The notes beneath the pieces are model-generated. The model had not been told where the DNA came from, ran no database searches, and saw nothing but the letters and a program-made list of their open reading frames with translations. The translations under genes and the position numbers were made by a program. Shown piece by piece: positions 1 to 64,000 of a stretch of DNA of 64,000 nucleotides (position 1 is its first letter; every line of letters starts with the position of its first letter). This DNA comes from Acidobacteriota bacterium (lineage in GTDB: Bacteria > Acidobacteriota > Thermoanaerobaculia > Multivoradales > Multivoraceae). The DNA lies in contig JAJCXN010000015.1 of NCBI GenBank assembly GCA_029263415.1, forward strand, positions 62,001-126,000. The letters are read 5' to 3'.

Positions 1-126
1 GCGATTGGTCTTCATCGGCGCCAATCGAGCCTGTGACCTCAGCCACCGTGAGTTGATGCAGCGTCAGCCAACTCCGATGTTACTCGGCCCGACTCCCGAT
101 CCCTCACGATCTTTCAGTCGACACGC

Positions 127-155
127 GCTTTCAGGCGACACAGGCTTTCAGGCGA
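127..155. repeat. 12-bp direct repeat, two copies
   Basis: GCTTTCAGGCGA occurs at 127-138 and again at 144-155, a 17-bp period. It lies in the gene-free first 240 bases, downstream of the TetR gene on the minus strand. I see no gene in bases 1-242. The function of the repeat is unknown and it may be a chance slippage product. Confidence 0.4.
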
Positions 156-242
156 TCTGCTGTGCAACCCCTTCTCGCTGCGGTCGGTGGCATGGCCTCA
201 GCAGTGCCCACTCGAGTCAACCGGTCGAGCGGCTGGTGCTAA

Positions 243-938
243 TCAGCGGCTCGAATCAGGAGTCGACTCTGCCGACGCGAGAGCTTGCTCGGTTTCTGCG
301 GACACCGGGCCACGCAAGATCTCCACAATGGCATCGAGCGTAGTCTCGAAGAAGAGATCTGCCTCTGGGCCCTCAAAGGGCTCCTCAGCTCTTGCTCGTT
401 GCGCTAGCAGTAACGTTGCCATGCGATCGATCAGTTCTAGCCGACGAGCAATGAGCGCCTTCGGCAGATCGAGCTCGGTGCGGATCAGGCGGACGACCTT
501 GGCAACGGTGTCGAGCTCGTTGCGAACCCTGGACTCACGGAGTCTCTCGTTGGGAACGAACACCAATTCGCCAACCACCTTCAAGAACAGGATGAAGTCT
601 GGGTCGCGTCGCGCAATCCGTACCGGCGGCATGAGCGCGAGTTCGCACAGGCGTCTCAGCCCGACCGAGTTCTCGGTCTCGAGTTCATCAAACATCGCTT
701 GCCGTTCTTGATTGACCCTCTGTCCGCGATCAGCATAGAGCGCCTCAACCAAACCGCTACGACTACCAAAGTGGTATTGCAAGGCGGATTCGTTGCGCTG
801 CTTCGCCTCACGCAGGATGGCGCGGGTCGGCGTAGCACCAATGCCCCGTTCTGCAAACAGTCGCTCTGCGGCTCCGAGCAGCCGAGTGCGGGTCGAGGCC
901 TTGGGCGATTCGTTCTCGGTATTGCTCGTGGTCGTCAC
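243..938 (-). CDS. TetR-family transcriptional regulator
   Basis: This 231-residue protein has a typical TetR N-terminal helix-turn-helix. The stretch RLLGAAERLFAERGIGATPT (about residues 18-37) is the first helix, and the recognition helix follows through ESALQYHFGSRSGLVEALY. The remainder is a divergent, mostly helical ligand-binding domain. Family members are dimeric repressors released by a small molecule. It diverges from the sulfatase/dehalogenase unit starting at 1104, with 165 bp between the starts and an inverted repeat at 1012-1031 in that gap. It is therefore probably the local repressor of that unit and of itself. The family assignment is secure; the ligand is unknown. Confidence 0.93.
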   Translation of the reverse strand: MTTTSNTENESPKASTRTRLLGAAERLFAERGIGATPTRAILREAKQRNESALQYHFGSRSGLVEALYADRGQRVNQERQAMFDELETENSVGLRRLCELALMPPVRIARRDPDFILFLKVVGELVFVPNERLRESRVRNELDTVAKVVRLIRTELDLPKALIARRLELIDRMATLLLAQRARAEEPFEGPEADLFFETTLDAIVEILRGPVSAETEQALASAESTPDSSR

Positions 939-1011
939 GGTTCCACCTTACTGGTTTAGACGGGGCTTACGAGATACCGCATGTTCGCACAGCGACTGAG
1001 TCGGCTCGACG

Positions 1012-1031
1012 ATATCATCGAATAATGATAT
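1012..1031. promoter_or_regulatory. Inverted repeat, candidate TetR operator
   Basis: ATATCAT at 1012-1018 and ATGATAT at 1025-1031 form perfect 7-bp arms with a 6-bp spacer, in an AT-rich patch of an otherwise GC-rich gap. The site lies between the divergent TetR gene (start 938) and the sulfatase gene (start 1104). Its length and symmetry suit a TetR dimer. Assignment to this regulator is by position only. Confidence 0.55.
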
Positions 1032-1103
1032 ACATTACTCGCTGAAACAGAAGGCCTGGCCGCTCAAGGGAACCCTGAGGGCTCAAGATCGCAAGGACTT
1101 AAG

Positions 1104-2996
1104 ATGAAGATAGACAACCGGCGAGGGCGCCGCCGATCGCCACGGTTCCTATGCGTTGCAGCAGCCTGCTCGACCGCACTGATCAGCCCCGGGCTCATCG
1201 CCCAGGAGCACGGCGTTTCAGCGAGGCGTCCAAACTTCGTGATGATCGTCGCTGACGATGTCAGCTTTACCGACCTGGGCGCATACGGCAGTGAAATCCG
1301 CACACCCAACATCGACGCTCTTGCGTCCCAAGGCGTACGCTTCACCAACTTCCACGCATCACCGATGTGCTCTCCGTCGCGCGCGATGCTGCTCACCGGG
1401 GTCGACTCGCACACCGCTGGAGTGGCAAGCCTCTATGAAGCCACACCACTGCGTCATCGAGGCAAACCCGGTTACGAAGGGCACCTGCGCAGCGACGTGG
1501 TGACCATTGCCACGCGCCTCCAGGCTGCTGGCTACGGGACATACATGACTGGCAAGTGGAACCTGGGACATACCGCAAGCAACCTGCCCAGTGCCCGCGG
1601 CTTTGATCGCACCTTCGCGCTCGACGCCACCGGCGCCGACAACTTTGAGAAGAAGCCGTACCTGCCGCTCTACACCGAAGTGCCGTGGTTCGCTGACGGA
1701 GAACCGACCGACCTCCCAGACGACTTCTACTCCTCGGAGTTCCTAGTCAACAAGATGATTGAGTTCTTGGGCACCCATCCACCGGCCGGAGCTGCCCTGG
1801 ACCCAACACCGTTCTTCGCATATGTCGCGTTCCAGGCAATTCACATCCCGCTGCAAGCGCCGCGCGAGTTCATCGAACGCTACGAAGGGGTCTATGACCG
1901 CGGCTGGGAATGGCTTCGCGGCGAGCGTCGAGAGCGATCAGTCAAGGCGGGCGTGATCCCGGCCGGAGCTCCGGCAGCCACCTCACCCGCCCAGCGTGAT
2001 TGGAGTTCGCTCCCTGCCGATGAAAGAGCACTGTTCGCCAAGAGCATGGCGGTACAAGCCGGCATGCTCGAGGCCATGGATCACCACCTAGGGCGCCTGA
2101 TCACCTATCTCAAGGAGCGCGGCGACTACCAGAACACAGTGTTCGTGGTGCTGTCCGACAACGGCCCAGAAGCGGGCAATCCGGGGCAGTCGAAGGCATT
2201 CGCTCGCTGGGCGAAGTCGATCGGCTACAACCGGGACCTTGAAACGCTTGGCGAGAAGGGTAGCTACGCCTTTATCGGTCCAGACTTCGCGGCGGCCACC
2301 GCAGCTCCGCTCGCCTACTACAAATTTCATGGCGGCGAAGGCGGCGTCCGAGTACCGTTGATCGTTTCAGGACCTGGTGTCGCATCGAGCGAACCCAGCG
2401 CGATTCTCGAACCAGCGAACCTTGATCAAGCAGACCCTGATCAAGCGGGCCGCCTGATCGACCGCTTCAGTTTCATCACTGATCTAGCACCCACCATCCT
2501 AGAGCTGGCGCAGATCGACAATCCACCAGCAAGCGACCGGTCGTTGGTCGGCCGCAGCCTGGTGCCAGTGCTCGAGGACTCTAACGCCCAGGTCCACCCA
2601 AGCGATGAGGCCGTGGCCTTCGAAACCGCTGGACACGCCGGAGTCTTCAAAGGAGACCACAAGCTGGTCCGCGTGGGAGCCCCCGCCGGTGATGGCATGT
2701 GGCGTCTCTTTGACCTCGCTCTCGATCCAGGTGAGACCAGAAACCTCGCTGAGACAATGCCAGGCCTCTTGGACGAGCTCATGGCTGACTATGACGAATA
2801 CGCCGAGCGGGTCGGAGTCCTTCCTGTCCCCAGCAACTACTCACCCGCGACTCAGTTGTTCATCAACGGGATGTACGGCCGGCTGCGCGACAATATCGGC
2901 CAAATCGCGATCGCAACGGCGATTGCACTATTCCTACTCACAGCACTGATGAGGCGACTGCGCCGCAGATCACGACTGCGTCGGCAGCACGCATGA
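1104..2996 (+). CDS. Exported formylglycine-dependent sulfatase with C-terminal membrane anchor
   Basis: This 630-residue type I sulfatase hydrolyses sulfate esters outside the cytoplasm. An arginine-rich n-region and hydrophobic stretch (residues 6-33) form a signal peptide. The metal-binding pair is D51-D52 in IVADDVSF. The nucleophile motif is C89-S-P-S-R93, whose Cys must be oxidised to formylglycine. A hydrophobic helix near residues 597-618 followed by RRLRRRSRLRR anchors the C-terminus with the basic tail inside. The ATG at 1104 is preceded by AAGGA at good spacing. It is the first gene of a seven-gene unit, 25 bp ahead of a dehalogenase-like gene. The tail anchor is uncommon for arylsulfatases and may keep the enzyme on the periplasmic membrane face. 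The true substrate cannot be read from sequence. Confidence 0.92.
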   Translation: MKIDNRRGRRRSPRFLCVAAACSTALISPGLIAQEHGVSARRPNFVMIVADDVSFTDLGAYGSEIRTPNIDALASQGVRFTNFHASPMCSPSRAMLLTGVDSHTAGVASLYEATPLRHRGKPGYEGHLRSDVVTIATRLQAAGYGTYMTGKWNLGHTASNLPSARGFDRTFALDATGADNFEKKPYLPLYTEVPWFADGEPTDLPDDFYSSEFLVNKMIEFLGTHPPAGAALDPTPFFAYVAFQAIHIPLQAPREFIERYEGVYDRGWEWLRGERRERSVKAGVIPAGAPAATSPAQRDWSSLPADERALFAKSMAVQAGMLEAMDHHLGRLITYLKERGDYQNTVFVVLSDNGPEAGNPGQSKAFARWAKSIGYNRDLETLGEKGSYAFIGPDFAAATAAPLAYYKFHGGEGGVRVPLIVSGPGVASSEPSAILEPANLDQADPDQAGRLIDRFSFITDLAPTILELAQIDNPPASDRSLVGRSLVPVLEDSNAQVHPSDEAVAFETAGHAGVFKGDHKLVRVGAPAGDGMWRLFDLALDPGETRNLAETMPGLLDELMADYDEYAERVGVLPVPSNYSPATQLFINGMYGRLRDNIGQIAIATAIALFLLTALMRRLRRRSRLRRQHA

Positions 2997-3021
2997 GCTT
3001 CGCTGAAAGAGGACAACCAAA

Positions 3022-4509
3022 ATGAAGCAACACCTGCTGGGACTCTCACTCCTACTCTTGATTGCGGCTGTGCCGCTGTGTGCCGAGGAAATCCGCCCGG
3101 GCGTCCTGCGCACCCCGGACGCTCGGTTCGCCAACCTGCCTGACTACAACTTCGATCCCCACTACCAAGAGGTCAACGGTTATCGAGTTCACTACTTGGA
3201 TGAAGGGCCTCGTGACGGTCAAGTCATCCTGCTTCTCCACGGCGAGCCAACCTGGTCCTATCTCTATCGCAAGATGATCCCGGTACTCGTCGATGCCGGC
3301 TACCGCACGGTCGCGCCCGACCTGATCGGCTTTGGTCGCTCCGACAAACCCACCGACATGGCCACCCACACCTACGCTTTTCACGTGGACGCCATCACCC
3401 GGTTCGTTAAACAACTTGAGCTTCAGAACATGACGCTCTTCGGTCAAGACTGGGGCGGTTTGATCGGGCTGAGAGTGCTTGCTGAGAACGAGGCACTCTT
3501 TGCTCGGGTCGTTGTCGGCAACTCGGGCCTACCAATCGGTCGAGCGCCCTCACTCGAAGCGCTGCCCAAGGACAGCGCGTTCGTCAGGTGGAAGCTCCAG
3601 AACCAAGCCATGATCGACCGAGGCGATATCCCTACTGGCCAGCTCGTCGCGAGGGCAGTGGGCGATCCAAGCACCGTCGCCGCATATGACGCCCCGTTTC
3701 CTGACCCAAGCTACAAGGCCGGCGCGCTCATCATGCCGCAACGCGTCCCCATGTTCCAAGACGATCCTGCGAACGAGGCCAACCGTAAGGCGTGGGAGGT
3801 CCTCCGCAAATTCGAGAAACCGTTCTTGACCACGTTCAGTGACGGTGACCCGGTCACTCGAGGCGGCGAGGTGCCATTCCAGAACTCCATTCCAGGAGCC
3901 AAGGGCCAAAAGCACACAACGATCATGGGCGCGGGCCACTTTCTGCAGGAGCAGAAAGGGCCGGAGCTCGCGAAGGTGATTGCGCAGTTCATCCGGGCCA
4001 ATCCGTTGCCCCAGAACACTCAGGCTGGCGGAAGTCAAATGGTGATGGCGGACGACATTCCGGTCGCCAAAACACCTCCCGGCTACTGGGACACGATGCC
4101 ACCACCCGTGCTCGGCGACTGCGCCGAACCACTTTCCGAAAACGCCATCGACATGCGCGGCCACTGGAAGGTCGTGGAGTCAACAGCGAACGGGCAACCA
4201 TCCGAGCGACAACTGGGCCAAATCCAACGCATTGAGCAGTGCGGCAATCGAGTGATCGTGGCGTCCTCAGGCGTGACCCACGACATGCGCTGCGACGGCA
4301 CCTACGAGAACGGCGTCAACGACATCGGCGCGAGAGCGCTGGGTGGTCGCAAGATCAGTGTGGCAGCGACCTTCGAAGACGGAGTCCACATTCTTCGCCC
4401 GAAGGGAATGCCTCAGATGACCGTGGAAAGAGAACTCAAGGACGGCGATCTGATCTGGCGCTATGGACCGACTGCTGTCCTACGCCTTGAACGCGTCGAC
4501 GAACACTAA
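3022..4509 (+). CDS. Exported haloalkane dehalogenase-like alpha/beta hydrolase with extra C-terminal domain
   Basis: The 495-residue protein begins with a clear signal peptide (residues 1-21, ending LCAEE). Residues 29-330 match the haloalkane dehalogenase I group: oxyanion motif HGEPTWSYLYRKM (73-85), nucleophile D143 in GQDWGG, acid D276 in SDGDPVT and base H306 in GAGHFLQE. Both halide-binding tryptophans of DhlA have counterparts here: W144 beside the nucleophile and W190 in the cap motif FVRWK. Residues about 345-495 are an extra beta-rich domain containing two cysteines (GDCAEP, EQCGNR) and DMRGHW, which I do not recognise with certainty. The dehalogenase fold is secure, but dehalogenation itself is inferred from the retained residues. 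A signal peptide on this family is unusual. It is the second gene of the sulfatase unit and a paralogue of the gene at 6025. Confidence 0.88.
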   Translation: MKQHLLGLSLLLLIAAVPLCAEEIRPGVLRTPDARFANLPDYNFDPHYQEVNGYRVHYLDEGPRDGQVILLLHGEPTWSYLYRKMIPVLVDAGYRTVAPDLIGFGRSDKPTDMATHTYAFHVDAITRFVKQLELQNMTLFGQDWGGLIGLRVLAENEALFARVVVGNSGLPIGRAPSLEALPKDSAFVRWKLQNQAMIDRGDIPTGQLVARAVGDPSTVAAYDAPFPDPSYKAGALIMPQRVPMFQDDPANEANRKAWEVLRKFEKPFLTTFSDGDPVTRGGEVPFQNSIPGAKGQKHTTIMGAGHFLQEQKGPELAKVIAQFIRANPLPQNTQAGGSQMVMADDIPVAKTPPGYWDTMPPPVLGDCAEPLSENAIDMRGHWKVVESTANGQPSERQLGQIQRIEQCGNRVIVASSGVTHDMRCDGTYENGVNDIGARALGGRKISVAATFEDGVHILRPKGMPQMTVERELKDGDLIWRYGPTAVLRLERVDEH

Positions 4510-4527
4510 GCAAATTGGGAGATACCA

Positions 4528-5019
4528 ATGACTAGCTCAGACAACACAAGCACTCGCCGCGATGTTCTCAAAACCGGCGGCGTGGCCCTCGGAGCAGCGA
4601 CCACTGCTTCGCTCATTGGCCAGCCCAACGAGGCCCACGCTCAAACAGTGAACATCAACGCTATGGCCCCGACACCGGAGCAGATGCAGGCGTTCTTGGC
4701 GCTACCCCCGGGCCCAGTGGTGATGGTCAACCTATTGAAATTCAAAGCCGACGGCGGTGCCGAAGAGTACTCAAAGTACGGACAGAAGATTCGTCCGATC
4801 CTCCAGTCCATTGGCGCCAAACTTCTCTTCTCGGGCGACGCGAAGGTCTGCTTCCTGGGCAACGGTGATTGGGACTCGGTCGCGTTAGTCGAGTACCCAG
4901 ACAAGACCGCGCTGATCAAGATGTCCCAGTCACCTGAGTACCAAGCCATTCATCACCATCGCGCCGCTGGCCTCGAAGGGCAAGTCAACTACGCCGTTGT
5001 CCAGACCAACTCGATCTAG
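4528..5019 (+). CDS. Tat-exported DUF1330-like protein
   Basis: The 163-residue product begins with a twin-arginine signal, STRRDVLKTGG followed by a hydrophobic segment ending AHAQ at about residue 38. The mature part has the DUF1330 (ferredoxin-like, dimeric alpha/beta barrel) hallmarks: PGPVVMVNLLKFK, then GDWDSVALVEYP and a segment around SPEYQAIHHHRAAGL. DUF1330 proteins are small, of unknown reaction, and resemble antibiotic-biosynthesis monooxygenase and EthD-type folds. It lies 18 bp after the exported dehalogenase gene and is presumably co-transcribed. Tat export suggests that it folds, possibly with a ligand, before transport. Confidence 0.8.
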   Translation: MTSSDNTSTRRDVLKTGGVALGAATTASLIGQPNEAHAQTVNINAMAPTPEQMQAFLALPPGPVVMVNLLKFKADGGAEEYSKYGQKIRPILQSIGAKLLFSGDAKVCFLGNGDWDSVALVEYPDKTALIKMSQSPEYQAIHHHRAAGLEGQVNYAVVQTNSI

Positions 5020-5047
5020 TCGTTCCAAACAAAGGAATCATTAACTC

Positions 5048-5896
5048 ATGAAGAAGAAGATCCTCATCGGCCTAGGCGCTTTGCTGCTCGCAGCGGGCGC
5101 ATTTGCAATCGCGCTCCCGTCTCTGGTCCGCGCCGCGGGACTCCACCCCGCCTACGACGCTGAAGCACCCGATCTATCCGGTCGTAAAGCGCTGATCATC
5201 GCCACTAACCACGGCGTGCTCAACGCGCCGGGCGAGACCGACGGCCGAGCGACCGGGGTGTTTGCGTCCGAGATGACAGTGCCTTACTACGCTTTTCAAG
5301 ACGCCGGCATGCAGGTCGACGTCGCGAGCATCAAGGGGGGCAAGATTCCGGTCGACCCGCAGTCGTTTTTGTTCGTGGTCCGCACGGACGAAGACGAGCG
5401 CTTCCAAGAAGACGACGCCTTCCAAGCCAAGACCAACAACTCTCTGCCGATCGCCACCGTCGACTTCACCCAGTACGACGCGGTCTACCTTGCGGGCGGA
5501 TGGGGAGCTGCCTACGACCTCGGATACTCGGACGAGCTTGGCCAGAAGATCAGCGAGGCCTATCTCGCCGATCGAGCGATCATCGGTTCGGTTTGCCATG
5601 GCGCCCTCGGCCTAATCCGCGCCAGGAACACAGACGGCAACCTGCTCGTCGCGGGCCGGCGCTTGACGGGAGTGACCGACAAACAAGTCAAGGAACTGGG
5701 AATCGAGATCACCCCACTGCACCCTGAAACCGAACTCCGCAAAGCAGGAGCCGCCTTCGAGAGTGACACTGCCTTCCGCGACGTCTTTGCCAATCACGTC
5801 GTGATTGACGACGAGCAACGCTTCGTCACTGGGCAGAACCAGAATGGTGGACACGAGACGGCGCACAAGATGATGGAGCTGATCGCCAAGAGATAG
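5048..5896 (+). CDS. DJ-1/PfpI (ThiJ) family protein, membrane-anchored or exported
   Basis: The 282-residue protein starts with KKKILIGLGALLLAAGAFAI, a signal peptide or uncleaved anchor. The rest is a class I glutamine amidotransferase-like fold with the DJ-1/PfpI nucleophile elbow GSVCHGALGL (C183, H184) and the partner glutamate E75 in FASEMTVPYYAF. These resemble Hsp31-type and glyoxalase III-like members more than proteases. AGGWGAAYDLGYSD forms the loop before the elbow. It is the fourth gene of the cluster, 28 bp after the DUF1330 gene. Possible roles are removal of reactive carbonyl products or a hydrolytic step. No activity can be assigned from sequence. Confidence 0.85.
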   Translation: MKKKILIGLGALLLAAGAFAIALPSLVRAAGLHPAYDAEAPDLSGRKALIIATNHGVLNAPGETDGRATGVFASEMTVPYYAFQDAGMQVDVASIKGGKIPVDPQSFLFVVRTDEDERFQEDDAFQAKTNNSLPIATVDFTQYDAVYLAGGWGAAYDLGYSDELGQKISEAYLADRAIIGSVCHGALGLIRARNTDGNLLVAGRRLTGVTDKQVKELGIEITPLHPETELRKAGAAFESDTAFRDVFANHVVIDDEQRFVTGQNQNGGHETAHKMMELIAKR

Positions 5897-6024
5897 CTCG
5901 CCCTTCCGTCCCTCTCCTTCCCGGCTTCTCTGCCCCTTTCCCGTTCCACAGCCTCAGAGCCTCCGACTTGCTCGGTTCACGGACCTCGGAAGCTCGTTGC
6001 CTCCCTCGCACACTGGAGGAACCC

Positions 6025-7098
6025 ATGAAGATCCTCAGGACCCCCGACGCTCGGTTCGCCAACTTGGCCGACTACCCGTTCGCCCCTTGCTACACGAACG
6101 TTGAAACCAACGACGGCAGTGAACTGCGCATCCATCACCTTGACGAAGGACCAGCCGACGGACCGATTGTGCTCTGCATGCACGGGCAACCCGTGTGGAG
6201 CTACCTCTACCGCAAGATGATTCCACTGCTCACCAATGAGGGAATGCGAGTGATTGCGCCCGATCTCCCGGGCTACGGCAAGTCGGACAAACCCGCAGCG
6301 CGTGAGGACTACACCTACCAAAGTCAGGTCGATTGGATGGGCCAGTGGCTCACCAAGAACGACTTCAACGGCCTCACCTTCTTTGGGCAGGATTGGGGCG
6401 GGTTGATTGGCCTGCGCATGGTTGCCGATCACGCCGACCGCTTCGATCGCGTCGTCATTTCCAACACCGGCCTGCCCTACAACCCCAATGTTCCGGACAA
6501 GATCGTGCAAGAGGTTGAGTCCTTCCGCGCCACAGCAAAGACGCCGTCGTTGCCCGAGATGGCGAAGGCCATGCGCAACATTCCGAAGTCGCGGGCTACG
6601 GCCTTCGCCTACTGGCAGAAATTCTGCTGGGAGACCAAGGACATGCCCATCGGCTTGATGATGTCGATGACCATGGAGCAGCGATCGCAGCTAAGCCAAG
6701 CCGCGGGCTTCCTGCTGCAGAAGGTCGGTCTAGGGTTACAGCTCTTCCACTCCGACCTCGCGCGTGCTTACGATGCGCCCTTCCCGAATGCGAGCTACAA
6801 GATGGGCCCCCGAGCAATGCCTAGCCGGGTGCCAACCCTGTCCAACGACCCCTCACTCGATGCGCAGCGCAAAGCCTGGGAGTTCTTCTCGCAGTTTGAC
6901 AAACCCTTCCTGTGCGCCTTCGCTGACAACGACCCCGTGACCAAAGGTGGCGACGCCGAGTTCATTCAAAAGGTTCCGGGTGCAACTGGCCAACCCCACG
7001 CTTTGGTTAAGGGAGGTGGGCACTTCGTGCAAGAAGCTCGGCCCGAGCAAGTCTCCAAGATCATCGTCGACTTCATGCGCGCCAACGCAGGAACATGA
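6025..7098 (+). CDS. Cytoplasmic haloalkane dehalogenase-like hydrolase
   Basis: The chosen start is the ATG at 6025, preceded by CTGGAGGAA; an in-frame TTG at 5968 lacks such a site. The 357-residue protein has no signal peptide. The motif HGQPVWSYLYRKM (53-65) is followed by nucleophile D123 in GQDWGG, halide-site W124, a cap tryptophan W197 in FAYWQ, acid D303 in ADNDPVT and base H333 in GGGHFVQE. Its N-terminal motif LRTPDARFANL is nearly identical to one in the exported paralogue at 3022, so the two probably arose by duplication. It lacks that protein's C-terminal domain. Its stop overlaps the start of the next sulfatase by 4 bp, implying translational coupling. HGQP replaces the usual HGEP or HGNP, which could alter specificity. 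Confidence 0.9.
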   Translation: MKILRTPDARFANLADYPFAPCYTNVETNDGSELRIHHLDEGPADGPIVLCMHGQPVWSYLYRKMIPLLTNEGMRVIAPDLPGYGKSDKPAAREDYTYQSQVDWMGQWLTKNDFNGLTFFGQDWGGLIGLRMVADHADRFDRVVISNTGLPYNPNVPDKIVQEVESFRATAKTPSLPEMAKAMRNIPKSRATAFAYWQKFCWETKDMPIGLMMSMTMEQRSQLSQAAGFLLQKVGLGLQLFHSDLARAYDAPFPNASYKMGPRAMPSRVPTLSNDPSLDAQRKAWEFFSQFDKPFLCAFADNDPVTKGGDAEFIQKVPGATGQPHALVKGGGHFVQEARPEQVSKIIVDFMRANAGT

Positions 7099-8729
7099 AG
7101 AAGAAGTTTCTGATCGGTCTGATGGTTCTCGCGATCGCGGGGGGCGCCCTCTTCTCGCGCTATTGGTACTACCTGCCGGGCATCATCGGCAAGATCACTG
7201 AGCCTCTGAACGAGACCCAAGCCGTCTCCTGGCAGCAAGGCCCAGCTAGCGACGGTTCGGCTAGCGACAATTCAGATTCGCGCCCCCCCAACATCGTGCT
7301 CATCGTCGCCGACGATCTTGGATTCAACGACATCACCTTCTACGGAGGCGGAATCGCCGCCGGCACCGTCCCGACTCCCCACATCGACTCGATCGCCGCG
7401 CAAGGGATCCACTTCCCCAACGGCTACGCGGGTAACGCCACCTGCGCGCCATCCCGCGCAGCACTCCTTACCGGCCGCTTCCCCACACGCGTCGGGTTCG
7501 AGTTCACGCCGGCCCCGCCACAGTTCGCTCGACTCACAGCAGGTGACGGCTTCATTGCCGAGAACGCCAAGAACTACCCGCCCCTAGAACAACTTGGTCT
7601 ACCGGCGAGTGAACGCACCTTGGCCGAAATGCTGCAGCAGAAGGACTATCACTCCATCGCACTCGGCAAGTGGCACCTGGGCGCCAGTGAGGGCATGACA
7701 CCAACCGACCAAGGATTCGATGAGTCGCTCGGCTTCCTGTCAGGTGCTGGTTTGTTCATGGACAAGAACGACGCCGGCGTGGTCAATTCGAAACAAGAGT
7801 TCGACCCGATCGACAAATTCCTTTGGGCCAACTTGCGCTACGCCGTTCGCTACAACAACGGTGAACGCTTCAAGCCAGATTCGCACCTGACCGACTATCT
7901 AAGTCGAGAAGCGGTGCGAGCCATCGAAGCCAATCGCAATCGACCGTTCTTCATGTACCTGGCCTACAACGCACCGCACACTCCCCTGCAAGCAGAGAAA
8001 GCTGACTACGAAGCCCTCGATCACATCGCCGACCACACCGAACGGACCTACGCAGCCATGCTCCGCGGACTCGATCGGGGCATTGGCCAAGTGCTTGCGG
8101 GACTTAAGGACAACGCTCTTAGCGACAACACCATCGTCATCTTTACCAGCGACAACGGTGGCGCCGGCTACGTCGGACTCAGCGATCTCAACAAACCATA
8201 TCGTGGTTGGAAGATCACATTCTTTGAAGGAGGGATCCATACGCCCTTCTTCATGCGCTGGCCAGCCCAGATCGCAGCTGGCAGTAGCTATGAGTCAGCC
8301 GTGGCACACGTTGACATCTTCTCCACTGCGCTTGCCGCTGCAGGAGTCGAGCTCCCGACCGACCGCCCCATCGACGGCGTCAATCTTCTCGACTATGCGC
8401 TCATTGACCCGCAGCCCGCGTTGAGCCGGCCGTTGTTCTGGCGAACCGGCGGCTACAAGGTGGTGCAGCAGGACGGCTGGAAACTGCAGACACAAGAGCA
8501 AGACGGCCGGACCTGGCTCTTCAACCTTCGAACTGATCCCACTGAACAGAGCAACCTCAGCGAATCCCACCCAGAGGAACTGGAGATGCTGCGAGCGGCC
8601 CTCTACAAACTGGACGAGCAGATGGTAGATCCTCTGTGGCCAGCTTTGGTGGAGGTACCAATCGCTGTGGACTACACGATCAACAACCTTCCGACCACCG
8701 AATACGAGACCATCCTCTGGTCCAACTAG
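7095..8729 (+). CDS. Arylsulfatase, N-terminally anchored
   Basis: The 544-residue sulfatase starts inside the previous gene (ATGA overlap). KKKFLIGLMVLAIAGGALFS is a signal anchor or signal peptide, similar in wording to that of the DJ-1 protein at 5048. The metal-binding aspartates lie in LIVADDLGFND, and the formylglycine motif is C117-A-P-S-R121 followed by AALLTGRFPTRVG. ALGKWHLGAS and SDNGGAGY are further arylsulfatase A-type signatures. It is the last gene of the unit. It forms a translationally coupled pair with the cytoplasmic hydrolase although it acts across the membrane. With the sulfatase at 1104 the cluster has two sulfatases, probably for different sulfate positions or successive steps. 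Confidence 0.92.
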   Translation: MKKKFLIGLMVLAIAGGALFSRYWYYLPGIIGKITEPLNETQAVSWQQGPASDGSASDNSDSRPPNIVLIVADDLGFNDITFYGGGIAAGTVPTPHIDSIAAQGIHFPNGYAGNATCAPSRAALLTGRFPTRVGFEFTPAPPQFARLTAGDGFIAENAKNYPPLEQLGLPASERTLAEMLQQKDYHSIALGKWHLGASEGMTPTDQGFDESLGFLSGAGLFMDKNDAGVVNSKQEFDPIDKFLWANLRYAVRYNNGERFKPDSHLTDYLSREAVRAIEANRNRPFFMYLAYNAPHTPLQAEKADYEALDHIADHTERTYAAMLRGLDRGIGQVLAGLKDNALSDNTIVIFTSDNGGAGYVGLSDLNKPYRGWKITFFEGGIHTPFFMRWPAQIAAGSSYESAVAHVDIFSTALAAAGVELPTDRPIDGVNLLDYALIDPQPALSRPLFWRTGGYKVVQQDGWKLQTQEQDGRTWLFNLRTDPTEQSNLSESHPEELEMLRAALYKLDEQMVDPLWPALVEVPIAVDYTINNLPTTEYETILWSN

Positions 8730-8770
8730 TTCAGCTGAGAGGCGGGCACGTGTAGGCGAGCAGGCGCGAG

Positions 8771-9394
8771 CTACGCCAGCCGAGCAGTCCCCAGGGTGTT
8801 GTAGGTCGCCCAGCGCGGCCCCTTCAAATAGAGAGACTCTGACTGCTCCACGTGAAAGCCACCTTCTTCAAGCGCGGGCACTGTCGGTCGGGTTAGATGA
8901 CAACCGCCGGCAATAGGTTTCCACACTGGTTCGATCCGGCGCTGCCAACGGGCCACTGCCTCATCCGGAGAAAGGCCGTGCTCCACAAAGAACAACCTGC
9001 CGCCGGGCCGAAGCACCCTACGCATCTCGGCAATCGCCTCGCGCCACGCAGGGATCGTGCACAAGGTGTAGGTGAGCACCACGGTGTCGACTTCGGAGTC
9101 CTCCAACGGAATCATCTCTGCTCCGGCTGCTAGCCAGCGCACTTCCAGATCGCTGTCCTCAACGGAGCGTGCGGCTTTGCGACGCATTCCCTCCGAAGGC
9201 TCCAAGCCCCATACCAACTCCACCCTGGACCGATCGTAGTGGGGAAGATTGAGTCCCGACCCCATGCCGACCTCTAGGACACGCCCAGCGGCTTGGGGGA
9301 CCACACGTTCCCGCTGGTCGATGATCTCGCGCTGACCACAGGCCCAGTGGATCAGATGGGGCAGGACGCGATTCTCGTAGAACTTCATTGACAT
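8771..9394 (-). CDS. Class I SAM-dependent methyltransferase, METTL7-like
   Basis: This 207-residue enzyme has motif I as RVLEVGMGSGLNLPHY (38-53), an acidic strand end at WGLEPSEGM and motif IV around VVLTYTLCTIPAW. A downstream motif, LRPGGRLFFVEHG, completes the Rossmann-type fold. The opening FYENRVLPHLIHWACG closely follows the METTL7/phospholipid-methyltransferase-like group, whose animal members methylate thiols. The bacterial substrate is unknown. It is monocistronic on the minus strand and converges with the sulfatase unit, the ends being 41 bp apart. Confidence 0.87.
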   Translation of the reverse strand: MSMKFYENRVLPHLIHWACGQREIIDQRERVVPQAAGRVLEVGMGSGLNLPHYDRSRVELVWGLEPSEGMRRKAARSVEDSDLEVRWLAAGAEMIPLEDSEVDTVVLTYTLCTIPAWREAIAEMRRVLRPGGRLFFVEHGLSPDEAVARWQRRIEPVWKPIAGGCHLTRPTVPALEEGGFHVEQSESLYLKGPRWATYNTLGTARLA

Positions 9395-9715
9395 CTCCCT
9401 GGTACGGCCCGCAGCAGAGCCAGATCCGTGGAAAAGCTTGTGATCAATCGAGACATTGTGCCTGGCTCGTCACGAAGTTCAAAGAGTGCTCGCTTTGGGC
9501 AGTTGTCGATCGTGGGAGCGAAAGAACCTGCGCGGGACTTTGTGGCTTGTAGGATGTCGCGCAGCCTAAGTTCTTCGGGTGTTGCTTCATCGAGCGAAGC
9601 CTGCCACGAATCGAGTGTTCATCTCTTTGCAGCACGTTGTCCGTGCTTTGGGAGGGGGTTTCGAAGGGACCATTAGGTAGCACGACTCTGTCATTTCTCT
9701 CCTGGAGGAGCCTTC
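9395..9715. other. Intergenic region between divergent genes
   Basis: These 321 bases separate the methyltransferase start from the secreted protein starting at 9716. Both promoters must lie here. I see a CTGGAGGAG ribosome-binding site just before 9716. I see no convincing reading frame, RNA structure or repeat. Confidence 0.5.
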
Positions 9716-10987
9716 ATGTTCCCGTCGACTGCACAACCCTCAAAGATTCTCCGAGCCAGGCTGCTGGTATTGGCAGCCGTGGTCGCCACAGGCGCCCTGC
9801 CTGTGGCAGCACAGGCGCCCTGCAACGAAGCCGCGACCGTCGGCGGCGGCGTGCTAGGTAGCTCACCAGGCCCGATAGGTCCGCCGACCAGCTTCGGCTG
9901 GGATGTCGCAACCGGTCAATGCAACGGCAGCTTTGAATCGACCTTCGCCCCCGGTTTTCCGGGAGGTGCACTCGAACTCGCGCTGCGCGCCAAAGAACGC
10001 CGCATCGGCCAGGTAGTTCGGATGCCCGGGGGAGACTACGAGGTCCAGCTCGGAAACGACACCAACGCACCCGCAGCCCTCGATCGCGCATGGTGGAATT
10101 TCCAACTCTCGATCGCCTACGATGCGGCAATCGCTGACCTAGACTCCTTGACGTTGCAGATCCGGACTGACGCCGGCACCAATCTGCCTGTAAACCCCGC
10201 GGTCGATTTGCTGACTGCCGGTTTGCGCCCCGCGATCGACGCCCGCAACAACCAACCCAATGCGACCACCGGTTTCGCCGATCTCTTCCAGGTCTCGCAG
10301 AATCCCGAGTTTGGCTGGTTCATGAATGGCAGCGATACCGACGCCAACCCCACCGGAGCTTTCAACTATGACGAGGAAGGGGCTTGGAGAATGCGCCTCG
10401 TGGCGGTGGAGGCAGGTACCGAAGCGGCAGCCGGCATCTGCATCCACACACCAAACGCTGAGTGCGTTTATCCACTGGTCGGCGCCGCCGTGCTGATGAC
10501 GCCGCTGGAGGGCTCGCTGCCGGCGACCATCCAGATCGACTACACTTTCGAGAACTTTGGCGACGAGACGATGCTCAATCTAAGCGTCCTCGACGATCTC
10601 AGTACCGTCTTCGGCGTCGCGGGGGTGGACTGGACATTCACCTCGATTTCTTCAGTGCCAGCGAGTCTCGCCAATCCATCCTTCGATGGGTCCAGTGATA
10701 CTCAGCTGTTGAACCAGGCACCAACCCAGAGCCTGGCCGCCGCCAGTGTGGGGTCGGCGACTGTCACCATTGAACTTCTCACCGTAGCCGCAGTAGACAT
10801 CAATGATGAGTTCTGTAATGACGTCACCATCACCGGCCTTGATTCGCTAGGAGTCTCGTATATGGACCTTTCTGATTCGGGGACCGACCCGGATGCCAAC
10901 GGAGATGCTGATCCGAGTGAATTGGACACCTCGTGTTTCAGCCGGACCCAGGTGCCGGTGGAACTCCAGTCGTTCTCGGTGCAGTAG
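9716..10987 (+). CDS. Secreted protein with DUF11-like beta domain
   Basis: The 423-residue product has a signal peptide (hydrophobic core ARLLVLAAVVATGALPVAAQ, about residues 14-33). The middle is cysteine-poor and beta-rich. Residues about 255-410 resemble DUF11-type repeats found in Gram-negative adhesin-like and surface proteins (TIQIDYTFENFGDETMLNLS, then NDEFCNDVTITG). It ends VPVELQSFSVQ, a terminal phrase that elsewhere leads into a fibronectin-like sorting domain but here is followed directly by the stop. The start has a strong CTGGAGGAG site. No enzyme motif is visible; a structural or surface role is inferred. Confidence 0.75.
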   Translation: MFPSTAQPSKILRARLLVLAAVVATGALPVAAQAPCNEAATVGGGVLGSSPGPIGPPTSFGWDVATGQCNGSFESTFAPGFPGGALELALRAKERRIGQVVRMPGGDYEVQLGNDTNAPAALDRAWWNFQLSIAYDAAIADLDSLTLQIRTDAGTNLPVNPAVDLLTAGLRPAIDARNNQPNATTGFADLFQVSQNPEFGWFMNGSDTDANPTGAFNYDEEGAWRMRLVAVEAGTEAAAGICIHTPNAECVYPLVGAAVLMTPLEGSLPATIQIDYTFENFGDETMLNLSVLDDLSTVFGVAGVDWTFTSISSVPASLANPSFDGSSDTQLLNQAPTQSLAAASVGSATVTIELLTVAAVDINDEFCNDVTITGLDSLGVSYMDLSDSGTDPDANGDADPSELDTSCFSRTQVPVELQSFSVQ

Positions 10988-11062
10988 GCACCCGTCTTCA
11001 AGCGAAGAGCGTTGCTCGGTTTAGCCCCGGCGCACCCCCAACGATTAGAGCTTTCTAACGGA

Positions 11063-11083
11063 GCCCGCGGCGCTCACGCGGGC
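11063..11083. terminator. GC-rich hairpin between convergent genes
   Basis: GCCCGCG (11063-11069) and CGCGGGC (11077-11083) form a perfect 7-bp stem with a 7-nt loop. A second pair, CCCGGCAA at 11114-11121 and TTGCCGGG at 11142-11149, follows. Both lie in the 209-bp gap between convergent genes ending at 10987 and 11197. Neither has a T-run, so intrinsic termination is plausible but not proven. Confidence 0.4.
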
Positions 11084-11196
11084 CGCCGCGGCTTCTGGCA
11101 AGCAATCGTCGATCCCGGCAACACACCCGAGCAAGGTCTTATTGCCGGGGCCCCACTAGGGGTCCTGCACCCGAACCAGGGGGTTCCTGCAGCGTC

Positions 11197-12558
11197 TTAG
11201 TTTGACGACCCTTCCAAGGCGTTCGGCGAGTCGGAAGCGGGCGCACGATCGAAGTCGACCCGTGCCACCTCAGCCCAAGCCACATACTCGGAACCCTCCG
11301 GTTCAGCGTCGAGGATCAGCATTCCGCCATTGGCATCGCTGAGGTCGCCGGCCCGCTCGAGCTGTAGGGACTCGCCGCTATGAAGCGTCACCCCGATCGT
11401 CTGAGCGCCGGCTGTCTTGCTACTGGGAACCGTGATCGACGCGATCAGGCCAAACGGGATTGTGTAGTTCACGCTCTGAGAAGGTGCGTCCAGCGTCTCG
11501 ATGGTCTCGCTCTCGTCGAGATCGTAGACCAGGCGACCACTGAGGCGACGACCGGTGTGAGTGGTCACCATGCCGGTGAGCGGGCGACCCGGCGGAAAGT
11601 CATCGTAGGACCGGCCGAGGCCGCCATCGGTAAAGTCGATCCGATCGAAGTCGTCCCATTCGATCAACACTCGACCGTAGCGCTGGTTGTCGACGTAGAC
11701 CCCGCGATTGCCTCTGCCAACCTTGCGCGTGCCAGACAGTGCGATCTCACGGCCGTCGATCAAGGTGACCAAGGAGCCATCTTGCGGATGGCGCGCGATC
11801 GAGCGAATGCTGTCGAAGCGGATCCTGAGTCGGGCATCGGAGGTGTTGCCCTCGAGTTCGTCGGGCCCTACACACTCTTTACGATCCCATTGCACGAAGC
11901 CGGTGAAGTCCTGGCCACCGCGGGTCCGCACCGTGCCGAAGAGAGAGGTAGGGCTCGCAGCTCCTGCTGGTTCTTTGAGCAACTCGATACTGCGAATCTG
12001 GCGTTCAGCGAGATCAACAACTCCGCGTTTAGCGTCCCACACCCGCACACCATCACCGAAGTCGTCCGATTCCATACGATCGAGGTCGACAACGGTACCG
12101 CTCTTGAGCACGACCCTCAGGTCTCTTGCACCAGTCGCCTCGATGCGAGCGATGTCACCGAAACGGGCCATGAATGGCCGACTGAAGTTGATCTCGCGAT
12201 CTCGCTGGGCAACTTCCACCCCGAAGACCTCGACCGGTCTGCGTTCCGTTAGTTGCTCGGCAGCCAGGTGGGCAACCCAAGGGTTCCCTTCCTTTCGGCC
12301 GTTGAAATGGTGGCTCCAGAACGCCTCTTCGTCGCCTCCCCAGCGTAGTCGCCCCTCGTAGGTGTCGCCTCCGTCGATGGTGATTCGTCCATAGATGAAT
12401 CCCTGCCCAGTCTCGGCCGCAGTGACCGGTTCAGGGATCTCCATCGATTCCACTCCTGGAGAGTCCGCGTCTTGTCCAGCGGTCCAGAACCCAACTACAA
12501 CGCCGAGTGCAACAAACACACCCGCGCACGACCCCCCGACGATCGCAGCTCTTCTCAT
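11197..12558 (-). CDS. Membrane-anchored protein of unknown function
   Basis: The 453-residue protein begins with MRR and a hydrophobic segment (AAIVGGSCAGVFVALGVVVG, 4-23), an N-terminal anchor or signal peptide. The rest is rich in short beta-strand phrases of the pattern 'GTVVDLDRMESDDFGDGVRV', 'FTGFVQWDRKEC', 'GRLVYDLDESETIETLD', separated by glycine turns. This suggests a repeated small beta-barrel (SH3-like) or propeller arrangement facing the periplasm. I recognise no catalytic motif and no family. It is monocistronic and convergent with the secreted protein at 9716. Confidence 0.7.
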   Translation of the reverse strand: MRRAAIVGGSCAGVFVALGVVVGFWTAGQDADSPGVESMEIPEPVTAAETGQGFIYGRITIDGGDTYEGRLRWGGDEEAFWSHHFNGRKEGNPWVAHLAAEQLTERRPVEVFGVEVAQRDREINFSRPFMARFGDIARIEATGARDLRVVLKSGTVVDLDRMESDDFGDGVRVWDAKRGVVDLAERQIRSIELLKEPAGAASPTSLFGTVRTRGGQDFTGFVQWDRKECVGPDELEGNTSDARLRIRFDSIRSIARHPQDGSLVTLIDGREIALSGTRKVGRGNRGVYVDNQRYGRVLIEWDDFDRIDFTDGGLGRSYDDFPPGRPLTGMVTTHTGRRLSGRLVYDLDESETIETLDAPSQSVNYTIPFGLIASITVPSSKTAGAQTIGVTLHSGESLQLERAGDLSDANGGMLILDAEPEGSEYVAWAEVARVDFDRAPASDSPNALEGSSN

Positions 12559-12816
12559 GGTTGGCTCTTCATAGCAGTCACAGGTTCATCCCTGCTGGTT
12601 CGCGTTCAGACAATCTTACGCCGAGAGCGTCTGATGGCTATGCCAGACCCACCGGTCCACTCACATCCCGACACCGCTTCTTGTGCAAACTGCGGACCAC
12701 AACAGCCCACAACCGACCCAAGCCCAGAGTTCAAGGGTCCCTGCCCCAGGTTGGCACTTGAGCCATGCAAGCCCTCTCTTACTACTGCTCGGACTACGAC
12801 TCGGAATGCCTCACCT

Positions 12817-14397
12817 TCAAGGCACGGTAGCCGCCCAGTGACCGGTATCACCCGACTCGAAGCCGTCAGCGAAAATCGCTGGCTCAGGATCCAGCCTCTC
12901 GACAGCTCCGCTGTAGCAGCCGCTTGCGGGCCGCAGATGGTCACGCTGATCGACAGGAGCGCACACCGTCGGGAGCCCGCCGGCCGGACTCCCGCTAGTG
13001 GGGAGGTGGGTTTGCGTCAAGCCACCGTAGGAACCCAACGGCGCAAGCTGAAGGTCGACAACGACGGTATCGCCGGCCGCCGGCGTCCCCGACCAACACG
13101 AATCATCCACGCCCAGGTTGCCGCCGGAGCTGATCGCGTCGTAACCCACAATCACGCAGCCTGCGCCGAAGACACTGTTGTGAACAAAGATCTCAAACGG
13201 GGAGTCTCCAAAGAAGTCCAAATCGTTGTCATAGAACGTGCTGTGCAGGAACTCGCTGTCATCGGTAGACGAGAACGAAACGGCCGCCAGGCCCCCTGAT
13301 CTGTGCCCACTGATTGTCACGTTGTAGGTGTTCACGCGAGCACCGGGTTGACCGTCGTACTCGGCGTGCACTGCCGGCCCCAATGCGACCGCACTGTTTG
13401 CGTGGAGGGTCGAACGCTCAATGTCGAAGATCCCGGTTGAAAAGATCGCCCCACCGCTGCCGCCACCAACGCCATCGTCAGCGATGTTGTTGCGCAACGT
13501 TGAGTCAATGATGGTGGTCTCGGTGTACTTCACGCCGTAGATCCCGCCGCCAAGGTCTGCCGAGTTGTGCTCGATGACGACCCTTTCGAGCAGGTTGGTC
13601 GAACTACCCACCACCGGCGCAAGCAACTGAAGAGCACCACCAGGGCTGCCTTGAGCCTGATTGAGAACGAAACGGCTATCACGAATGGTCAAGGAGTCGG
13701 CATGAGACCGCAAGCCGGCACCACCATTAAGCCCGGTCTTGTTGCCCTCGAAAAGACAGTCCTCCAGAACCGCCACAACACCATGGTCAAGATACAGGCC
13801 GCCACCACCCCCGGCAAAGGTGCCATTGCTACGAAATCCGACATCGGTCAGCTCAAGGTTGGCACCTGCTCGAGCCTGCACCGCGTGGAAATCACCCGCA
13901 GGCTGCGACACCGCGACCTGCAGGCCAACAAGAGTCACCGTGTTGGCTGCGTGGATATCAATCAGGCGATCGTCAAAACCGGGCCAGGCGACGATCAACG
14001 TTGAATCCTTGCCCTGGCCTTGAATTGTCAGGTCGCGCATGACGTCCAGATCACCGCTCCAGTTGGCATTCTCGGCGGCGCCACCCACCGACAGTACATA
14101 CGGCTCGGCGCCAAGCTCGATCAAAACATCGTCAGCTGGAGCAATGGCATTTGCCAGAAAGAGGGCGCCGCGCAAGGAGCAGTCATCGGGGACCAAGTCG
14201 TCACAGATCATCGCGCCAGCGATAGCGTCGTCAGTACGGTCCACAGAGAGCACAACAAGCGCCGCATCAGCAGGTACGCAAAACAGTAACAGGGCGGCGA
14301 CTAGCACCGCCGAGAGGCGGTGACTGTGCGGATGAGGGAAGAAGGCACTGGTACAGCGGGTGAAGAGGCGGGGAAAAGAGACAATGTGTTGGGGCAT
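12817..14397 (-). CDS. Secreted CSLREA-domain parallel beta-helix protein with DGFESG C-terminal tag
   Basis: The 526-residue product has a long signal region (hydrophobic LSAVLVAALLLFCVPADAAL near 28-47). The CSLREA-type motif CDDLVPDDCSLRGALFLANA follows at about residues 64-83. The body repeats short units such as NTVTLVGLQV, GGGLYLDHG, SLTIRDSRFV and GGGIYGV, the rungs of a right-handed parallel beta-helix. The C-terminus reads AIFADGFESGDTGHWAATVP; the FADGFESG phrase recurs in the protein at 27443. Such C-terminal tags are common in secreted Gram-negative proteins and may be a sorting signal. A surface adhesin or carbohydrate-interacting role is inferred. Confidence 0.82.
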   Translation of the reverse strand: MPQHIVSFPRLFTRCTSAFFPHPHSHRLSAVLVAALLLFCVPADAALVVLSVDRTDDAIAGAMICDDLVPDDCSLRGALFLANAIAPADDVLIELGAEPYVLSVGGAAENANWSGDLDVMRDLTIQGQGKDSTLIVAWPGFDDRLIDIHAANTVTLVGLQVAVSQPAGDFHAVQARAGANLELTDVGFRSNGTFAGGGGGLYLDHGVVAVLEDCLFEGNKTGLNGGAGLRSHADSLTIRDSRFVLNQAQGSPGGALQLLAPVVGSSTNLLERVVIEHNSADLGGGIYGVKYTETTIIDSTLRNNIADDGVGGGSGGAIFSTGIFDIERSTLHANSAVALGPAVHAEYDGQPGARVNTYNVTISGHRSGGLAAVSFSSTDDSEFLHSTFYDNDLDFFGDSPFEIFVHNSVFGAGCVIVGYDAISSGGNLGVDDSCWSGTPAAGDTVVVDLQLAPLGSYGGLTQTHLPTSGSPAGGLPTVCAPVDQRDHLRPASGCYSGAVERLDPEPAIFADGFESGDTGHWAATVP

Positions 14398-14709
14398 TGG
14401 GATGGTTCTTCCTGGGGTTGGTCTGAGCAGGCACAGCTAGCTTTTAAAGCGGCCTCGAAACCAAAGTCGAAAACAGATCCCGATTTGCGACAACTTAGGT
14501 CGACAAACTGCGACTGCGATGCCCAAGCAGAGCAACGGGCGAGCACCATCGAGAGCCCTCTCTACTTGGGCCGCGTGCGGCAGGAGCCAAGGAAGGGGCA
14601 TTTCAGACATACCTTGCCGTCGGTCGCGGCGGCCCCTCGCCACGATGCGTGAAGCTAACCGGCCGGCACGCTTGAGCGGATTGAGCGGCTTGAGCAAGCT
14701 CAAGGAGGA
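14398..14709. other. Intergenic region
   Basis: The 312 bases between the beta-helix gene start and the ADOP permease stop hold the beta-helix gene promoter. A perfect CTTGAGC/GCTCAAG inverted repeat lies at 14689-14704, just past the permease stop. Its 2-nt loop makes it a poor terminator unless the inner pair opens. No gene is evident. Confidence 0.45.
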
Positions 14710-17442
14710 CTAGCTGGAGTTCAACACCGAGCTTGGCTCAAGGCGCGCCACTCGCCGTGCCGCCAGCGCACTGATCACAAGCGCACCGCCTCCTAAGGCA
14801 AGCACCGCCAATGTCAACGTCGATGGATCGGTCGCTTCGACCGAGAACAGTAGAGCACTCAACGAACGCGAGACCATCCAGGTCATCGCAAGTCCAACAC
14901 CGATGCCGAGAGTGACCGAAGGTAGGTTGCCACGGATCACCTGCATCACCAGCCGTCCGTTGTCAGCACCCAAGGCGATCCGGATGCCGAACTCAGATGT
15001 CCTTTGTGAGATCACGAAGAGGGTCACCCCATACACACCAATCGCCGACAGTAGGACCCCCAGCACGGCGAAGCATGAAAAGAAGAGAACGTTGAACGAA
15101 GCACTCGCCATCGACGTTTCGAGAACCTCAGTCAGAGTTCGCTCGTCGGTGATCGGCACCATCGGATCGACCGAATGCAGCGCCTCACGCAGGGCCAAAG
15201 AGATGATTCCAGGTCCGCTGGTGCGCGCCAAGACGAACATGCCCGGAACCCAAGCCTCTTGCGCGTAGGGCACGTACGCCTCCTCCTTGGTCTCGGTGGC
15301 CAGATCTTTTTGGTGCACGTCGCCGATCACGCCGACCACCGTGAACCAAGGATCGCCCGTACCCCACGAAATGGTGCGACCGACTGGGTTCTGGTCTGGC
15401 CACAGGCGTTCCGCGAGTCGTCGGTTAACCAGGCCGACCGGTGCGGAGCCGGTACGGTCAGCAGGAGTGAAGTTCCGGCCCCTCAGCAACGGGATCCCTG
15501 CGGTCGAAAGATAGCCTGCTGAAATGGCTCGGTAACTGACCATCATGGCCCGCTCGGACGCCGGCACCGGCTGTCCATTCGGGGAAATGCCGACGCCCAT
15601 GCCTGCGGGAGTTAGCGGAAGGTTGCTGATCGCTCCGGTGGTCGTCACCCCAGGAACCGTCTGCATTGCCTGTTCCAGTAGATCGAAGTAGCCAGCGCGC
15701 TCTTCCTCAGGGTAACGGTCTTGCGGCGGACTGAGCCTGAACGAATACAGATGCTGGACTTCGATTCCAGGATCCACCTGTTGTAGCTCCAACATCGACC
15801 GAACCAACAGACCGCAACTGCTGAGCAGCACCAGCGCCATTGCCAGCTGGCCAGCCACCAGCAGGTCATTCAGCCTGCGAGAGGTCTTTGCTTGGGTACC
15901 AGCCCGAGCCCCGGAGGATCGGAGACCTCTGGAGATTCGAAAGAGCGGCACGAGGCCAAACAGCAGTCCGACAATCATCGAGACAACTCCGGCAAACACC
16001 AGTACGTTCCGGTCAAGAACGATCTCGCCGGCTCGGGGCAAGGCCTCGGGCAGCGCCGCAAGAAAGACCGGCAACGCCATAACAGCAAAGGCAACACCCA
16101 AGGCGCCACCTAAGAGCGAGAGGACCAGGCCCTCGGTGATCGTCTGGCGCGCCAGCCTGGCGCGTCCAGCTCCAAGTGCCTGGCGCAACGAGAACTCACG
16201 CCGACGCGCCATGCCTCTCACCAAGATCAAATTCGCGACGTTGGCACAGCCGATCAACAGGACCAGCCCAACCACGCCCAACAGCAGCCACAGGCTTCGT
16301 TGGATTGAGCCGACGTGCACTTCAAGCAGCCCTACGACTTCCAGCTCATCCGCCGTGTGTCGATTGAAAACGCCACCGCCCGCAGCAACGTCTGCGACCA
16401 GGGCCCGCGCTTCAGTCTGCACCCCCTCTGCCGAGACGTTAGGGGCCGCTCGGCCGATCGCCCAGAAGCGAGCCATATCCTTCCAATCATGCGTTCCTTC
16501 TTGGTAGCGATGGGGCACCAAGAAGTCGGCATCCCAAGGGCTGGGGTTGTAGTCCGGGCCGTGAACTCCGACCACTGTGTACTGTGCAACGCCCAAGCCG
16601 CTGATGTCGACGATCCGACCAATGACCTCTCGGTCAGCGCCGAAGTAGTCAACCCACGTGGAGTGCCCTAGTATCAAAACAGGCTCGGCACCTGGAAGAG
16701 TATCGGTAGGCTCGAATCCCCGCCCTTGCATCGGCGCGACACCAAAGACTCGGTGGTGGTAACCGTCCACGAGTAGGCCACGCAGCTCAACCGCTGTGCC
16801 CTCGTGATTGAGAACCAGCGCGTCATCACCCAACGCGGTCATGGTTTCTATCGAGCTGAGCGCTCGAAACTCGTCGACGTGCGCAATCGTGGCGGCAGTC
16901 CTCCCAACACGCAGCAGTTTCTCGGGCTCAGAGAACGGCAGCGGTTGAAGCAACACTCCGCGCACAACCGTGTACATCGCCGTCGTAGCACCAATACCAA
17001 GAGTCAGCGTCAACAAGACGGCCGCTGCTAGGGCTGGTGTGCGGCCCAACGACCGGAGCGTCTGCACAACGTCAAGGCGGATCGAGTGCAGCGAGGATAG
17101 GGCATTTGACGATGCCGAGGCTGGGGTCCGTATCTTCATTGGAAACGATCCTCTTGCAGTTGAATCGGACAAGCCAAGTGTCTGGGGTTTCGAGGTCCTG
17201 ACCTCGACCAAACGCCCACCCTTTCTTCTGGGAACACGAGCTACAAGACTGTGCAGCCGGTATGAGAGCGCGAGCCCAAGCGCTCGGTACGACAACACCA
17301 AGTTTCCTGCCGTACGGCCGCCGGCGACTGACCGCTCCAAGAGGTCGCCTAGGACCTCCTCGGCCAGATCGGCTCCCAGTAGGCCTTCGGCCAACCGCCA
17401 AATCGGCCCATTGGGCACGTCTGCCTGGCCTCGAGTGTTCAT
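14710..17442 (-). CDS. ADOP-family duplicated FtsX/MacB permease
   Basis: The start at 17442 (MNTRGQADVPNG) overlaps the PadR stop in an ATGA, so it is preferred to an upstream in-frame start at 17472. The 910-residue protein has an N-terminal soluble segment (WRLAEGLLGADLAEEVLGDL), as in acidobacterial ADOP permeases. A first membrane helix follows, LAAAVLLTLTLGIGATTAMY, then a MacB-type periplasmic domain and an FtsX triple-helix domain (LWLLLGVVGLVLLIGCANVA). A second copy of this architecture ends the protein. It carries no ATPase. Family members are thought to work with separately encoded MacB-like ATPases in export or membrane signalling. No ATPase gene lies in the window. Confidence 0.93.
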   Translation of the reverse strand: MNTRGQADVPNGPIWRLAEGLLGADLAEEVLGDLLERSVAGGRTAGNLVLSYRALGLALSYRLHSLVARVPRRKGGRLVEVRTSKPQTLGLSDSTARGSFPMKIRTPASASSNALSSLHSIRLDVVQTLRSLGRTPALAAAVLLTLTLGIGATTAMYTVVRGVLLQPLPFSEPEKLLRVGRTAATIAHVDEFRALSSIETMTALGDDALVLNHEGTAVELRGLLVDGYHHRVFGVAPMQGRGFEPTDTLPGAEPVLILGHSTWVDYFGADREVIGRIVDISGLGVAQYTVVGVHGPDYNPSPWDADFLVPHRYQEGTHDWKDMARFWAIGRAAPNVSAEGVQTEARALVADVAAGGGVFNRHTADELEVVGLLEVHVGSIQRSLWLLLGVVGLVLLIGCANVANLILVRGMARRREFSLRQALGAGRARLARQTITEGLVLSLLGGALGVAFAVMALPVFLAALPEALPRAGEIVLDRNVLVFAGVVSMIVGLLFGLVPLFRISRGLRSSGARAGTQAKTSRRLNDLLVAGQLAMALVLLSSCGLLVRSMLELQQVDPGIEVQHLYSFRLSPPQDRYPEEERAGYFDLLEQAMQTVPGVTTTGAISNLPLTPAGMGVGISPNGQPVPASERAMMVSYRAISAGYLSTAGIPLLRGRNFTPADRTGSAPVGLVNRRLAERLWPDQNPVGRTISWGTGDPWFTVVGVIGDVHQKDLATETKEEAYVPYAQEAWVPGMFVLARTSGPGIISLALREALHSVDPMVPITDERTLTEVLETSMASASFNVLFFSCFAVLGVLLSAIGVYGVTLFVISQRTSEFGIRIALGADNGRLVMQVIRGNLPSVTLGIGVGLAMTWMVSRSLSALLFSVEATDPSTLTLAVLALGGGALVISALAARRVARLEPSSVLNSS

Positions 17443-17762
17443 GATTCGACCTGCTTTTCGAACCCTGCCCACATCCTCGCCAGAGTTGACTGCTGCTGGC
17501 GCAGAATCTCGAGACCGCGCTCTTCGAGGGCATAGAAGCGTTTCGCACGGCCGCCGCGTTCAGCGGTTGGTTCTGCCAAGACGCTGTGTAGGTATCCCTG
17601 CTCCTCGAGCCTGCGCAAGGCGACGTAGACCGCTGCTCTTGCGGTCTTGCGCTGTGCCGTTTCAAGAAGTTCGCGCTGGATCGAAACACCGTAGGCCGCT
17701 TCACCTAGGCGCATGACTGACAGGAGGACAAGGTGCTCGAGTTCGGAGAGTGTTTCAGGCAT
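17439..17762 (-). CDS. PadR-family transcriptional regulator (acidobacterial type)
   Basis: The start at ATG 17762 gives 107 residues beginning MPETLSELEHLVLLSVMRLG, the usual N-terminus of this family; a GTG at 17822 would add 20 atypical residues. The winged helix follows (YGVSIQRELLETAQRKTARA, then VYVALRRLEEQGYL), with the wing SVLAEPTAERGGRAKRFYAL and a dimerising helix at the end. The gene is translationally coupled to the ADOP permease by a 4-bp overlap, a pairing characteristic of Acidobacteriota. It probably represses its own operon through the repeat at 17806-17818. Confidence 0.93.
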   Translation of the reverse strand: MPETLSELEHLVLLSVMRLGEAAYGVSIQRELLETAQRKTARAAVYVALRRLEEQGYLHSVLAEPTAERGGRAKRFYALEERGLEILRQQQSTLARMWAGFEKQVES

Positions 17763-17805
17763 CGGTGTGAGGTGATACGCGGTGGCTTCAATTTTGTTTC
17801 CTGGC

Positions 17806-17818
17806 AGTACTAAATACT
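17806..17818. promoter_or_regulatory. Candidate PadR operator
   Basis: AGTACTAAATACT at 17806-17818 has AGTA/TACT arms around a 5-bp centre, 44 bp upstream of the PadR start. PadR proteins often bind such short, AT-rich dyads in their own promoters. The assignment rests on position and symmetry only. Confidence 0.35.
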
Positions 17819-17938
17819 CCACCCGCTCGGGCTAGCCCTGATCATCGTCTCCGCCAGCCTCCGTTTCGAGTCCACTACTCGGTCTCGTCAATCGCCGCAC
17901 CCGGGGACGAGGCGAAGGCGGTAAGAATCAGTGCGGCT

Positions 17939-18568
17939 TCAGCCGGGCCAGAGCTCCCGTTTGAGCATCACCCGCGCAAACCGCTGGCTGCTAAGAAAGC
18001 CCTCAAGCCAATCTTCGAGCCGAGATAGCCCGAGTGACGCGAAGAAGTCGCGGTCGTGGTGAGCGAACTGCCGAACAAAGGGAAAGGTACCGACGTCGGC
18101 CAGGGTGCGGTCAGCTCCGAGCAGATGACGGTGCCCCAGTCGCTGCTCGAACTGGCGAAGCAGCACCACCGCCTCTTCGCGACACCGTCGCTCTTGGGCG
18201 GGTGTTCCTCGATGCGCATACTTGTATCCGTCCAGTCGAGGCTTGAACTCGCGATCGAGCTCATCCAGCCAGGCCACCGACTCCGTCTCGTTTGCCAACC
18301 AGTTTTCCGGGTCAGCGGAGCGCAGGGCCCAGATCATGACGTCGAGACTCTGGTCAATAACGGCGCCGCCGGGCAGGACCAAAACCGGTACCGTCCCCTT
18401 GGGCGACGCTTCAAGCATGGCTTGGGGTTTGTTACGCAGCAGAACTTCCCTCAGCTCAACCGCAGTTCCCGCTGCGTCCACCGCCATGCGCGCCCGGATC
18501 GCATAGGGGCACCGGCGAAAGCTGTAGAGGATCGGTGCCTGCCTCAAACTGCTTGGACTGGTTTCCAT
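17939..18568 (-). CDS. Glutathione S-transferase-like protein
   Basis: The 209-residue protein has a thioredoxin-fold N-terminal domain with the redox-type motif R-C-P-Y-A (residues 18-22, in YSFRRCPYAIRARMA). KGTVPVLVLPGG contains the cis-proline and DQSLDVMIWAL follows. The C-terminal part is a helical GST domain (RQFEQRLGHRHLLGADRTLADVGTFPF motif region). A cysteine here favours the omega/beta-like, glutaredoxin-type GST classes, which perform thiol transfer rather than serine-based conjugation. It stands alone on the minus strand, 177 bp downstream of the PadR start. The substrate is unknown. Confidence 0.87.
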   Translation of the reverse strand: METSPSSLRQAPILYSFRRCPYAIRARMAVDAAGTAVELREVLLRNKPQAMLEASPKGTVPVLVLPGGAVIDQSLDVMIWALRSADPENWLANETESVAWLDELDREFKPRLDGYKYAHRGTPAQERRCREEAVVLLRQFEQRLGHRHLLGADRTLADVGTFPFVRQFAHHDRDFFASLGLSRLEDWLEGFLSSQRFARVMLKRELWPG

Positions 18569-18709
18569 CCACCGATCCTAGCGTTGACGGCACCCATGCC
18601 CGCGAACACCGTCCCCCTGCAAACACGGTCGGCCTGCGAATACGTCGCGCTTCGCAGCCGCCCATCGGCCTGCTCCAGAACTCAGCGTAGCTTTTGCGGC
18701 AAATCGCGG

Positions 18710-20236
18710 TTACGGCTCGAGCAACTCCCGATTCGGCCGCCGGGGGGTTCTCAAGGTGCGCAAGAAGGCGAGGAGTTGGTCGCGATCCAACTCGCTGAGG
18801 GCGAGAAAATCATCGCGTACCTGTTGAGCCTCACCACCATGAAACTCAATTGCCTCAAAGAGTGTGGTCGCGCGCCCATCATGAAGGTAGGGCGCCGTGT
18901 CTGCAATGCCCCAAAGGCGGGCTGTGGTGAACTCGTCATTGGCGATCTCGGTGCATGCCTCGCACGATTCGGCCAGCCGATCGCCCATCTTGTGACGCTT
19001 GAGGTCCGCGAACAAGGGCACCTTGAGGCCCGAGCCGCTACGCCCAAAGCCAGCCTTGCGCAAATCGATTTGCGCGTAGATGTTGGCATGAGGTTCGGTT
19101 GCAACTTCTGGATGCGCAAGCGTCAGGTGGGTCGAGCGGGTGGTCAAAGTCGGCCGGTGACACGAAGCGCAGCCCACTCGATGGAAGGCCGCCAAGCCTG
19201 CACGCGTCTTTGGGTCGAGCGAACGGCGCCGCGGTCTAGGATTGGTGACATCAAAGACATGCAGGGCGCTCATCTCGGCGACGGTAATCTCGTTAACAAC
19301 GCCATCGCGGTCTTCATCCACATCCTCGCCAACTACTTCGACGGGCTGAATACCAAAATGGAACTGAGTGGCGCCACGGTCGAAATCTCTCATCGAAAAG
19401 TTCTCCCCCTTGCGGCCGAAGGGGCGCACCACCAGGACCTCTCTTGGATCGGCAGTCTCGAAGTCGACCGGCCCAATCCCGTCCGGATGCAACTCAACGA
19501 CGCCTCCACCCTTGGCGATGATGTAGCCGAAGTCGACGCCATGAGTTCGCAGTTCGATCTTGCTGCCGGCTGGCGACTCTTCTGCCATGACTAGCAACTT
19601 CTGCAAATCGCTGGTCATCTCCTTGCCTAGCAGCTCAACTCCACCACCACCGAAGAGGAACGGTGGATTGATAAAGCGTCCGTTGTAGTCGGCACTTCCA
19701 TCCTCGACCAGCTGGAGGTCGGGATCGTGTCCGGATGCGAACTGCGTACGATCGTCAGCAGAGTCGGCAACATCGATCACGGTGCCGACTGGCATCGCGT
19801 TCTGGGCCACCGTGCCGGCACCTCCGAGGCCGAGGGTCGGCGGGCGCGTGGCATTCGAAACAACGGTGTGACACTCGTTGCACGCCTGGGCGTCCAAGCC
19901 GTTGACCCTCAAGAACATGCCGTTGTTCTGCAGCGTCGGTCGGTGACCGAACTCGGTCGGTGGTCCCTCGCTGGGATCGAACGGACCGTCACCGAACCCA
20001 TCGAACTTGTTGAACGGAACAGCGAACAGCAGCATCCCTATGCGACGAACCTCGAGAAGGTCGTGGTTTGAACCACTCGCGAGAAGGTCGACAACCGTCT
20101 GGAAGTCGAGCTGTTGAGTCTCGACGTGCGCGCCAGTTTCATGTTCAGCGGCGATCGATGCCGTCGACCACAGCAGAACGGCGACGAGTAGAGAAACGTA
20201 GAGGGTTCGGAATGATCGAACTGGCGGGGCTGTCAT
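18710..20236 (-). CDS. Periplasmic multihaem c-type oxidoreductase (DHOR / CcpA-like)
   Basis: The start at 20236 is chosen because GGAGAG precedes it and a signal peptide follows (RTLYVSLLVAVLLWSTASIA); an upstream frame to 20341 lacks both. The 508-residue protein has haem motifs C119-NE-C122-H and C356-AS-C359-H. A further pair, C425-EA-C428, lacks the following His and so probably does not bind haem in the standard way. The end, WGIADTAPYLHDGRATTLFEAI with FHGGEA, is the signature of the di-haem oxidoreductase/putative peroxidase family. Members are periplasmic and probably handle electrons from or to peroxide or thiol substrates. No partner gene is adjacent. Confidence 0.88.
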   Translation of the reverse strand: MTAPPVRSFRTLYVSLLVAVLLWSTASIAAEHETGAHVETQQLDFQTVVDLLASGSNHDLLEVRRIGMLLFAVPFNKFDGFGDGPFDPSEGPPTEFGHRPTLQNNGMFLRVNGLDAQACNECHTVVSNATRPPTLGLGGAGTVAQNAMPVGTVIDVADSADDRTQFASGHDPDLQLVEDGSADYNGRFINPPFLFGGGGVELLGKEMTSDLQKLLVMAEESPAGSKIELRTHGVDFGYIIAKGGGVVELHPDGIGPVDFETADPREVLVVRPFGRKGENFSMRDFDRGATQFHFGIQPVEVVGEDVDEDRDGVVNEITVAEMSALHVFDVTNPRPRRRSLDPKTRAGLAAFHRVGCASCHRPTLTTRSTHLTLAHPEVATEPHANIYAQIDLRKAGFGRSGSGLKVPLFADLKRHKMGDRLAESCEACTEIANDEFTTARLWGIADTAPYLHDGRATTLFEAIEFHGGEAQQVRDDFLALSELDRDQLLAFLRTLRTPRRPNRELLEP

Positions 20237-20541
20237 AGGTCTCTCCAGGGTATGAGGTGTTGTACCGCAGCGACGTCGCAATAACGCCTGCCGGGGCGGA
20301 CTGGCTGAGTCAGCTACGGATATTCTATCGTAACATGGCAATATCTCTACACTACTCGCCAGGCTCTGCTACTGAACGCCGCCGACCGCCTTCCCCTAAG
20401 AGGCGAAGAACAGCCCGCGCCTAGGGCCCATTCCAGTTGAAGCGCCAGCGTGAACCGGACGTTCCGTCTGACCGGATCGCGAGCGGACCGAAGCACGCGC
20501 CCGCCAGGAGCTGGCTCGCGCGGTGGCTCAGGTCCGCAGGC

Positions 20542-21453
20542 TCAGTCGGGTTGTGCACTCCGACGAAGCCACAGGCTCACTCCATCTTCTAAGCAGAGCG
20601 GCATCTCTGCGCGCAGGTACTCGTCGTGATGCTCAGCCATATAGCCGTTGAACCAAAGAACTTCGAAGGCCTGGCTCTCTTGCAGCAGCGCTCGCACGAG
20701 GTAGGCCTCATTCCAAACGAAGCCTCTGCGATACCACGACTCTGGATACTCAAAAGGCCACGGAATGTCGTGGATATGAACGATCACTCCTTCGGCAAGT
20801 CTTGGTAGCACCTCGAACAGAAGCCAGTTCACATCGCTCCCCGCCTTCGCGGCGTGCGACGAATCGATGAACAGCACATCTCCAGCGACCAGCTCGGTAA
20901 AGAGCTGCATCGATACATCTTGAACCGGTCGGTTCAGCACCCTGTGTTGGGACCGCTCGTGCTCAGACATCCACCCCAACAGGCGATCAGCATAAGGATC
21001 CACAATGGTGCAACTCACCGAGTCATCGAGGAAATCTCGACTGCTATCCAGCACTAAGCGCGTCGAATGACCGCAGCCGATCTCGATCCATCGTTTGGGC
21101 CGCAGATGCAAGAGAAAGCAGAACAACACCAGGGCGTCTGCCTCGCTGAAGAACCCGTTCGCAGCCCCATAACGCAGCTCGCCCCGCGGCTCAGCCCCAA
21201 ACGGGAAAGAACTTGCTAGAGGAGGAAACGCTCGGCGTAGTTCTAACGCGCCTGCCGACTCAAGGTCAATGCCACGAACGACCTGGGGCCCAAAGATCCG
21301 ATCCCGATCCCTCGCCAACTGCTCATGCGAGGGGAGCACGGAATAGAAGTGTCCCGGCGGATGCAGCAATGGCACTCGCCGATGCAGCGTGGCGGCGGCC
21401 CGCCACCGCGCCAGACGCTTTATCCCCGGCAACTTGGCAATCCGTTCTTTCAA
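20542..21453 (-). CDS. Class I SAM-dependent methyltransferase (Methyltransf_24-like)
   Basis: The 303-residue protein shows a Rossmann methyltransferase core in its centre: RWIEIGCGHSTRLVLDSSRD is motif I, CTIVDPYADRL the acidic strand, and DVLFIDSSHAAKAGSDVNW with LAEGVIVHIHDIPWP the later strands. The VFIDSSH and HIHDI residues match the Methyltransf_24 (TylF/CmcI-like) type, in which acidic and histidine residues can hold a metal. The first 90 residues are basic (RLARWRAAATLHRR). The substrate could be a sugar or small metabolite. It diverges from the membrane protein at 21664. Confidence 0.85.
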   Translation of the reverse strand: MKERIAKLPGIKRLARWRAAATLHRRVPLLHPPGHFYSVLPSHEQLARDRDRIFGPQVVRGIDLESAGALELRRAFPPLASSFPFGAEPRGELRYGAANGFFSEADALVLFCFLLHLRPKRWIEIGCGHSTRLVLDSSRDFLDDSVSCTIVDPYADRLLGWMSEHERSQHRVLNRPVQDVSMQLFTELVAGDVLFIDSSHAAKAGSDVNWLLFEVLPRLAEGVIVHIHDIPWPFEYPESWYRRGFVWNEAYLVRALLQESQAFEVLWFNGYMAEHHDEYLRAEMPLCLEDGVSLWLRRSAQPD

Positions 21454-21663
21454 ATGCGGGTCCAGAGTGTGGCCTTTAGCAAAGGCCGGAGAATGGCGGA
21501 CGCGAATGCGTCTGCGTCTGCGGGTCGCGCTAGCTCTCTGTATCGTCCCATCGTGGGCAATCTGAGTCTAACGGCCGAACCGCTCTAAGGGGCTCACCAC
21601 CCATTTAACTGATGCAACGACAGGGCTGATCACTCGTCACTCAACACCATAGACTGCGAACGC

Positions 21664-22239
21664 ATGAGCGAGTTCAGTTTTCTCTTTTCCTTGTACAGCT
21701 TGCTGCTGAGTTTCTCGCTGGTCGAGTTACTCAGCGGTCTTGGTCGCACCATCGAAGAACGCTTAAGTCCCCACGCGGAGGGTGAGGCGCAGCTTCATGT
21801 TGGACTCTTGACTCCGCTGCTCGGCGTGTTCGTCTTGCTCGACCTGCTCTCCTTCTGGTCGGCCGCTTGGGTGGTTAGGGACATGTTGCAGCTGTCCAGC
21901 TTGGCTCTAATGGGAATCTTGCTGTTTGCCAGCAGCTACTACCTGGCCGCCTTCTTAGTGTTCCCGAGCAACCCCTCCCAGCACACCGATCTAGATGATC
22001 ACTACTTCCGCGTTCGCCGAATCGTCATGGGAGTCCTGCTCGTGCTCTTGGTCTGGCAACTCGGTTTCTACTCAACACAAGCCGCTCTTGCTCCCTTATT
22101 GTGGACACCGCGATCTCTAGTGCTCACTGTTGTCCTGGTGGTGCTCATGCTGCTGGCGATGGTGGTGCGCAGTCGCCGCTTGAACGAGGTTGTGCTCACC
22201 CTGCTCGTGCTCCGCTATCTGGTCGTCTACTTTCTTTAG
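21664..22239 (+). CDS. Small polytopic membrane protein, unknown function
   Basis: The 191-residue protein is almost entirely hydrophobic, with about six predicted helices at roughly 5-25, 45-65, 70-95, 115-135, 145-165 and 170-190. The first helix contains an acidic residue (LVELLSG), and a loop carries the polar stretch NPSQHTDLDDHYFRVRR. I recognise no family. It lies 67 bp ahead of the exported GST-like gene on the same strand and may share its transcript. Confidence 0.75.
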   Translation: MSEFSFLFSLYSLLLSFSLVELLSGLGRTIEERLSPHAEGEAQLHVGLLTPLLGVFVLLDLLSFWSAAWVVRDMLQLSSLALMGILLFASSYYLAAFLVFPSNPSQHTDLDDHYFRVRRIVMGVLLVLLVWQLGFYSTQAALAPLLWTPRSLVLTVVLVVLMLLAMVVRSRRLNEVVLTLLVLRYLVVYFL

Positions 22240-22306
22240 ACCGAACACGGCCCAAACCAAGACCTACTCGACAACGACAAACCCATCGACCTCACTGGAG
22301 ACCTCA

Positions 22307-23077
22307 ATGACCTCACTCCTCAGCATCCTTCTACTAGCTGCATTGGCTGCCACCGGTTCGACCGCGACCAGCGCGACCAGCGCTACCGAAGCCTCAGCTA
22401 CCGAGACTCCCACGATCACCATCTACCATCTCGAAGGTCGTAGATCTGAGCGGATCGTCTGGCTCATGGAAGAACTCGGAATGCCGTACGAATTGGTTTT
22501 CGTCAGAGGCAGTCTCGCAGCCTCGATGGCCAAGATCCGGGAGGTCAACCCCGACGTACCGATGGCCCCAACGGTGATCATCGGAGATCAGGTATTGGTC
22601 GAATCCGGCGCCATCATCGAGGTAATTCTCAATCGCCACGCACCTGGCAAGCTACAACCGGACCTCAGCACCGAGGACTACGCCAATCACCTGATGTGGA
22701 TGCACTTCGCTGAGGGAAGTCTCGCTGCCCGCCTATTCTCCGACTACAGAGCGTGGATGAAGGAACCGCCCACCAAACGTTCACCACTAGTGGACTCAGA
22801 GGCAACCGTTCAGTATGCGGAGAACTACTTGGCCAAGCACCCATGGTTCGGTGGCGCAGAGTTCTCCAGCGCAGACATCATGATGATGTTCCCACTCAAT
22901 GTCGCCACTGTTCTCAACCTTGTAGATGAGGCGCAGTTCCCTCACGTTGCCGCCTGGAAAGAGAGGGCCAGTGCCAGACCCGCCTACGCGCGCATGCTCG
23001 CCAAAGCGCGACCTGACGGCATGATTGGCAGCCTGCCCAAACTGCCGAAGCACGCGCCAGCCGGACCGCGCAACTAG
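22307..23077 (+). CDS. GST-like protein with a signal peptide
   Basis: The ATG at 22307 follows CTGGAG and opens MTSLLSILLLAALAATGST, a typical signal peptide. A low-complexity Ser/Ala/Thr linker (to about residue 36) follows, then a complete GST. Upstream in-frame starts overlap the previous gene and add non-signal sequence. The thioredoxin-fold domain starts ITIYHLEGRRSERIVWLMEE, continues to VPMAPTVIIGDQVLVESGAI, and the helical domain ends near YARMLAKARP. The 256-residue protein would be periplasmic, which is odd because glutathione conjugation is normally cytoplasmic. A non-catalytic or thiol-disulfide role is possible. Confidence 0.82.
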   Translation: MTSLLSILLLAALAATGSTATSATSATEASATETPTITIYHLEGRRSERIVWLMEELGMPYELVFVRGSLAASMAKIREVNPDVPMAPTVIIGDQVLVESGAIIEVILNRHAPGKLQPDLSTEDYANHLMWMHFAEGSLAARLFSDYRAWMKEPPTKRSPLVDSEATVQYAENYLAKHPWFGGAEFSSADIMMMFPLNVATVLNLVDEAQFPHVAAWKERASARPAYARMLAKARPDGMIGSLPKLPKHAPAGPRN

Positions 23078-23118
23078 AGAATGATCATAGGGTGCGCTAG
23101 AGAATGATCATAGGGTGC
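23074..23118. repeat. 22-bp tandem direct repeat at a gene end
   Basis: A 22-bp unit occurs perfectly at 23074-23095 and 23097-23118, a 23-bp period. Each copy contains the palindrome TGATCA and ends GGGTGC; the first copy includes the stop codon of the exported GST gene. AGAATGATCA recurs near 27391-27400 in another gap. It may be a small slippage duplication or part of a transcript end. Confidence 0.6.
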
Positions 23119-23150
23119 CAGCCACAAACGTAACCAGCGGAAACGTGGCT

Positions 23151-24488
23151 CTACTCCCTCAACTCATCGAGCAAAGCGAGCGGGAAGGCTTCGAAGTAGG
23201 TAGCTAGCAAGAACTCTTCGAGCTCTTCGCGCGGAACGTTCGGATCAACAGGTTGGCTCCATAGGTCATAGATCACCACCACAGATTCGTCGATCCAGGA
23301 CCTGCCCGAAACCTCTAGTTCAAGCGTCTGCCCGGGACCGATTTGGACAGGCTCTGGATCAATCCGCTCCGCCGCCTTCCCTGCTGGCCCATCCACCAGG
23401 AGATCTTCCAAGAAGACGTTGCCGGGTAGCCTTGCCAGACTTCGGAGCACGAAGATTTCGTCGAAACGAAAACTCTCGCCGAGAGTGATCTCGCTGACCA
23501 AGCCTCCGCCGGAGATGGGTTTCCACGAGTGATCAGCGGCGGGTACGCGCCCGATCGAGACACCATCACGGGTCCATTCCATCTCAATGCCGGTGGCTCG
23601 GGTGTTGGCCCCGATCAAGTTGTAGCCAAAATGCTCCCGCCCGCCGGGTGGCGTTCCGGACCCTCTCCACGAAATGCGTGTGCCTCCCGGCACGGCGGTG
23701 GTCTCAGCGTGCGGGTAGCTACCAAGCCAGAGAGTCGGGCCTACCTGATCGGGCGTCACACCTTGTAGCGTGACATGGAAGTCATTGGCATGCTGCCCGG
23801 TCCGGTTGACTACGTCGAAGTTGCGCAGTGGTGCCAGCACTGGCGCTGGAGTAATGACCACACCATCGACTGCCATGTACGCGCGTCCATCGCTGCTGGT
23901 GTTTCCACTACCTGGATTGGCGTCTCGGGCCTGGAGCTTCAGATCGCTTGTCGTGCCGGTAGCAGTGAACTGAAGTGAAACCGTGCTCCAGTAGTTGCCG
24001 TTGGCAGTCATCCGGGGCGTATCCAAGGTGGCGCCGAATAACGTCACCGAGAGGTAGCCGTCTTCGTTCGCGCCGAACTCGACCTCTGGGCCGACGATCC
24101 GCCGCATTACCTCTGGGATGTTGATTTGATGGAACGTCACCCGGTAGTCGCGGCCCTTGATGAAGCCAGAGAGCCCCTTTTGAAGGATCGACTCTCCATT
24201 GGTCTTGTGGCCGCCACTGATCGCGTCGAAGGCCAACATGCCAATGTAGAGTCCGCCATCGGGTGAAGCTGGCACAGTCTTGTGTGATGTTGAGGTTCCC
24301 GGCGGCCTATCCCAGTCTGGGCTTCCACCCAGAGCATCTCCCGACACCCAGCTCGGTGCCATTTGGGCAGTCTTGCCTGCGACGAAAGCGCCATTGGGAT
24401 CATTGAAACTGCCGTTGGCAACGGACTGCGCGGACACATGGTCGCTGAGGAACACGGCGGCAAATAGAAACGTTGCGCGTAGTGTCAT
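23151..24488 (-). CDS. Secreted beta-sandwich protein, unknown function
   Basis: The 445-residue product has a signal peptide (ATFLFAAVFLSDHVSAQ). It begins SVANGSFNDPNGAF, the opening of a jelly-roll, galactose-binding-like domain as in HpiC1 and CBM-like folds, running to about residue 215. A middle domain (about 220-330) starts NFDVVNRTGQHANDFHVTLQ. The last part, ending EEFLLATYFEAFPLALLDEL, contains the acidic phrase RIDPEPVQIGPGQTLELEVS. No catalytic motif was recognised. It converges with the exported GST gene and is probably monocistronic. Confidence 0.72.
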   Translation of the reverse strand: MTLRATFLFAAVFLSDHVSAQSVANGSFNDPNGAFVAGKTAQMAPSWVSGDALGGSPDWDRPPGTSTSHKTVPASPDGGLYIGMLAFDAISGGHKTNGESILQKGLSGFIKGRDYRVTFHQINIPEVMRRIVGPEVEFGANEDGYLSVTLFGATLDTPRMTANGNYWSTVSLQFTATGTTSDLKLQARDANPGSGNTSSDGRAYMAVDGVVITPAPVLAPLRNFDVVNRTGQHANDFHVTLQGVTPDQVGPTLWLGSYPHAETTAVPGGTRISWRGSGTPPGGREHFGYNLIGANTRATGIEMEWTRDGVSIGRVPAADHSWKPISGGGLVSEITLGESFRFDEIFVLRSLARLPGNVFLEDLLVDGPAGKAAERIDPEPVQIGPGQTLELEVSGRSWIDESVVVIYDLWSQPVDPNVPREELEEFLLATYFEAFPLALLDELRE

Positions 24489-24876
24489 CCCGATCTCCTG
24501 TGGGTCTGGTGGGGTTTGAGTCGTGGCAAAGTCTCAGGCCGGGCCTTGGGGGCTGCAAGTCAAAGAGATCGACTGAAGGCACGAGACGAGAGCCTTGGTC
24601 CATGGCGACCATACCTATCGATCCGCTGGCGCTGCTCGCCCTCATCTCACCCTTTCCCCCTTTCTACGACGCCCCACCCGGAGTCCGCCACGAAACTCTT
24701 GACCCGCGAGACACTCTCTGAACATCTTGGGAACTCCTTCCATAGGCGCGGGCTCACAGAACCCACTAGAACCGCCACCTCGAGCCGCCGTCGAGATCGC
24801 AGAAAGCATGTCCAGGGCGTTTGAGCGATTCGGACCACACACAGTGCCACAACACCTCTGACGGCTACGCCGTGCC
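24489..24876. other. Intergenic region between divergent genes
   Basis: These 388 bases hold the promoters of the secreted beta-sandwich gene (minus) and the crotonase gene (plus). I see no conserved motif, hairpin or convincing short gene. The reading frames present have codon use unlike the neighbours. Confidence 0.45.
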
Positions 24877-25740
24877 ATGATCCAACTCATGACCACTGCA
24901 CTGACCAGTCTCGAACACCTCGACGGCGGGGTACGACGCATCACGCTTTGCCGCGAGGACTCGCTGAACGCGCTCAACAACTCGCTCCGCACAGAAATCC
25001 TTGAACACCTCGAGGCCATCGACCGTGATCCAGAAGCACGGGTCACCATTCTCAAGGGTGCCGGCAGAGCCTTCTCCGCCGGCTACGACCTCAAGGCTGA
25101 CAGCTCCCAGGGACGCCCGTTCCACACGGCCGACGGAATCGGCAGTTGGGCCCGCCACGCTGTGGAAGGCTGTTTTCGAATCTGGGATCTCGCCAAGCCT
25201 GTGATCGCCCAGGTCCACGGATACTGCCTCGCTGGAGGCACCGAGCTCGCCCAATCCTGCGACCTCATCTATGTGGCCGACGACGCAACCATTGGCTACC
25301 CAGTGGTGCGCAACATTTCTCCTCCTGACAACCAGTTCTTCCCTTGGATGGTCGGAATGCGCCGTGCCATGGAGTTGATGCTCACAGGTGACTCTATGAC
25401 CGGCAAGGAAGCAGCCAATTGCGGTTTCGCTAACCGCTCGTTTCCTGCCGACGAGCTAGAGTCTGAAGTGCTGAAGATCGCCCAACGCGTCACCCAGGTA
25501 CCCTCCGAAGTGCAGCAGTTCAACAAGCGATCAGTCCATCGTCAGATGGAAGCAATGGGCCTGCGAACCGGCCTTCGGTCCGGCACCGAGCTGCAGGCCT
25601 TGGCAACCTTCACCTCTTCGGCTCAGGACTTCTTCGATGCAGTCAAATCCAAGGGGCTCGACCAGGCGCTCGATCAACGCGACGCAGACTTCGGCGACTA
25701 TCGCACTAGCGCCAAGGTCGAGCCCGACCCAGAACCCTAA
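24877..25740 (+). CDS. Enoyl-CoA hydratase/isomerase (crotonase) family protein
   Basis: The 287-residue enzyme has the crotonase fold. The two oxyanion-hole segments are GRAFSAGYDLK (about 68-78) and HGYCLAGGTELAQSCD (about 111-126), which bind the acyl-CoA thioester. GYPVVRNISPPDNQFFPWMVG replaces the usual AxFGxPE stretch, so the standard catalytic glutamates of hydratases are not obvious. An isomerase, hydrolase or related reaction is therefore as likely as hydration. A start at 24889 is also possible. It is monocistronic and convergent with the propeller gene. Confidence 0.87.
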   Translation: MIQLMTTALTSLEHLDGGVRRITLCREDSLNALNNSLRTEILEHLEAIDRDPEARVTILKGAGRAFSAGYDLKADSSQGRPFHTADGIGSWARHAVEGCFRIWDLAKPVIAQVHGYCLAGGTELAQSCDLIYVADDATIGYPVVRNISPPDNQFFPWMVGMRRAMELMLTGDSMTGKEAANCGFANRSFPADELESEVLKIAQRVTQVPSEVQQFNKRSVHRQMEAMGLRTGLRSGTELQALATFTSSAQDFFDAVKSKGLDQALDQRDADFGDYRTSAKVEPDPEP

Positions 25741-25858
25741 GAACGACCTCCCGCAGATGTCGACTGCGGACGAACAACTCGGGTCCAGCCCCCGTGGCCC
25801 CTTCGCTCCGCCAGCGCTGCCCCCTAGTAGAACTCCAGATTCACGCGTGCTCGATGCC

Positions 25859-27196
25859 CTAGGGCGCTTCCGCGCCGAGCGCATAGAGAAAGCGCTCGCC
25901 TCGCAAGAACAGTTCGTTGCCAGCAACAGCGGCCGACGCGGAAAAGCGGTCGTCCAGCTGATTGAGCGCGAGCACCTTGGGCTCATCATCGTGACTGAGC
26001 ACCAGTGTTGCGCCGTGACGATCGGTGACGTAGACCCGCCCTGCAGCCGCGATCGGTGAGGCATAGATATCGCGCAGACCGGACAGCCGAAACGGGCCTT
26101 GGCGTTCTTCACCTGTCGCAGCCACCACGCGCGTCAGAATTGGCTGATAGTGGCGCAAGAAGTAGAGCGAGCCTTGATAGAGCAACGGAGATGGCACGTA
26201 AGGCGTGCCTCGCCTGCGCGACCAAGCAACAGCGTCGGTGCCGGTAACGTCGCCTTTGGCGCCAGCCAACCGAATCGCCAGCAGAGCGCGCGTGTCGTAA
26301 CTGCTGCCTGCGAACACCATTCCTTCACCTGCGACTGGTGAAGCCACCACGTTGGCCGACAATCCGCCACACTCCCAAAGCACCTCGCCGGTGGCAAGGT
26401 CGTAGCTCCTCACCCGGTCAGTACCGCTCACGATCGCCTGCTGCTTGCCGCCAAACTCGACGATGATCGGCGACGCCCACGATGTCACTTCAGATCGTTC
26501 CTTACGCCAGCGCTCCTTGCCGGTTCGCTTGTCGAAGGCCACTACAAACGAATCGCCCTCATGATCCCAGTTCACCAGCAACGTTTCGCCAGCGAGGGCT
26601 GGAGAGCTGCCTTCCCCATGGGCATGTTTGGTCTGCATCGACCCGAGTTTTTTCTGCCACACCACCTTGCCCGCTTGATCCAAAGCATAGAGACCGCGCG
26701 AGCCAAAAAATGCATACAGCATCTCGCCGTCGGTCGCTGGCGAATTGGAGACCAGGCTACCGGTGACATGTCCACCTTCGTGCGGAAGGGCGGTGGCGAG
26801 CGTGGTCTGCCAGACCATTTTGCCGGTAGCCCGGTCGAGCGCGATCGCTACGAACTGATGCTCGTGCGTCACCGGCACGCTGTCGTGCGCTCCTGGCGCG
26901 CGGTCAAAGCGTGCAGCCCGTGCTTCACCGACTGGAATGGCCGCCGTGACATAGACGTGATCGCCCCAGATCACTGGCGTCGAGTGCCCTTGGCCCGGTA
27001 ACTCCACCTTCCAGCGAACGTTTTCCGACTCACTCCAGCTCACCGGCGGATCTGCTCCTGGAGCTTCACCGGTCGCCAGCGGCCCTCGCCATTGACCCCA
27101 TTGTCCGTTTTGCGTCTCAGGTTTCTGCAATCGAGCAGCGCCGAACGCGAACAGGCCGAGAAGAACAATCGTCGCAGCTAAAGTATGTTTGGGCAT
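25859..27196 (-). CDS. Exported PQQ/BamB-like beta-propeller protein
   Basis: The 445-residue protein has a signal peptide (LAATIVLLGLFAFGAA) followed by WGQWRGPLATG, the usual lead-in of planctomycete and acidobacterial PQQ-like propellers. Repeated phrases such as IALDRATGKMVWQTTL, VAFDKRTGKERWRKE and SYDLATGEVLWECGG are blades of an eight-bladed quinoprotein-type propeller. No dehydrogenase catalytic Asp/Ca site is recognisable, so it is more probably a binding or assembly protein than an alcohol dehydrogenase. It converges with the crotonase gene, with 118 bp between the ends. Confidence 0.85.
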   Translation of the reverse strand: MPKHTLAATIVLLGLFAFGAARLQKPETQNGQWGQWRGPLATGEAPGADPPVSWSESENVRWKVELPGQGHSTPVIWGDHVYVTAAIPVGEARAARFDRAPGAHDSVPVTHEHQFVAIALDRATGKMVWQTTLATALPHEGGHVTGSLVSNSPATDGEMLYAFFGSRGLYALDQAGKVVWQKKLGSMQTKHAHGEGSSPALAGETLLVNWDHEGDSFVVAFDKRTGKERWRKERSEVTSWASPIIVEFGGKQQAIVSGTDRVRSYDLATGEVLWECGGLSANVVASPVAGEGMVFAGSSYDTRALLAIRLAGAKGDVTGTDAVAWSRRRGTPYVPSPLLYQGSLYFLRHYQPILTRVVAATGEERQGPFRLSGLRDIYASPIAAAGRVYVTDRHGATLVLSHDDEPKVLALNQLDDRFSASAAVAGNELFLRGERFLYALGAEAP

Positions 27197-27442
27197 CGAG
27201 CAATACTACGCCTCAAACTCGGAGCGGTTCCCAGTTTGAGCGAACGAGACCCGCTTAGGAGAGCTAGCCCTACGGCCGCGGCGACACCTTCGTTCACGCC
27301 ACTCGGCAAGTGTGTGCAAACTCCGACGCATGAGCCGCTCGAAGAACCCGACGCGACCAACGTGGAAACAAGGCGTGAGCGCGCCTCATAGAATGATCAC
27401 GGCATTGAGGTCTCAACACCCTACTCATCGACCGGCGATCTG

Positions 27443-28423
27443 ATGACTCCATCATCTGTTGAACGACAGCTGTTCTACTACACCAAGCGCTACTTGCTAC
27501 TAGGGCTCTTGAGCGTGATCTGCGTCGCGGTGACGGCCCAAGCGCAGATCCTCGCACCGCATGCCCCACTGCGTATTCTGATCGTCAGCGACGAAGTGAA
27601 TCCTCATGGGCTTGCACCGGAAGAGCTAACCCAACCCGGAGAACTCGCCGCCACGCTGCTGGCCCTTTCAGGGTTATCACTCGACGAGTCGGAACCGGAC
27701 GCGGTCTTGGAAATCGCGACCAACGACATCCACCTTGCTACAGCGGCCGTCGCTCTCGGCCCCGATGATCCGAGTGGCTACGACGTGCTCATCTACTTTG
27801 CTCATCGGATTCCCGACGATGGCCCAGACGACTTGGGCGACCAGGACGACTTCGTTGCTGCTGTTGAGAGCTACTTAGCGGCTGGGGGCGGTGTGATCTC
27901 GTTCCACCACGGCATATACGAAACTGCGGGGAAAGCGGCCATGCAGTCGATTCTAGGAGGCGCCGCGACGGGGTCGGTACTCTGGGACATCACCGATGGC
28001 CAGAACGTGATCTCTCTTGTCCAGCACTTTGTTACGGAGTTCTCGGTCACTTACCCCGGCACCGTGACCTATGCCGACCCCGCCAACGCCATTCCTAGCG
28101 ATCTGTACCCGTCCTTCAACAACACACCAGACGAGCACTACCCCAATTTCGCTTTCGAGCCGGATGCAGAGCAGATCGAAATCCTGCTTGGCAGCGACTA
28201 TGGATCCGGCAGCCATGTCCTCGCCTACACCCACCATCGCGAAGCATGGGAGGGCATCGTGTTTGTCTATCAACCGGGCGAACATCAACCGACCGCGCTC
28301 GAGCCGGGCAACAATCTTCAGATCCTCCTGAACGCCATCGTCTACGTGGCGCAGTACGCCGATAGCGTGACGGTCTTCGCCGATGGATTCGAAAGCGGCT
28401 CAACATCAGCTTGGTCACCGTAG
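27443..28423 (+). CDS. Secreted ThuA-like protein with DGFESG C-terminal tag
   Basis: The 326-residue product has a hydrophobic signal (YLLLGLLSVICVAVTAQAQ, about 17-35). The body resembles the ThuA / trehalose-utilisation glutamine-amidotransferase-like fold: LRILIVSDEVNPHG, GYDVLIYFAHRIPDD, then ESYLAAGGGVISFHHGIYE, and later VLAYTHHREAWEGIVF. FHHG and THHR are the conserved histidine phrases. The C-terminus VTVFADGFESGSTSAWSP shares the FADGFESG phrase with the beta-helix protein at 12817. It is monocistronic. A polysaccharide-related role is plausible but unproven. Confidence 0.82.
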   Translation: MTPSSVERQLFYYTKRYLLLGLLSVICVAVTAQAQILAPHAPLRILIVSDEVNPHGLAPEELTQPGELAATLLALSGLSLDESEPDAVLEIATNDIHLATAAVALGPDDPSGYDVLIYFAHRIPDDGPDDLGDQDDFVAAVESYLAAGGGVISFHHGIYETAGKAAMQSILGGAATGSVLWDITDGQNVISLVQHFVTEFSVTYPGTVTYADPANAIPSDLYPSFNNTPDEHYPNFAFEPDAEQIEILLGSDYGSGSHVLAYTHHREAWEGIVFVYQPGEHQPTALEPGNNLQILLNAIVYVAQYADSVTVFADGFESGSTSAWSP

Positions 28424-28803
28424 TAGAGGCCAACGGCAAGCGAGCAGACACTACGCAGTTTGCAGGCAACTGCTAGAGAAAGCGCCTGGCGCTGGTCACC
28501 AGACTCCCGAGTCCAAACCGCGCTCGATTAGGCCGAACGTTCAGTATTGAATACGTCGTACGCAAATCGAAGGCATCGTCGAGGCCCTAGTCGAGGCGAC
28601 CTCAAGGAAGAACGTTCATTGCCGACACCTTGCACCGGCTAAGGATGCTGGCTGGGCTCACACGCCCCCCACAAACCCACACGAGCGAGTTCCCCGGCAC
28701 TAGGACCGGGACCGAAACCAGCCGGAAGGCAATGGAGCCTTGCCCTCAAGAGCGCTCTTAAGGAGCGTGCCTCCGTCGCCCTGCCGCCCCGTGCTCTCTC
28801 AGT
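28424..28803. other. Intergenic region between convergent genes
   Basis: The 380 bases between the ThuA-like gene and the membrane sulfatase gene contain the perfect 12-bp palindrome AAGAGCGCTCTT at 28748-28759. No T-run, gene or RNA was recognised. Confidence 0.45.
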
Positions 28804-31737
28804 TCACTTCGGCTTCTTCTTGAGCCCTTGAACAGCGATTCGGCCAGCGAACCGCTTGCCGCGAAACCCGACGAACTCAAGCTCGCCGTTCAAGAAGGCC
28901 GCCCTCGATTCACCAAAGAACTTGAACCCTATCGCTAGCAACGTATCTCGCGGATAACCTGGCACGTCGAGCCGAACCGCATAGGGGGTGGACTGCCCAA
29001 TTGGGACGCCATCGTGGAACGCTAAGACGCGGTCCACCTGTACTCGTGCTTTGTCGTCGCCGGCCCAACCGAGTACGTGGGCCCAGTGGCCGTCGTCGAC
29101 GTGTAGGTTCAAGAAGCCCCGGATGGGCATCATGCCTCGCCGCAATGGCAGACGCTTCCAGCTGTGAGTCTTGACGAAGGGCGTGCTACCAGGCGGCGAC
29201 CGCAATCGCCACTGCGCCCAGGGCTGAACAGCCGTGGCATCTGCGATCGGAAGAACGATCTCGTCACCGACCATCGTCGGAGCGCCCAGGGCATTCTCCT
29301 CTCCGGGGGCAAGTCTCGGTTCGAGGTTCTTGGCTCCATCCCAAAAGCTCAAACGCACGGACCGAGCGAGTCCGAGGTCGCTACCGGGCAACTTGATCTC
29401 GAAACGGTCTCTGACGATGTCACCGCGCCGCCACTGGCCAACCGGATGATGGAGCGGTCCGGGATCAATGGCGTAGCGTTCTAGCAGTTGGTGTTGGTTG
29501 CCGGTCCAGGCGACCCGCTCCGCCTTGGCCGTCCCCCGAGCTGCCGGGAAGTCGCGGGTTGCTCGGAAGTAGAGGGTTAGCGCCACGCTCTCTGAGTCGG
29601 CAGGCGAACTTGCCTCGCTCGGTACCGTTGCGGGGCCGATGTCGTAGCCCAGAAGCTCCACCGCTTTGCCGAAACTTGCCTTCACCGGGTACATCGGTGT
29701 CGGAAGGCTGTCGAGCAGCGACTTCTTTGCCGCCGTGCGAGTGGCGTAGCGGGCCATGGTATGGCGGTACCAATCAAACATATCCGCACGCAGTGCTTCG
29801 ACCTCCCCTTGCTCAACTGGCGGCAGATCGGTCCTGGAGGTATCTCGCCACACGCCCCCGTCGAGACGAAGCGGTGACAGTTCGCTTGGATCGGCGTCAA
29901 CGCGATAGAGCTCGTCTGGCTGCTTCTGGTAGTGGTGGATGAACTTCAGAGTCTCGGTTTCGATCGACATACAGCTGCTGTCGTAGACACAGGAGAAGTA
30001 GAAGTTCCGGTCTTCGAGGAGCTGCTGAGTGGTGCTCGAGTCGCTGAGCAGGTCGAGTCCTGGCAACGAGCCGTTCTCGATCGCAAGATCAAGAGCGGTG
30101 ACCACCGTCGGCAGGATGTCCAGTTGCGAGGTCTTCGCCTTGATCTTGCCCGGAACGAGCCTCGAGCGCCCATCGTGCACTATGAACGGGACGTGCAATC
30201 CTTCGTTCCAGATGACGTCGTCGTGGGCAAAACGACCGTGTTCACCAAACGCTTCTCCGTGATCCCCAACAATCACGAACAGCGAATTCTCATAGAGACC
30301 GAGCTCTTGATACAGCGTGATCACTCGCTCTACAAACCGATCCACATAGAGCACCGCGTTGAGATATCGGTTGCGCAGGTTATCCTCGGGATCGAGGGTC
30401 ACCGGCTCGAAACGCCCGGATGGTGAGTAGTCGTGATGAGGCGTGACCGTCAGGATCGAGAGCAAATGGGGCTGCTGCTGGCCGACTGCGTTCTCTTCTA
30501 ACCAGCTGGTCAGCTTTGGCAGCATGATCCAGTCTTCGTAGCCGAAGTAGTTAGCGCGGCGATATCCGGCGCGATCAAGATCCTCAAGAGCTGTTACCTC
30601 ATCGAACCCCATGTTGCGCACCAAATCCCGGCGACGCTCAAAATCGCCGGTCGCGCTCTGTAGGAACCACGAGCGATAGCCCTGGCTGCGCAGCAGGTTC
30701 GCAATGCAAGGCGTTGGCAGGACGCCGTCATAGCTCTCTGCAGGGCGCAAAGCGATGTACGGCTCGATGCCGCAGAACATGGTGACCAACGACTTGGTTG
30801 TGTGAGGGATGATGGTGCGCATTCGCGTCGCCTCAACACTGTGCTCAGCTAGACCCTGCAAAAACGGGGTTGTTGGTGGCCCGTTCGGCGCTAGTGACGT
30901 CGCTCGGTATCCAGTGGACTCCAAGACGATGAACACCACGTTCGGCCTCTGAGGGTCAACCCGAGCTAGCTCGCCCTCATCGGTACCGCCGTCGGCCGGC
31001 TGCCGCTCTACGAGCCGAATCTCGAAGGGTGCCTCGATCGCCGAATGGTCGAGTGACGTGGAGCTCATGTAGCTCGCTAGTGGATCCGCCCGCGGCAGCA
31101 GGAGCCCTGCTGCAGTCTGATACCAAGCCACGGGTTGACTTCCCACCGAGGCGAACGCGAAGAGGCCCAATGCGAAACCAACCACCACAAGCCGGACTCC
31201 TCCAGTTCGCTTGGTGGCATCGGGCTCCTGATAGCGCCAAGTCCGAGCCAAAAGAACGGGGCCCATCACAATCAACAGCAAGACAACAACCCGAAGCGGG
31301 CTCAGTTCGGAGGCGACGGCGGGCGCAACCTCACCCGCACTCCCGACCAGCTGCAAGACACTCGCATCAAGGACCGAGCCCGTGGTCATCAAGAAGAAAT
31401 GTCCGACCGCCTCGAGCAACCCCACGGCGATCAGAAACCCGGACGCTGCGATCACGAACAGGCGTTCGCCGCCGACGCCGCTCGGTCTCGCTGTCAATAG
31501 GCGCAGCAGTCCCGATCCGAGCAACAACACAGCCCCCAGCAAGAGAACGTCCGGGAGGAATGCGAACAACCAGTCCGAACCCGAAAGTTCCAAGCGCTGC
31601 ACGCTCTGCGAAGCAAAAACCTCGCGGAGCCTGGTCACGAGAATGATGATCGCGGTGGGCAGCAGCAAGCGCTGCCACTGCGTCAGCGCCCTGGCCCCGC
31701 CCGTCACCTTCCGAAAAGAGCGACCCCCTGCCTTCAA
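28804..31737 (-). CDS. Membrane-embedded LTA synthase-like sulfatase-fold protein
   Basis: The 977-residue protein has an N-terminal membrane domain of about five helices (for example LLLPTAIIILVTRL, LFAFLPDVLLLGAVLLLGSG, VVVLLLIVMGPVLLA and LVVVGFALGLFAFASVG). A periplasmic alkaline-phosphatase-superfamily domain follows from NVVFIVLESTGYRATSLAP. The nucleophile region is IIPHTTKSLVTMFCG, with threonine rather than the Cys/Ser of arylsulfatases. This matches LTA synthase and EptA-type phosphoglycerol or phosphoethanolamine transferases. VIVGDHGEAFGEHGRF supplies the metal ligands. A 200-residue beta-rich extension follows after about residue 700. Modification of a lipid or glycan with a phospho-group is the best inference. 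It is monocistronic. Confidence 0.85.
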   Translation of the reverse strand: MKAGGRSFRKVTGGARALTQWQRLLLPTAIIILVTRLREVFASQSVQRLELSGSDWLFAFLPDVLLLGAVLLLGSGLLRLLTARPSGVGGERLFVIAASGFLIAVGLLEAVGHFFLMTTGSVLDASVLQLVGSAGEVAPAVASELSPLRVVVLLLIVMGPVLLARTWRYQEPDATKRTGGVRLVVVGFALGLFAFASVGSQPVAWYQTAAGLLLPRADPLASYMSSTSLDHSAIEAPFEIRLVERQPADGGTDEGELARVDPQRPNVVFIVLESTGYRATSLAPNGPPTTPFLQGLAEHSVEATRMRTIIPHTTKSLVTMFCGIEPYIALRPAESYDGVLPTPCIANLLRSQGYRSWFLQSATGDFERRRDLVRNMGFDEVTALEDLDRAGYRRANYFGYEDWIMLPKLTSWLEENAVGQQQPHLLSILTVTPHHDYSPSGRFEPVTLDPEDNLRNRYLNAVLYVDRFVERVITLYQELGLYENSLFVIVGDHGEAFGEHGRFAHDDVIWNEGLHVPFIVHDGRSRLVPGKIKAKTSQLDILPTVVTALDLAIENGSLPGLDLLSDSSTTQQLLEDRNFYFSCVYDSSCMSIETETLKFIHHYQKQPDELYRVDADPSELSPLRLDGGVWRDTSRTDLPPVEQGEVEALRADMFDWYRHTMARYATRTAAKKSLLDSLPTPMYPVKASFGKAVELLGYDIGPATVPSEASSPADSESVALTLYFRATRDFPAARGTAKAERVAWTGNQHQLLERYAIDPGPLHHPVGQWRRGDIVRDRFEIKLPGSDLGLARSVRLSFWDGAKNLEPRLAPGEENALGAPTMVGDEIVLPIADATAVQPWAQWRLRSPPGSTPFVKTHSWKRLPLRRGMMPIRGFLNLHVDDGHWAHVLGWAGDDKARVQVDRVLAFHDGVPIGQSTPYAVRLDVPGYPRDTLLAIGFKFFGESRAAFLNGELEFVGFRGKRFAGRIAVQGLKKKPK

Positions 31738-32053
31738 GAGCTAATGTCCTCCAGCCTGCTGCATTCTCTACGAGGGGACTTAGCCATTACGCCCCATACA
31801 GCACAATTTGACGTCAACAACTGAGATCCAATCGGAGAGGAGACTATGACATCTTGGTGACACCCAGTGGCCAGTCCGGACGCGTGCCAAAGAGAGTTTG
31901 GGCACGAGAGCCGCTTCCAAAAACCAAACCGGACCACCATGCACCGCGAAGATACCTAGGGCCTGCAAGGCGTAGCAAACCCGCCAACATCTATTCCGCC
32001 GCACGGAACCGAACGACGGAATAGAAGCGTCTCGCATCGAACCCAGACGGGCT
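31738..32053. other. Intergenic region with a hairpin past the C25 peptidase gene
   Basis: The 316 bases hold the promoter of the membrane sulfatase gene and, at 31991-32024, the hairpin listed separately. Nothing else was recognised. Confidence 0.45.
31991..32024 (-). terminator. Hairpin downstream of the C25 peptidase gene
   Basis: CTATTCCG at 31991-31998 and CGGAATAG at 32017-32024 form perfect 8-bp arms separated by 18 nt, 30 bp past the stop of the peptidase gene. There is no T-run, so it may be a transcript-end or stability hairpin rather than a classical terminator. Confidence 0.4.
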
Positions 32054-35000
32054 CTACTCCAATGTAACCAGTGGGTCTCCCAACAGGCTGGGCAGGGACT
32101 GTGCGAAGTCAGCGCCGGCTACTCGAGACACCTCCAGCACGAGTTCACCAACGGTGAGGCTTGGATCCTGATTCAGGCGTTGAACAAAGTCAGCGGTCGC
32201 TTCTCGTGCCCGGCCTTGCACCGAAAGGCCTGCTGCCGACCAAACGGCCACCGATCCCTTGGGGTTCAGAACGAGCTGAGAACCCAATCCTGCCGTGCCA
32301 GGAAAGTCGAATCGACCGATGTTGCAGGTTAGAGCAGTCAGCATTGGGGTGGACGTCACAGTACTGAGTGGGTCCAGCGACGAATTCTCAAAGAGATTCT
32401 CGTGAGCCAAGGAAAGGCCGCTGCCATGGCCGTAGTAAGTCGCTAAGCGAAGCCCTTCTTCCCAGGCGTCGAGCAGCTCTTGACGGGCGTCCACAAGGTT
32501 GTGGGTTACTCCAAGGTGAATCTTCTGGGGACTCCGCAAATAGGGCGCCAAGGCCATGCTGTCTTGCGGAAAGTTGCCCGCAGCATCACCGTTGTCGGCC
32601 AGCAATAGATCACGCTGGCGCCACTGGCCATTTGACTCTGTAAACACATTCACCTTGAATAGGTAGTCATCGACTTGGCTGGCGTTAGTTGCAGGGAGTC
32701 TTCCAACGGGAACCTCCGGCTCGCCGTCCTGGTCAAAGTCCACGAACTCAAGGTCCGAACTGACAATGCCCCAGCCTGCGTCTCGCAGGACGGAAGGAAC
32801 TAACCCGTCTCCAAAGCCCAACAAGTCCCGATAGTCGAACGTCCCGTTGCCGATCAAGAAGAGTCCGTCCATCTCGCTTCCCGAGAGCGTGTACGTCTCC
32901 GAGGTAAGCTCTCGGATCGCCGCCGGATTGGGGTGAGAGTATGAGTAGTGGTCAAAGGCTTGGCGGGCGCTCCACACCGCAACTGAGTAGCCTTGATTGC
33001 GACGATAGTCGGCGTACGTTTCCGCACTATCGAGCAAACTTTCGTGAGTCACGATCAAGAAGTCTGCGGCCTGGGCTTGGTGATCCTGAGGCAACGAGTA
33101 GCTGCGGATAGTGGGAGACCTAACCCGGTCTGAGCCGAAATAGCGCCCCGCAGCAAGTTGCACCGGAGCCTCCGTGAGCAATCCTTGATTGCCTCGGCCC
33201 GTGATCAACCGCAACGGCCGCTCTGGATCGCTGAGATCGAGCAATTGGAAGTCGGGCGAAGAGAAGCCGGCTAGCTGCACACTCGTATCGTGGGAAAGTT
33301 GAAAGTCCAAAGAGCCGTCGTGGCTTGCGAACTCTCGCTGATAGGTCAGCGAAAGAGTGTCGGCGGCGATGGCGAGGGTTTGATCATTGAGACTAAGCTC
33401 GACGTCATTCGATCCGTCGAGCAAAGTGCCGGGTGGCACCTGAAATGAAAACGAGCCACGAGCACTGACAGCTACCGCGGCATCGCCTAGATGACCGCCG
33501 TTGAGGCTTACCGAGAGGACCCCACCTGGATCGGCGAGAAACGTGCCGTACGAACCGCGGAGTTCTGCCGTGGCTTGGACATCCACATCGGGCGCCTCCA
33601 TCGCCAAGGTGATTGTGCCGTTGCGCGGCAGAATCTTCCAAAACCAGAAATCGGGACCACCCTCCATAATCGAAAGTACCGGGAGGTTGTTCTCTTCATG
33701 GGAAATGGTTGATTCGAAGACCTGCGTCTCTGCCACCTGGGCACGTTCGACGTCCTCAACACTCGCACGAGTCCCGTTTGCTAGGTCTAGCCAGTAGTTG
33801 GATTCGAGCGAGAACGGATCGTCGCCGACCTCAGCGTAGAAGTACAACACCTCTGATTCGGAACCTGTCCACCAGGCCACTGGCTCGCCGTTCTTCAGCA
33901 AGCTCAGACGACCAGTCTTGATTCGGCCGCGCACTTGCTGAAGGGACAACCCGTACTGCTCGGCGAGCACGTCGGCAGCGACCCCTTGGATTCCTGTGTC
34001 CGCAACTCCGAGCACCACTCGCGACGTTGCCGAATCGGCATCACGCCTGGTTCGCACCGCGACACTCTCACCAACGAGGCCATCTTGAGCGGCTTGAGCG
34101 GAACGCGGCTGAATGCGAACAGAGCGCGTGGAACTACTCGCCAGCGAACGAGTCACCGCGTGACTCGCCAAACTTCGCACTTGACCGACCTCATGCACCT
34201 GCTCCGTACCGCGCCTCTCGAGTTCGACGATTCGGTACTTGTCAGCTGCGGACCCGGATGGATCCACCACCTGGTAGTCGCTGCCCATCGGAGCCATTTC
34301 GATTGCTGGGATCAGGTCGCCGACCGGAACGAACTTCGACTGTGCAGCACTCCAGCGCTCAAGCTGGAAAGCGAGCGTTCCTGTCTCAGAACCGGTGCGG
34401 AAGGCAACCACCGCTCCGATGCTGCTTTCCGCCACACCGAAGTCCGAGATCACCGCAGCAGTTGGATCAGCATTGTGTATAAAGGAGTCGCACAGCAACT
34501 GATTCGTGTCGTTCCAGAACGCACAGACCTGGTTGACCACCGGGTCTGCAGTGACCACGCTCCCCAACAGAGTCACGTCGTAGGTCAAGGTTCCGGTGGC
34601 CAACGGCGGGATGTTCGCCGCAGTGAGGGGCAGCCCTCCAACCGACCACGTAATGATGTCACCGTCGTCGGCAACGTCGTCGCCCCCTGGAATCACGAAG
34701 TTGTCAACCATGACCTGGGTTTCATCGTAGTCATCCCTGAACGAATGAAAGTCAGCTGCCCCAAGGGCACTGGTATTGGTATAGGTGATTGTGCACGTTG
34801 ACGTAGGGTTCGCCGTGGTGAGTTCTGTTTGGCTGCAGTCCTTCACCACGGTCAGCTCCGGGAGGGAGAGACCCGGCACGTCTTGAAGCGAACAGCCGCA
34901 CTTGGAGGTGTTCAGCGGCGCCGCGTCGTCCACGGATTGGCAGTCCAGCCCGTCCGCATTCTGCACGTAGCTAACACAGCCATCGAAGTCGACAATCCCG

Positions 35001-35440
35001 TTCACGTTGATATCTGAACAGCTGATGGTGATCGGCCCCAGCGTCGCCACGTCAGAGCCGGGACCGTCGATGTCGTTGCACATATCTCCATCGGCATTGA
35101 TGCCCTCTGGCACACTAGGGTCAAAGAAATCGCGGAAACACTCGTTGGTGGCGGAGTAGGCCGAGCCTCCTTGAAGGTTGAGGAATGCGGCGATGTCGTA
35201 CTTCGTGCCACCGCCGCTAACCTCGACCTCCATGTTCATCTCGACTAGAGCCGTGTCAGAGCTGCTTGAACACCCGTCGAGCACCGCTCCCACGACGATC
35301 TGCTTGATCGATATGTCGTTAGCTGTACAGCTATTGCCGGTCTGGGTGAAGCCAGCCGCCTCCGCAAGGCACAGGTCTTGCGCATCGGCGCCTACGACTG
35401 CGAGAACCAGAACTAGGGACAGAAAAAAGGGGCGTTTCAT
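32054..35440 (-). CDS. Large secreted gingipain-like (family C25) cysteine peptidase
   Basis: The 1128-residue protein has a signal peptide (PFFLSLVLVLAVVGADAQ). Residues about 190-325 are DUF11-like (PELTVVKDCSQTELTTANPT), and a sandwich domain follows around VVAFRTGSETGTLAFQLERW. The C-terminal peptidase domain spans about 800-1128 with the segments YADYRRNQGYSVAVWSARQA and GLFLIGNGTFDYRD. The catalytic dyad is H1005 in YYGHGSG and C1039 in LTCNIGRFD. The domain order follows the gingipain/C25 plan, in which the caspase-like domain cleaves after Arg or Lys. No sorting tag follows the peptidase, which ends LLGDPLVTLE. It is monocistronic, with the hairpin at 31991-32024 downstream. Confidence 0.88.
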   Translation of the reverse strand: MKRPFFLSLVLVLAVVGADAQDLCLAEAAGFTQTGNSCTANDISIKQIVVGAVLDGCSSSSDTALVEMNMEVEVSGGGTKYDIAAFLNLQGGSAYSATNECFRDFFDPSVPEGINADGDMCNDIDGPGSDVATLGPITISCSDINVNGIVDFDGCVSYVQNADGLDCQSVDDAAPLNTSKCGCSLQDVPGLSLPELTVVKDCSQTELTTANPTSTCTITYTNTSALGAADFHSFRDDYDETQVMVDNFVIPGGDDVADDGDIITWSVGGLPLTAANIPPLATGTLTYDVTLLGSVVTADPVVNQVCAFWNDTNQLLCDSFIHNADPTAAVISDFGVAESSIGAVVAFRTGSETGTLAFQLERWSAAQSKFVPVGDLIPAIEMAPMGSDYQVVDPSGSAADKYRIVELERRGTEQVHEVGQVRSLASHAVTRSLASSSTRSVRIQPRSAQAAQDGLVGESVAVRTRRDADSATSRVVLGVADTGIQGVAADVLAEQYGLSLQQVRGRIKTGRLSLLKNGEPVAWWTGSESEVLYFYAEVGDDPFSLESNYWLDLANGTRASVEDVERAQVAETQVFESTISHEENNLPVLSIMEGGPDFWFWKILPRNGTITLAMEAPDVDVQATAELRGSYGTFLADPGGVLSVSLNGGHLGDAAVAVSARGSFSFQVPPGTLLDGSNDVELSLNDQTLAIAADTLSLTYQREFASHDGSLDFQLSHDTSVQLAGFSSPDFQLLDLSDPERPLRLITGRGNQGLLTEAPVQLAAGRYFGSDRVRSPTIRSYSLPQDHQAQAADFLIVTHESLLDSAETYADYRRNQGYSVAVWSARQAFDHYSYSHPNPAAIRELTSETYTLSGSEMDGLFLIGNGTFDYRDLLGFGDGLVPSVLRDAGWGIVSSDLEFVDFDQDGEPEVPVGRLPATNASQVDDYLFKVNVFTESNGQWRQRDLLLADNGDAAGNFPQDSMALAPYLRSPQKIHLGVTHNLVDARQELLDAWEEGLRLATYYGHGSGLSLAHENLFENSSLDPLSTVTSTPMLTALTCNIGRFDFPGTAGLGSQLVLNPKGSVAVWSAAGLSVQGRAREATADFVQRLNQDPSLTVGELVLEVSRVAGADFAQSLPSLLGDPLVTLE

Positions 35441-35919
35441 ATTGGAATCCTCAGAAGAAAAGAGACGGTAGACAGATTCTCAATCTCCATTGTACCCCCA
35501 CTGCACACGCCGTTCCAGCAGCCAAACGAGGCAAGCCCTCAGATCGACGGAGTGTGACTGTCGTGTTCAATACCCACTCGTTCGAATCAACTGCGCTATC
35601 CGCCTTGGCGACACGGCAAGGCCAGGCGAAGAAGCCAGCGAACAACTCTGTCGAATCGCCCGTCTCAGCGATGCAACCGCTTGGTAGAAGCGGAACGCAG
35701 CCCAAGGGGGAAAGCAACTGAACAACCTCTCAACGTGGTTCTCGTACCGGGATCGACAGGGCATAGTCCACCTACCCTTAGGGCAGATTGCCCTCTAACA
35801 AGCCTTCATCGACTGCCCCGTGGATCCACCCAGCTTCGCGTGGTTCCAACGTGGTGGCCTTGGTGCCTTGCGGCCCAAACTCAGCCGCATTTCCCTCAAC
35901 CCGTTTCAACGGAACACTA
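35441..35919. other. Intergenic region between divergent genes
   Basis: These 479 bases contain the promoters of the C25 peptidase gene and of the frameshifted secreted-protein gene. Several short frames exist, but none has a ribosome-binding site or recognisable product. I see no RNA or repeat. Confidence 0.45.
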
Positions 35920-36701
35920 ATGCGCAACCTCAACCGAACCCTCGTCCTCACCCTGCTGAGCGTTCTCGCGACGCTGGTGACCAGCCCTGGCTTCTCAGAA
36001 TTCGAGACTCGGCCCGGCAGCCCAGTTTTGCTTGAGTTCCCATCGAACCGAGGTGCCGACGGCGTCGACCTTCTACTTGACGACGGCACGGCCGAAACCT
36101 TCATCGGCGACGTTGGACAGTTCATCTGGCTCAATCGCTTCACGCCAACGGTTGACCAGTTCCCATTTCAATTCGAGGAAATCAGCGTCTTGTTCGGTAA
36201 CACTGCGGTTCCGCTCGGCGGAGCCATCGAGCTGCTGGTCTACTCTGACACCGACGGCGATGGGGATCCAGGAACCGGCGCAGTCCTCCTGGCATCTTCA
36301 ATGACGTCGTCCAGGCGAACGATCTAGCTGCTCTTTCTGTCTACACCCTTGGCGTGCCCGTGTTACTGGAAGGCCCCGGAGATGTGCTCATTGGCGTAGT
36401 CAATCGTTACGGCAGTGAGGGGTTGAATGACTTCCCAGCCGCGCTCGACCAGACCGCCAGTCAAGGGCGCTCATGGGCAGCCAGCTACCTTGCTGGAGAC
36501 GTGCCCGCCAGCCCAACGTTGCCCGCAGACGAACAGTGGGGCACGATCGACAGTTTCGGTTTTGCCGGAAACTGGGTGATCCGCGGTCAGGGAACCACAG
36601 TCAACGCGGCCATCACGGAAGTGCCAACGGCCTCACAGACCGGTCTACTTCTATTCGCAGGCCTGATCGGAACTTGCGGCGCTGTAGGCAACGGGGAATG
36701 A
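35920..36701 (+). pseudogene. Secreted protein interrupted by a frameshift, VPT-type C-terminal anchor
   Basis: The ATG at 35920 opens a signal peptide (RTLVLTLLSVLATLVTS) and a beta-rich domain that ends prematurely at 36325-36327. The third frame continues the same protein from about 36300 as NDVVQANDLAALSVYTLGVP and on to a stop at 36699. One missing A in the TCAATG at 36298-36303 would join the two frames without a gap (SS then NDVVQ). The joined protein would be about 260 residues and ends EVPTASQTGLLLFAGLIG, like VPT/IPTL-type sorting tails but without the usual arginines. The frameshift may be real inactivation or a sequencing error. The family is unknown. Confidence 0.82.
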
Positions 36702-36918
36702 AGCGCACGGCGAAGGCCAAAAGCAGTCCGGTCCTAGCCCGACGCGCCTTTCCCCCGTTCGCGGTCCCAATCCAACACGTGTAGACGAGGCCGTCAGACT
36801 TCCGCAGAAGCCAACCCTGGCGGCCGGCCGGGCTTGGCCTCTCACACCGTTTTCCGACCCATCGCACCGATGGCAAGCCATCTCCTCCCCTACTTCAGAC
36901 TTTGGTCGTTTAGAGCAC

Positions 36919-37803
36919 CTATTGAATTGGCGCCAGCAATTCGGGCGCGGTGACTAGCTGCCGAACGCCATGCGACTCCGTCTCATTGAAGACATTGCCG
37001 GATTCCGCCCACCGATGCAGTGAGTTGATGTCGAGCCTGGCGCATTGTGGCCTGACCGACCAAGTCACTTGAGCTGGCGAACACTTCGACTGGGTGTAAC
37101 TCGGACCGGTTGTTGAACCGCGGAAGAGAATTGGCTCACCCGTCTCTTCGGGCATGCTCTTTGCCTGGTGCCGGCCCCCGACTACGTTGCCGCCGTAGGC
37201 CAAAGCTGTAAAGTCCAGGGAGTTGGAATCGTTGACGACAAGGAACACCTGTGCCTCAACCCGTAGCAACGGGTTCTTGCACTCAGTGGGCACACATGCG
37301 CCAAGACCTTCGCCTGGGGTTGCGTCACAGGTGGTGTGCACCCAGTGGACCTCGATCGTCTGGCCGGGCGCGGCGCCACCGAACGCGCCGGGAGCATCCG
37401 CCAGCTCTTCGGCACTCAGGGAACCTCGATCGTTGCAGGCATAACCGCCGTGGTCGGCATCGCCGACAAACACACTGAAGCCGGGGCCCTTGTGCTCAGC
37501 GTTGGTATGCGTGTGAATGTTGCAGAGGTTCATTTCAGTCGCCGGCGGAGCAAAGGGGAACCTGACGGCATTCAAGCCTGCTCCCGAGGTGATGTCCCGC
37601 GGCGTCTGAGGCCCGGCGTCGAGACACAGATCGTCGTTGGCAGTGGTGTTGGCCTGTGCGTCGGTAAGTGCGTCGGCCTGCGCGTCGGCCTGCGCGTCCG
37701 CCTGTGCGGGCAGCTGGGCCGAATCGCCCGCTTCGGGACCGGCGCAACCAAATGCAGCGGTCAGGAGGAGTAGCAGTGAAGGGGCGGCTGAAACTCGTTT
37801 CAT
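36919..37803 (-). CDS. Delta-class carbonic anhydrase-like lipoprotein
   Basis: The 294-residue protein begins LLLLLTAAFGC (C20), a plausible but weak lipobox, followed by a 12-bp-encoded AQAD repeat (about residues 33-51). The fold core begins MNLCNIHTHTNAEHKG (C94, H97, H99, E103, H104), and TIEVHWVHTTC lies further on. This matches the motif layout of bacterial delta-class carbonic anhydrases (LCNIHFHKNAEHKG in the family). The histidines would bind zinc for hydration of CO2 in the periplasm. Four further cysteines around CDATPGEGLGACVPTEC may form disulfides. It is monocistronic. The family call is from motif memory, not a search. Confidence 0.75.
   Translation of the reverse strand: MKRVSAAPSLLLLLTAAFGCAGPEAGDSAQLPAQADAQADAQADALTDAQANTTANDDLCLDAGPQTPRDITSGAGLNAVRFPFAPPATEMNLCNIHTHTNAEHKGPGFSVFVGDADHGGYACNDRGSLSAEELADAPGAFGGAAPGQTIEVHWVHTTCDATPGEGLGACVPTECKNPLLRVEAQVFLVVNDSNSLDFTALAYGGNVVGGRHQAKSMPEETGEPILFRGSTTGPSYTQSKCSPAQVTWSVRPQCARLDINSLHRWAESGNVFNETESHGVRQLVTAPELLAPIQ
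37651..37710. repeat. 12-bp tandem repeat inside the carbonic anhydrase gene
   Basis: About five 12-bp units based on GGCCTGCGCGTC run from 37651 to 37710, two of them identical. On the minus strand they encode the four-residue unit AQAD in the linker after the lipobox. The length is likely to vary between strains. Confidence 0.75.
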
Positions 37804-38219
37804 GGTACGTCTCCGACGCTCTGAGTCTTAGAGTGGTGATCAAGTCGCTTAGGCATAGCTCAACCTGAAGATCGATCGTCCTCTTAGGTGCATTCGTCAG
37901 CTATCGGTCGCGGGATCGGCCATTGTTCAGGAATTGTATCCACCCGGGGAAGAGACTCACACTTCAACAGCTCGCTCTTCGAGCCTCTGGAACGGCAGCC
38001 CTCTTTGGCCTCAGCGGTCGCGCTCGATCCTAGTGCTCTTGCCACCCGAATGTCGTACTAGTCAAGCACTCTGCCGACGGCAGTTGGCAGATCGATGAAG
38101 CTGTGGCGGCGGTACTCCCGTCGGTCGCTTCACCAGCCCCGGAGCCAATGTCAGTCACATGACTCACCTGGCTTCAGTTGCTGAGAGTCGCGCCACTCAC
38201 CCTCCGCTGGCGCTCGTTT
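37804..38219. other. Intergenic region
   Basis: The 416 bases between the carbonic anhydrase start and the small membrane-protein stop, both minus strand, contain the carbonic anhydrase promoter. No hairpin, repeat or short gene was recognised. Confidence 0.45.
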
Positions 38220-38702
38220 TCAAGCCAGGCCTGCACGCGAACGCGCCGAAGACTCGAACCAGTCGCGGGAGGTTGGCAATGCCAACATGAAGATGGTCAA
38301 CATCATAAGGCTCAACAAGAAGAGGGCGGCACCGTCCCAGGGTCCACGGAACAGGATCATCAAGCACCGAACTCCAAAGAAACCCATCAATGCAATCGCC
38401 GCTGGGCCATATCCCCTTCTGGTCAATCGACGAGCGACGATCATCAACGGGAGGATCAGCAAGAGCAGGACTGGGCTTCCAAAACCGCCTGGTACCAGCG
38501 GCGCCGATGAAAAACCGGAGCCCCAGTTCAACATTTCTTGGACTGACGCTCCCTCCGTGGGTGGAGCTACCCCTTCGAGGTCGCTCAGCCTCTCCCGCAC
38601 GGCGGCCTGGAGCAGCCACAGCCGAGACAAGATCACCACCGATACCAGAGTGAGAGCCACGCGGATCGCTGCCGGAGGTCGAGGTCGATCTGTCTTGCGC
38701 AT
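38220..38702 (-). CDS. Small membrane protein, unknown function
   Basis: The 160-residue protein has an N-terminal helix (VALTLVSVVILSRLWLLQAA), an acidic periplasmic-type loop of about 45 residues, and three more helices: GSPVLLLLILPLMIVA, PAAIALMGFFGVRCLMILF and GAALFLLSLMMLTIFMLAL. The basic ends (MRKTDRPRPP) suit a cytoplasmic N-terminus. The longer overlapping frame at 38197-38808 is polar and rejected. I recognise no family. It is 173 bp from the stop of the DUF1570 peptidase gene. Confidence 0.72.
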   Translation of the reverse strand: MRKTDRPRPPAAIRVALTLVSVVILSRLWLLQAAVRERLSDLEGVAPPTEGASVQEMLNWGSGFSSAPLVPGGFGSPVLLLLILPLMIVARRLTRRGYGPAAIALMGFFGVRCLMILFRGPWDGAALFLLSLMMLTIFMLALPTSRDWFESSARSRAGLA

Positions 38703-38874
38703 ATGGGAATTGAGTACGAGGGGAGGCTAGAGCGAGTTTCTCTTCAAGGCGTGGAGACTTCGGGCCGTGGACGGCGCTCTTCGTTGCCCAATCCATCTGG
38801 TTACCCAAACGTCAGACACATCCCCAAGAGTACCGCTCCGAGCCACGAGCACATCTTGGCCTCAGGTCATGAGC

Positions 38875-40866
38875 TTAGAGGCCGAGCTGTTGACGCAAGT
38901 CGTCCGCTGCTTGTTCGAGCCGCTCGACTCGAGTTCCCTCCCAATCTAGACTGCTACCGATCTCCTGGAGGATGTAGTCAACCAAGCGGCCTGCATTCGT
39001 AACCTCGCCAGCGTCGTAGTCGGCCTGCGCAGCTGCGAGATCCGTCCACAACGCTTCCAACTCGAACAATCGTCGGATCTCTTGGCCCCTAGCGAACAGA
39101 AACGAAAGCTGACCGTAGCGATCGGCTGACCTCTCAAAGAAGTCCAGGCGGCCGCGTATAGCCTCAAGTGCGAGAGGCTCTAGAGCGGGGGCCTCTTTGC
39201 GTTGCAGCTGGTGGTAGAGCTGCTTCCCCTCGATCTCTCCCACGGCTTCCAACGCTACGCCCCATTCATCCTCATCGGCAAAGCGTGGACGTTCGCGCAA
39301 GAGCACCGCCAGGCCCTGATCGAACTGGCCGTCAAGGGTCAGCAGGGTGCTGAGAAGCTTCGTTCCTTGGATCCCGTGCGGAGCCACTTCAAGCTCTCGT
39401 TGCAGGCTCTTGATGCCAGGCAGAACGTAGTCAGCTGAAACCTCAGGCTGCTTCTTGGAGCGGTTGGCGATCGACGAGAGCGGATCTTCGATCCAAGTCT
39501 TCCCGTGCAGGATCAGCGCCGCTGGCAAGTCAGGGTTGCGGTCCAAGCTGTTGCGGAACGCGCTTCGCGTCTCTTTCAACCAGTCTTCACGCTCATCGTC
39601 GGTCGGATTAGGCGGTGCTGCTTGCTGGCGGGCCAATCCCAGCACGAGCCAGCTGTCGGCGAGGAAGGGCACCTTTTCGCAAGCAGAGATCGCGAGTTCG
39701 ACGGCGCGTTGGGGGTCGTTTGCGGCGAGCGCGAGCTGCGCCAACCCAAGATCGGCGAGCCCATTGAACTCCGCCTGCTCATCTGCGCCGTACTGACTCT
39801 GAGCAGCCTTTGCGATCGCTCGGCCGAACAACTGACGCGCTCCGTTGTGGTTGCCGACAGCTGAGGCCAGCTCGCCAAGGGAAGCAAAGACCTCGGGCGC
39901 AGCCATCTCCGCCAAAGCAGGCGACTGGACATCCGGCACTGATGTCCTGAAGGTTCGGAAGTCTCCGGCAGCCAAGTAATGGTTGAGTGGCCGACTGAGG
40001 CTCTCTAGCGGCTCGCTGAAGCTCTCTTCGAATGCTCTTACTGAGTCGGTGCCGCGGGCGAGTTCACGCATGAAGCCCATCGTCAGCTCCGCTCGATCGT
40101 CGTCGCTTAAGAGAAAGTGCACGATCGCCCAGCTCCGAGCGTAGGCCAACAAGGCGGCGTGTCCATCACCGTGCAGTTCCGATACCGAGCGAAGCTCAGC
40201 CAGCTCTTCGAGCTGCCGCCAACCGACGGCGAACTCATGAGAGGTCTCGGTGAGCATCTGGATCCTGCTCTCGACTGGCCTGCCTACATAACCGGTGCCA
40301 TCCGCGACGTAGAACGTGCTGTAGTACTCCGCGAGTCCTTCGCTGAACCAGAAGGGCAGCCTTGGAAGATTGTGACGGGCGAAGTAGTGCAGGTACTCGT
40401 GCTGAATGACCTCGCGTGCGGTGCGCGACGTCCGCAGGTTGATCGCAACAAAGTTAGCGAGAGGTCGCGGAGCAAAGAACCCACCAGCTACGGCACGCCC
40501 AGAGTTGAGTCCGCTGGCGGCGGCTGGGTTGAAAGACCGCATCCAAGCGTCGTTCGGAAACAAGAACACCTTGGTGGGGATGGGTGACTGTGGGTCCGCG
40601 CCGGAAAGGCCTTCCAGCACCGCGTGCAGCATCTCGAGATCTTCGGCCATCAATCTTGCGGCTTGCTCACCTGCACCGGAGTAAACGGTGAAGTGTTCAG
40701 TGGTCGCGCGAACCCACTGGGCGTCGAAGTCTTGCGAGAAAACCGCGTTTGCCAGACACGTACAAGCAACCATCAGGCTCAAAAGCAGAGGTGTTGAGGG
40801 CCTCTGGCTTCTTGGCTTGGTCGATGGTGGTTTTCTTAGTGAGTGGTGCGTCATGGTTGCTGGCAA
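38875..40866 (-). CDS. Exported DUF1570-type metallopeptidase with TPR-like tail
   Basis: The 663-residue product has a signal peptide (LLLSLMVACTCLANAVFSQ, near 27-45); an alternative start is M5. The opening WVRATTEHFTVYSGAGEQAA and the zinc motif H156-E157-Y-L-H160 (IQHEYLHYF) followed by FWFSEGLAEYYSTF are typical of DUF1570 gluzincins. E174 in FSEGLAEYY is the probable third ligand region. Residues about 330-640 form helical repeats (LALAANDPQRAVELAISACE, SWLVLGLARQQAA), which probably bind protein or cell-wall partners. It diverges from the TPR kinase gene, with 141 bp between the starts. Confidence 0.87.
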   Translation of the reverse strand: MPATMTHHSLRKPPSTKPRSQRPSTPLLLSLMVACTCLANAVFSQDFDAQWVRATTEHFTVYSGAGEQAARLMAEDLEMLHAVLEGLSGADPQSPIPTKVFLFPNDAWMRSFNPAAASGLNSGRAVAGGFFAPRPLANFVAINLRTSRTAREVIQHEYLHYFARHNLPRLPFWFSEGLAEYYSTFYVADGTGYVGRPVESRIQMLTETSHEFAVGWRQLEELAELRSVSELHGDGHAALLAYARSWAIVHFLLSDDDRAELTMGFMRELARGTDSVRAFEESFSEPLESLSRPLNHYLAAGDFRTFRTSVPDVQSPALAEMAAPEVFASLGELASAVGNHNGARQLFGRAIAKAAQSQYGADEQAEFNGLADLGLAQLALAANDPQRAVELAISACEKVPFLADSWLVLGLARQQAAPPNPTDDEREDWLKETRSAFRNSLDRNPDLPAALILHGKTWIEDPLSSIANRSKKQPEVSADYVLPGIKSLQRELEVAPHGIQGTKLLSTLLTLDGQFDQGLAVLLRERPRFADEDEWGVALEAVGEIEGKQLYHQLQRKEAPALEPLALEAIRGRLDFFERSADRYGQLSFLFARGQEIRRLFELEALWTDLAAAQADYDAGEVTNAGRLVDYILQEIGSSLDWEGTRVERLEQAADDLRQQLGL

Positions 40867-41007
40867 GTCTATTCTGCCTCTCCGTGCGGAGCTGCCGTTC
40901 GAAAATGGGCGACTCTAGGTCGGGCTTGAGTGTTGAAGTGGTTAACATCGAAGGCAACCAAAGCCCCTCACCCTCCTGCACCGGTCTCGTCCTCTTAGAC
41001 TCAACCA

Positions 41008-43512
41008 ATGAGCAAGCAACCTCCTAAGCCTGGCCAAACCGATGCGACCGACACTGCTCTTGATCGAGAGAGCGTGACCCTAGACGACGATCTTCTATTC
41101 GAACCTGGCGGAGCCTTGCGCGGAGCGCTGTTTCAGTCATTGGAAGCGAAGCTCAACGCTGGCCAGACACCACTCGAGCCCGGACAAGACATCGGCCGAT
41201 TCGTCCTAGATAGGCAACTAGGCAAAGGAGGAATGGGCGAGGTGTTTGCCGCGCGCGACAAGGAACTCGGCCGCCGGGTCGCCCTCAAAGTGATCAGTAG
41301 TCGATCTGATCAAGCCTGGACTGATCAGCTCCAGCAAAGGTTCCGGCGCGAAGCCAAGATGCTCTCGCGTCTCGATCATCCGCACGTCTGCAAGATCTAC
41401 GATCTGTACGAACACGAAGGTGAGACCTTCTTGGTGCTCGAGCTAGTCGCTGGCACCACACTCGACGAGTCTGCGGCAACCCTGAAGCACAAGGACAAGC
41501 TGAAGCTAGCCAGCGAGATCATGCAAGGCATCGCCCACGCGCACCAGCAGGGCGTCGTTCACCGAGACCTGAAGCCCGCCAACATCATGGTCACTGCCGA
41601 AACTCACGCAAAGATTCTCGACTTCGGCATTTCGCGGGGGTACTCCGCTGAGCACGTTGCGGTCGACAGCCCGGAGTCAACTGACTCCGATCGAGCTGAT
41701 GAGAACAGCACGTCTCAACTGGCAAACGGCGGCGCACTCGACAGGACTTCCGACCACTCCAATATGCATACTTCCGGACTCGGGCCCCTCACCCATCAAG
41801 CGACACGACTGGGAACACCAGCCTATATGAGCCCTGAACAGGCCCGAGGTGATCAACTCGGCCCTCCGACCGACCTTTTCTCTTTGGGCATGGTGATCTG
41901 CCACCTATTTGGCAGCGCCCAGCGGACCGGCCTACCCGAGCTGAGTGATGTCTCTGGCCCAAGAGCTCTGCGCAAACTAGCTAGTGATCTTCTTGCGGCG
42001 CGTGCCATAGACCGACCGACAGCACAGCAGGCGTTCGAGCGACTTGAGCGGATTCGCACCGCTGGGCGACGGCTCCTATTGCGAGCCGCAGCCGCGGTCC
42101 TGCTGGCGGTGGCGCTCGGCTCCGCAGTCAAGTACACAACCGACATCAATCGAGAGCGCGAGCAAGCCCTGCGGGCACTAGCAGAAGCAGAGGAGGTCAC
42201 CGACTTCTTGGTCTCTGTGTTCGAAGTCGCCGACCCGTCCGAGGCTCGCGGAGCCGATATCTCGGCGAGGGAACTCCTCGACCGAGGCTCGGACCGCATC
42301 GCCGTTGAACTCGCAGATCAACCGCTAGCGCGAGCCAGGATCGAATCCGCACTCGGCCACATCTACCGCAACCTGGGCATCATCGAAAAGGCCCAAGAGC
42401 ACCACCTGGTCTCGCTCGGCATCCTAGAAGGGCAAGATGATCCGGACCCAGCACGCATCGGACTGCAAACGACCAAACTGGCTCACGTAGCGATCTCGGA
42501 CGGCCGCTACCCCGACGCACTTGCGTTGCTCGACAAGGCGGCAGGGTTAGTCGACCCCGAAGAAGACCCAGACAGTTACTACAGCATCATGGAGAGCCAG
42601 GCGATCGCGCTCCGGCGCCTGGGCCGCCTGGCAGAAGCTGAACAGAAGATCGATCTCGCGCTCGCCGCGACTGAAGTCGCGCCCGAAGTAGCCGACGATC
42701 GAGCCACCTATCTCGCAGTCAAGGGCCTCATCGAGTTGGGCCTCGGCCGTGGCAGCGAGGCCGTTGCCGTTCTCACTGAGTCGCTCGAGATGCACCAACA
42801 ACAGATGGGTGAGGATCATCCAGACACCGCCGTTGCCCACAACAATCTGGCACTGGCGCTGCGCTCTGAGGAAGACTACGAGCAGGCACTTTTTCATTTC
42901 GAGCGAGCGGTTGAAATCGATCGAAAGGTCCTGGGCGAGCAACACCCTGACTACGGATTATCACTAGACAATCTCGCCCTGGTCAAAGTCGCCATGAACG
43001 ATCTGGTCGGCGCCGAAGCGCTCATGCGCAAAGCGATCGCGATCTTCGAAGCGGCCAACGGCGAACTTCACCCGAACGTTGACGTCGCGACGACCAATCT
43101 TTCCTTCGTGCTCAGGATGCAGGGCAGGTTTCAGCAGGCGCGGGCTGCAGCCACCCGCGCGCTCTTACTGGTGGAACAACGAACAGGCCAGGGTTCCGTG
43201 GAGTCGGTCTACCCTCTAAGGAGTCTCGCGCTACTGGAGGTCGAGGTAGGGGACGATGAACGGGCCATCCAGCACCTTGAGAAGGCGGTGGCGATCTTGG
43301 AGACGGACTCAGATGCGGCGCCAAGGACGATTGCCCAGCTGGGATCGATGCTGATTGAGAGCCTAACCAGGCAGGGAAGAGTGGAGGAAGCACACGCACG
43401 ATGCAGAACTCTTCCGGCGCTCTTAGCCGAGCACAACCCATCCGAAGATCAACGGGATAAGTTGCGATCGGCTTGCAAGGCTCTTGACCCCGAACTCGAC
43501 CCGAGTGCGTAG
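41008..43512 (+). CDS. Membrane-anchored Ser/Thr protein kinase with TPR repeats
   Basis: The 834-residue protein has a Hanks-type kinase domain. The glycine loop is LGKGGMGEVFA (71-81), followed by the ATP lysine K94 in ALKV, H185-R-D187-LKPAN and the metal motif D205-FG. S275-P-E277 closes the activation segment, so the DFG-to-PE distance is 72 residues, about twice normal. The insert is Ser/Asp/Thr-rich (SPESTDSDRADENSTSQ). A helix near 352-372 (LLLRAAAAVLLAVALGSAV) spans the membrane. It is followed outside by TPR repeats to the end, such as GDEHP-like units 'MGEDHPDTAVAHNNLALALR'. Such kinases relay periplasmic state to the cytoplasm. It is monocistronic. Confidence 0.93.
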   Translation: MSKQPPKPGQTDATDTALDRESVTLDDDLLFEPGGALRGALFQSLEAKLNAGQTPLEPGQDIGRFVLDRQLGKGGMGEVFAARDKELGRRVALKVISSRSDQAWTDQLQQRFRREAKMLSRLDHPHVCKIYDLYEHEGETFLVLELVAGTTLDESAATLKHKDKLKLASEIMQGIAHAHQQGVVHRDLKPANIMVTAETHAKILDFGISRGYSAEHVAVDSPESTDSDRADENSTSQLANGGALDRTSDHSNMHTSGLGPLTHQATRLGTPAYMSPEQARGDQLGPPTDLFSLGMVICHLFGSAQRTGLPELSDVSGPRALRKLASDLLAARAIDRPTAQQAFERLERIRTAGRRLLLRAAAAVLLAVALGSAVKYTTDINREREQALRALAEAEEVTDFLVSVFEVADPSEARGADISARELLDRGSDRIAVELADQPLARARIESALGHIYRNLGIIEKAQEHHLVSLGILEGQDDPDPARIGLQTTKLAHVAISDGRYPDALALLDKAAGLVDPEEDPDSYYSIMESQAIALRRLGRLAEAEQKIDLALAATEVAPEVADDRATYLAVKGLIELGLGRGSEAVAVLTESLEMHQQQMGEDHPDTAVAHNNLALALRSEEDYEQALFHFERAVEIDRKVLGEQHPDYGLSLDNLALVKVAMNDLVGAEALMRKAIAIFEAANGELHPNVDVATTNLSFVLRMQGRFQQARAAATRALLLVEQRTGQGSVESVYPLRSLALLEVEVGDDERAIQHLEKAVAILETDSDAAPRTIAQLGSMLIESLTRQGRVEEAHARCRTLPALLAEHNPSEDQRDKLRSACKALDPELDPSA

Positions 43513-43570
43513 CCAAGCAATGCTCAGCGATCGCGATTCGATCTTGGCTCGAACTACTCGCAGCCATTCG

Positions 43571-44926
43571 CTAGTCGTTCGAGACCTGCTCACTCCTGAA
43601 CGGTTGAGCGACGTCGAAGAGCAGAAGGCAAAAAAGAACGCATAGGCCGGCCTGGGGCACCGGCGGGTTGGTGCTCCATCCAAGGAGCCAAATCGGGCGT
43701 AGAGCGAGAGAGCAGAAGGCCCCGAAGAGCAGCACACCGCGCACAGGATGTGCACGTACCGGCACATCAGCAATGGGGAAAACAGGCAGCAGCAGCACTA
43801 GGTAGTGCAACCAAGTGAGCGGGCTCGCAATAAAGACAAGCGCGAGTGCCAAACCACTCACCCGAAGGTCATCGATGCTCGAAAGAATCCTCTGGTCGGC
43901 GGAACCACCACCTGCGATTCCGCCCGGACGACTGCCGCTGCCGAGCGCCCAAGCAGCAGCAGCGCCGAGCCCTAGAGTGGCCACCACCGCCGTTCGAAGG
44001 GGATCAACACCGAGCAGATCCGCCAACCAGCGTACCGGGGAGACATTACCGAGGGCTACCGCCGTCGCCTCCGCTGGAAGGCTGCTGAGTGCGCCGAGCC
44101 ACTGAGGCCAGATGGCAAGCGATCCAAACTGTACGCTCGACCAGGCAACGCATGCGACCAGGCTGACACCAGCGCCGAGGGCCTGGGCCACGGCAGAACG
44201 CCAGTCTCCGCGGGCCCAGCAACGCACGACGAGGGCAAGAGGCACTAAGATCAACAATGGCTTTAACGCCACCGCGCATCCGAACACCAGACCGGCGCTG
44301 GCGCACAAGCACATTGGCCATCGATCTCGCTGCCGCCGCGCCGCCTCCAACAAGAGCAGACCAATCGCCAACAGCCCGAAGAGCAGCGGGTTCACGTTAG
44401 CGACGTCGACATCGGAGCGCACGGGCTGAAACAGTAGGCCTGCAACCGCTAGCCACAAAACAGCGAGGCGCATCGGCAAACCGGCCAGCAAGCCGCAGGA
44501 GATCACGCCGATGCCGAACGCACCAAGTGAGACCAGCTGGAACCTGCGAACATCACTCTCATAGGTGCCGCGCGCAAGCGGCGAGAACACGCTGTAGAGG
44601 AACGGGGTGGCGGTCGCAAGAAGCGGTTGTGTCGCCTTAACCGCAGCGGCTAACCGAGGTGGTCGCCCGGCAAGGTCGAGGCGTTCCGCCATCTCGAGCC
44701 GAATTCGGTCGAGCGCATCGCGGCTATATGGATCAGCTAGGTCTGACCTGCCCAGATTCTGGGCCACGGCCCAGGCGGCATAGAAATCCATAGCCGGCGC
44801 CGCCGCTTGCACTCGCCTTAGTTCAGAAAGACCTAACAGAGCGAGCAGAATCGCCACCGCAAGCACGGCCTTCGCATGGCGGTCGGCCTGCCGGCCACCG
44901 TCGGTCAGCTCGTCAAGTTCGACCAA
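43571..44926 (-). CDS. GT87-type (DUF2029) polyprenyl-sugar-dependent glycosyltransferase
   Basis: The 451-residue protein has about eleven helices and the GT-C style first periplasmic loop MDFYAAWAVAQNLGRSDLAD, in which an acidic residue after the first helix (DFYAAW) is catalytic in the family. The sequence AVALKPLLILVPLALVV is typical of the seventh helix region. DUF2029/GT87 proteins transfer mannose or arabinose from polyprenyl-phosphate donors to lipid or glycan acceptors on the outer face. The gene ends 58 bp from the kinase gene end (convergent) and is followed at 44957 by the stop of an ADOP permease on the same strand. Confidence 0.85.
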   Translation of the reverse strand: MVELDELTDGGRQADRHAKAVLAVAILLALLGLSELRRVQAAAPAMDFYAAWAVAQNLGRSDLADPYSRDALDRIRLEMAERLDLAGRPPRLAAAVKATQPLLATATPFLYSVFSPLARGTYESDVRRFQLVSLGAFGIGVISCGLLAGLPMRLAVLWLAVAGLLFQPVRSDVDVANVNPLLFGLLAIGLLLLEAARRQRDRWPMCLCASAGLVFGCAVALKPLLILVPLALVVRCWARGDWRSAVAQALGAGVSLVACVAWSSVQFGSLAIWPQWLGALSSLPAEATAVALGNVSPVRWLADLLGVDPLRTAVVATLGLGAAAAWALGSGSRPGGIAGGGSADQRILSSIDDLRVSGLALALVFIASPLTWLHYLVLLLPVFPIADVPVRAHPVRGVLLFGAFCSLALRPIWLLGWSTNPPVPQAGLCVLFCLLLFDVAQPFRSEQVSND

Positions 44927-44956
44927 GGGTTCCTTCCTTTCCGCGAGAAAGCGAGT

Positions 44957-47347
44957 TTAGGAATCAGCACGCATGGTCTCGGCGGGCTGTACGCGCAAGG
45001 CCCGCACCGTCGGAATGCAGGCAGCGAGAAGAACAATCAGCACAGTGAACCCAACCGTTGCGCTCATCACGCCGCCGTCGAGTGTGCTTACCGAAAAGAG
45101 CTGACTAGCGAGCCAGGTTGAGCCCAATCGAGAAAGCAGAAGACCACCCAACGTCCCGAAAGTCGCAGCCAACAGTCCTTGCCTTGCGACCAGCCACACC
45201 ACCGAGCGTGCCTGTGCCCCGAGCGCCATTCGCACTCCAATCTCTCGTCTGCGATTCTGCACCGCACGCGCCAGCACTGAGTACATTCCGGCAATGGTCA
45301 GCAGCAGTGTGAGTGTTGCTAAGCCTCCAATGATCTCGAGAAGGAACCGCGGCTTGTCCATGGTTCGCGCCCACTCGCCTTCAAGTGTGCGGATGCGGTG
45401 CAGTGGCAGGCGCTCGTCAACCTGCCAGATCGCGGCACGCAGATCGGCAAGATGAGCAAGCGGGTCATCGTCGGTTTGGATCAAGAGCGTCCGGTTAGGA
45501 AAGGCGCTCGCGTCGATAAAGGAGTAGGTCTCCATATCGTCGCCAAAGGCCTCGAGCGGCCCACTCTGTTGCACTTTCGCAGCGACGCCCACCACGGTCT
45601 GCCACGGTTGCTGCGGAGACATGCGGACCCTTTCACCAATTACGCTGCGCGGGGCCCGATCGCCCCAGAGCCATTTGACAGCTGAAACGCCGAGAATGAT
45701 CTGGTTGGTCTCGGCAGCGCGGAACGTCGTTCCGGCGATCAGCGGAAGTTGCAAAAGATCAAACGTGTCTGGTGCCATGGCGGTCTGGGAGAACTGAAGA
45801 GGCGGAGCATTTGGGTCAAGCGGCGCTCCTCCTTCTACTTGAAACTTTGCGCCGAACACGACCCCTGCGTTCGGTGCCAGATTACGCCCAGTGCTGACGT
45901 TGCGAACGAACGGCAGCGCCTCGATCCGCCGTTCAAGACGCTCGTAGAGCGCCGCCGAGCCGTTCTCCTGCCGTTGTGATGCACCCGGAGTTAGGTCAAT
46001 CGCTAAGACGTTGGAGAGTTCGAACCCGGGATCAGTGTTGACCAGGCCATCGAAGCTACGCAGCAGAAGACCAGTCGCAAACAGCAACACGAAGGCGAGG
46101 GCGACTTGGAACGTGGCAAGCAGTGTCCCGGCTCGGCGGGTGCTGATGGACGCCGTCGTGCGTTGGTTCGACGACACACCAACGGTCGAGCGCAGCGCGG
46201 GGAACAGCCCAACGATCGTCGCCGCGAGTACGGCAACGATTGTCGCGAACAGCACCACCCGGCCGTCGAGGCTCGCGAGTTTTGTGGCCTGCTGGCGCAC
46301 CGAGTCAGGCGCAAGGCGAATCAGAAGCGGGAGAGACAGCCGCGCGACCACAAGTCCTAGAGCGCCACCAACCAACGACAGCACTGCACTCTCGATCACC
46401 AGGAGGCGCACGAGTCGCCTCCGGCTGGCACCGAGCGAGTGGCGAATCGAAAACTCACCGCGCCGGCTCATACTGTGCGTAAGCCCCAGGTTAGCGGCAT
46501 TGGCGCAGGCCGTCAGTAGGAGCACGCCGACCGCCCCAAACAAAAGCCAAAGCGAGGCCTTCGTACGATCATCAAAGCGGTCGCTGGTGCGCATGTGCAA
46601 TCGCACCGAGTGCACGGCAGAGACGTGTTCCGAGCCACTGCTACCCAGTAGCGCGGTGAGTTCCTCCTCCGCTGCATCGATCGAGACGTCCTTGGCGACT
46701 CGACCGATCACCGCGGTTGCGAGGTCGCTCCAGCCATCTGCAGGTTCGAGAAGCGGTGTCCACACACGCGTCGTGGCGCGAGGGAAAGTGAGTTCCGCCC
46801 CAACCACACCAACAATCTCGTGCGACTCGCCGTCGATTTCGATTTGCTGGCCAAGCACATCGTCGCGGGCGCCAAAGCGATCCCGCCACAATGCCTCATG
46901 AATCAACACCAGATGTCGGCCAAGATCTTCTGATACAAAGTTGCGGCCGAGAAGCGGTGCCGCCCTGAGCAGCGGCAGCACCAAGTGATCGATCTGGGCG
47001 CTGTCCACGCGCTGCGGTGTCCTGCCATCAAAGAGCGCCACCGTGTCGCGTTGGTAGCGCGCGACGCCGCTGAGCGTCGAAGCTGCTCTGTAGGCGTCGA
47101 ATCCTTCGGTTGAGTGCGAATACAACCTGAGATCAGGCGCGTTCTCGAGCCGCTTCCACAGGCTGGCAAGATCGCGATCGCGGTCGAAGCTCTCGGCTCG
47201 CAGAAGAACTGGATCCAGCACGCTCCAGATTGCCGTGGTGGCGCCAATGCCTAAGGCCAGAATGAGCATCGCCAGGATGCTGTACCCCGGCCGACGGACA
47301 AGCCCGCGGGCCGCTGCGATGAGATCGTCGAGAATGGCCTGCATCAA
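44957..47347 (-). CDS. Second ADOP/MacB-type duplicated permease
   Basis: The 796-residue protein starts MMQAILDDLIAAARGL and has the first helix SILAMLILALGIGATTAIWS. A MacB periplasmic domain and FtsX triple-helix domain (LWLLFGAVGVLLLTACANAA) follow, then a second copy of both. It resembles the permease at 14710 but lacks that protein's N-terminal soluble segment, and no PadR gene is adjacent. ADOP permeases lack an ATPase domain. It ends 31 bp from the GT87-type gene start on the same strand, so the two may be co-transcribed; any link is unknown. Confidence 0.9.
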   Translation of the reverse strand: MMQAILDDLIAAARGLVRRPGYSILAMLILALGIGATTAIWSVLDPVLLRAESFDRDRDLASLWKRLENAPDLRLYSHSTEGFDAYRAASTLSGVARYQRDTVALFDGRTPQRVDSAQIDHLVLPLLRAAPLLGRNFVSEDLGRHLVLIHEALWRDRFGARDDVLGQQIEIDGESHEIVGVVGAELTFPRATTRVWTPLLEPADGWSDLATAVIGRVAKDVSIDAAEEELTALLGSSGSEHVSAVHSVRLHMRTSDRFDDRTKASLWLLFGAVGVLLLTACANAANLGLTHSMSRRGEFSIRHSLGASRRRLVRLLVIESAVLSLVGGALGLVVARLSLPLLIRLAPDSVRQQATKLASLDGRVVLFATIVAVLAATIVGLFPALRSTVGVSSNQRTTASISTRRAGTLLATFQVALAFVLLFATGLLLRSFDGLVNTDPGFELSNVLAIDLTPGASQRQENGSAALYERLERRIEALPFVRNVSTGRNLAPNAGVVFGAKFQVEGGAPLDPNAPPLQFSQTAMAPDTFDLLQLPLIAGTTFRAAETNQIILGVSAVKWLWGDRAPRSVIGERVRMSPQQPWQTVVGVAAKVQQSGPLEAFGDDMETYSFIDASAFPNRTLLIQTDDDPLAHLADLRAAIWQVDERLPLHRIRTLEGEWARTMDKPRFLLEIIGGLATLTLLLTIAGMYSVLARAVQNRRREIGVRMALGAQARSVVWLVARQGLLAATFGTLGGLLLSRLGSTWLASQLFSVSTLDGGVMSATVGFTVLIVLLAACIPTVRALRVQPAETMRADS

Positions 47348-47680
47348 TGGACTCTCCTTGGAACGCTCTTACAGTGTGAGGGCGCTTGAATCCTACTCCG
47401 AGGGCGTGTATCGACGTATGAAGGGAAGCGTTGGCGCGAATCGGCATCCCGGCGAAGGACTCCTCCGAAGGGTGCTGCCGGGGCGCTGGAAAACTGTTGA
47501 ATGCGCCTCCCTCACAGAGCGAAGCAGCACTTTAGTTACATCCGCAGGGGACCTCCCGGGGCAGAACAGGATTCAGGCAGCGCCACTGGCTCCTCACCGA
47601 TCGTGCCCCTCCGCTGTTTGAGATCGGCAGTTGAATCCCAACCAAGGAAGCTTCGACTCTTACTCGGCGTGACCGGAGAT
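47348..47680. other. Intergenic region
   Basis: The 333 bases between the second ADOP permease start and the rhomboid stop, both minus strand, hold the permease promoter. No gene, repeat or stable hairpin with a T-run was recognised. Confidence 0.45.
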
Positions 47681-49159
47681 CTATCGCCCTTCGTCGCCAC
47701 TGTTGCTGGACGAAAGTTCGGCGAGCATGGCCGCTTCCATCTCACTCATACTGTTCTTGTCCATGAGTCGTTGAGCCAGAAGAGCAGCGCCGGCGGAGTC
47801 CCTCCTCGAGCACCAGCGCGCCAAGCAGACACCTTCTGACACGTTCAGTAGGCCGAAGTCCCCGATGGAACTGGTCATGAGGCGCTTCGCAAGCGGGTGT
47901 GCATCATGTTCAAATTGTGATGGCACCCGCTCGAGTGCGTCCGCTAGGCGGACTCTCGCACTGGCGGTCAGGCTACCTTCTCCACACCGATCCAGCATGT
48001 CGCGCAAGAGATCGAGCAACGGCAAGGAAGGTGATCGCTGCAAGTTGGCTAGTAGCGGATTGGCCATGGCCCGTGCAATGCCTCCGAGTCGCCGTTCATC
48101 CACCGAAGGAATGGCCACATCCCAAAGGCGTATCCACGAGTCGATGTCGGTGGGGTTACTGCGCGCCTGACGCTCAAGAGCCCTAAGGTCGGTCTGGGAC
48201 ACGCCTCCGTCGGTGAGATTTACAAGATCGACACCGACAACACTTTCTGCGTCGACAACACCGGCAGCATCGTAGATCCGCGGTCGAAGCCAACGAGACT
48301 CGACTCCAAACAAGCCTAGTAGAAACATGACGACCACGCCGATGGTGAAGCCACCGAAATGAGCCAAGTGCGCCACGCCGGAGGTCAGAGTTGAGTCGAC
48401 CTCGTAGATCGACGCGTAGCCAAGTTCGATGAGCACCCAAACCAGCAAGAAGATCCACGCGCGGATCTGGACGCGGCCAAAGTAGAACGGAATGAGCACT
48501 AAAAGAAAGCGTAGTTTGCTGCCTGCAAAGCGCACGAAGAACATGCCCATCACCGCGGCTAGAGCTCCAGAGAACCCACCTAGAGGGATGCCGGGAGTAA
48601 CCGTGAGCGCGCCATGGAACAACGCGGCGAACGCGCCTCCGCTGACCACCAAAATTGGAAAGACAAGTCGACCAAGAACATCTTCCAACGGCGGCCCCAG
48701 GATCAACAGGAGCACCATGTTGCCAATTAAGTGCATCCAGTCCGCATGGATGAATTGGCTAGTGATCAACCTTCGCGCTTCAAAGCTCTCGGCTCGATAG
48801 CCGTATCGAAAGAAGGGCAGTTGCTCAACTCGCTGCTCCCACGCGCTTGTCAGCTCCACGAGACGCGCTTGTTCGCGTTCTCTGAATCTAGCCAAACCTT
48901 GAGAAGAACGATTGCGCCTGAGTTCGGCGAGGAACCGTTCGGCCTCGGGGCCGAACTCAAGCGCCTCAGGCGGCTCGAGCCAGGGATGCTCGATCAAGTA
49001 GCTGATCGCTTTCTCGTAGTTACTGACGGCGATTCCCGAGTTCACACGCACCTCGAACCGCTGGTCGAGGAAGACAAGGATGCTGATCGCCGCTAAGACT
49101 ATTGTGACCCAGGGAGTGCGCAGCGTTGCACCACGATCGTGGCCAATGGGAATGAGCAT
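47681..49159 (-). CDS. Rhomboid-family intramembrane serine protease with C-terminal extension
   Basis: The 492-residue protein begins MLIPIGHDRGATLRTPWVTI with the first helix. The catalytic serine is S197 in GGFSGALAAV, and the partner histidine lies in AHLAHFGGFTIGVV, about 80 residues downstream. HADWMHLIGNMVLLLILGPPLEDVLG is the conserved L1 loop to second helix. A 120-residue insert (residues about 25-130) after the first helix is longer than usual. The C-terminal 200 residues are soluble and helical (RQARSNPTDIDSWIRLWDVA). Substrate entry occurs from the membrane. It is monocistronic and 405 bp from the flavin oxidoreductase start. Confidence 0.9.
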   Translation of the reverse strand: MLIPIGHDRGATLRTPWVTIVLAAISILVFLDQRFEVRVNSGIAVSNYEKAISYLIEHPWLEPPEALEFGPEAERFLAELRRNRSSQGLARFREREQARLVELTSAWEQRVEQLPFFRYGYRAESFEARRLITSQFIHADWMHLIGNMVLLLILGPPLEDVLGRLVFPILVVSGGAFAALFHGALTVTPGIPLGGFSGALAAVMGMFFVRFAGSKLRFLLVLIPFYFGRVQIRAWIFLLVWVLIELGYASIYEVDSTLTSGVAHLAHFGGFTIGVVVMFLLGLFGVESRWLRPRIYDAAGVVDAESVVGVDLVNLTDGGVSQTDLRALERQARSNPTDIDSWIRLWDVAIPSVDERRLGGIARAMANPLLANLQRSPSLPLLDLLRDMLDRCGEGSLTASARVRLADALERVPSQFEHDAHPLAKRLMTSSIGDFGLLNVSEGVCLARWCSRRDSAGAALLAQRLMDKNSMSEMEAAMLAELSSSNSGDEGR

Positions 49160-49563
49160 GGTTTGAAGTGGGGTGTTTTGGGGATTGGTGATACCAGTTT
49201 AGTAGAAACCTTCGCAGCACTTGGTACCCGTCGTCACCGTCAAACATGGATCAGCCGGCAGTCTCGCCTTCAGCTAGCTGGTTTCAAGCGGGTTTCGACC
49301 CGCCCGGGATTAGGGGGCCTTGATCACTGAGCAAGTTCTGGAGGGTCGAGCGCTTGAGCTACTGCAACAGAGAAGGCCCCGTCGAGCCGTGGGGTCGCCG
49401 ACCCGAACGCGAGCCCATCGGCGCACGAAGGACACCGGTGTGAGTTTCTAAAGACCTTGACAGAAGAACGGTACCTAGGTACCTTAGTACCGTGAATGCA
49501 GTTCGGAACCTGAGCCGAGGCTCCGGGTGAATAGCCCATCGCGCGCACCACGGGAAAGCTCAA
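49160..49563. other. Intergenic region with an 8-bp-period operator
   Basis: The 404 bases carry the promoters of the rhomboid gene (minus) and of the oxidoreductase gene (plus). The only clear signal is the GGTACC array at 49470-49491, listed separately. No short gene was recognised. Confidence 0.5.
49470..49491 (+). promoter_or_regulatory. GGTACC box array, candidate operator
   Basis: Three 8-bp units begin at 49470, 49478 and 49486: GGTACCTA, GGTACCTT and AGTACCGT. They lie 73 bp upstream of the flavin oxidoreductase start. The same GGTACC-NN-GGTACC occurs at 50939-50952 upstream of the ribbon-helix-helix gene. Tandem 8-bp boxes are how MetJ-type ribbon-helix-helix repressors bind DNA. 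Confidence 0.65.
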
Positions 49564-50553
49564 TTGAAACACTCACTCTTCTGGCTACTCGACCAGTATT
49601 CTGAAATCGGCCAGTCGGTCGCGCATGTGCATGAGGCTGCTATCGAGCAGGCGGAGGAAGCCGACCGTCTCGGCTTCACCTCACTTTGGCTCGCGGAACA
49701 CCATTTCTCGAATCTCGGCACCGCGGCGAATCCGGCCGTCCTGCTAGCAGCGATATCCCAGCGCACGGACCGACTGCGTCTCGGACCCGCGGCGGCGGTC
49801 CTGCCGCTCCGCAACCCGATTCATGTGGCCGAGGACTACGCGCTGGTTGATGCGCTCTCCGGGGGCCGCTTGAATCTGGGTGTCGGAAGCGGCTCCCGGG
49901 AGTCGGAGTTCGCGCCCTTCGGTGTCGACTTTGAAGAGCGCAGAACCCTCAATGAAGGGAACTTGGCGGAGATCCGCAAGCGCTGGAAAGCCGCAGCAAG
50001 TGGTGAACTAGGACCAACCTCGCTCAACGTCGCTCCGGTTCAATCACCCAGCCCGCCAGTCTACGTAGCTACGATGAATGAAGATACGGCGTATCAAATC
50101 GGCCTCGCGGGTGACTCGTTGCTGACCCTTGTGCCACCGGTTGCAAGCGGCCTTGCAGAGCCGGCGGCCCGAGTGCAAGCGCATGTTCGTGGACTGGCAA
50201 TCGCTGATCACATCGACCAACGAGCCGAGTCCATCGTGATGATGTTCGCGCATGTTGCTGAGACCGAGGCGGAGGTGAAAGCTACGGTTGCCCCCGCGCT
50301 CGGCCGCTTGATGCTCGCGATGTCAGGAAGCCCCTTGCCCGATCCTGAAGTTTTCTATGAAGACATGAGACGTAACGGCACCGGCGTGTTTGGCACACCG
50401 GCGGCGGTCGCTCATCAACTCCAGCACCTGCTCGAGCTCGGCATTCGACATGTGGCCTTTGCCTCTAGTTTCGGCGGGATACCGAAAGAGTCAGCGACCC
50501 GTAGCCTAAAGCTATTGGCGCCGGAGCGCTTTACCTCGCTGCCGCCTGAATAG
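49564..50553 (+). CDS. LLM-class (luciferase-like) flavin-dependent oxidoreductase
   Basis: The start is TTG at 49564, the only start between the in-frame stop at 49528 and the core motifs, with GGGAAAG just before it. The 329-residue TIM-barrel protein opens SLFWLLDQYSEIGQSVAHV. It has GFTSLWLAEHHF (about 38-49), the loop GPAAAVLPLRNPIHVAEDYA, and the FMN/F420-binding strand GGRLNLGVGSGSRESEF. Luciferase-like enzymes use reduced flavin and oxygen, or F420, to oxidise an unknown substrate. The adjacent ribbon-helix-helix gene (50928, opposite strand, tail to tail) and the shared boxes suggest repression by that protein. Confidence 0.9.
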   Translation: MKHSLFWLLDQYSEIGQSVAHVHEAAIEQAEEADRLGFTSLWLAEHHFSNLGTAANPAVLLAAISQRTDRLRLGPAAAVLPLRNPIHVAEDYALVDALSGGRLNLGVGSGSRESEFAPFGVDFEERRTLNEGNLAEIRKRWKAAASGELGPTSLNVAPVQSPSPPVYVATMNEDTAYQIGLAGDSLLTLVPPVASGLAEPAARVQAHVRGLAIADHIDQRAESIVMMFAHVAETEAEVKATVAPALGRLMLAMSGSPLPDPEVFYEDMRRNGTGVFGTPAAVAHQLQHLLELGIRHVAFASSFGGIPKESATRSLKLLAPERFTSLPPE

Positions 50554-50667
50554 CCCACACCCAACGAGACTCAAAAACGAGCGCTTCGCACTCGATGTTG
50601 ACGGCAACTTTGCAGAGCGGGCGCGGCTCACCGATCGCTCAGGTTCGAGGCCGTGCGCTCTATTGCT

Positions 50668-50928
50668 CTATTGCTTTGCGTCGAGTTCGGTCAGTTTATG
50701 ACTGTCCTGGGAGGTAAGGTCTAGTTCGTACACTTCCTTGAGCTGCTCGATCTTGCGAAGGGTCTCGGCTGAGAAGGGCGGGATCTTGCCCTCAAAGCAG
50801 TGAAGCACAATGCCCTCGAGAAGATCTCCTAGTGACATATCGAGTGCTTCTGCCAGCCCCTTGAGTACTTTCAGAATCCGCTTCTCAATTCGCACACCCG
50901 TCTGGACACGTTGGACTGTTTTTACCAT
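50668..50928 (-). CDS. Small ribbon-helix-helix-like DNA-binding protein
   Basis: The 86-residue product starts VKTVQRVQTGVRIEKRILKV, a short strand (VQTGVRI) followed by two helices (EKRILKVLKGLAEALDM and SLGDLLEGIVLHCFEG). This is the ribbon-helix-helix arrangement, although a database hit was not checked. An acidic tail ends LTELDAKQ. The GGTACC pair at 50939-50952 sits 11-24 bp upstream of the ATG and should allow self-repression. It faces the flavin oxidoreductase gene tail to tail, 114 bp between the stops. It has no toxin partner, so an antitoxin role is unlikely. Confidence 0.72.
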   Translation of the reverse strand: MVKTVQRVQTGVRIEKRILKVLKGLAEALDMSLGDLLEGIVLHCFEGKIPPFSAETLRKIEQLKEVYELDLTSQDSHKLTELDAKQ

Positions 50929-50938
50929 GCAGCAGTAT

Positions 50939-50952
50939 GGTACCCAGGTACC
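50939..50952 (-). promoter_or_regulatory. GGTACC-NN-GGTACC operator of the ribbon-helix-helix gene
   Basis: GGTACC at 50939-50944 and 50947-50952 repeat at 8-bp spacing, differing from the box pair at 49470-49483 by one central base. The pair lies just upstream of the ATG at 50928. No strong ribosome-binding site is seen between them. Confidence 0.65.
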
Positions 50953-51039
50953 GCCCTGTCAACGATCAGCGCGCCGCTCAAGCAGAAGCCATCTCAGCTG
51001 CTTGGCGGTCCGCGAGCTTTATCGTTTAGCCCTGCCTCC

Positions 51040-52881
51040 TCAATAGGACCCCGCTACTCCATCGCTCTTTGCAGCCAATGCCGCTGGCAGGATCGACTGT
51101 CGCATGTACCGATCGCGAAACTCGTTGCGGGTGCGACCGTCGCTGTAATTTCCGGCCTGAATTAGGACAACCAAGTCGAGCTCGGGAACCACGAACAGGA
51201 GCTGACCACCGTTGCCACTTGCGTAGTAGGTCTCGATGGTCTTACCGGCGACTTGGTAGCTGCGCCGCCACCAGGCGAATCCGTAGTCGTCGCTCTCGTT
51301 GAGAGATGCGTGGGCCGCCGCAGACTCGTTGACCCAAGCCTCCGAGACAATCCGTTGCCCGTTCCAGACGCCGCCATCGAGATAGAGCTGGCCCAGCTTC
51401 AAGAAGTCTCTGGGCCGCAACCGGATACCGCCACCCATGTAGCCATGATAGGTCGGCGAGAGGTTCATCTGGTAGTTCGAGATGCCCATCGGCACCGCAA
51501 ACTGCTCTTGGAACAATCGCGGCAAGCTAGTTCCAGTGACCTTCTCAAGGACACCACCGATCAAGTTGATGCCTGCCGTGCAATAGACCCCCGCCTCGCC
51601 TGGCTCTCGAACCATCGGCAGGTCAAGAACATAGCGATACCAGTCGGACTGCTCGCTCTGGCTCTGCATAGTGTCTTCGTTGCCAGGGGTGTCGTAGTCA
51701 TCGTCGTCGCAGTCGAACCCTGATGACATGGTGACCAGGTGGCGAGCGGTCATCCGCCCCTTGCGAGGGTCCGGATTGGCAAAGGCCGCTACCCCTCCGA
51801 ACAGCGGATAGACCGACTCATCGAGGCTGGCTAGCGAACCCTGGTGGAGTGCGATCCCGAGCAACGCCGAGGTGATCGTTTTTCCGGCCGAGCGGGAGTC
51901 GTGGGTCATCTCTCGTTGGTAGCCGTGGAAGTACTCTTCCACCACCAGTTTGCCGCGGTGAGCGATTAGCAACCCATGGATGTAGGGCTGGCGCAGACCT
52001 GTGGGCTCAAAACTTGCGATCGAACCCACCAGTTTGACCAACGGACGTTCGTCGAGACCCGTCTTGCCGGGCGCCGCAGTGCGCCAGCCGTCTGCAATCT
52101 CGACCGGTTGAAGCAGCGCCGCCGGGGTCTCCGCCGACCGCCTGGCGTAGAAGCCGGGCGCGTTCTGCCGAGAGCGACGGGTGAAGTCCAAGGTCTCGCC
52201 GAAGCGCGGGAACAGCAGGGTGAAGCGCTCGCCCGACTCGATGCTCCGACCGACCGCCAACACCTCGCCGTCGCCGTTGGCGAACCGGATTTCATCTCCC
52301 GTGGCCGTTGCCGACTCAATGCGGAAGAACACCCCGAGGTTGCGTTGGGGATTGCGAAGGAAAGTGCGATAACGCGTCGTCCCTGGTTCCGAGGCGGTGC
52401 CGTCGGCCACCAGAGGGATGTTGAGGGAGACCTGCTGCGGATAGGGTGCGATCTCGCCAGCGAAAGCGTCGCTGCTAACTGGGTCCAGCCGGACCGGGGT
52501 GGCGAACGGGTAGTTGTCGATCATGCCCGGCGCTTGAAGCCAATGCCCGGCGATGGCCGCTTCCACACTCGCTTGGTGTCCCACAAAGCGGCCGTGATCG
52601 AAGAAGGCGAACGACCAGTCCACCGAGCCGTCGTCTTCCTGGGTCCGGTCCACTGCGATCGTCTCTCCCTGCATCCGCGCAACCCAGTTCGCCTTTGACC
52701 GGTGAAGGGTCAGGGGCCCTTGGAGACGGGGTCCAAAACTCCTCTCGGCCACCCACAGCCCCTCCCAGTTCGGCGGCGGTGACCCTGTCGAGGAGTCGCT
52801 GGCATTCTGTGCCTCCGCGCAACTCGCTCCGGTAATCAGACAGATGGTCGTGCAAACAATTGCAACGATACGGTTCTTCAT
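51040..52881 (-). CDS. Exported class C beta-lactamase-type serine hydrolase
   Basis: The start at 52881 overlaps the GntR stop by an ATGA. A signal peptide follows (IVAIVCTTICLITGASCAEA). The 613-residue protein has an N-terminal beta-rich domain of about 250 residues, then the serine hydrolase fold with nucleophile S331 and base K334 (RSAGK). Further motifs are YCTAGINLIGG (Y of the YxN-like position) and YYASGNGGQLLFVV near the end. Family members include esterases, D-aminopeptidases and penicillin-binding-like enzymes. The GntR regulator upstream suggests an inducible substrate. Confidence 0.87.
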   Translation of the reverse strand: MKNRIVAIVCTTICLITGASCAEAQNASDSSTGSPPPNWEGLWVAERSFGPRLQGPLTLHRSKANWVARMQGETIAVDRTQEDDGSVDWSFAFFDHGRFVGHQASVEAAIAGHWLQAPGMIDNYPFATPVRLDPVSSDAFAGEIAPYPQQVSLNIPLVADGTASEPGTTRYRTFLRNPQRNLGVFFRIESATATGDEIRFANGDGEVLAVGRSIESGERFTLLFPRFGETLDFTRRSRQNAPGFYARRSAETPAALLQPVEIADGWRTAAPGKTGLDERPLVKLVGSIASFEPTGLRQPYIHGLLIAHRGKLVVEEYFHGYQREMTHDSRSAGKTITSALLGIALHQGSLASLDESVYPLFGGVAAFANPDPRKGRMTARHLVTMSSGFDCDDDDYDTPGNEDTMQSQSEQSDWYRYVLDLPMVREPGEAGVYCTAGINLIGGVLEKVTGTSLPRLFQEQFAVPMGISNYQMNLSPTYHGYMGGGIRLRPRDFLKLGQLYLDGGVWNGQRIVSEAWVNESAAAHASLNESDDYGFAWWRRSYQVAGKTIETYYASGNGGQLLFVVPELDLVVLIQAGNYSDGRTRNEFRDRYMRQSILPAALAAKSDGVAGSY

Positions 52882-53519
52882 TCTTCCCTCTCTTGCAGCC
52901 ATCGCCGCATTGGGTCACTGGCGGACCGCATGTTGACGCGGAGCCCTGAGCACGCGCGTTGTAGATCGTCGTCATCCAGGCCCGCGAGGATCTCCTCGTG
53001 GTCGGCTAGAGCCACCTCGACGTGAGTTCCAGACCTCAGGTACGCGTGTTCGTACCGCCGGGTGCGGAGAATGAAGTGGCCGATGGTGTCGAGCAGAATG
53101 CGGTTTGGACAGTGATCAATCAACCTCAGATGCCAAGCGTCGTCCAGCTCGATCACGCGAACCGGATCATGGGTGGCCTTGCGGATCGCTTCGTTCAGAC
53201 GGTGAAGCTCGTCAATCTGGCCCCTCAAAGGCAGCCCAGCGATGCGCAACGCCTCCGGATCAAGGAGTGCCCGCATGTCATAGAGCTGGTCAAATTCGTC
53301 GAGGCTCAAGCCGCGCACAAAGTAGCCCCGTCGCGGCTGCTGAATCAGGAACGACTCAGACGTCAAGAGGCTCAGCGCTTCCCGGAGTGGCGTTCTACTG
53401 AGCTCGAGACTAGCGGCGAGATGCACTTCGTTGACCCGGTCGCCCGCCGCCAGCTCGCCGTTCAGGATCTGGTCGCGAATGGTCGTGGCGGCTTCGTGGG
53501 AGAGATTCCTTCTCTGCAT
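52878..53519 (-). CDS. GntR-family regulator with FCD ligand domain
   Basis: The start at ATG 53519 leaves the palindrome TGTATACA (53522-53529) upstream; the in-frame start at 53537 would place it inside the gene. The 213-residue protein has the winged helix SHEAATTIRDQILNGELAAG, then RVNEVHLAASLELSRTPLRE and the wing FLIQQPRRGYFVRGLS. The FCD domain contains the metal/ligand histidines in ELDDAWHLRLIDHCP and VALADHEEILAGL. FCD regulators respond to carboxylic acids. It is translationally coupled to the serine hydrolase gene. Confidence 0.91.
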   Translation of the reverse strand: MQRRNLSHEAATTIRDQILNGELAAGDRVNEVHLAASLELSRTPLREALSLLTSESFLIQQPRRGYFVRGLSLDEFDQLYDMRALLDPEALRIAGLPLRGQIDELHRLNEAIRKATHDPVRVIELDDAWHLRLIDHCPNRILLDTIGHFILRTRRYEHAYLRSGTHVEVALADHEEILAGLDDDDLQRACSGLRVNMRSASDPMRRWLQEREE

Positions 53520-53521
53520 AC

Positions 53522-53529
53522 TGTATACA
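53522..53529. promoter_or_regulatory. Candidate GntR operator
   Basis: TGTATACA at 53522-53529 (within CTGTATACAA) is a perfect palindrome three bases upstream of the chosen GntR start. GTATAC fits the GT-N2-AC core expected for FCD-type GntR proteins. It also lies about 141 bp upstream of the divergent cytochrome-monooxygenase gene start. Confidence 0.55.
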
Positions 53530-53669
53530 ATACACACTTTCCTTCAATCCCGCAAGACCTACATTCACGTGCGCGAGCCCACAGGCAAAAGGGCGGGATC
53601 GCCAAGCCGATCCTCAACACCCACTCCTTGATACCCTGTACGGCACCAACCACTTCCTGCGAGAGCCCC

Positions 53670-55013
53670 ATGACTACCCCATCCGCTCACTCCAACCGTT
53701 GCTCCGGCGTCCTTGCTGTGATGGCCATTGCGCTTGTCTGGTCGTGGCCAGCCGCTGTCGGAGCCTCGAGTTCCAACGATGAGGCGTCCCTCACCTACTT
53801 CAAGGACGTCAAGTCCATCCTGCGCATGAACTGCGAAACCTGCCATCGCCCCGTAGGCCAGAACCAGGGTGGAATCTCAGCGCCGATGTCATTGCAAACC
53901 TATGAAGAGGTGCGACCGTGGGCCAAGGCGATCGCTCGTGCGGTCGAGTCCAAGGCCATGCCACCCTGGTTTGCGACGTCCCACACGAAGGGCCACTTCT
54001 ATGGCGAGCGTGTCTTAGACCAGGCCCAGATCGAAACCGTGCTCGCATGGGTGCAGTCCGGAGCCAAGGCTGGCAATCCCGATGATGCACCAGAGCTACC
54101 TCCCTTTGCCGAGGAGGCTTCCGATGGATGGACGCTGGGCAAACCAGATCTTGTGGCCACTTTCGACGAGCCCTACTTCGTCGCCGACGACATCGAAGAC
54201 CTGAATATTAGTTTCGAGGTCACGCTGACGGAGGAACAGCTGCCCAAGGACCGATGGTTTCAAGGTGTGGAATTCCGCGTTGGCGGCCGAGACGTGCACC
54301 ACATGTGCGCAAGTGCCTATGCACCCGGCGAAAAGCGCTCCTTCAGCGTCAAGGGCGCCTTCGCTAGCAATGGCATCGGTTGTATCGCGTTGGGTGCCGA
54401 ACCCACCATGCTCCCTGAAGGCTTTGCTCAACTACTCCAGAAGGGATCCAGGATCTCCTTCTCCATGCACTACAACAAAGAGGCTGGGCCAGGCACCGGT
54501 TTCACCGATCAGTCCAAACTTGCCTTCTACTTCACCGACGCTCCCCCGAAACATAAGGCCGTTTACGATGCGGTTGGCAACACCAGTTTCGAGATCCCCC
54601 CTCAAGAAGAGCGCTGGCGAGTGGGAGCCGCCAAGACGTTCGAGCAAGACACCTACCTAATCGCCATGTGGCCGCATGCGCATCTGCGAGCTGTAGCCGC
54701 AAAGTACGAACTGTTCTATCCGGACGGTCGTAGTGAACTCCTGCTGGACGTCCCCGAGTACGACCAAGAATGGCAAACCACCTACCGCTACAAAGAACTA
54801 AAGCTGCTTCCCGCGGGAAGCCGGATCGAGGCGAGCATGTGGTTCGAAAACACTCCGAAACGCGGAGCCGAGCGCGGATTCGATCCGGATCGTGCCATCG
54901 TTTTCGGTCCTGACACCCGAGACGAAATGATGCTTGGCTTCATCAACTGGGCACCTGTTGCTTCGCATGAAGCAGCTCCAGAAGCAGCCCCGTCTGACAC
55001 TCGCCTCGACTGA
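53670..55013 (+). CDS. Exported cytochrome c - copper monooxygenase-like fusion protein
   Basis: The start at 53670 has a GAGAG site upstream; the same frame continues to 53022 but antisense to GntR. The 447-residue protein has a signal (VLAVMAIALVWSWPAAVGA). A c-type haem motif C55-ET-C58-H59 follows, then a copper type II ascorbate-dependent monooxygenase (PHM/DBM) fold. The copper-type motifs are GRDVHHMCASAYAP (HHM) and AMWPHAHLRAVA (HAH). WFQGVEFRVGG and RISFSMHYN are surrounding strands. This fusion recurs in Acidobacteriota and Planctomycetota and may hydroxylate substrates in the periplasm using haem-delivered electrons. Confidence 0.85.
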   Translation: MTTPSAHSNRCSGVLAVMAIALVWSWPAAVGASSSNDEASLTYFKDVKSILRMNCETCHRPVGQNQGGISAPMSLQTYEEVRPWAKAIARAVESKAMPPWFATSHTKGHFYGERVLDQAQIETVLAWVQSGAKAGNPDDAPELPPFAEEASDGWTLGKPDLVATFDEPYFVADDIEDLNISFEVTLTEEQLPKDRWFQGVEFRVGGRDVHHMCASAYAPGEKRSFSVKGAFASNGIGCIALGAEPTMLPEGFAQLLQKGSRISFSMHYNKEAGPGTGFTDQSKLAFYFTDAPPKHKAVYDAVGNTSFEIPPQEERWRVGAAKTFEQDTYLIAMWPHAHLRAVAAKYELFYPDGRSELLLDVPEYDQEWQTTYRYKELKLLPAGSRIEASMWFENTPKRGAERGFDPDRAIVFGPDTRDEMMLGFINWAPVASHEAAPEAAPSDTRLD

Positions 55014-55699
55014 TGGAGAACATCAAAAGGACAAGCCAGTGCTCTGACCGCTTAGAGCGCCAACGCCGCATTGAGTGGGGTTTGCGTCTGCTGCAGGTCT
55101 GCGTGGCCCTGCTGCTTCTTGGGACGGCATCTTTCGCACAACAATCAGTCCGCCGGGCCGGTGAAGAGCGAGATGCCGAGGCTGAAGAGCGACGCCAGCG
55201 CGCGCTCTCTCAACTGCTACTCCGCCCGACCCGCAATCTCGCCAGCGCCAAAATTCAGGACGACGAAATCCTCCTGCACACCGGCAAGCTTGAGGTCGAA
55301 ACCGTCGACTTCTCGACCATCGACACACTGACATCAGGTGATGTTCAGATCATCACCAAGGCGGCTGCGAGCAAGCTCATTGCCCCCCGCCCACTGGTCT
55401 TCGCCGACGCAACTGTCCAACCAAGCAGCAAGGGCGGTTCCGGCAGGAGTTCCTACAGCGTTTGGTTAAAGCGCACGGAAGACGGTTGGAACCTCGTCTT
55501 CAACCGCGAAGCGGATGTCTGGGGAACACAACGCGACCCCGCGATGGATATCGCGGAGACTACTTTGACCCATCAGACCGTCGAGACCTCAGCGCCACAG
55601 CTGAAGCCCTCTCTGACGGTGTCAGATTCCGCAGGTTTGCTCGAACTGCACTGGGGCAACCATCGTTGGTCAGCCGAGTTCACGCTCGAAGGCAACTGA
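55013..55699 (+). CDS. Exported DUF2911-like protein
   Basis: The ATG at 55013 overlaps the upstream stop by one base (TGATG). The 228-residue product has a signal (LLQVCVALLLLGTASFAQQ), a charged stretch (ERDAEAEERRQRALSQ) and the DUF2911 signature WNLVFNREADVWGTQRDPAM followed by LLELHWGNHRWSAEF at the end. DUF2911 is of unknown function. It is translationally coupled to the cytochrome-monooxygenase gene and so may assist or be secreted with it. It converges with the TonB receptor gene. Confidence 0.82.
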   Translation: MENIKRTSQCSDRLERQRRIEWGLRLLQVCVALLLLGTASFAQQSVRRAGEERDAEAEERRQRALSQLLLRPTRNLASAKIQDDEILLHTGKLEVETVDFSTIDTLTSGDVQIITKAAASKLIAPRPLVFADATVQPSSKGGSGRSSYSVWLKRTEDGWNLVFNREADVWGTQRDPAMDIAETTLTHQTVETSAPQLKPSLTVSDSAGLLELHWGNHRWSAEFTLEGN

Positions 55700-55857
55700 A
55701 CAAGGACCTGCCCGCGCGGCAGAAGAAAACCGAGAGACGGCCGAAAGCAGGAAGCTTGGTGAACGCGTCTTAGCGACAGGACGACGCCCTCGCTCGGGGC
55801 TGGAGCTGGCCTCTGCCCCACCACCCCAATACGGAAACGTGTGCCGTTCTACTGCTT

Positions 55858-58284
55858 CTAGCGAACGCCTAGGCGATAGCTGAGAATGAGGTTTCGCTTC
55901 GGGGCGGGTCGGAACGAACCGATGTTGGAGAACTCCGCGTAGAGCTCGTCGGTCAGATTGTCGATCGTGAGCCCGAGCCGATGGCTCAAGCGACTGTTGC
56001 CTTCAAAGCTCATTGAGGCCGACAGGCTGTGCACGGTGAATGAAGGCAGCGTGTCGCCTATCACCGGTACCGGATCTCCAGGTTCTAGCACCGTGTTCTC
56101 CGATCCATTGTGGCGCAATCGGTACTCGGCCCGGTAGCGGTTCTTCTCGAACCTGGCGTAGAAGTTGACCCTGTCTGAGGGGATGTCTCCACTCGGAGGA
56201 TTCAAAGAATCTCTGCGTTCGCTGTCTAGATATGTGTAGTTGCCGCCAAGCGTCAAACCAAATGGGAATCGATACGCTGTCGACAGTTCTACCCCTTCGA
56301 TGACGGTCTTATCGATGTTGCGTTGCTGCACCACAAACGAGATACCGCCGCTCGAGATGATCTGCTGTATCTCGGCTGGTAGCGCCGCGATCTCATCCTC
56401 GGAGAAGAAGTCTTGGATGATGCCGTTATCGATGTCGTTGCGGAAGTAGACCGCATCGAAGTAAGCGTTGCCTCGGCGGTACTTAAAGCCCAGGTCGAAG
56501 TAGTCGCTGGTCTCGGACTCGAGGGCGGGGTTCAAAAGCTGGAAGCCGGAGCCTTCGGGCGTAATCCCATTGAACAACCGCTCGACGATGCTCGGTGCGC
56601 GAAAGGCGGTGCCGAAGGAACCAACGAGTTCAAAATCGTCACTGAGCCGATAGAGCAGATTCAACGAGCCAACGACCTGATCGTCTTTGAAGTCGAGCCC
56701 GGTGGTGTCAACGCCCGGGGTTGCATTGGCGCTGGTTTCCACTTCTTGATACCTGATCCCGGCGATCGCAGTGAAGTTGTCTGTTGGGCGAAACTCTTCT
56801 TGAATGAAGACACCAAGACTCTCGTTAGTCGAGTTAGGTGTGTTCGCGATGTTGTCGGTGCTGGCGAAGCTGCACTCAAACGGTGGCGCAAAGTCGATGC
56901 AGGTAAAACCAGGAATAAGGCCAATGACCGACGGCGGGAAAGGAAACCGAAAGATCAGGTTGGTGGTGGACGAGTCGGTGTTGAGGAGCTCATCTTCTGA
57001 CCAGTCGATACCGAAGGTCAGCAGGCTGTTCTCAAAGCCTCGCGACGCCTCGACTCGCAAGCCGTCGGTATCGATGTCGGTGAAGTTCAGAGTGTCGATC
57101 TCGATGGCAGAGTTGGGCGCGCCCCGAAAGACTGGGCCGATATTGATCTCCGCGTCGAAGACCAGTTCCCGCTCGTTGCTCTGCGTGTAACCGCGCACAT
57201 CAAAAGTGGAAAGTGCGCCTCGTTCGAAACCAACGCCGGACCACCCGAGGACGGTCCGATCGAAGTCTTGAAACGGGTAGAAGATCCGAGTCTGGGTGCC
57301 GTTGAAGTCCGGCTCGATCAGAGCTGGGTCAACGAAACCGAAACCGAACTCGCCGGCGCTATAGCGGGTTGAACGTAGACTCACACTCTGGTGATCAGAC
57401 ACCTGGTACCTGAGGTCAAGAGCCAAGTTGTCGTCTTTGACTCCCGTGTCGAAGACCGTGGTTTCGTCTTGCAGCGTGACATTGCCGAACGAGCCACTAG
57501 GAGCCTCCCACGCTTCTGCATCACGAGTGGAGGCTTGCAGCTGATAGGAGAAGCCATTGAAGTGACCAGCCAAGCCGCCAGAGAACTTTGTTTGCGAGTC
57601 TGCGGAGCTTGATCGGGCTGCCAGGTTGAACCGTGTGGCGGAACCTGCACCGATGATCGCAGCTTCAGCTGGAATGACGTTGAGCACACCACCGATAGCG
57701 CCGCTCCCGTACAGAACGGACGATGGACCCCGGACCACCTCGACGCGCTCAATCTGCTCTAGATCGACCAGCCCAGTGATCTCTCCGAAATCGCTTTGGC
57801 GGCGAGGATTGTTTAGTGACAGACCATCTTCTAGAAAGAGCACGCGCAATCCTCGTTGCCCACGAATGATCGGTCGGCTCTGATTGGCGCCAGCGCCGTT
57901 GACGTCGACACCGGGCTCGGTGAGTAGCAAATCGGCAGCATTGTTGACCTGCCGGTCCTGGATGTTGTCAATCACCGAAACGGACATAGGGACGTCGAAG
58001 ACATCGACCTCATTGAGCGTCGCCGTGACCGTGGTGCTGAGGAAGAACTCTTCTTCAGATTCCGCGGCCGCTGCTTCTTCTTGCGCCGTCCCGAGCGTCG
58101 CCGGCGCAGTGTTGGCCGTTTGAGCGCCGGCCATGATCGGCAAGTACATCTGCAGGCACAACTGCAGGCACAAGGTCACCGCGATCGCAGTCAGGGTTCT
58201 TCGAATCAGCGGCTTCCGCCTCCCGCGCAGCGCGCAGTCGGAAAGGAGGGCGGAGCCCTTGAGGAGAGTTGAGGGAGTGTCCAT
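55858..58284 (-). CDS. TonB-dependent outer-membrane receptor
   Basis: The start at 58284 has GAGAT upstream and opens MDTPSTLLKGSALLSDC, a long n-region before the signal helix LTAIAVTLCLQLCLQMYLPI; a frame up to 58464 is less convincing. The plug domain contains SVSVIDNIQDRQVNNAADLL, SRPIIRGQRGLRVLFLEDG and EVVRGPSSVLYGSGAIGGV. The 22-strand barrel follows to RNLILSYRLGVR. Such receptors import iron-siderophore, haem or glycans; the substrate is not evident. No Fur box or SusD partner was seen. It diverges from the diguanylate cyclase gene. Confidence 0.9.
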   Translation of the reverse strand: MDTPSTLLKGSALLSDCALRGRRKPLIRRTLTAIAVTLCLQLCLQMYLPIMAGAQTANTAPATLGTAQEEAAAAESEEEFFLSTTVTATLNEVDVFDVPMSVSVIDNIQDRQVNNAADLLLTEPGVDVNGAGANQSRPIIRGQRGLRVLFLEDGLSLNNPRRQSDFGEITGLVDLEQIERVEVVRGPSSVLYGSGAIGGVLNVIPAEAAIIGAGSATRFNLAARSSSADSQTKFSGGLAGHFNGFSYQLQASTRDAEAWEAPSGSFGNVTLQDETTVFDTGVKDDNLALDLRYQVSDHQSVSLRSTRYSAGEFGFGFVDPALIEPDFNGTQTRIFYPFQDFDRTVLGWSGVGFERGALSTFDVRGYTQSNERELVFDAEINIGPVFRGAPNSAIEIDTLNFTDIDTDGLRVEASRGFENSLLTFGIDWSEDELLNTDSSTTNLIFRFPFPPSVIGLIPGFTCIDFAPPFECSFASTDNIANTPNSTNESLGVFIQEEFRPTDNFTAIAGIRYQEVETSANATPGVDTTGLDFKDDQVVGSLNLLYRLSDDFELVGSFGTAFRAPSIVERLFNGITPEGSGFQLLNPALESETSDYFDLGFKYRRGNAYFDAVYFRNDIDNGIIQDFFSEDEIAALPAEIQQIISSGGISFVVQQRNIDKTVIEGVELSTAYRFPFGLTLGGNYTYLDSERRDSLNPPSGDIPSDRVNFYARFEKNRYRAEYRLRHNGSENTVLEPGDPVPVIGDTLPSFTVHSLSASMSFEGNSRLSHRLGLTIDNLTDELYAEFSNIGSFRPAPKRNLILSYRLGVR

Positions 58285-58625
58285 GGAGTGATCTCTGTGC
58301 TTTGATGTTGCAGTGGGACTAAGGGCGCAGCTCTCAAGGAGAGTTGCTGCTGGTGCGTCGTCAGCCGGCTCGTTGGAGAACGGGCCGTGGGCCAAGCAAA
58401 GACGGTAGGGGCCGGAAAAGGCCAGCAGCGGAATAGTCGCAGCGCTATCAATGACAAGTGTCATGGCGCTGTCACGAGCACCGCGCCCGGTGCAACACGG
58501 CGAAGTGCGCCTCGACTTAAGGACTCTTTGGAGGTCGGCGCGCTCTTCAGTACCGACGCGTGGTCGGACGGGCTCGCTGGCGGGCTGGCGGGCTGGCGGG
58601 CCGCTACAGAAGCTGCTTCACTGTC
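58285..58625. other. Intergenic region between divergent genes
   Basis: About 341 bases, depending on the chosen starts, lie between the TonB receptor gene and the diguanylate cyclase gene. Three perfect copies of CTGGCGGG occur at 58577-58600, about 25 bp before the cyclase start. No other signal was found. Confidence 0.45.
58577..58600 (+). repeat. Three tandem CTGGCGGG copies
   Basis: CTGGCGGG is repeated exactly at 58577, 58585 and 58593. It is 25 bp before the ATG chosen for the cyclase gene. A simple-sequence tract of this length could slip and vary; its effect on translation is unknown. Confidence 0.7.
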
Positions 58626-59852
58626 ATGATTGCGCTAATGACTGAATCGATCAGCCTCTTGGCTTTGGTCACCGCCACTCTGGTCATCTTTGCGACTCTG
58701 ATCGTTCTGATGATCTTCGTGGCTGCGACCCGTACGACCTACCCCGGCTTCCGGCATTGGACCGTTGCCTTAGGTTTGCTCAGCTTAGCTCCCGCGGCGC
58801 TTTTGTTCTTTCCTCCGGAAAGCCCGTTGCACGGTTGGCGCCTATTCGTGTCCTGGGCCCCGGCTTTGGCGGCCGGAATCGTCACTCACCATGGGGTTCG
58901 GCGATTCCGACGACGACCCTCGACCTGGAAGGTAGACGTCTGCATCGCTGCTCTTGGACTAATCACCTGCGTGGTGGTTCTGCTCGTCGGCGGCAGCTAC
59001 AAGACGCTATTGCTGCTCATGAGCGTGACGATGACGGTCATCCTGTTGCGGGCCGCAGCAGCTTGTGTACGTGGAGCGCGCCCCCGATTGCGGCCTGCCT
59101 ATTACCTTCTGGGAGCGGCGCTCGCCTGGTTGGCGATGGCCTCGCTGATTCGGGGCCTTCTAGTACTGGTGGGAGGTGACCCCTCGGTGAGCTCGGAGCG
59201 CCGAACTGCAGAGATCATCTTCTTTTTCGGAGGCGCGATTGGTGGGATCGGTGCGGTCATTGGGGCCATTCTGGCCCTAGGGCAGAGACAAGAAGTCGAG
59301 ATGCTCGACTTGCAAGAGGTGCTCCGTCAGCAGGCCAACAGCGACTTCCTCACCGGGCTGCCGAACCGACGCCGCTTCTTCGAGCTCGCCCACCGCTCAT
59401 TGAAGAATGAATCGACCGCCCACACGGTGGTGCTCTTTGACGTTGATCAGTTCAAAGTCGTCAACGACGACTTTGGCCATGACCTTGGCGACTTGGTCCT
59501 GAAACGGGTGGGGGCCGCCCTCGCCGAGGCGTTGCCAGCATCTGCATCGATCGGTCGCCTGGGCGGCGATGAGTTCGTTGCGATGCGCAACGAAGGCTCG
59601 GACGAGGCCACGTCTAGGGCTCAAGATGCCCTCGTTGCCGTGTTGAGCGGCGTGCATCGAGGCATCCTGCGTCGCCCGGTCACGCTCAGTGCCGGGGTTG
59701 CGTTAGTTGAAGGCAACGGATTGGACGAGGCCCTCCGTCTCGCCGATCGCCGTCTCTATGCAGCCAAGCGCGCAGGCGGGAACCGAGTCATCGCAGAGGG
59801 AGAGGAGACCGGCAAGCCTCGCGAGTCAGAGATTCGCGCACAAGAACGCTGA
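58626..59852 (+). CDS. Membrane-bound diguanylate cyclase (GGDEF)
   Basis: The ATG at 58626 gives 408 residues; M at 58638 is an alternative. Roughly seven hydrophobic helices (LLALVTATLVIFATLIVLMI, ALAAGIVTHHGVRRF and others) form the N-terminal sensor. A short coiled coil (EMLDLQEVLRQQ) leads into the GGDEF domain: SDFLTGLPNRRRFF, LFDVDQFKVVNDDFGHDLGD, then GGDEF at 313-317. The intact motif suggests active c-di-GMP synthesis. No RxxD inhibitory site was noticed. It is monocistronic. Confidence 0.92.
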   Translation: MIALMTESISLLALVTATLVIFATLIVLMIFVAATRTTYPGFRHWTVALGLLSLAPAALLFFPPESPLHGWRLFVSWAPALAAGIVTHHGVRRFRRRPSTWKVDVCIAALGLITCVVVLLVGGSYKTLLLLMSVTMTVILLRAAAACVRGARPRLRPAYYLLGAALAWLAMASLIRGLLVLVGGDPSVSSERRTAEIIFFFGGAIGGIGAVIGAILALGQRQEVEMLDLQEVLRQQANSDFLTGLPNRRRFFELAHRSLKNESTAHTVVLFDVDQFKVVNDDFGHDLGDLVLKRVGAALAEALPASASIGRLGGDEFVAMRNEGSDEATSRAQDALVAVLSGVHRGILRRPVTLSAGVALVEGNGLDEALRLADRRLYAAKRAGGNRVIAEGEETGKPRESEIRAQER

Positions 59853-60132
59853 AGCCTGGCGTTCGCCCCACAACTCAATCCCCACTGGTCTCACGGCGCC
59901 ATGCACCTACCAAGAGAAGGGAGCGGCTCTTCAGAGCTGAGTAGACACCATCCCTACCAGTGTCTGTCCAACCGAGATCGCCGGCGACTACCAGCAAAAT
60001 GTTGGTTCGCGCCTGCTCGTCGGCCAGGTCGCTGGCAAGAGGAGGCGTTGCGCGAAGAGCGCTTCAACCTCGCTGGCATCCTCTACGAGGAGTCTTCGAT
60101 AGCTCACCCTCATCGACCTGAAGACTCCGGCT

Positions 60133-60858
60133 TCAGCTCTTGCGCCGCTGCGTCCAGGCATCGACGAAGCTCTTGGACATCTTCATGTGCGCCTTGATCT
60201 CAGCGAGCGACTCCTCGTGGGTCACGCGTCGCGACAGCGCCACGGCGCCGTAGTAGTTGCCGTTCATTAGCGGCGTGTAGGCCGCTTCTGGGAAAGCTCC
60301 CTTGAGTGCCTCGCTGCTTTCTGCAGGTACTGACTCGTCGATCGGCAGCGTGCTGGGAACCTCAATCGGAGCGAGGGCCATACCCTCTAACCGTTCGAGC
60401 ACGTCTTCGTCGTTAACGCGGTCGGCAAAATCTCTACTGAGACAACGGAACAGCTCTTGGCCTTGCCCAGAGATGGCGAGAAGAGCTGGCACAGCAATAC
60501 CGCCTCGCTCTTCGGCATTCCAAAGATCCAATGGTTGCAACACCTGTGTACCCTCGGGATCGCTGAGCACAGGGAAAGGGAGCTTCCAACGCTTGCGGAA
60601 CGCTTGGTTGCGCTCCTGCGAATCGACTACAAGGGCCACAACCTCTGCACCTGCGGCCGCCACGCGAGCTTCCTGATTTGCCAGCCGGACCAGCTGGCCG
60701 CAACAGTATGGTCACCAATCGCCGCGAAAGGTGACCAAAAGAACCGCGACGTCGGTGGCTGCCGACCGACGTCCGTCGAGGACGTTTTGGAGGGGGCTCA
60801 TTTGAAGCACGATAGCAAATGGGAGTTGGAAGCGAGAAGGCAACGCCAACCACCTCAT
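60133..60858 (-). CDS. Peroxiredoxin-like protein with in-frame UGA (probable selenocysteine)
   Basis: Read through one UGA (60714-60712), the frame encodes 241 residues from ATG 60858, which follows GGAGG at 6 nt; ATG 60801 is an alternative giving 222. The redox site reads LLVTFRGDW-[UGA]-PYCCGQL, where peroxiredoxin-like thioredoxin-fold proteins have GDWCPYC. Residues after the UGA continue the fold (AGAEVVALVVDSQERNQAF, then LPFPVLSDPEG and VPALLAISGQGQELFRC). A hairpin at 60680-60698 fits a bacterial SECIS element. Normal calling would report only 176 residues from a GTG at 60663 and lose the active site. Sec biosynthesis genes are not in the window. Thiol-dependent peroxide reduction is the likely activity. 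Confidence 0.78.
60680..60698 (-). promoter_or_regulatory. Candidate SECIS hairpin downstream of the UGA
   Basis: In the transcript, 13 nt after the UGA, GCCAGC (60698-60693) pairs with GCUGGC (60685-60680) around the loop UGGUCCG, which holds GGUC like the E. coli fdhF loop. The 6-bp stem, 7-nt loop with an early G, and 19-nt UGA-to-loop distance fit bacterial SECIS limits. The bulged U used by the fdhF element is not evident. Confidence 0.68.
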
Positions 60859-61016
60859 GGGCCTCCTCCAAAGGTCACCGGTGCCCTCAAGTGAATACAC
60901 TAGAGCCGAACCGAGAGATCTTCACCGCCAAGGGTGCCGATTGGCTAGACATGCCGGAGCCGGCAAACCCTTTTTCTCCACCAGCTATCTCTCCTCCTCC
61001 AAGGGAGCATCGCGAA

Positions 61017-61799
61017 ATGGTAGTAGGCCCTGATGTACCAGACTTCAGTCACCGTGACTGCGCCAACTGCGGCAATCCGCTGGTGGGTGACTATTGCCAC
61101 AACTGCGGTCAGAAGACCATTCAACACCGATTCACCACTCCGGTGTTGTTGCGAGGCTTGGCAGGTTACCTGACCGACATCGAACAGGGCTTCGCCCACA
61201 CCGTCGTCAGCCTCTTCCGCAGGCCGGGCGACGTGATCGTCGAGTACTGGGGTGGTCGAACGGTCGCCTACTACGCGCCCTTTCGTTACTTCTTTATCTG
61301 GACCGCCGTGCTGCTGCTCACTAACTTCTGGCTAGGCATTGACGATGTGTTGCAGAGAGTCCTCGAACCCGACGAGTTGGCGGCGCGAACCGGAGCGCAG
61401 GTACTCGCAGCCGCAGACCAACAGTTCGATCAATGGCTAAAGTTGTTGGTCCTAGTGCAGGTACCCATCCATAGCGCTAGCAGCTTTCTGCTCTTTCGTA
61501 AGCACCGGAGGACCTACGGCGAGCACCTGATCCTAAATAGCTTCGTCATGGGTCAACTAGCTCTGATTGCGATCGTGGCTCAGCTCTTAGTGTTGGTGAG
61601 TTGCAACTTCGTCGTGCCATTTCTTCTGTTCAGCTTGATCCTTGGGGTGACCTTCTATACAGCCACTCTGCGCCGGGTCTTCAATGAACCGATTAGGACC
61701 GTCGTTGTGAAGGCGACCATTCAATCCGTGGTGGGCATCGCGGTCTACGGAGCGCTGGTGGCAGCTGCCTCCGCAGTGGCAATCGCTTTAAACAGCTAA
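61017..61799 (+). CDS. DUF3667-like membrane protein with zinc ribbon
   Basis: The start at 61017 has an AAGGGAG site upstream; M at 60951 would add a proline-rich stretch. The 260-residue protein opens with a treble-clef-like zinc ribbon, CANCGNPLVGDYCHNCGQK, followed by a helix and the DUF3667 phrase LTDIEQGFAHTVVSLFRRPG. About four to five membrane helices follow (FRYFFIWTAVLLLTNFWLG, LALIAIVAQLLVLVSCNFV and others). The function of DUF3667 is unknown. It diverges from the Sec-peroxiredoxin gene, with 158 bp between the starts. Confidence 0.85.
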   Translation: MVVGPDVPDFSHRDCANCGNPLVGDYCHNCGQKTIQHRFTTPVLLRGLAGYLTDIEQGFAHTVVSLFRRPGDVIVEYWGGRTVAYYAPFRYFFIWTAVLLLTNFWLGIDDVLQRVLEPDELAARTGAQVLAAADQQFDQWLKLLVLVQVPIHSASSFLLFRKHRRTYGEHLILNSFVMGQLALIAIVAQLLVLVSCNFVVPFLLFSLILGVTFYTATLRRVFNEPIRTVVVKATIQSVVGIAVYGALVAAASAVAIALNS

Positions 61800-61857
61800 G
61801 AGGTTTCTAGGTCGGGCTTGAGGAGTTTGCGACCAAAGCAAAGCGTTGACTGAGTTT

Positions 61858-62727
61858 CTACTCTTCTGATGCCGCTACGCGAGTGGAATGTTCGAACAGC
61901 CACACTTCAGGATGCGCCCCCAGGGCCTCTTTGGAGATCGAGATCTTGTGTGTACCCAGTCGGCGAGCGTTGTCTTGGCGCGAGAACCAGCCGTCGATCG
62001 GGCCCAAGTCGTTAGGACTGTCTGGATCCACCTCTAGATCAGCATGTCGGTAGTGCATTGGGATCACGACCCTTGGTGATAAGCGTTGCCGGTACTCTTC
62101 CACCGCGTCGAACGACAGAATGTGCTCGACGTCGTCGACAGGAATCATCAAGATATCGACGTCACCGAGCTGGACGGCAAGCTCCTCGGTTACGGGTTCA
62201 TTGTCGCCCAGATGCACGATGCGAATATCGGCCGCGTCAATGATCCAAACGGTGTTCTTGCGCTTGAACTCCTCACCGTATGGTTCTGCGTGTCGTCCCT
62301 TGATTCCACGAACGGCTAGATCGCCGAGCGCAAAGTCGCCGGGCTCGTCTATGACCCTGGAGCCTGCATTCCACGGTACAACGTCGCCGTTGGCGAAACC
62401 CGCGTCATGGTCCGGGTGAGGGTGGCTGAGCAAAACCGCGTCAACTGACTCTAGATCTCTCGGGAAATCGTAGCCGAGCCACCAACCGCTTTGGTACGGA
62501 TCGACCAGCACTGACGAACCGTCGGCCGCGGTCAGAATGAAGCTGGCATGCGCGATGTATTCGATCTCCACGCTGTGGCCAGAATCGGTGGGGCTCTGAT
62601 CGGCAAGGGGGTCTTCCGGTTCAGGCGTCACACAGCTCAAGAAGAGGCCGGTGACCGCGCAGCAAAGAGCTAAGCAAACCATGCGCGCCGCGGCGGGGTG
62701 TCGCAAACTGGTCACTTTCTTTTGCAT
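61858..62727 (-). CDS. Metallo-beta-lactamase-fold lipoprotein
   Basis: The 289-residue protein has a lipobox-like FLSC (C32) after a hydrophobic signal. The MBL motif is H102-P-H104-P-D106-H107-D (LLSHPHPDHDAG). IRIVHLGDNEPVTEELAVQL and VVIPMHYRHAD supply later ligands, and LVDPYQSGWWLGY is the first strand. It resembles UlaG/YcbX-type L-ascorbate-like hydrolases in layout (HASFILTAADGSSVLVDPY), though the substrate is unknown. It converges with the DUF3667 gene. Confidence 0.87.
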   Translation of the reverse strand: MQKKVTSLRHPAAARMVCLALCCAVTGLFLSCVTPEPEDPLADQSPTDSGHSVEIEYIAHASFILTAADGSSVLVDPYQSGWWLGYDFPRDLESVDAVLLSHPHPDHDAGFANGDVVPWNAGSRVIDEPGDFALGDLAVRGIKGRHAEPYGEEFKRKNTVWIIDAADIRIVHLGDNEPVTEELAVQLGDVDILMIPVDDVEHILSFDAVEEYRQRLSPRVVIPMHYRHADLEVDPDSPNDLGPIDGWFSRQDNARRLGTHKISISKEALGAHPEVWLFEHSTRVAASEE

Positions 62728-62985
62728 CGCTGCATCGATAGTTGTGTTCCTTTGTAGCTACGGATGAACGCCACAACCGACTGGAGGAGTTTCGGCTAAC
62801 GGTATCCGAGAAGAACCGAAACCTCACTGCCTCCTTGGCGCCGAGGTCCGGGGCTTTAGCCCGCGCGGCCTAACCTAGTTGACCGTCCGGTACCGCTTCA
62901 CGACGACTTGCATTCTCCCGTAGCTGCTCCGGCCATCTATCTCACAACGATACTCTGCCCCAGTCAACGACAAGGAGCATCCTCA

Positions 62986-64000
62986 TTGAATCGCACTCTA
63001 GCCAACCAAGGCCGGCACGCTACACCGCTGAAGAGTCTCTGCGCAGGGTCTATTCTGCTTGCGTTGTTGGCCGTCAGTGTCTCCTGCCAACTCCAACCTC
63101 CAGAGCAGATCGGGCAGCCCAATATCCTGTGGATTTACCTCGAAGACACAAACCCTCTGCTCGGTGCCTACGGGAACACTCTGGTCAAGACTCCTAACAT
63201 CGACGCATTGGCTACCGCCGGTGCGCGCTACACCCAGGCGTTCATGCCAGCCTCGGTCTGTTCACCCAGCCGCTCGAGCATCATCACCGGATCAATGGCG
63301 ACTAGCCTCGGCCTCCACAACCACCACAGCTCCCGCACCGATGACTCGGCGATCCACCTCCCACCCGGCCACTTGACCGTACCGGAGCTGTTCAATGAAG
63401 CCGGGTACTTTTCGTTCAACAGCGGCAAGGACGACTACAACTTCCACTACGAACGTCGCAAGCTCTACGATCAGAGCTATTCGCAGCATCCGCTGTACGG
63501 GAAACGGGGAGACGAAGTCAGCCTAGACAGCCTGGTGAGCCGACAGCCATTCTTCGGTCAGATTCAACTGAAGGGTGGCAAGGAGATCTTCTCCTCGTCC
63601 TTCAAAGATTCAGTCGAGATGCCGGTCGACCGCAGCAGAGTAGAGCTTCCCCCCTACCTTCCCGATCACCCTGCCATCGTCGAGGAGTACGCCGATCATC
63701 TCGATGCCATTCAGATCACCGACCGGAAGGTGGGCAAGATTATCGACGAACTCCGCGACCTCGATCTTCTCAACAACACGGTGGTGTTCTTCTTCTCGGA
63801 CCACGGCATGAGAATGACTCGGCACAAGCAGTTTCTCTACGACGGCGGCCTAAACGTGCCCTTGATCGTCGCCGACTTCAGAGATCCTGCTCTCCTAGAG
63901 AGTTCAGAGGTCGGTCACCCGCGGATCGGGCGGGGTGTGGTCAACGACGCACTCATCAGTGGCCTCGATATTGGCACCAGTTCCCTTGCTCTAGCCGGAA
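62986..64000 (+). CDS. Lipoprotein sulfatase, cut off by the window end
   Basis: A TTG start at 62986, 8 nt after AAGGAG, opens a frame that runs past the window end without a stop. A signal with a plausible lipobox (LLAVSVSC) leads into NILWIYLEDTNPLLGAYGNT. The formylglycine motif is V-C-S-P-S-R (SVCSPSRSSIITGSM), and FFFSDHGMRMTRHKQFLYDG carries metal ligands. WIYLEDTNPLLGAYG is the variant N-terminal motif of heparan-N-sulfatase-like enzymes. Only about 338 residues are visible. A second frame at 63059 is a shadow of this gene. It is the third CxPSR-type sulfatase in the window. Confidence 0.9.
   Translation, partial: MNRTLANQGRHATPLKSLCAGSILLALLAVSVSCQLQPPEQIGQPNILWIYLEDTNPLLGAYGNTLVKTPNIDALATAGARYTQAFMPASVCSPSRSSIITGSMATSLGLHNHHSSRTDDSAIHLPPGHLTVPELFNEAGYFSFNSGKDDYNFHYERRKLYDQSYSQHPLYGKRGDEVSLDSLVSRQPFFGQIQLKGGKEIFSSSFKDSVEMPVDRSRVELPPYLPDHPAIVEEYADHLDAIQITDRKVGKIIDELRDLDLLNNTVVFFFSDHGMRMTRHKQFLYDGGLNVPLIVADFRDPALLESSEVGHPRIGRGVVNDALISGLDIGTSSLALAG

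Follow-up and report, generated by a model that had tools for sequence, protein, structure and literature searches.

SelL proper carries a UxxU motif, ResA is an extracytoplasmic protein with a CxxC motif, and selenocysteine (Sec) usually occupies the attacking position. Peroxiredoxin-like (Prx-like) selenoproteins with a UxxC motif were reported in the Sargasso Sea survey (PMC1088965) and in the GOS survey (PMC2398784), the latter also describing their fusion to unknown domains, and a Prx-like thiol:disulfide oxidoreductase (PF00578, UxxC/UxxU) was given as a high-confidence predicted family (PMC13188914). The selenocysteine peroxiredoxin (Sec-Prx) has a TxxU motif (PMC1088965). The gene analyzed here lies in the window, the whole 64-kb stretch of DNA that was studied, and its predicted product has the AhpC-TSA domain, the Sec in first position of UxxC and the SECIS-like hairpin just downstream in common with the Prx-like UxxC family. 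It differs from that family in an extra invariant Cys (UxxCC), in starting only some 29 residues ahead of Sec and in a C-terminal extension of its own, ~60 residues long. Sec-Prx (PF00578) shares the fold family, but its Sec is at the other motif position, TxxU versus UxxC here. The CxxC of ResA (PDB 3c71, 1st9) aligned with U49-x-x-C52 of the window protein, whereas inspection by eye revealed no evident signal peptide from either candidate start, unlike the extracytoplasmic ResA. The best NCBIfam match was the SelL-related redox protein NF040769, which also matched 20 of 20 aligned members, but the window protein scored 25.6 bits where 120 are required, so that it falls outside this curated family, and it stayed below the cut-off of every curated NCBIfam family. 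For the UxxCC subfamily, the literature search returned only the general Prx-like family. The original prediction of a new member was upheld as regards a divergent member, while the kind is already catalogued (PMC1088965, PMC2398784, PMC13188914) and the novelty is modest.

The coordinates of the features are collected in the table. Translation of the minus-strand frame 60858-60133 showed codon 49 to be the sole internal TGA, preceded by VAVLLVTFRGDW and followed by PYCCGQLVRLANQEARVAAA, which gives the motif GDW(U)PYCC; the longer reading across the codon was VAVLLVTFRGDW-U-PYCCGQLVRLANQ, and the frame ended with the TGA at 60135-60133. In this the frame was open apart from one UGA, as originally predicted, and the claim that Prx-like sequence lies on both sides also proved correct: with C put for U, the Pfam match to AhpC-TSA (PF00578) covered residues 35-132 across the TGA (6.3e-15, 55.6 bits versus a cut-off of 26), and Redoxin was matched at 3.1e-10. 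Mechanical ORF calling yielded the C-terminal 176 residues only (60663-60133), the truncation that had been expected of standard calling. Taken at face value, this split would mean that the UGA terminates a short N-terminal peptide and that a second product, of 176 aa, starts at GTG 60663. However, the downstream ORF is devoid of both the strand and the motif of the active site, AhpC-TSA is matched across the TGA, and homologues align as single proteins over the site, which makes two products extremely improbable.

Features of the Prx-like selenoprotein gene in the window
Feature	Position	Strand	Basis
Probable CDS, Prx-like selenoprotein from Met20, 222 residues (UGA as Sec)	60136..60801	-	orthologue conservation
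In-frame TGA, codon 49, as putative selenocysteine (GDW-U-PYCC)	60712..60714	-	TGA at that codon in G002, G026 and 27 further Prx-like loci
Peroxiredoxin/thioredoxin-like domain, residues ~35-161	60376..60756	-	Pfam, AlphaFold, Foldseek
SECIS-like hairpin GCCAGCUG-GUC-CGGCUGGC, 8 stem pairs in predicted fold	60680..60698	-	fold, covariation, SECIS model
C-terminal extension, residues ~179-241	60136..60324	-	conserved in three orthologues only
Shine-Dalgarno-like GGAGGAGG before alternative ATG 60858	60862..60869	-	sequence read directly

Two candidate starts were compared, the ATG at 60858 and Met20 (60801-60799), the former adding 19 residues. The protein conservation with L024 and L025 began at Met20, residues 1-19 (60858-60802) displayed no coding conservation relative to the orthologues, and in the orthologue comparison pN was near saturation upstream of Met20 (0.57-0.71) versus 0.17-0.37 from Met20 to U. 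Because residues 1-19 are not conserved in the orthologues, the start is probably Met20, so that the open reading from 60858 was confirmed but not the start at that position. No Shine-Dalgarno sequence was present ahead of Met20 in the window gene, and a strong one precedes ATG 60858; a 19-residue N-terminal extension is therefore possible in this species. On the opposite strand, a DUF3667 gene (60819-61799, plus strand) was called from ATG 60819 and overlapped the selenoprotein frame in its 5' part; its true start is probably located downstream of this ATG.

Among 99 related genomes, two loci were clear orthologues (G002, 62% identity; G026, 56%), each in another genus and each with TGA at the same codon and the UPYC motif. 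W-UGA-P-x-C was found in 27 further, more distant Prx-like loci among those fetched, and the identity of the window protein with the remaining UGA loci was about 23-34%. Cys or Sec occupied the U49 site of the homologues, as had been anticipated, with the Cys forms reading WCPxC. One base is enough to turn a Cys codon into TGA, and with Cys at this site in the non-Sec homologues the TGA could be a nonsense mutation in a pseudogene or a miscalled TGT/TGC. This explanation is hardly credible, given that the same-codon TGA was shared by three genera and by roughly thirty loci, that the orthologues showed purifying selection on either side of it, and that covariation maintains the hairpin described below. 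As the same-codon TGA occurred in independent assemblies, in two other genera and in many paralogous loci, an error of local sequencing can be dismissed.

The host genome contained two more Prx-like UGA genes. One of the 27 further loci, L053 (G000:C26:241636-241824, minus strand; GGWUPYCNTQL), had a signal-peptide-like N-terminus and was the strongest match of the SECIS covariance model (49.8 bits), being itself in the training set of that model; the other, L108 (G000:C48:92877-92916, minus strand; SAVWUPPCRSLL), was located by means of this model and scored 31.2 bits. An extra Cys after CxxC was seen elsewhere only in a distant Cys homologue from Azospirillum (L022:3001-3474, GDWCPYCC), the sole such find of the genome-contig scan, and no form with Cys at the site turned up for the three-member subfamily. 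No relatives were found on plasmids, phages or viral contigs, so there was no sign of a mobile origin, and since inspection by eye revealed no shared synteny around the gene in G000, G002 and G026, the genomic context gave no function. At three other loci (L034, L121 and L126), the Prx-like UxxC/CxxC domain preceded another domain, at least 150 residues long, that looked conserved; L034 encodes the Sec form of this two-domain protein, and L121 and L126 the Cys forms.

The Sec machinery was complete in the host genome of the window (6.9 Mb, 99.2% complete), where all four of selA, selB, selC and selD, the genes named for checking in the original prediction, were present. The scores were 457.7 bits for selA, 329 bits for selB, which included the SelB winged-helix domains, and 71 bits for tRNA-Sec with the anticodon tca. 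The selD was an Ndh-SelD fusion (L103:1735-4221) with an N-terminal pyridine-nucleotide-disulfide oxidoreductase domain, an arrangement described earlier (PMC2398784). The Rfam scan of the window gave no match and the tRNA search of the window found none, which places selC on another contig. The selA gene was detected in 92 of 99 relatives, a presence so widespread that co-occurrence with it carried no information.

Downstream of the UGA a SECIS-like hairpin was detected, both conserved and covarying, where the original prediction had suggested looking for one. The hairpin started at about base 17 from the UGA, the core stem of the family comprised 6 pairs (bases 18-23 with 29-34, counting from the U of UGA), and the apical loop, GUC, was small and contained a G. 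Folding of 50 bases from the UGA at 30 loci placed the hairpin in one fixed register in most of them. The complete 6-bp stem was present in 22 of 28 distinct UGA sequences compared with 0 of 26 Cys-homologue windows, many of these controls being TlpA/ResA-type and more distant than the UGA set, and slid registers reached at most 3.3 of 6 pairs. In the alignment of 23 sequences, 99.3% of cells were paired and two-sided changes occurred in 4 of 6 pairs, a covariation matched by none of 500 shuffles. The orthologue comparison matters here, because the hairpin-family sequences also share protein motifs. The hairpin was contained within 20 bases, GGCCAGCTGGTCCGGCTGGC, identical across the three genera, the next-longest identical run in the gene being 8, and synonymous differences elsewhere in the gene amounted to about 0.5-0.9 per site, near saturation. 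Invariant codons were kept as the same codon in the three genera in 6 of 7 cases within the hairpin versus 20 of 89 elsewhere (P = 0.0014).

With the window gene and its orthologues left out, a covariance model derived solely from 19 distant loci ranked the hairpin site first in the window (17.0 bits, E = 0.003) and third over the whole genome, where with an E of just 0.33 the hairpin alone would not identify the site. The single-sequence fold energy was unexceptional (z = -1.26) owing to the GC-rich region, and fold energy alone was rejected as evidence of a SECIS. L026, L027, L028, L033 and L049 (UPFCNSEL) apparently had a different hairpin closer to the UGA, which in L027 was AACUCC-GAGUUAC-GGAGUU, so that subfamilies may not all share one SECIS register. 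Based on the machinery, the same-codon TGA in the orthologues and the covarying hairpin amid saturated synonymous sites, the UGA almost certainly stands for Sec, and we put the probability that the gene encodes a Prx-like UxxC selenoprotein at about 95%. SelB with Sec-tRNA(Sec) would recognize the mRNA hairpin, and the UGA would then be decoded as selenocysteine instead of stop.

The AlphaFold model displayed a confident thioredoxin-like core (pLDDT mostly 80-95 over residues 40-160, with block means of 81-95 over most of residues 41-170), in which U49-C52 was located at the start of helix 50-61. The Foldseek neighbours were Bcp4, AhpC2 and Prx6-type peroxiredoxins, the matches against BFVD were uninformative, and the best PDB match by sequence was ResA. 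The original prediction had put the UGA at the redox cysteine of a peroxiredoxin-like gene product, within a UxxC motif. The motif was confirmed, but U49 is not equivalent to the peroxidatic Cys, since it aligned with the first Cys of the ResA/thioredoxin CxxC and the peroxidatic position corresponded to C52. When the window protein was aligned to peroxiredoxin 5xbs, U49 fell on the active-site Thr and C52 on the peroxidatic Cys (TPVC to UPYC), and R147 was conserved nearly throughout the family. Both observations would suit a true peroxiredoxin with C52 as peroxidatic residue and U49 as its resolving partner, but the canonical peroxide-binding motif PxxxT/SxxC was replaced by RGDWUPYC, with Arg for Pro and Sec for Thr in the same alignment, the closest single-sequence structure was that of ResA, and Sec would not sit at its normal, attacking position. 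We regard a true peroxiredoxin as unlikely.

Judged from its sequence, the product is a UxxC protein of the thioredoxin type whose fold resembles that of peroxiredoxins. In this peroxiredoxin/ResA-type thioredoxin fold, U49 and C52 would form the redox pair at the helix N-terminus, with U49 as attacking nucleophile, C52 as resolving thiol and C53 as an additional neighbouring thiol. As PxxxTxxC is absent, thiol-disulfide exchange or a U49-led, thioredoxin-type peroxide reduction is most likely, and the protein would most likely be a cytosolic enzyme, either a thiol:disulfide oxidoreductase or a peroxide reductase that depends on thiols. Which of these two activities applies can be said with far less confidence than that the gene encodes a selenoprotein. 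In this scheme, the conserved in-frame UGA, the machinery, the covarying hairpin and the fold family are observed, while the actual insertion of Sec, the attacking residue, the substrate and the cellular role are inferred.

The subfamily was marked by UxxCC, the short N-terminus and the C-terminal extension, which had 22 invariant columns among the three genera and was modelled at low confidence (pLDDT 40-58). At a threshold of E <= 1e-5, no other match to the extension turned up among 396 genomes from the phylum, and its structural matches included nothing convincing. Full-length relatives were limited to the two orthologues among 149 genomes of the class, and no further ones were found in 396 genomes drawn from the phylum. 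Since Prx-like fusions to unknown domains are already described (PMC2398784), the extension represents a known type of event, and by sequence comparison the three orthologues are a rare and modestly new subfamily, a small branch of a known selenoprotein kind. They might even constitute a new selenoprotein subfamily whose UxxCC centre and private C-terminal extension would provide a new reaction or partner; this is a tentative idea that we hold to be rather unlikely, and if it holds, the protein could be, for example, a Sec-containing reductase or peroxidase that carries a binding or reducing module within itself.

In its biology the gene belongs to a type already known. It is a clear example of how standard annotation reduces a gene of this type to a C-terminal piece without the active site, and the Prx-like selenoproteins gain with it a divergent branch that has orthologues and whose recoding hairpin is conserved. 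Because the Sec pathway occurs almost throughout this bacterial group, one should expect its genomes to hide further selenoproteins.
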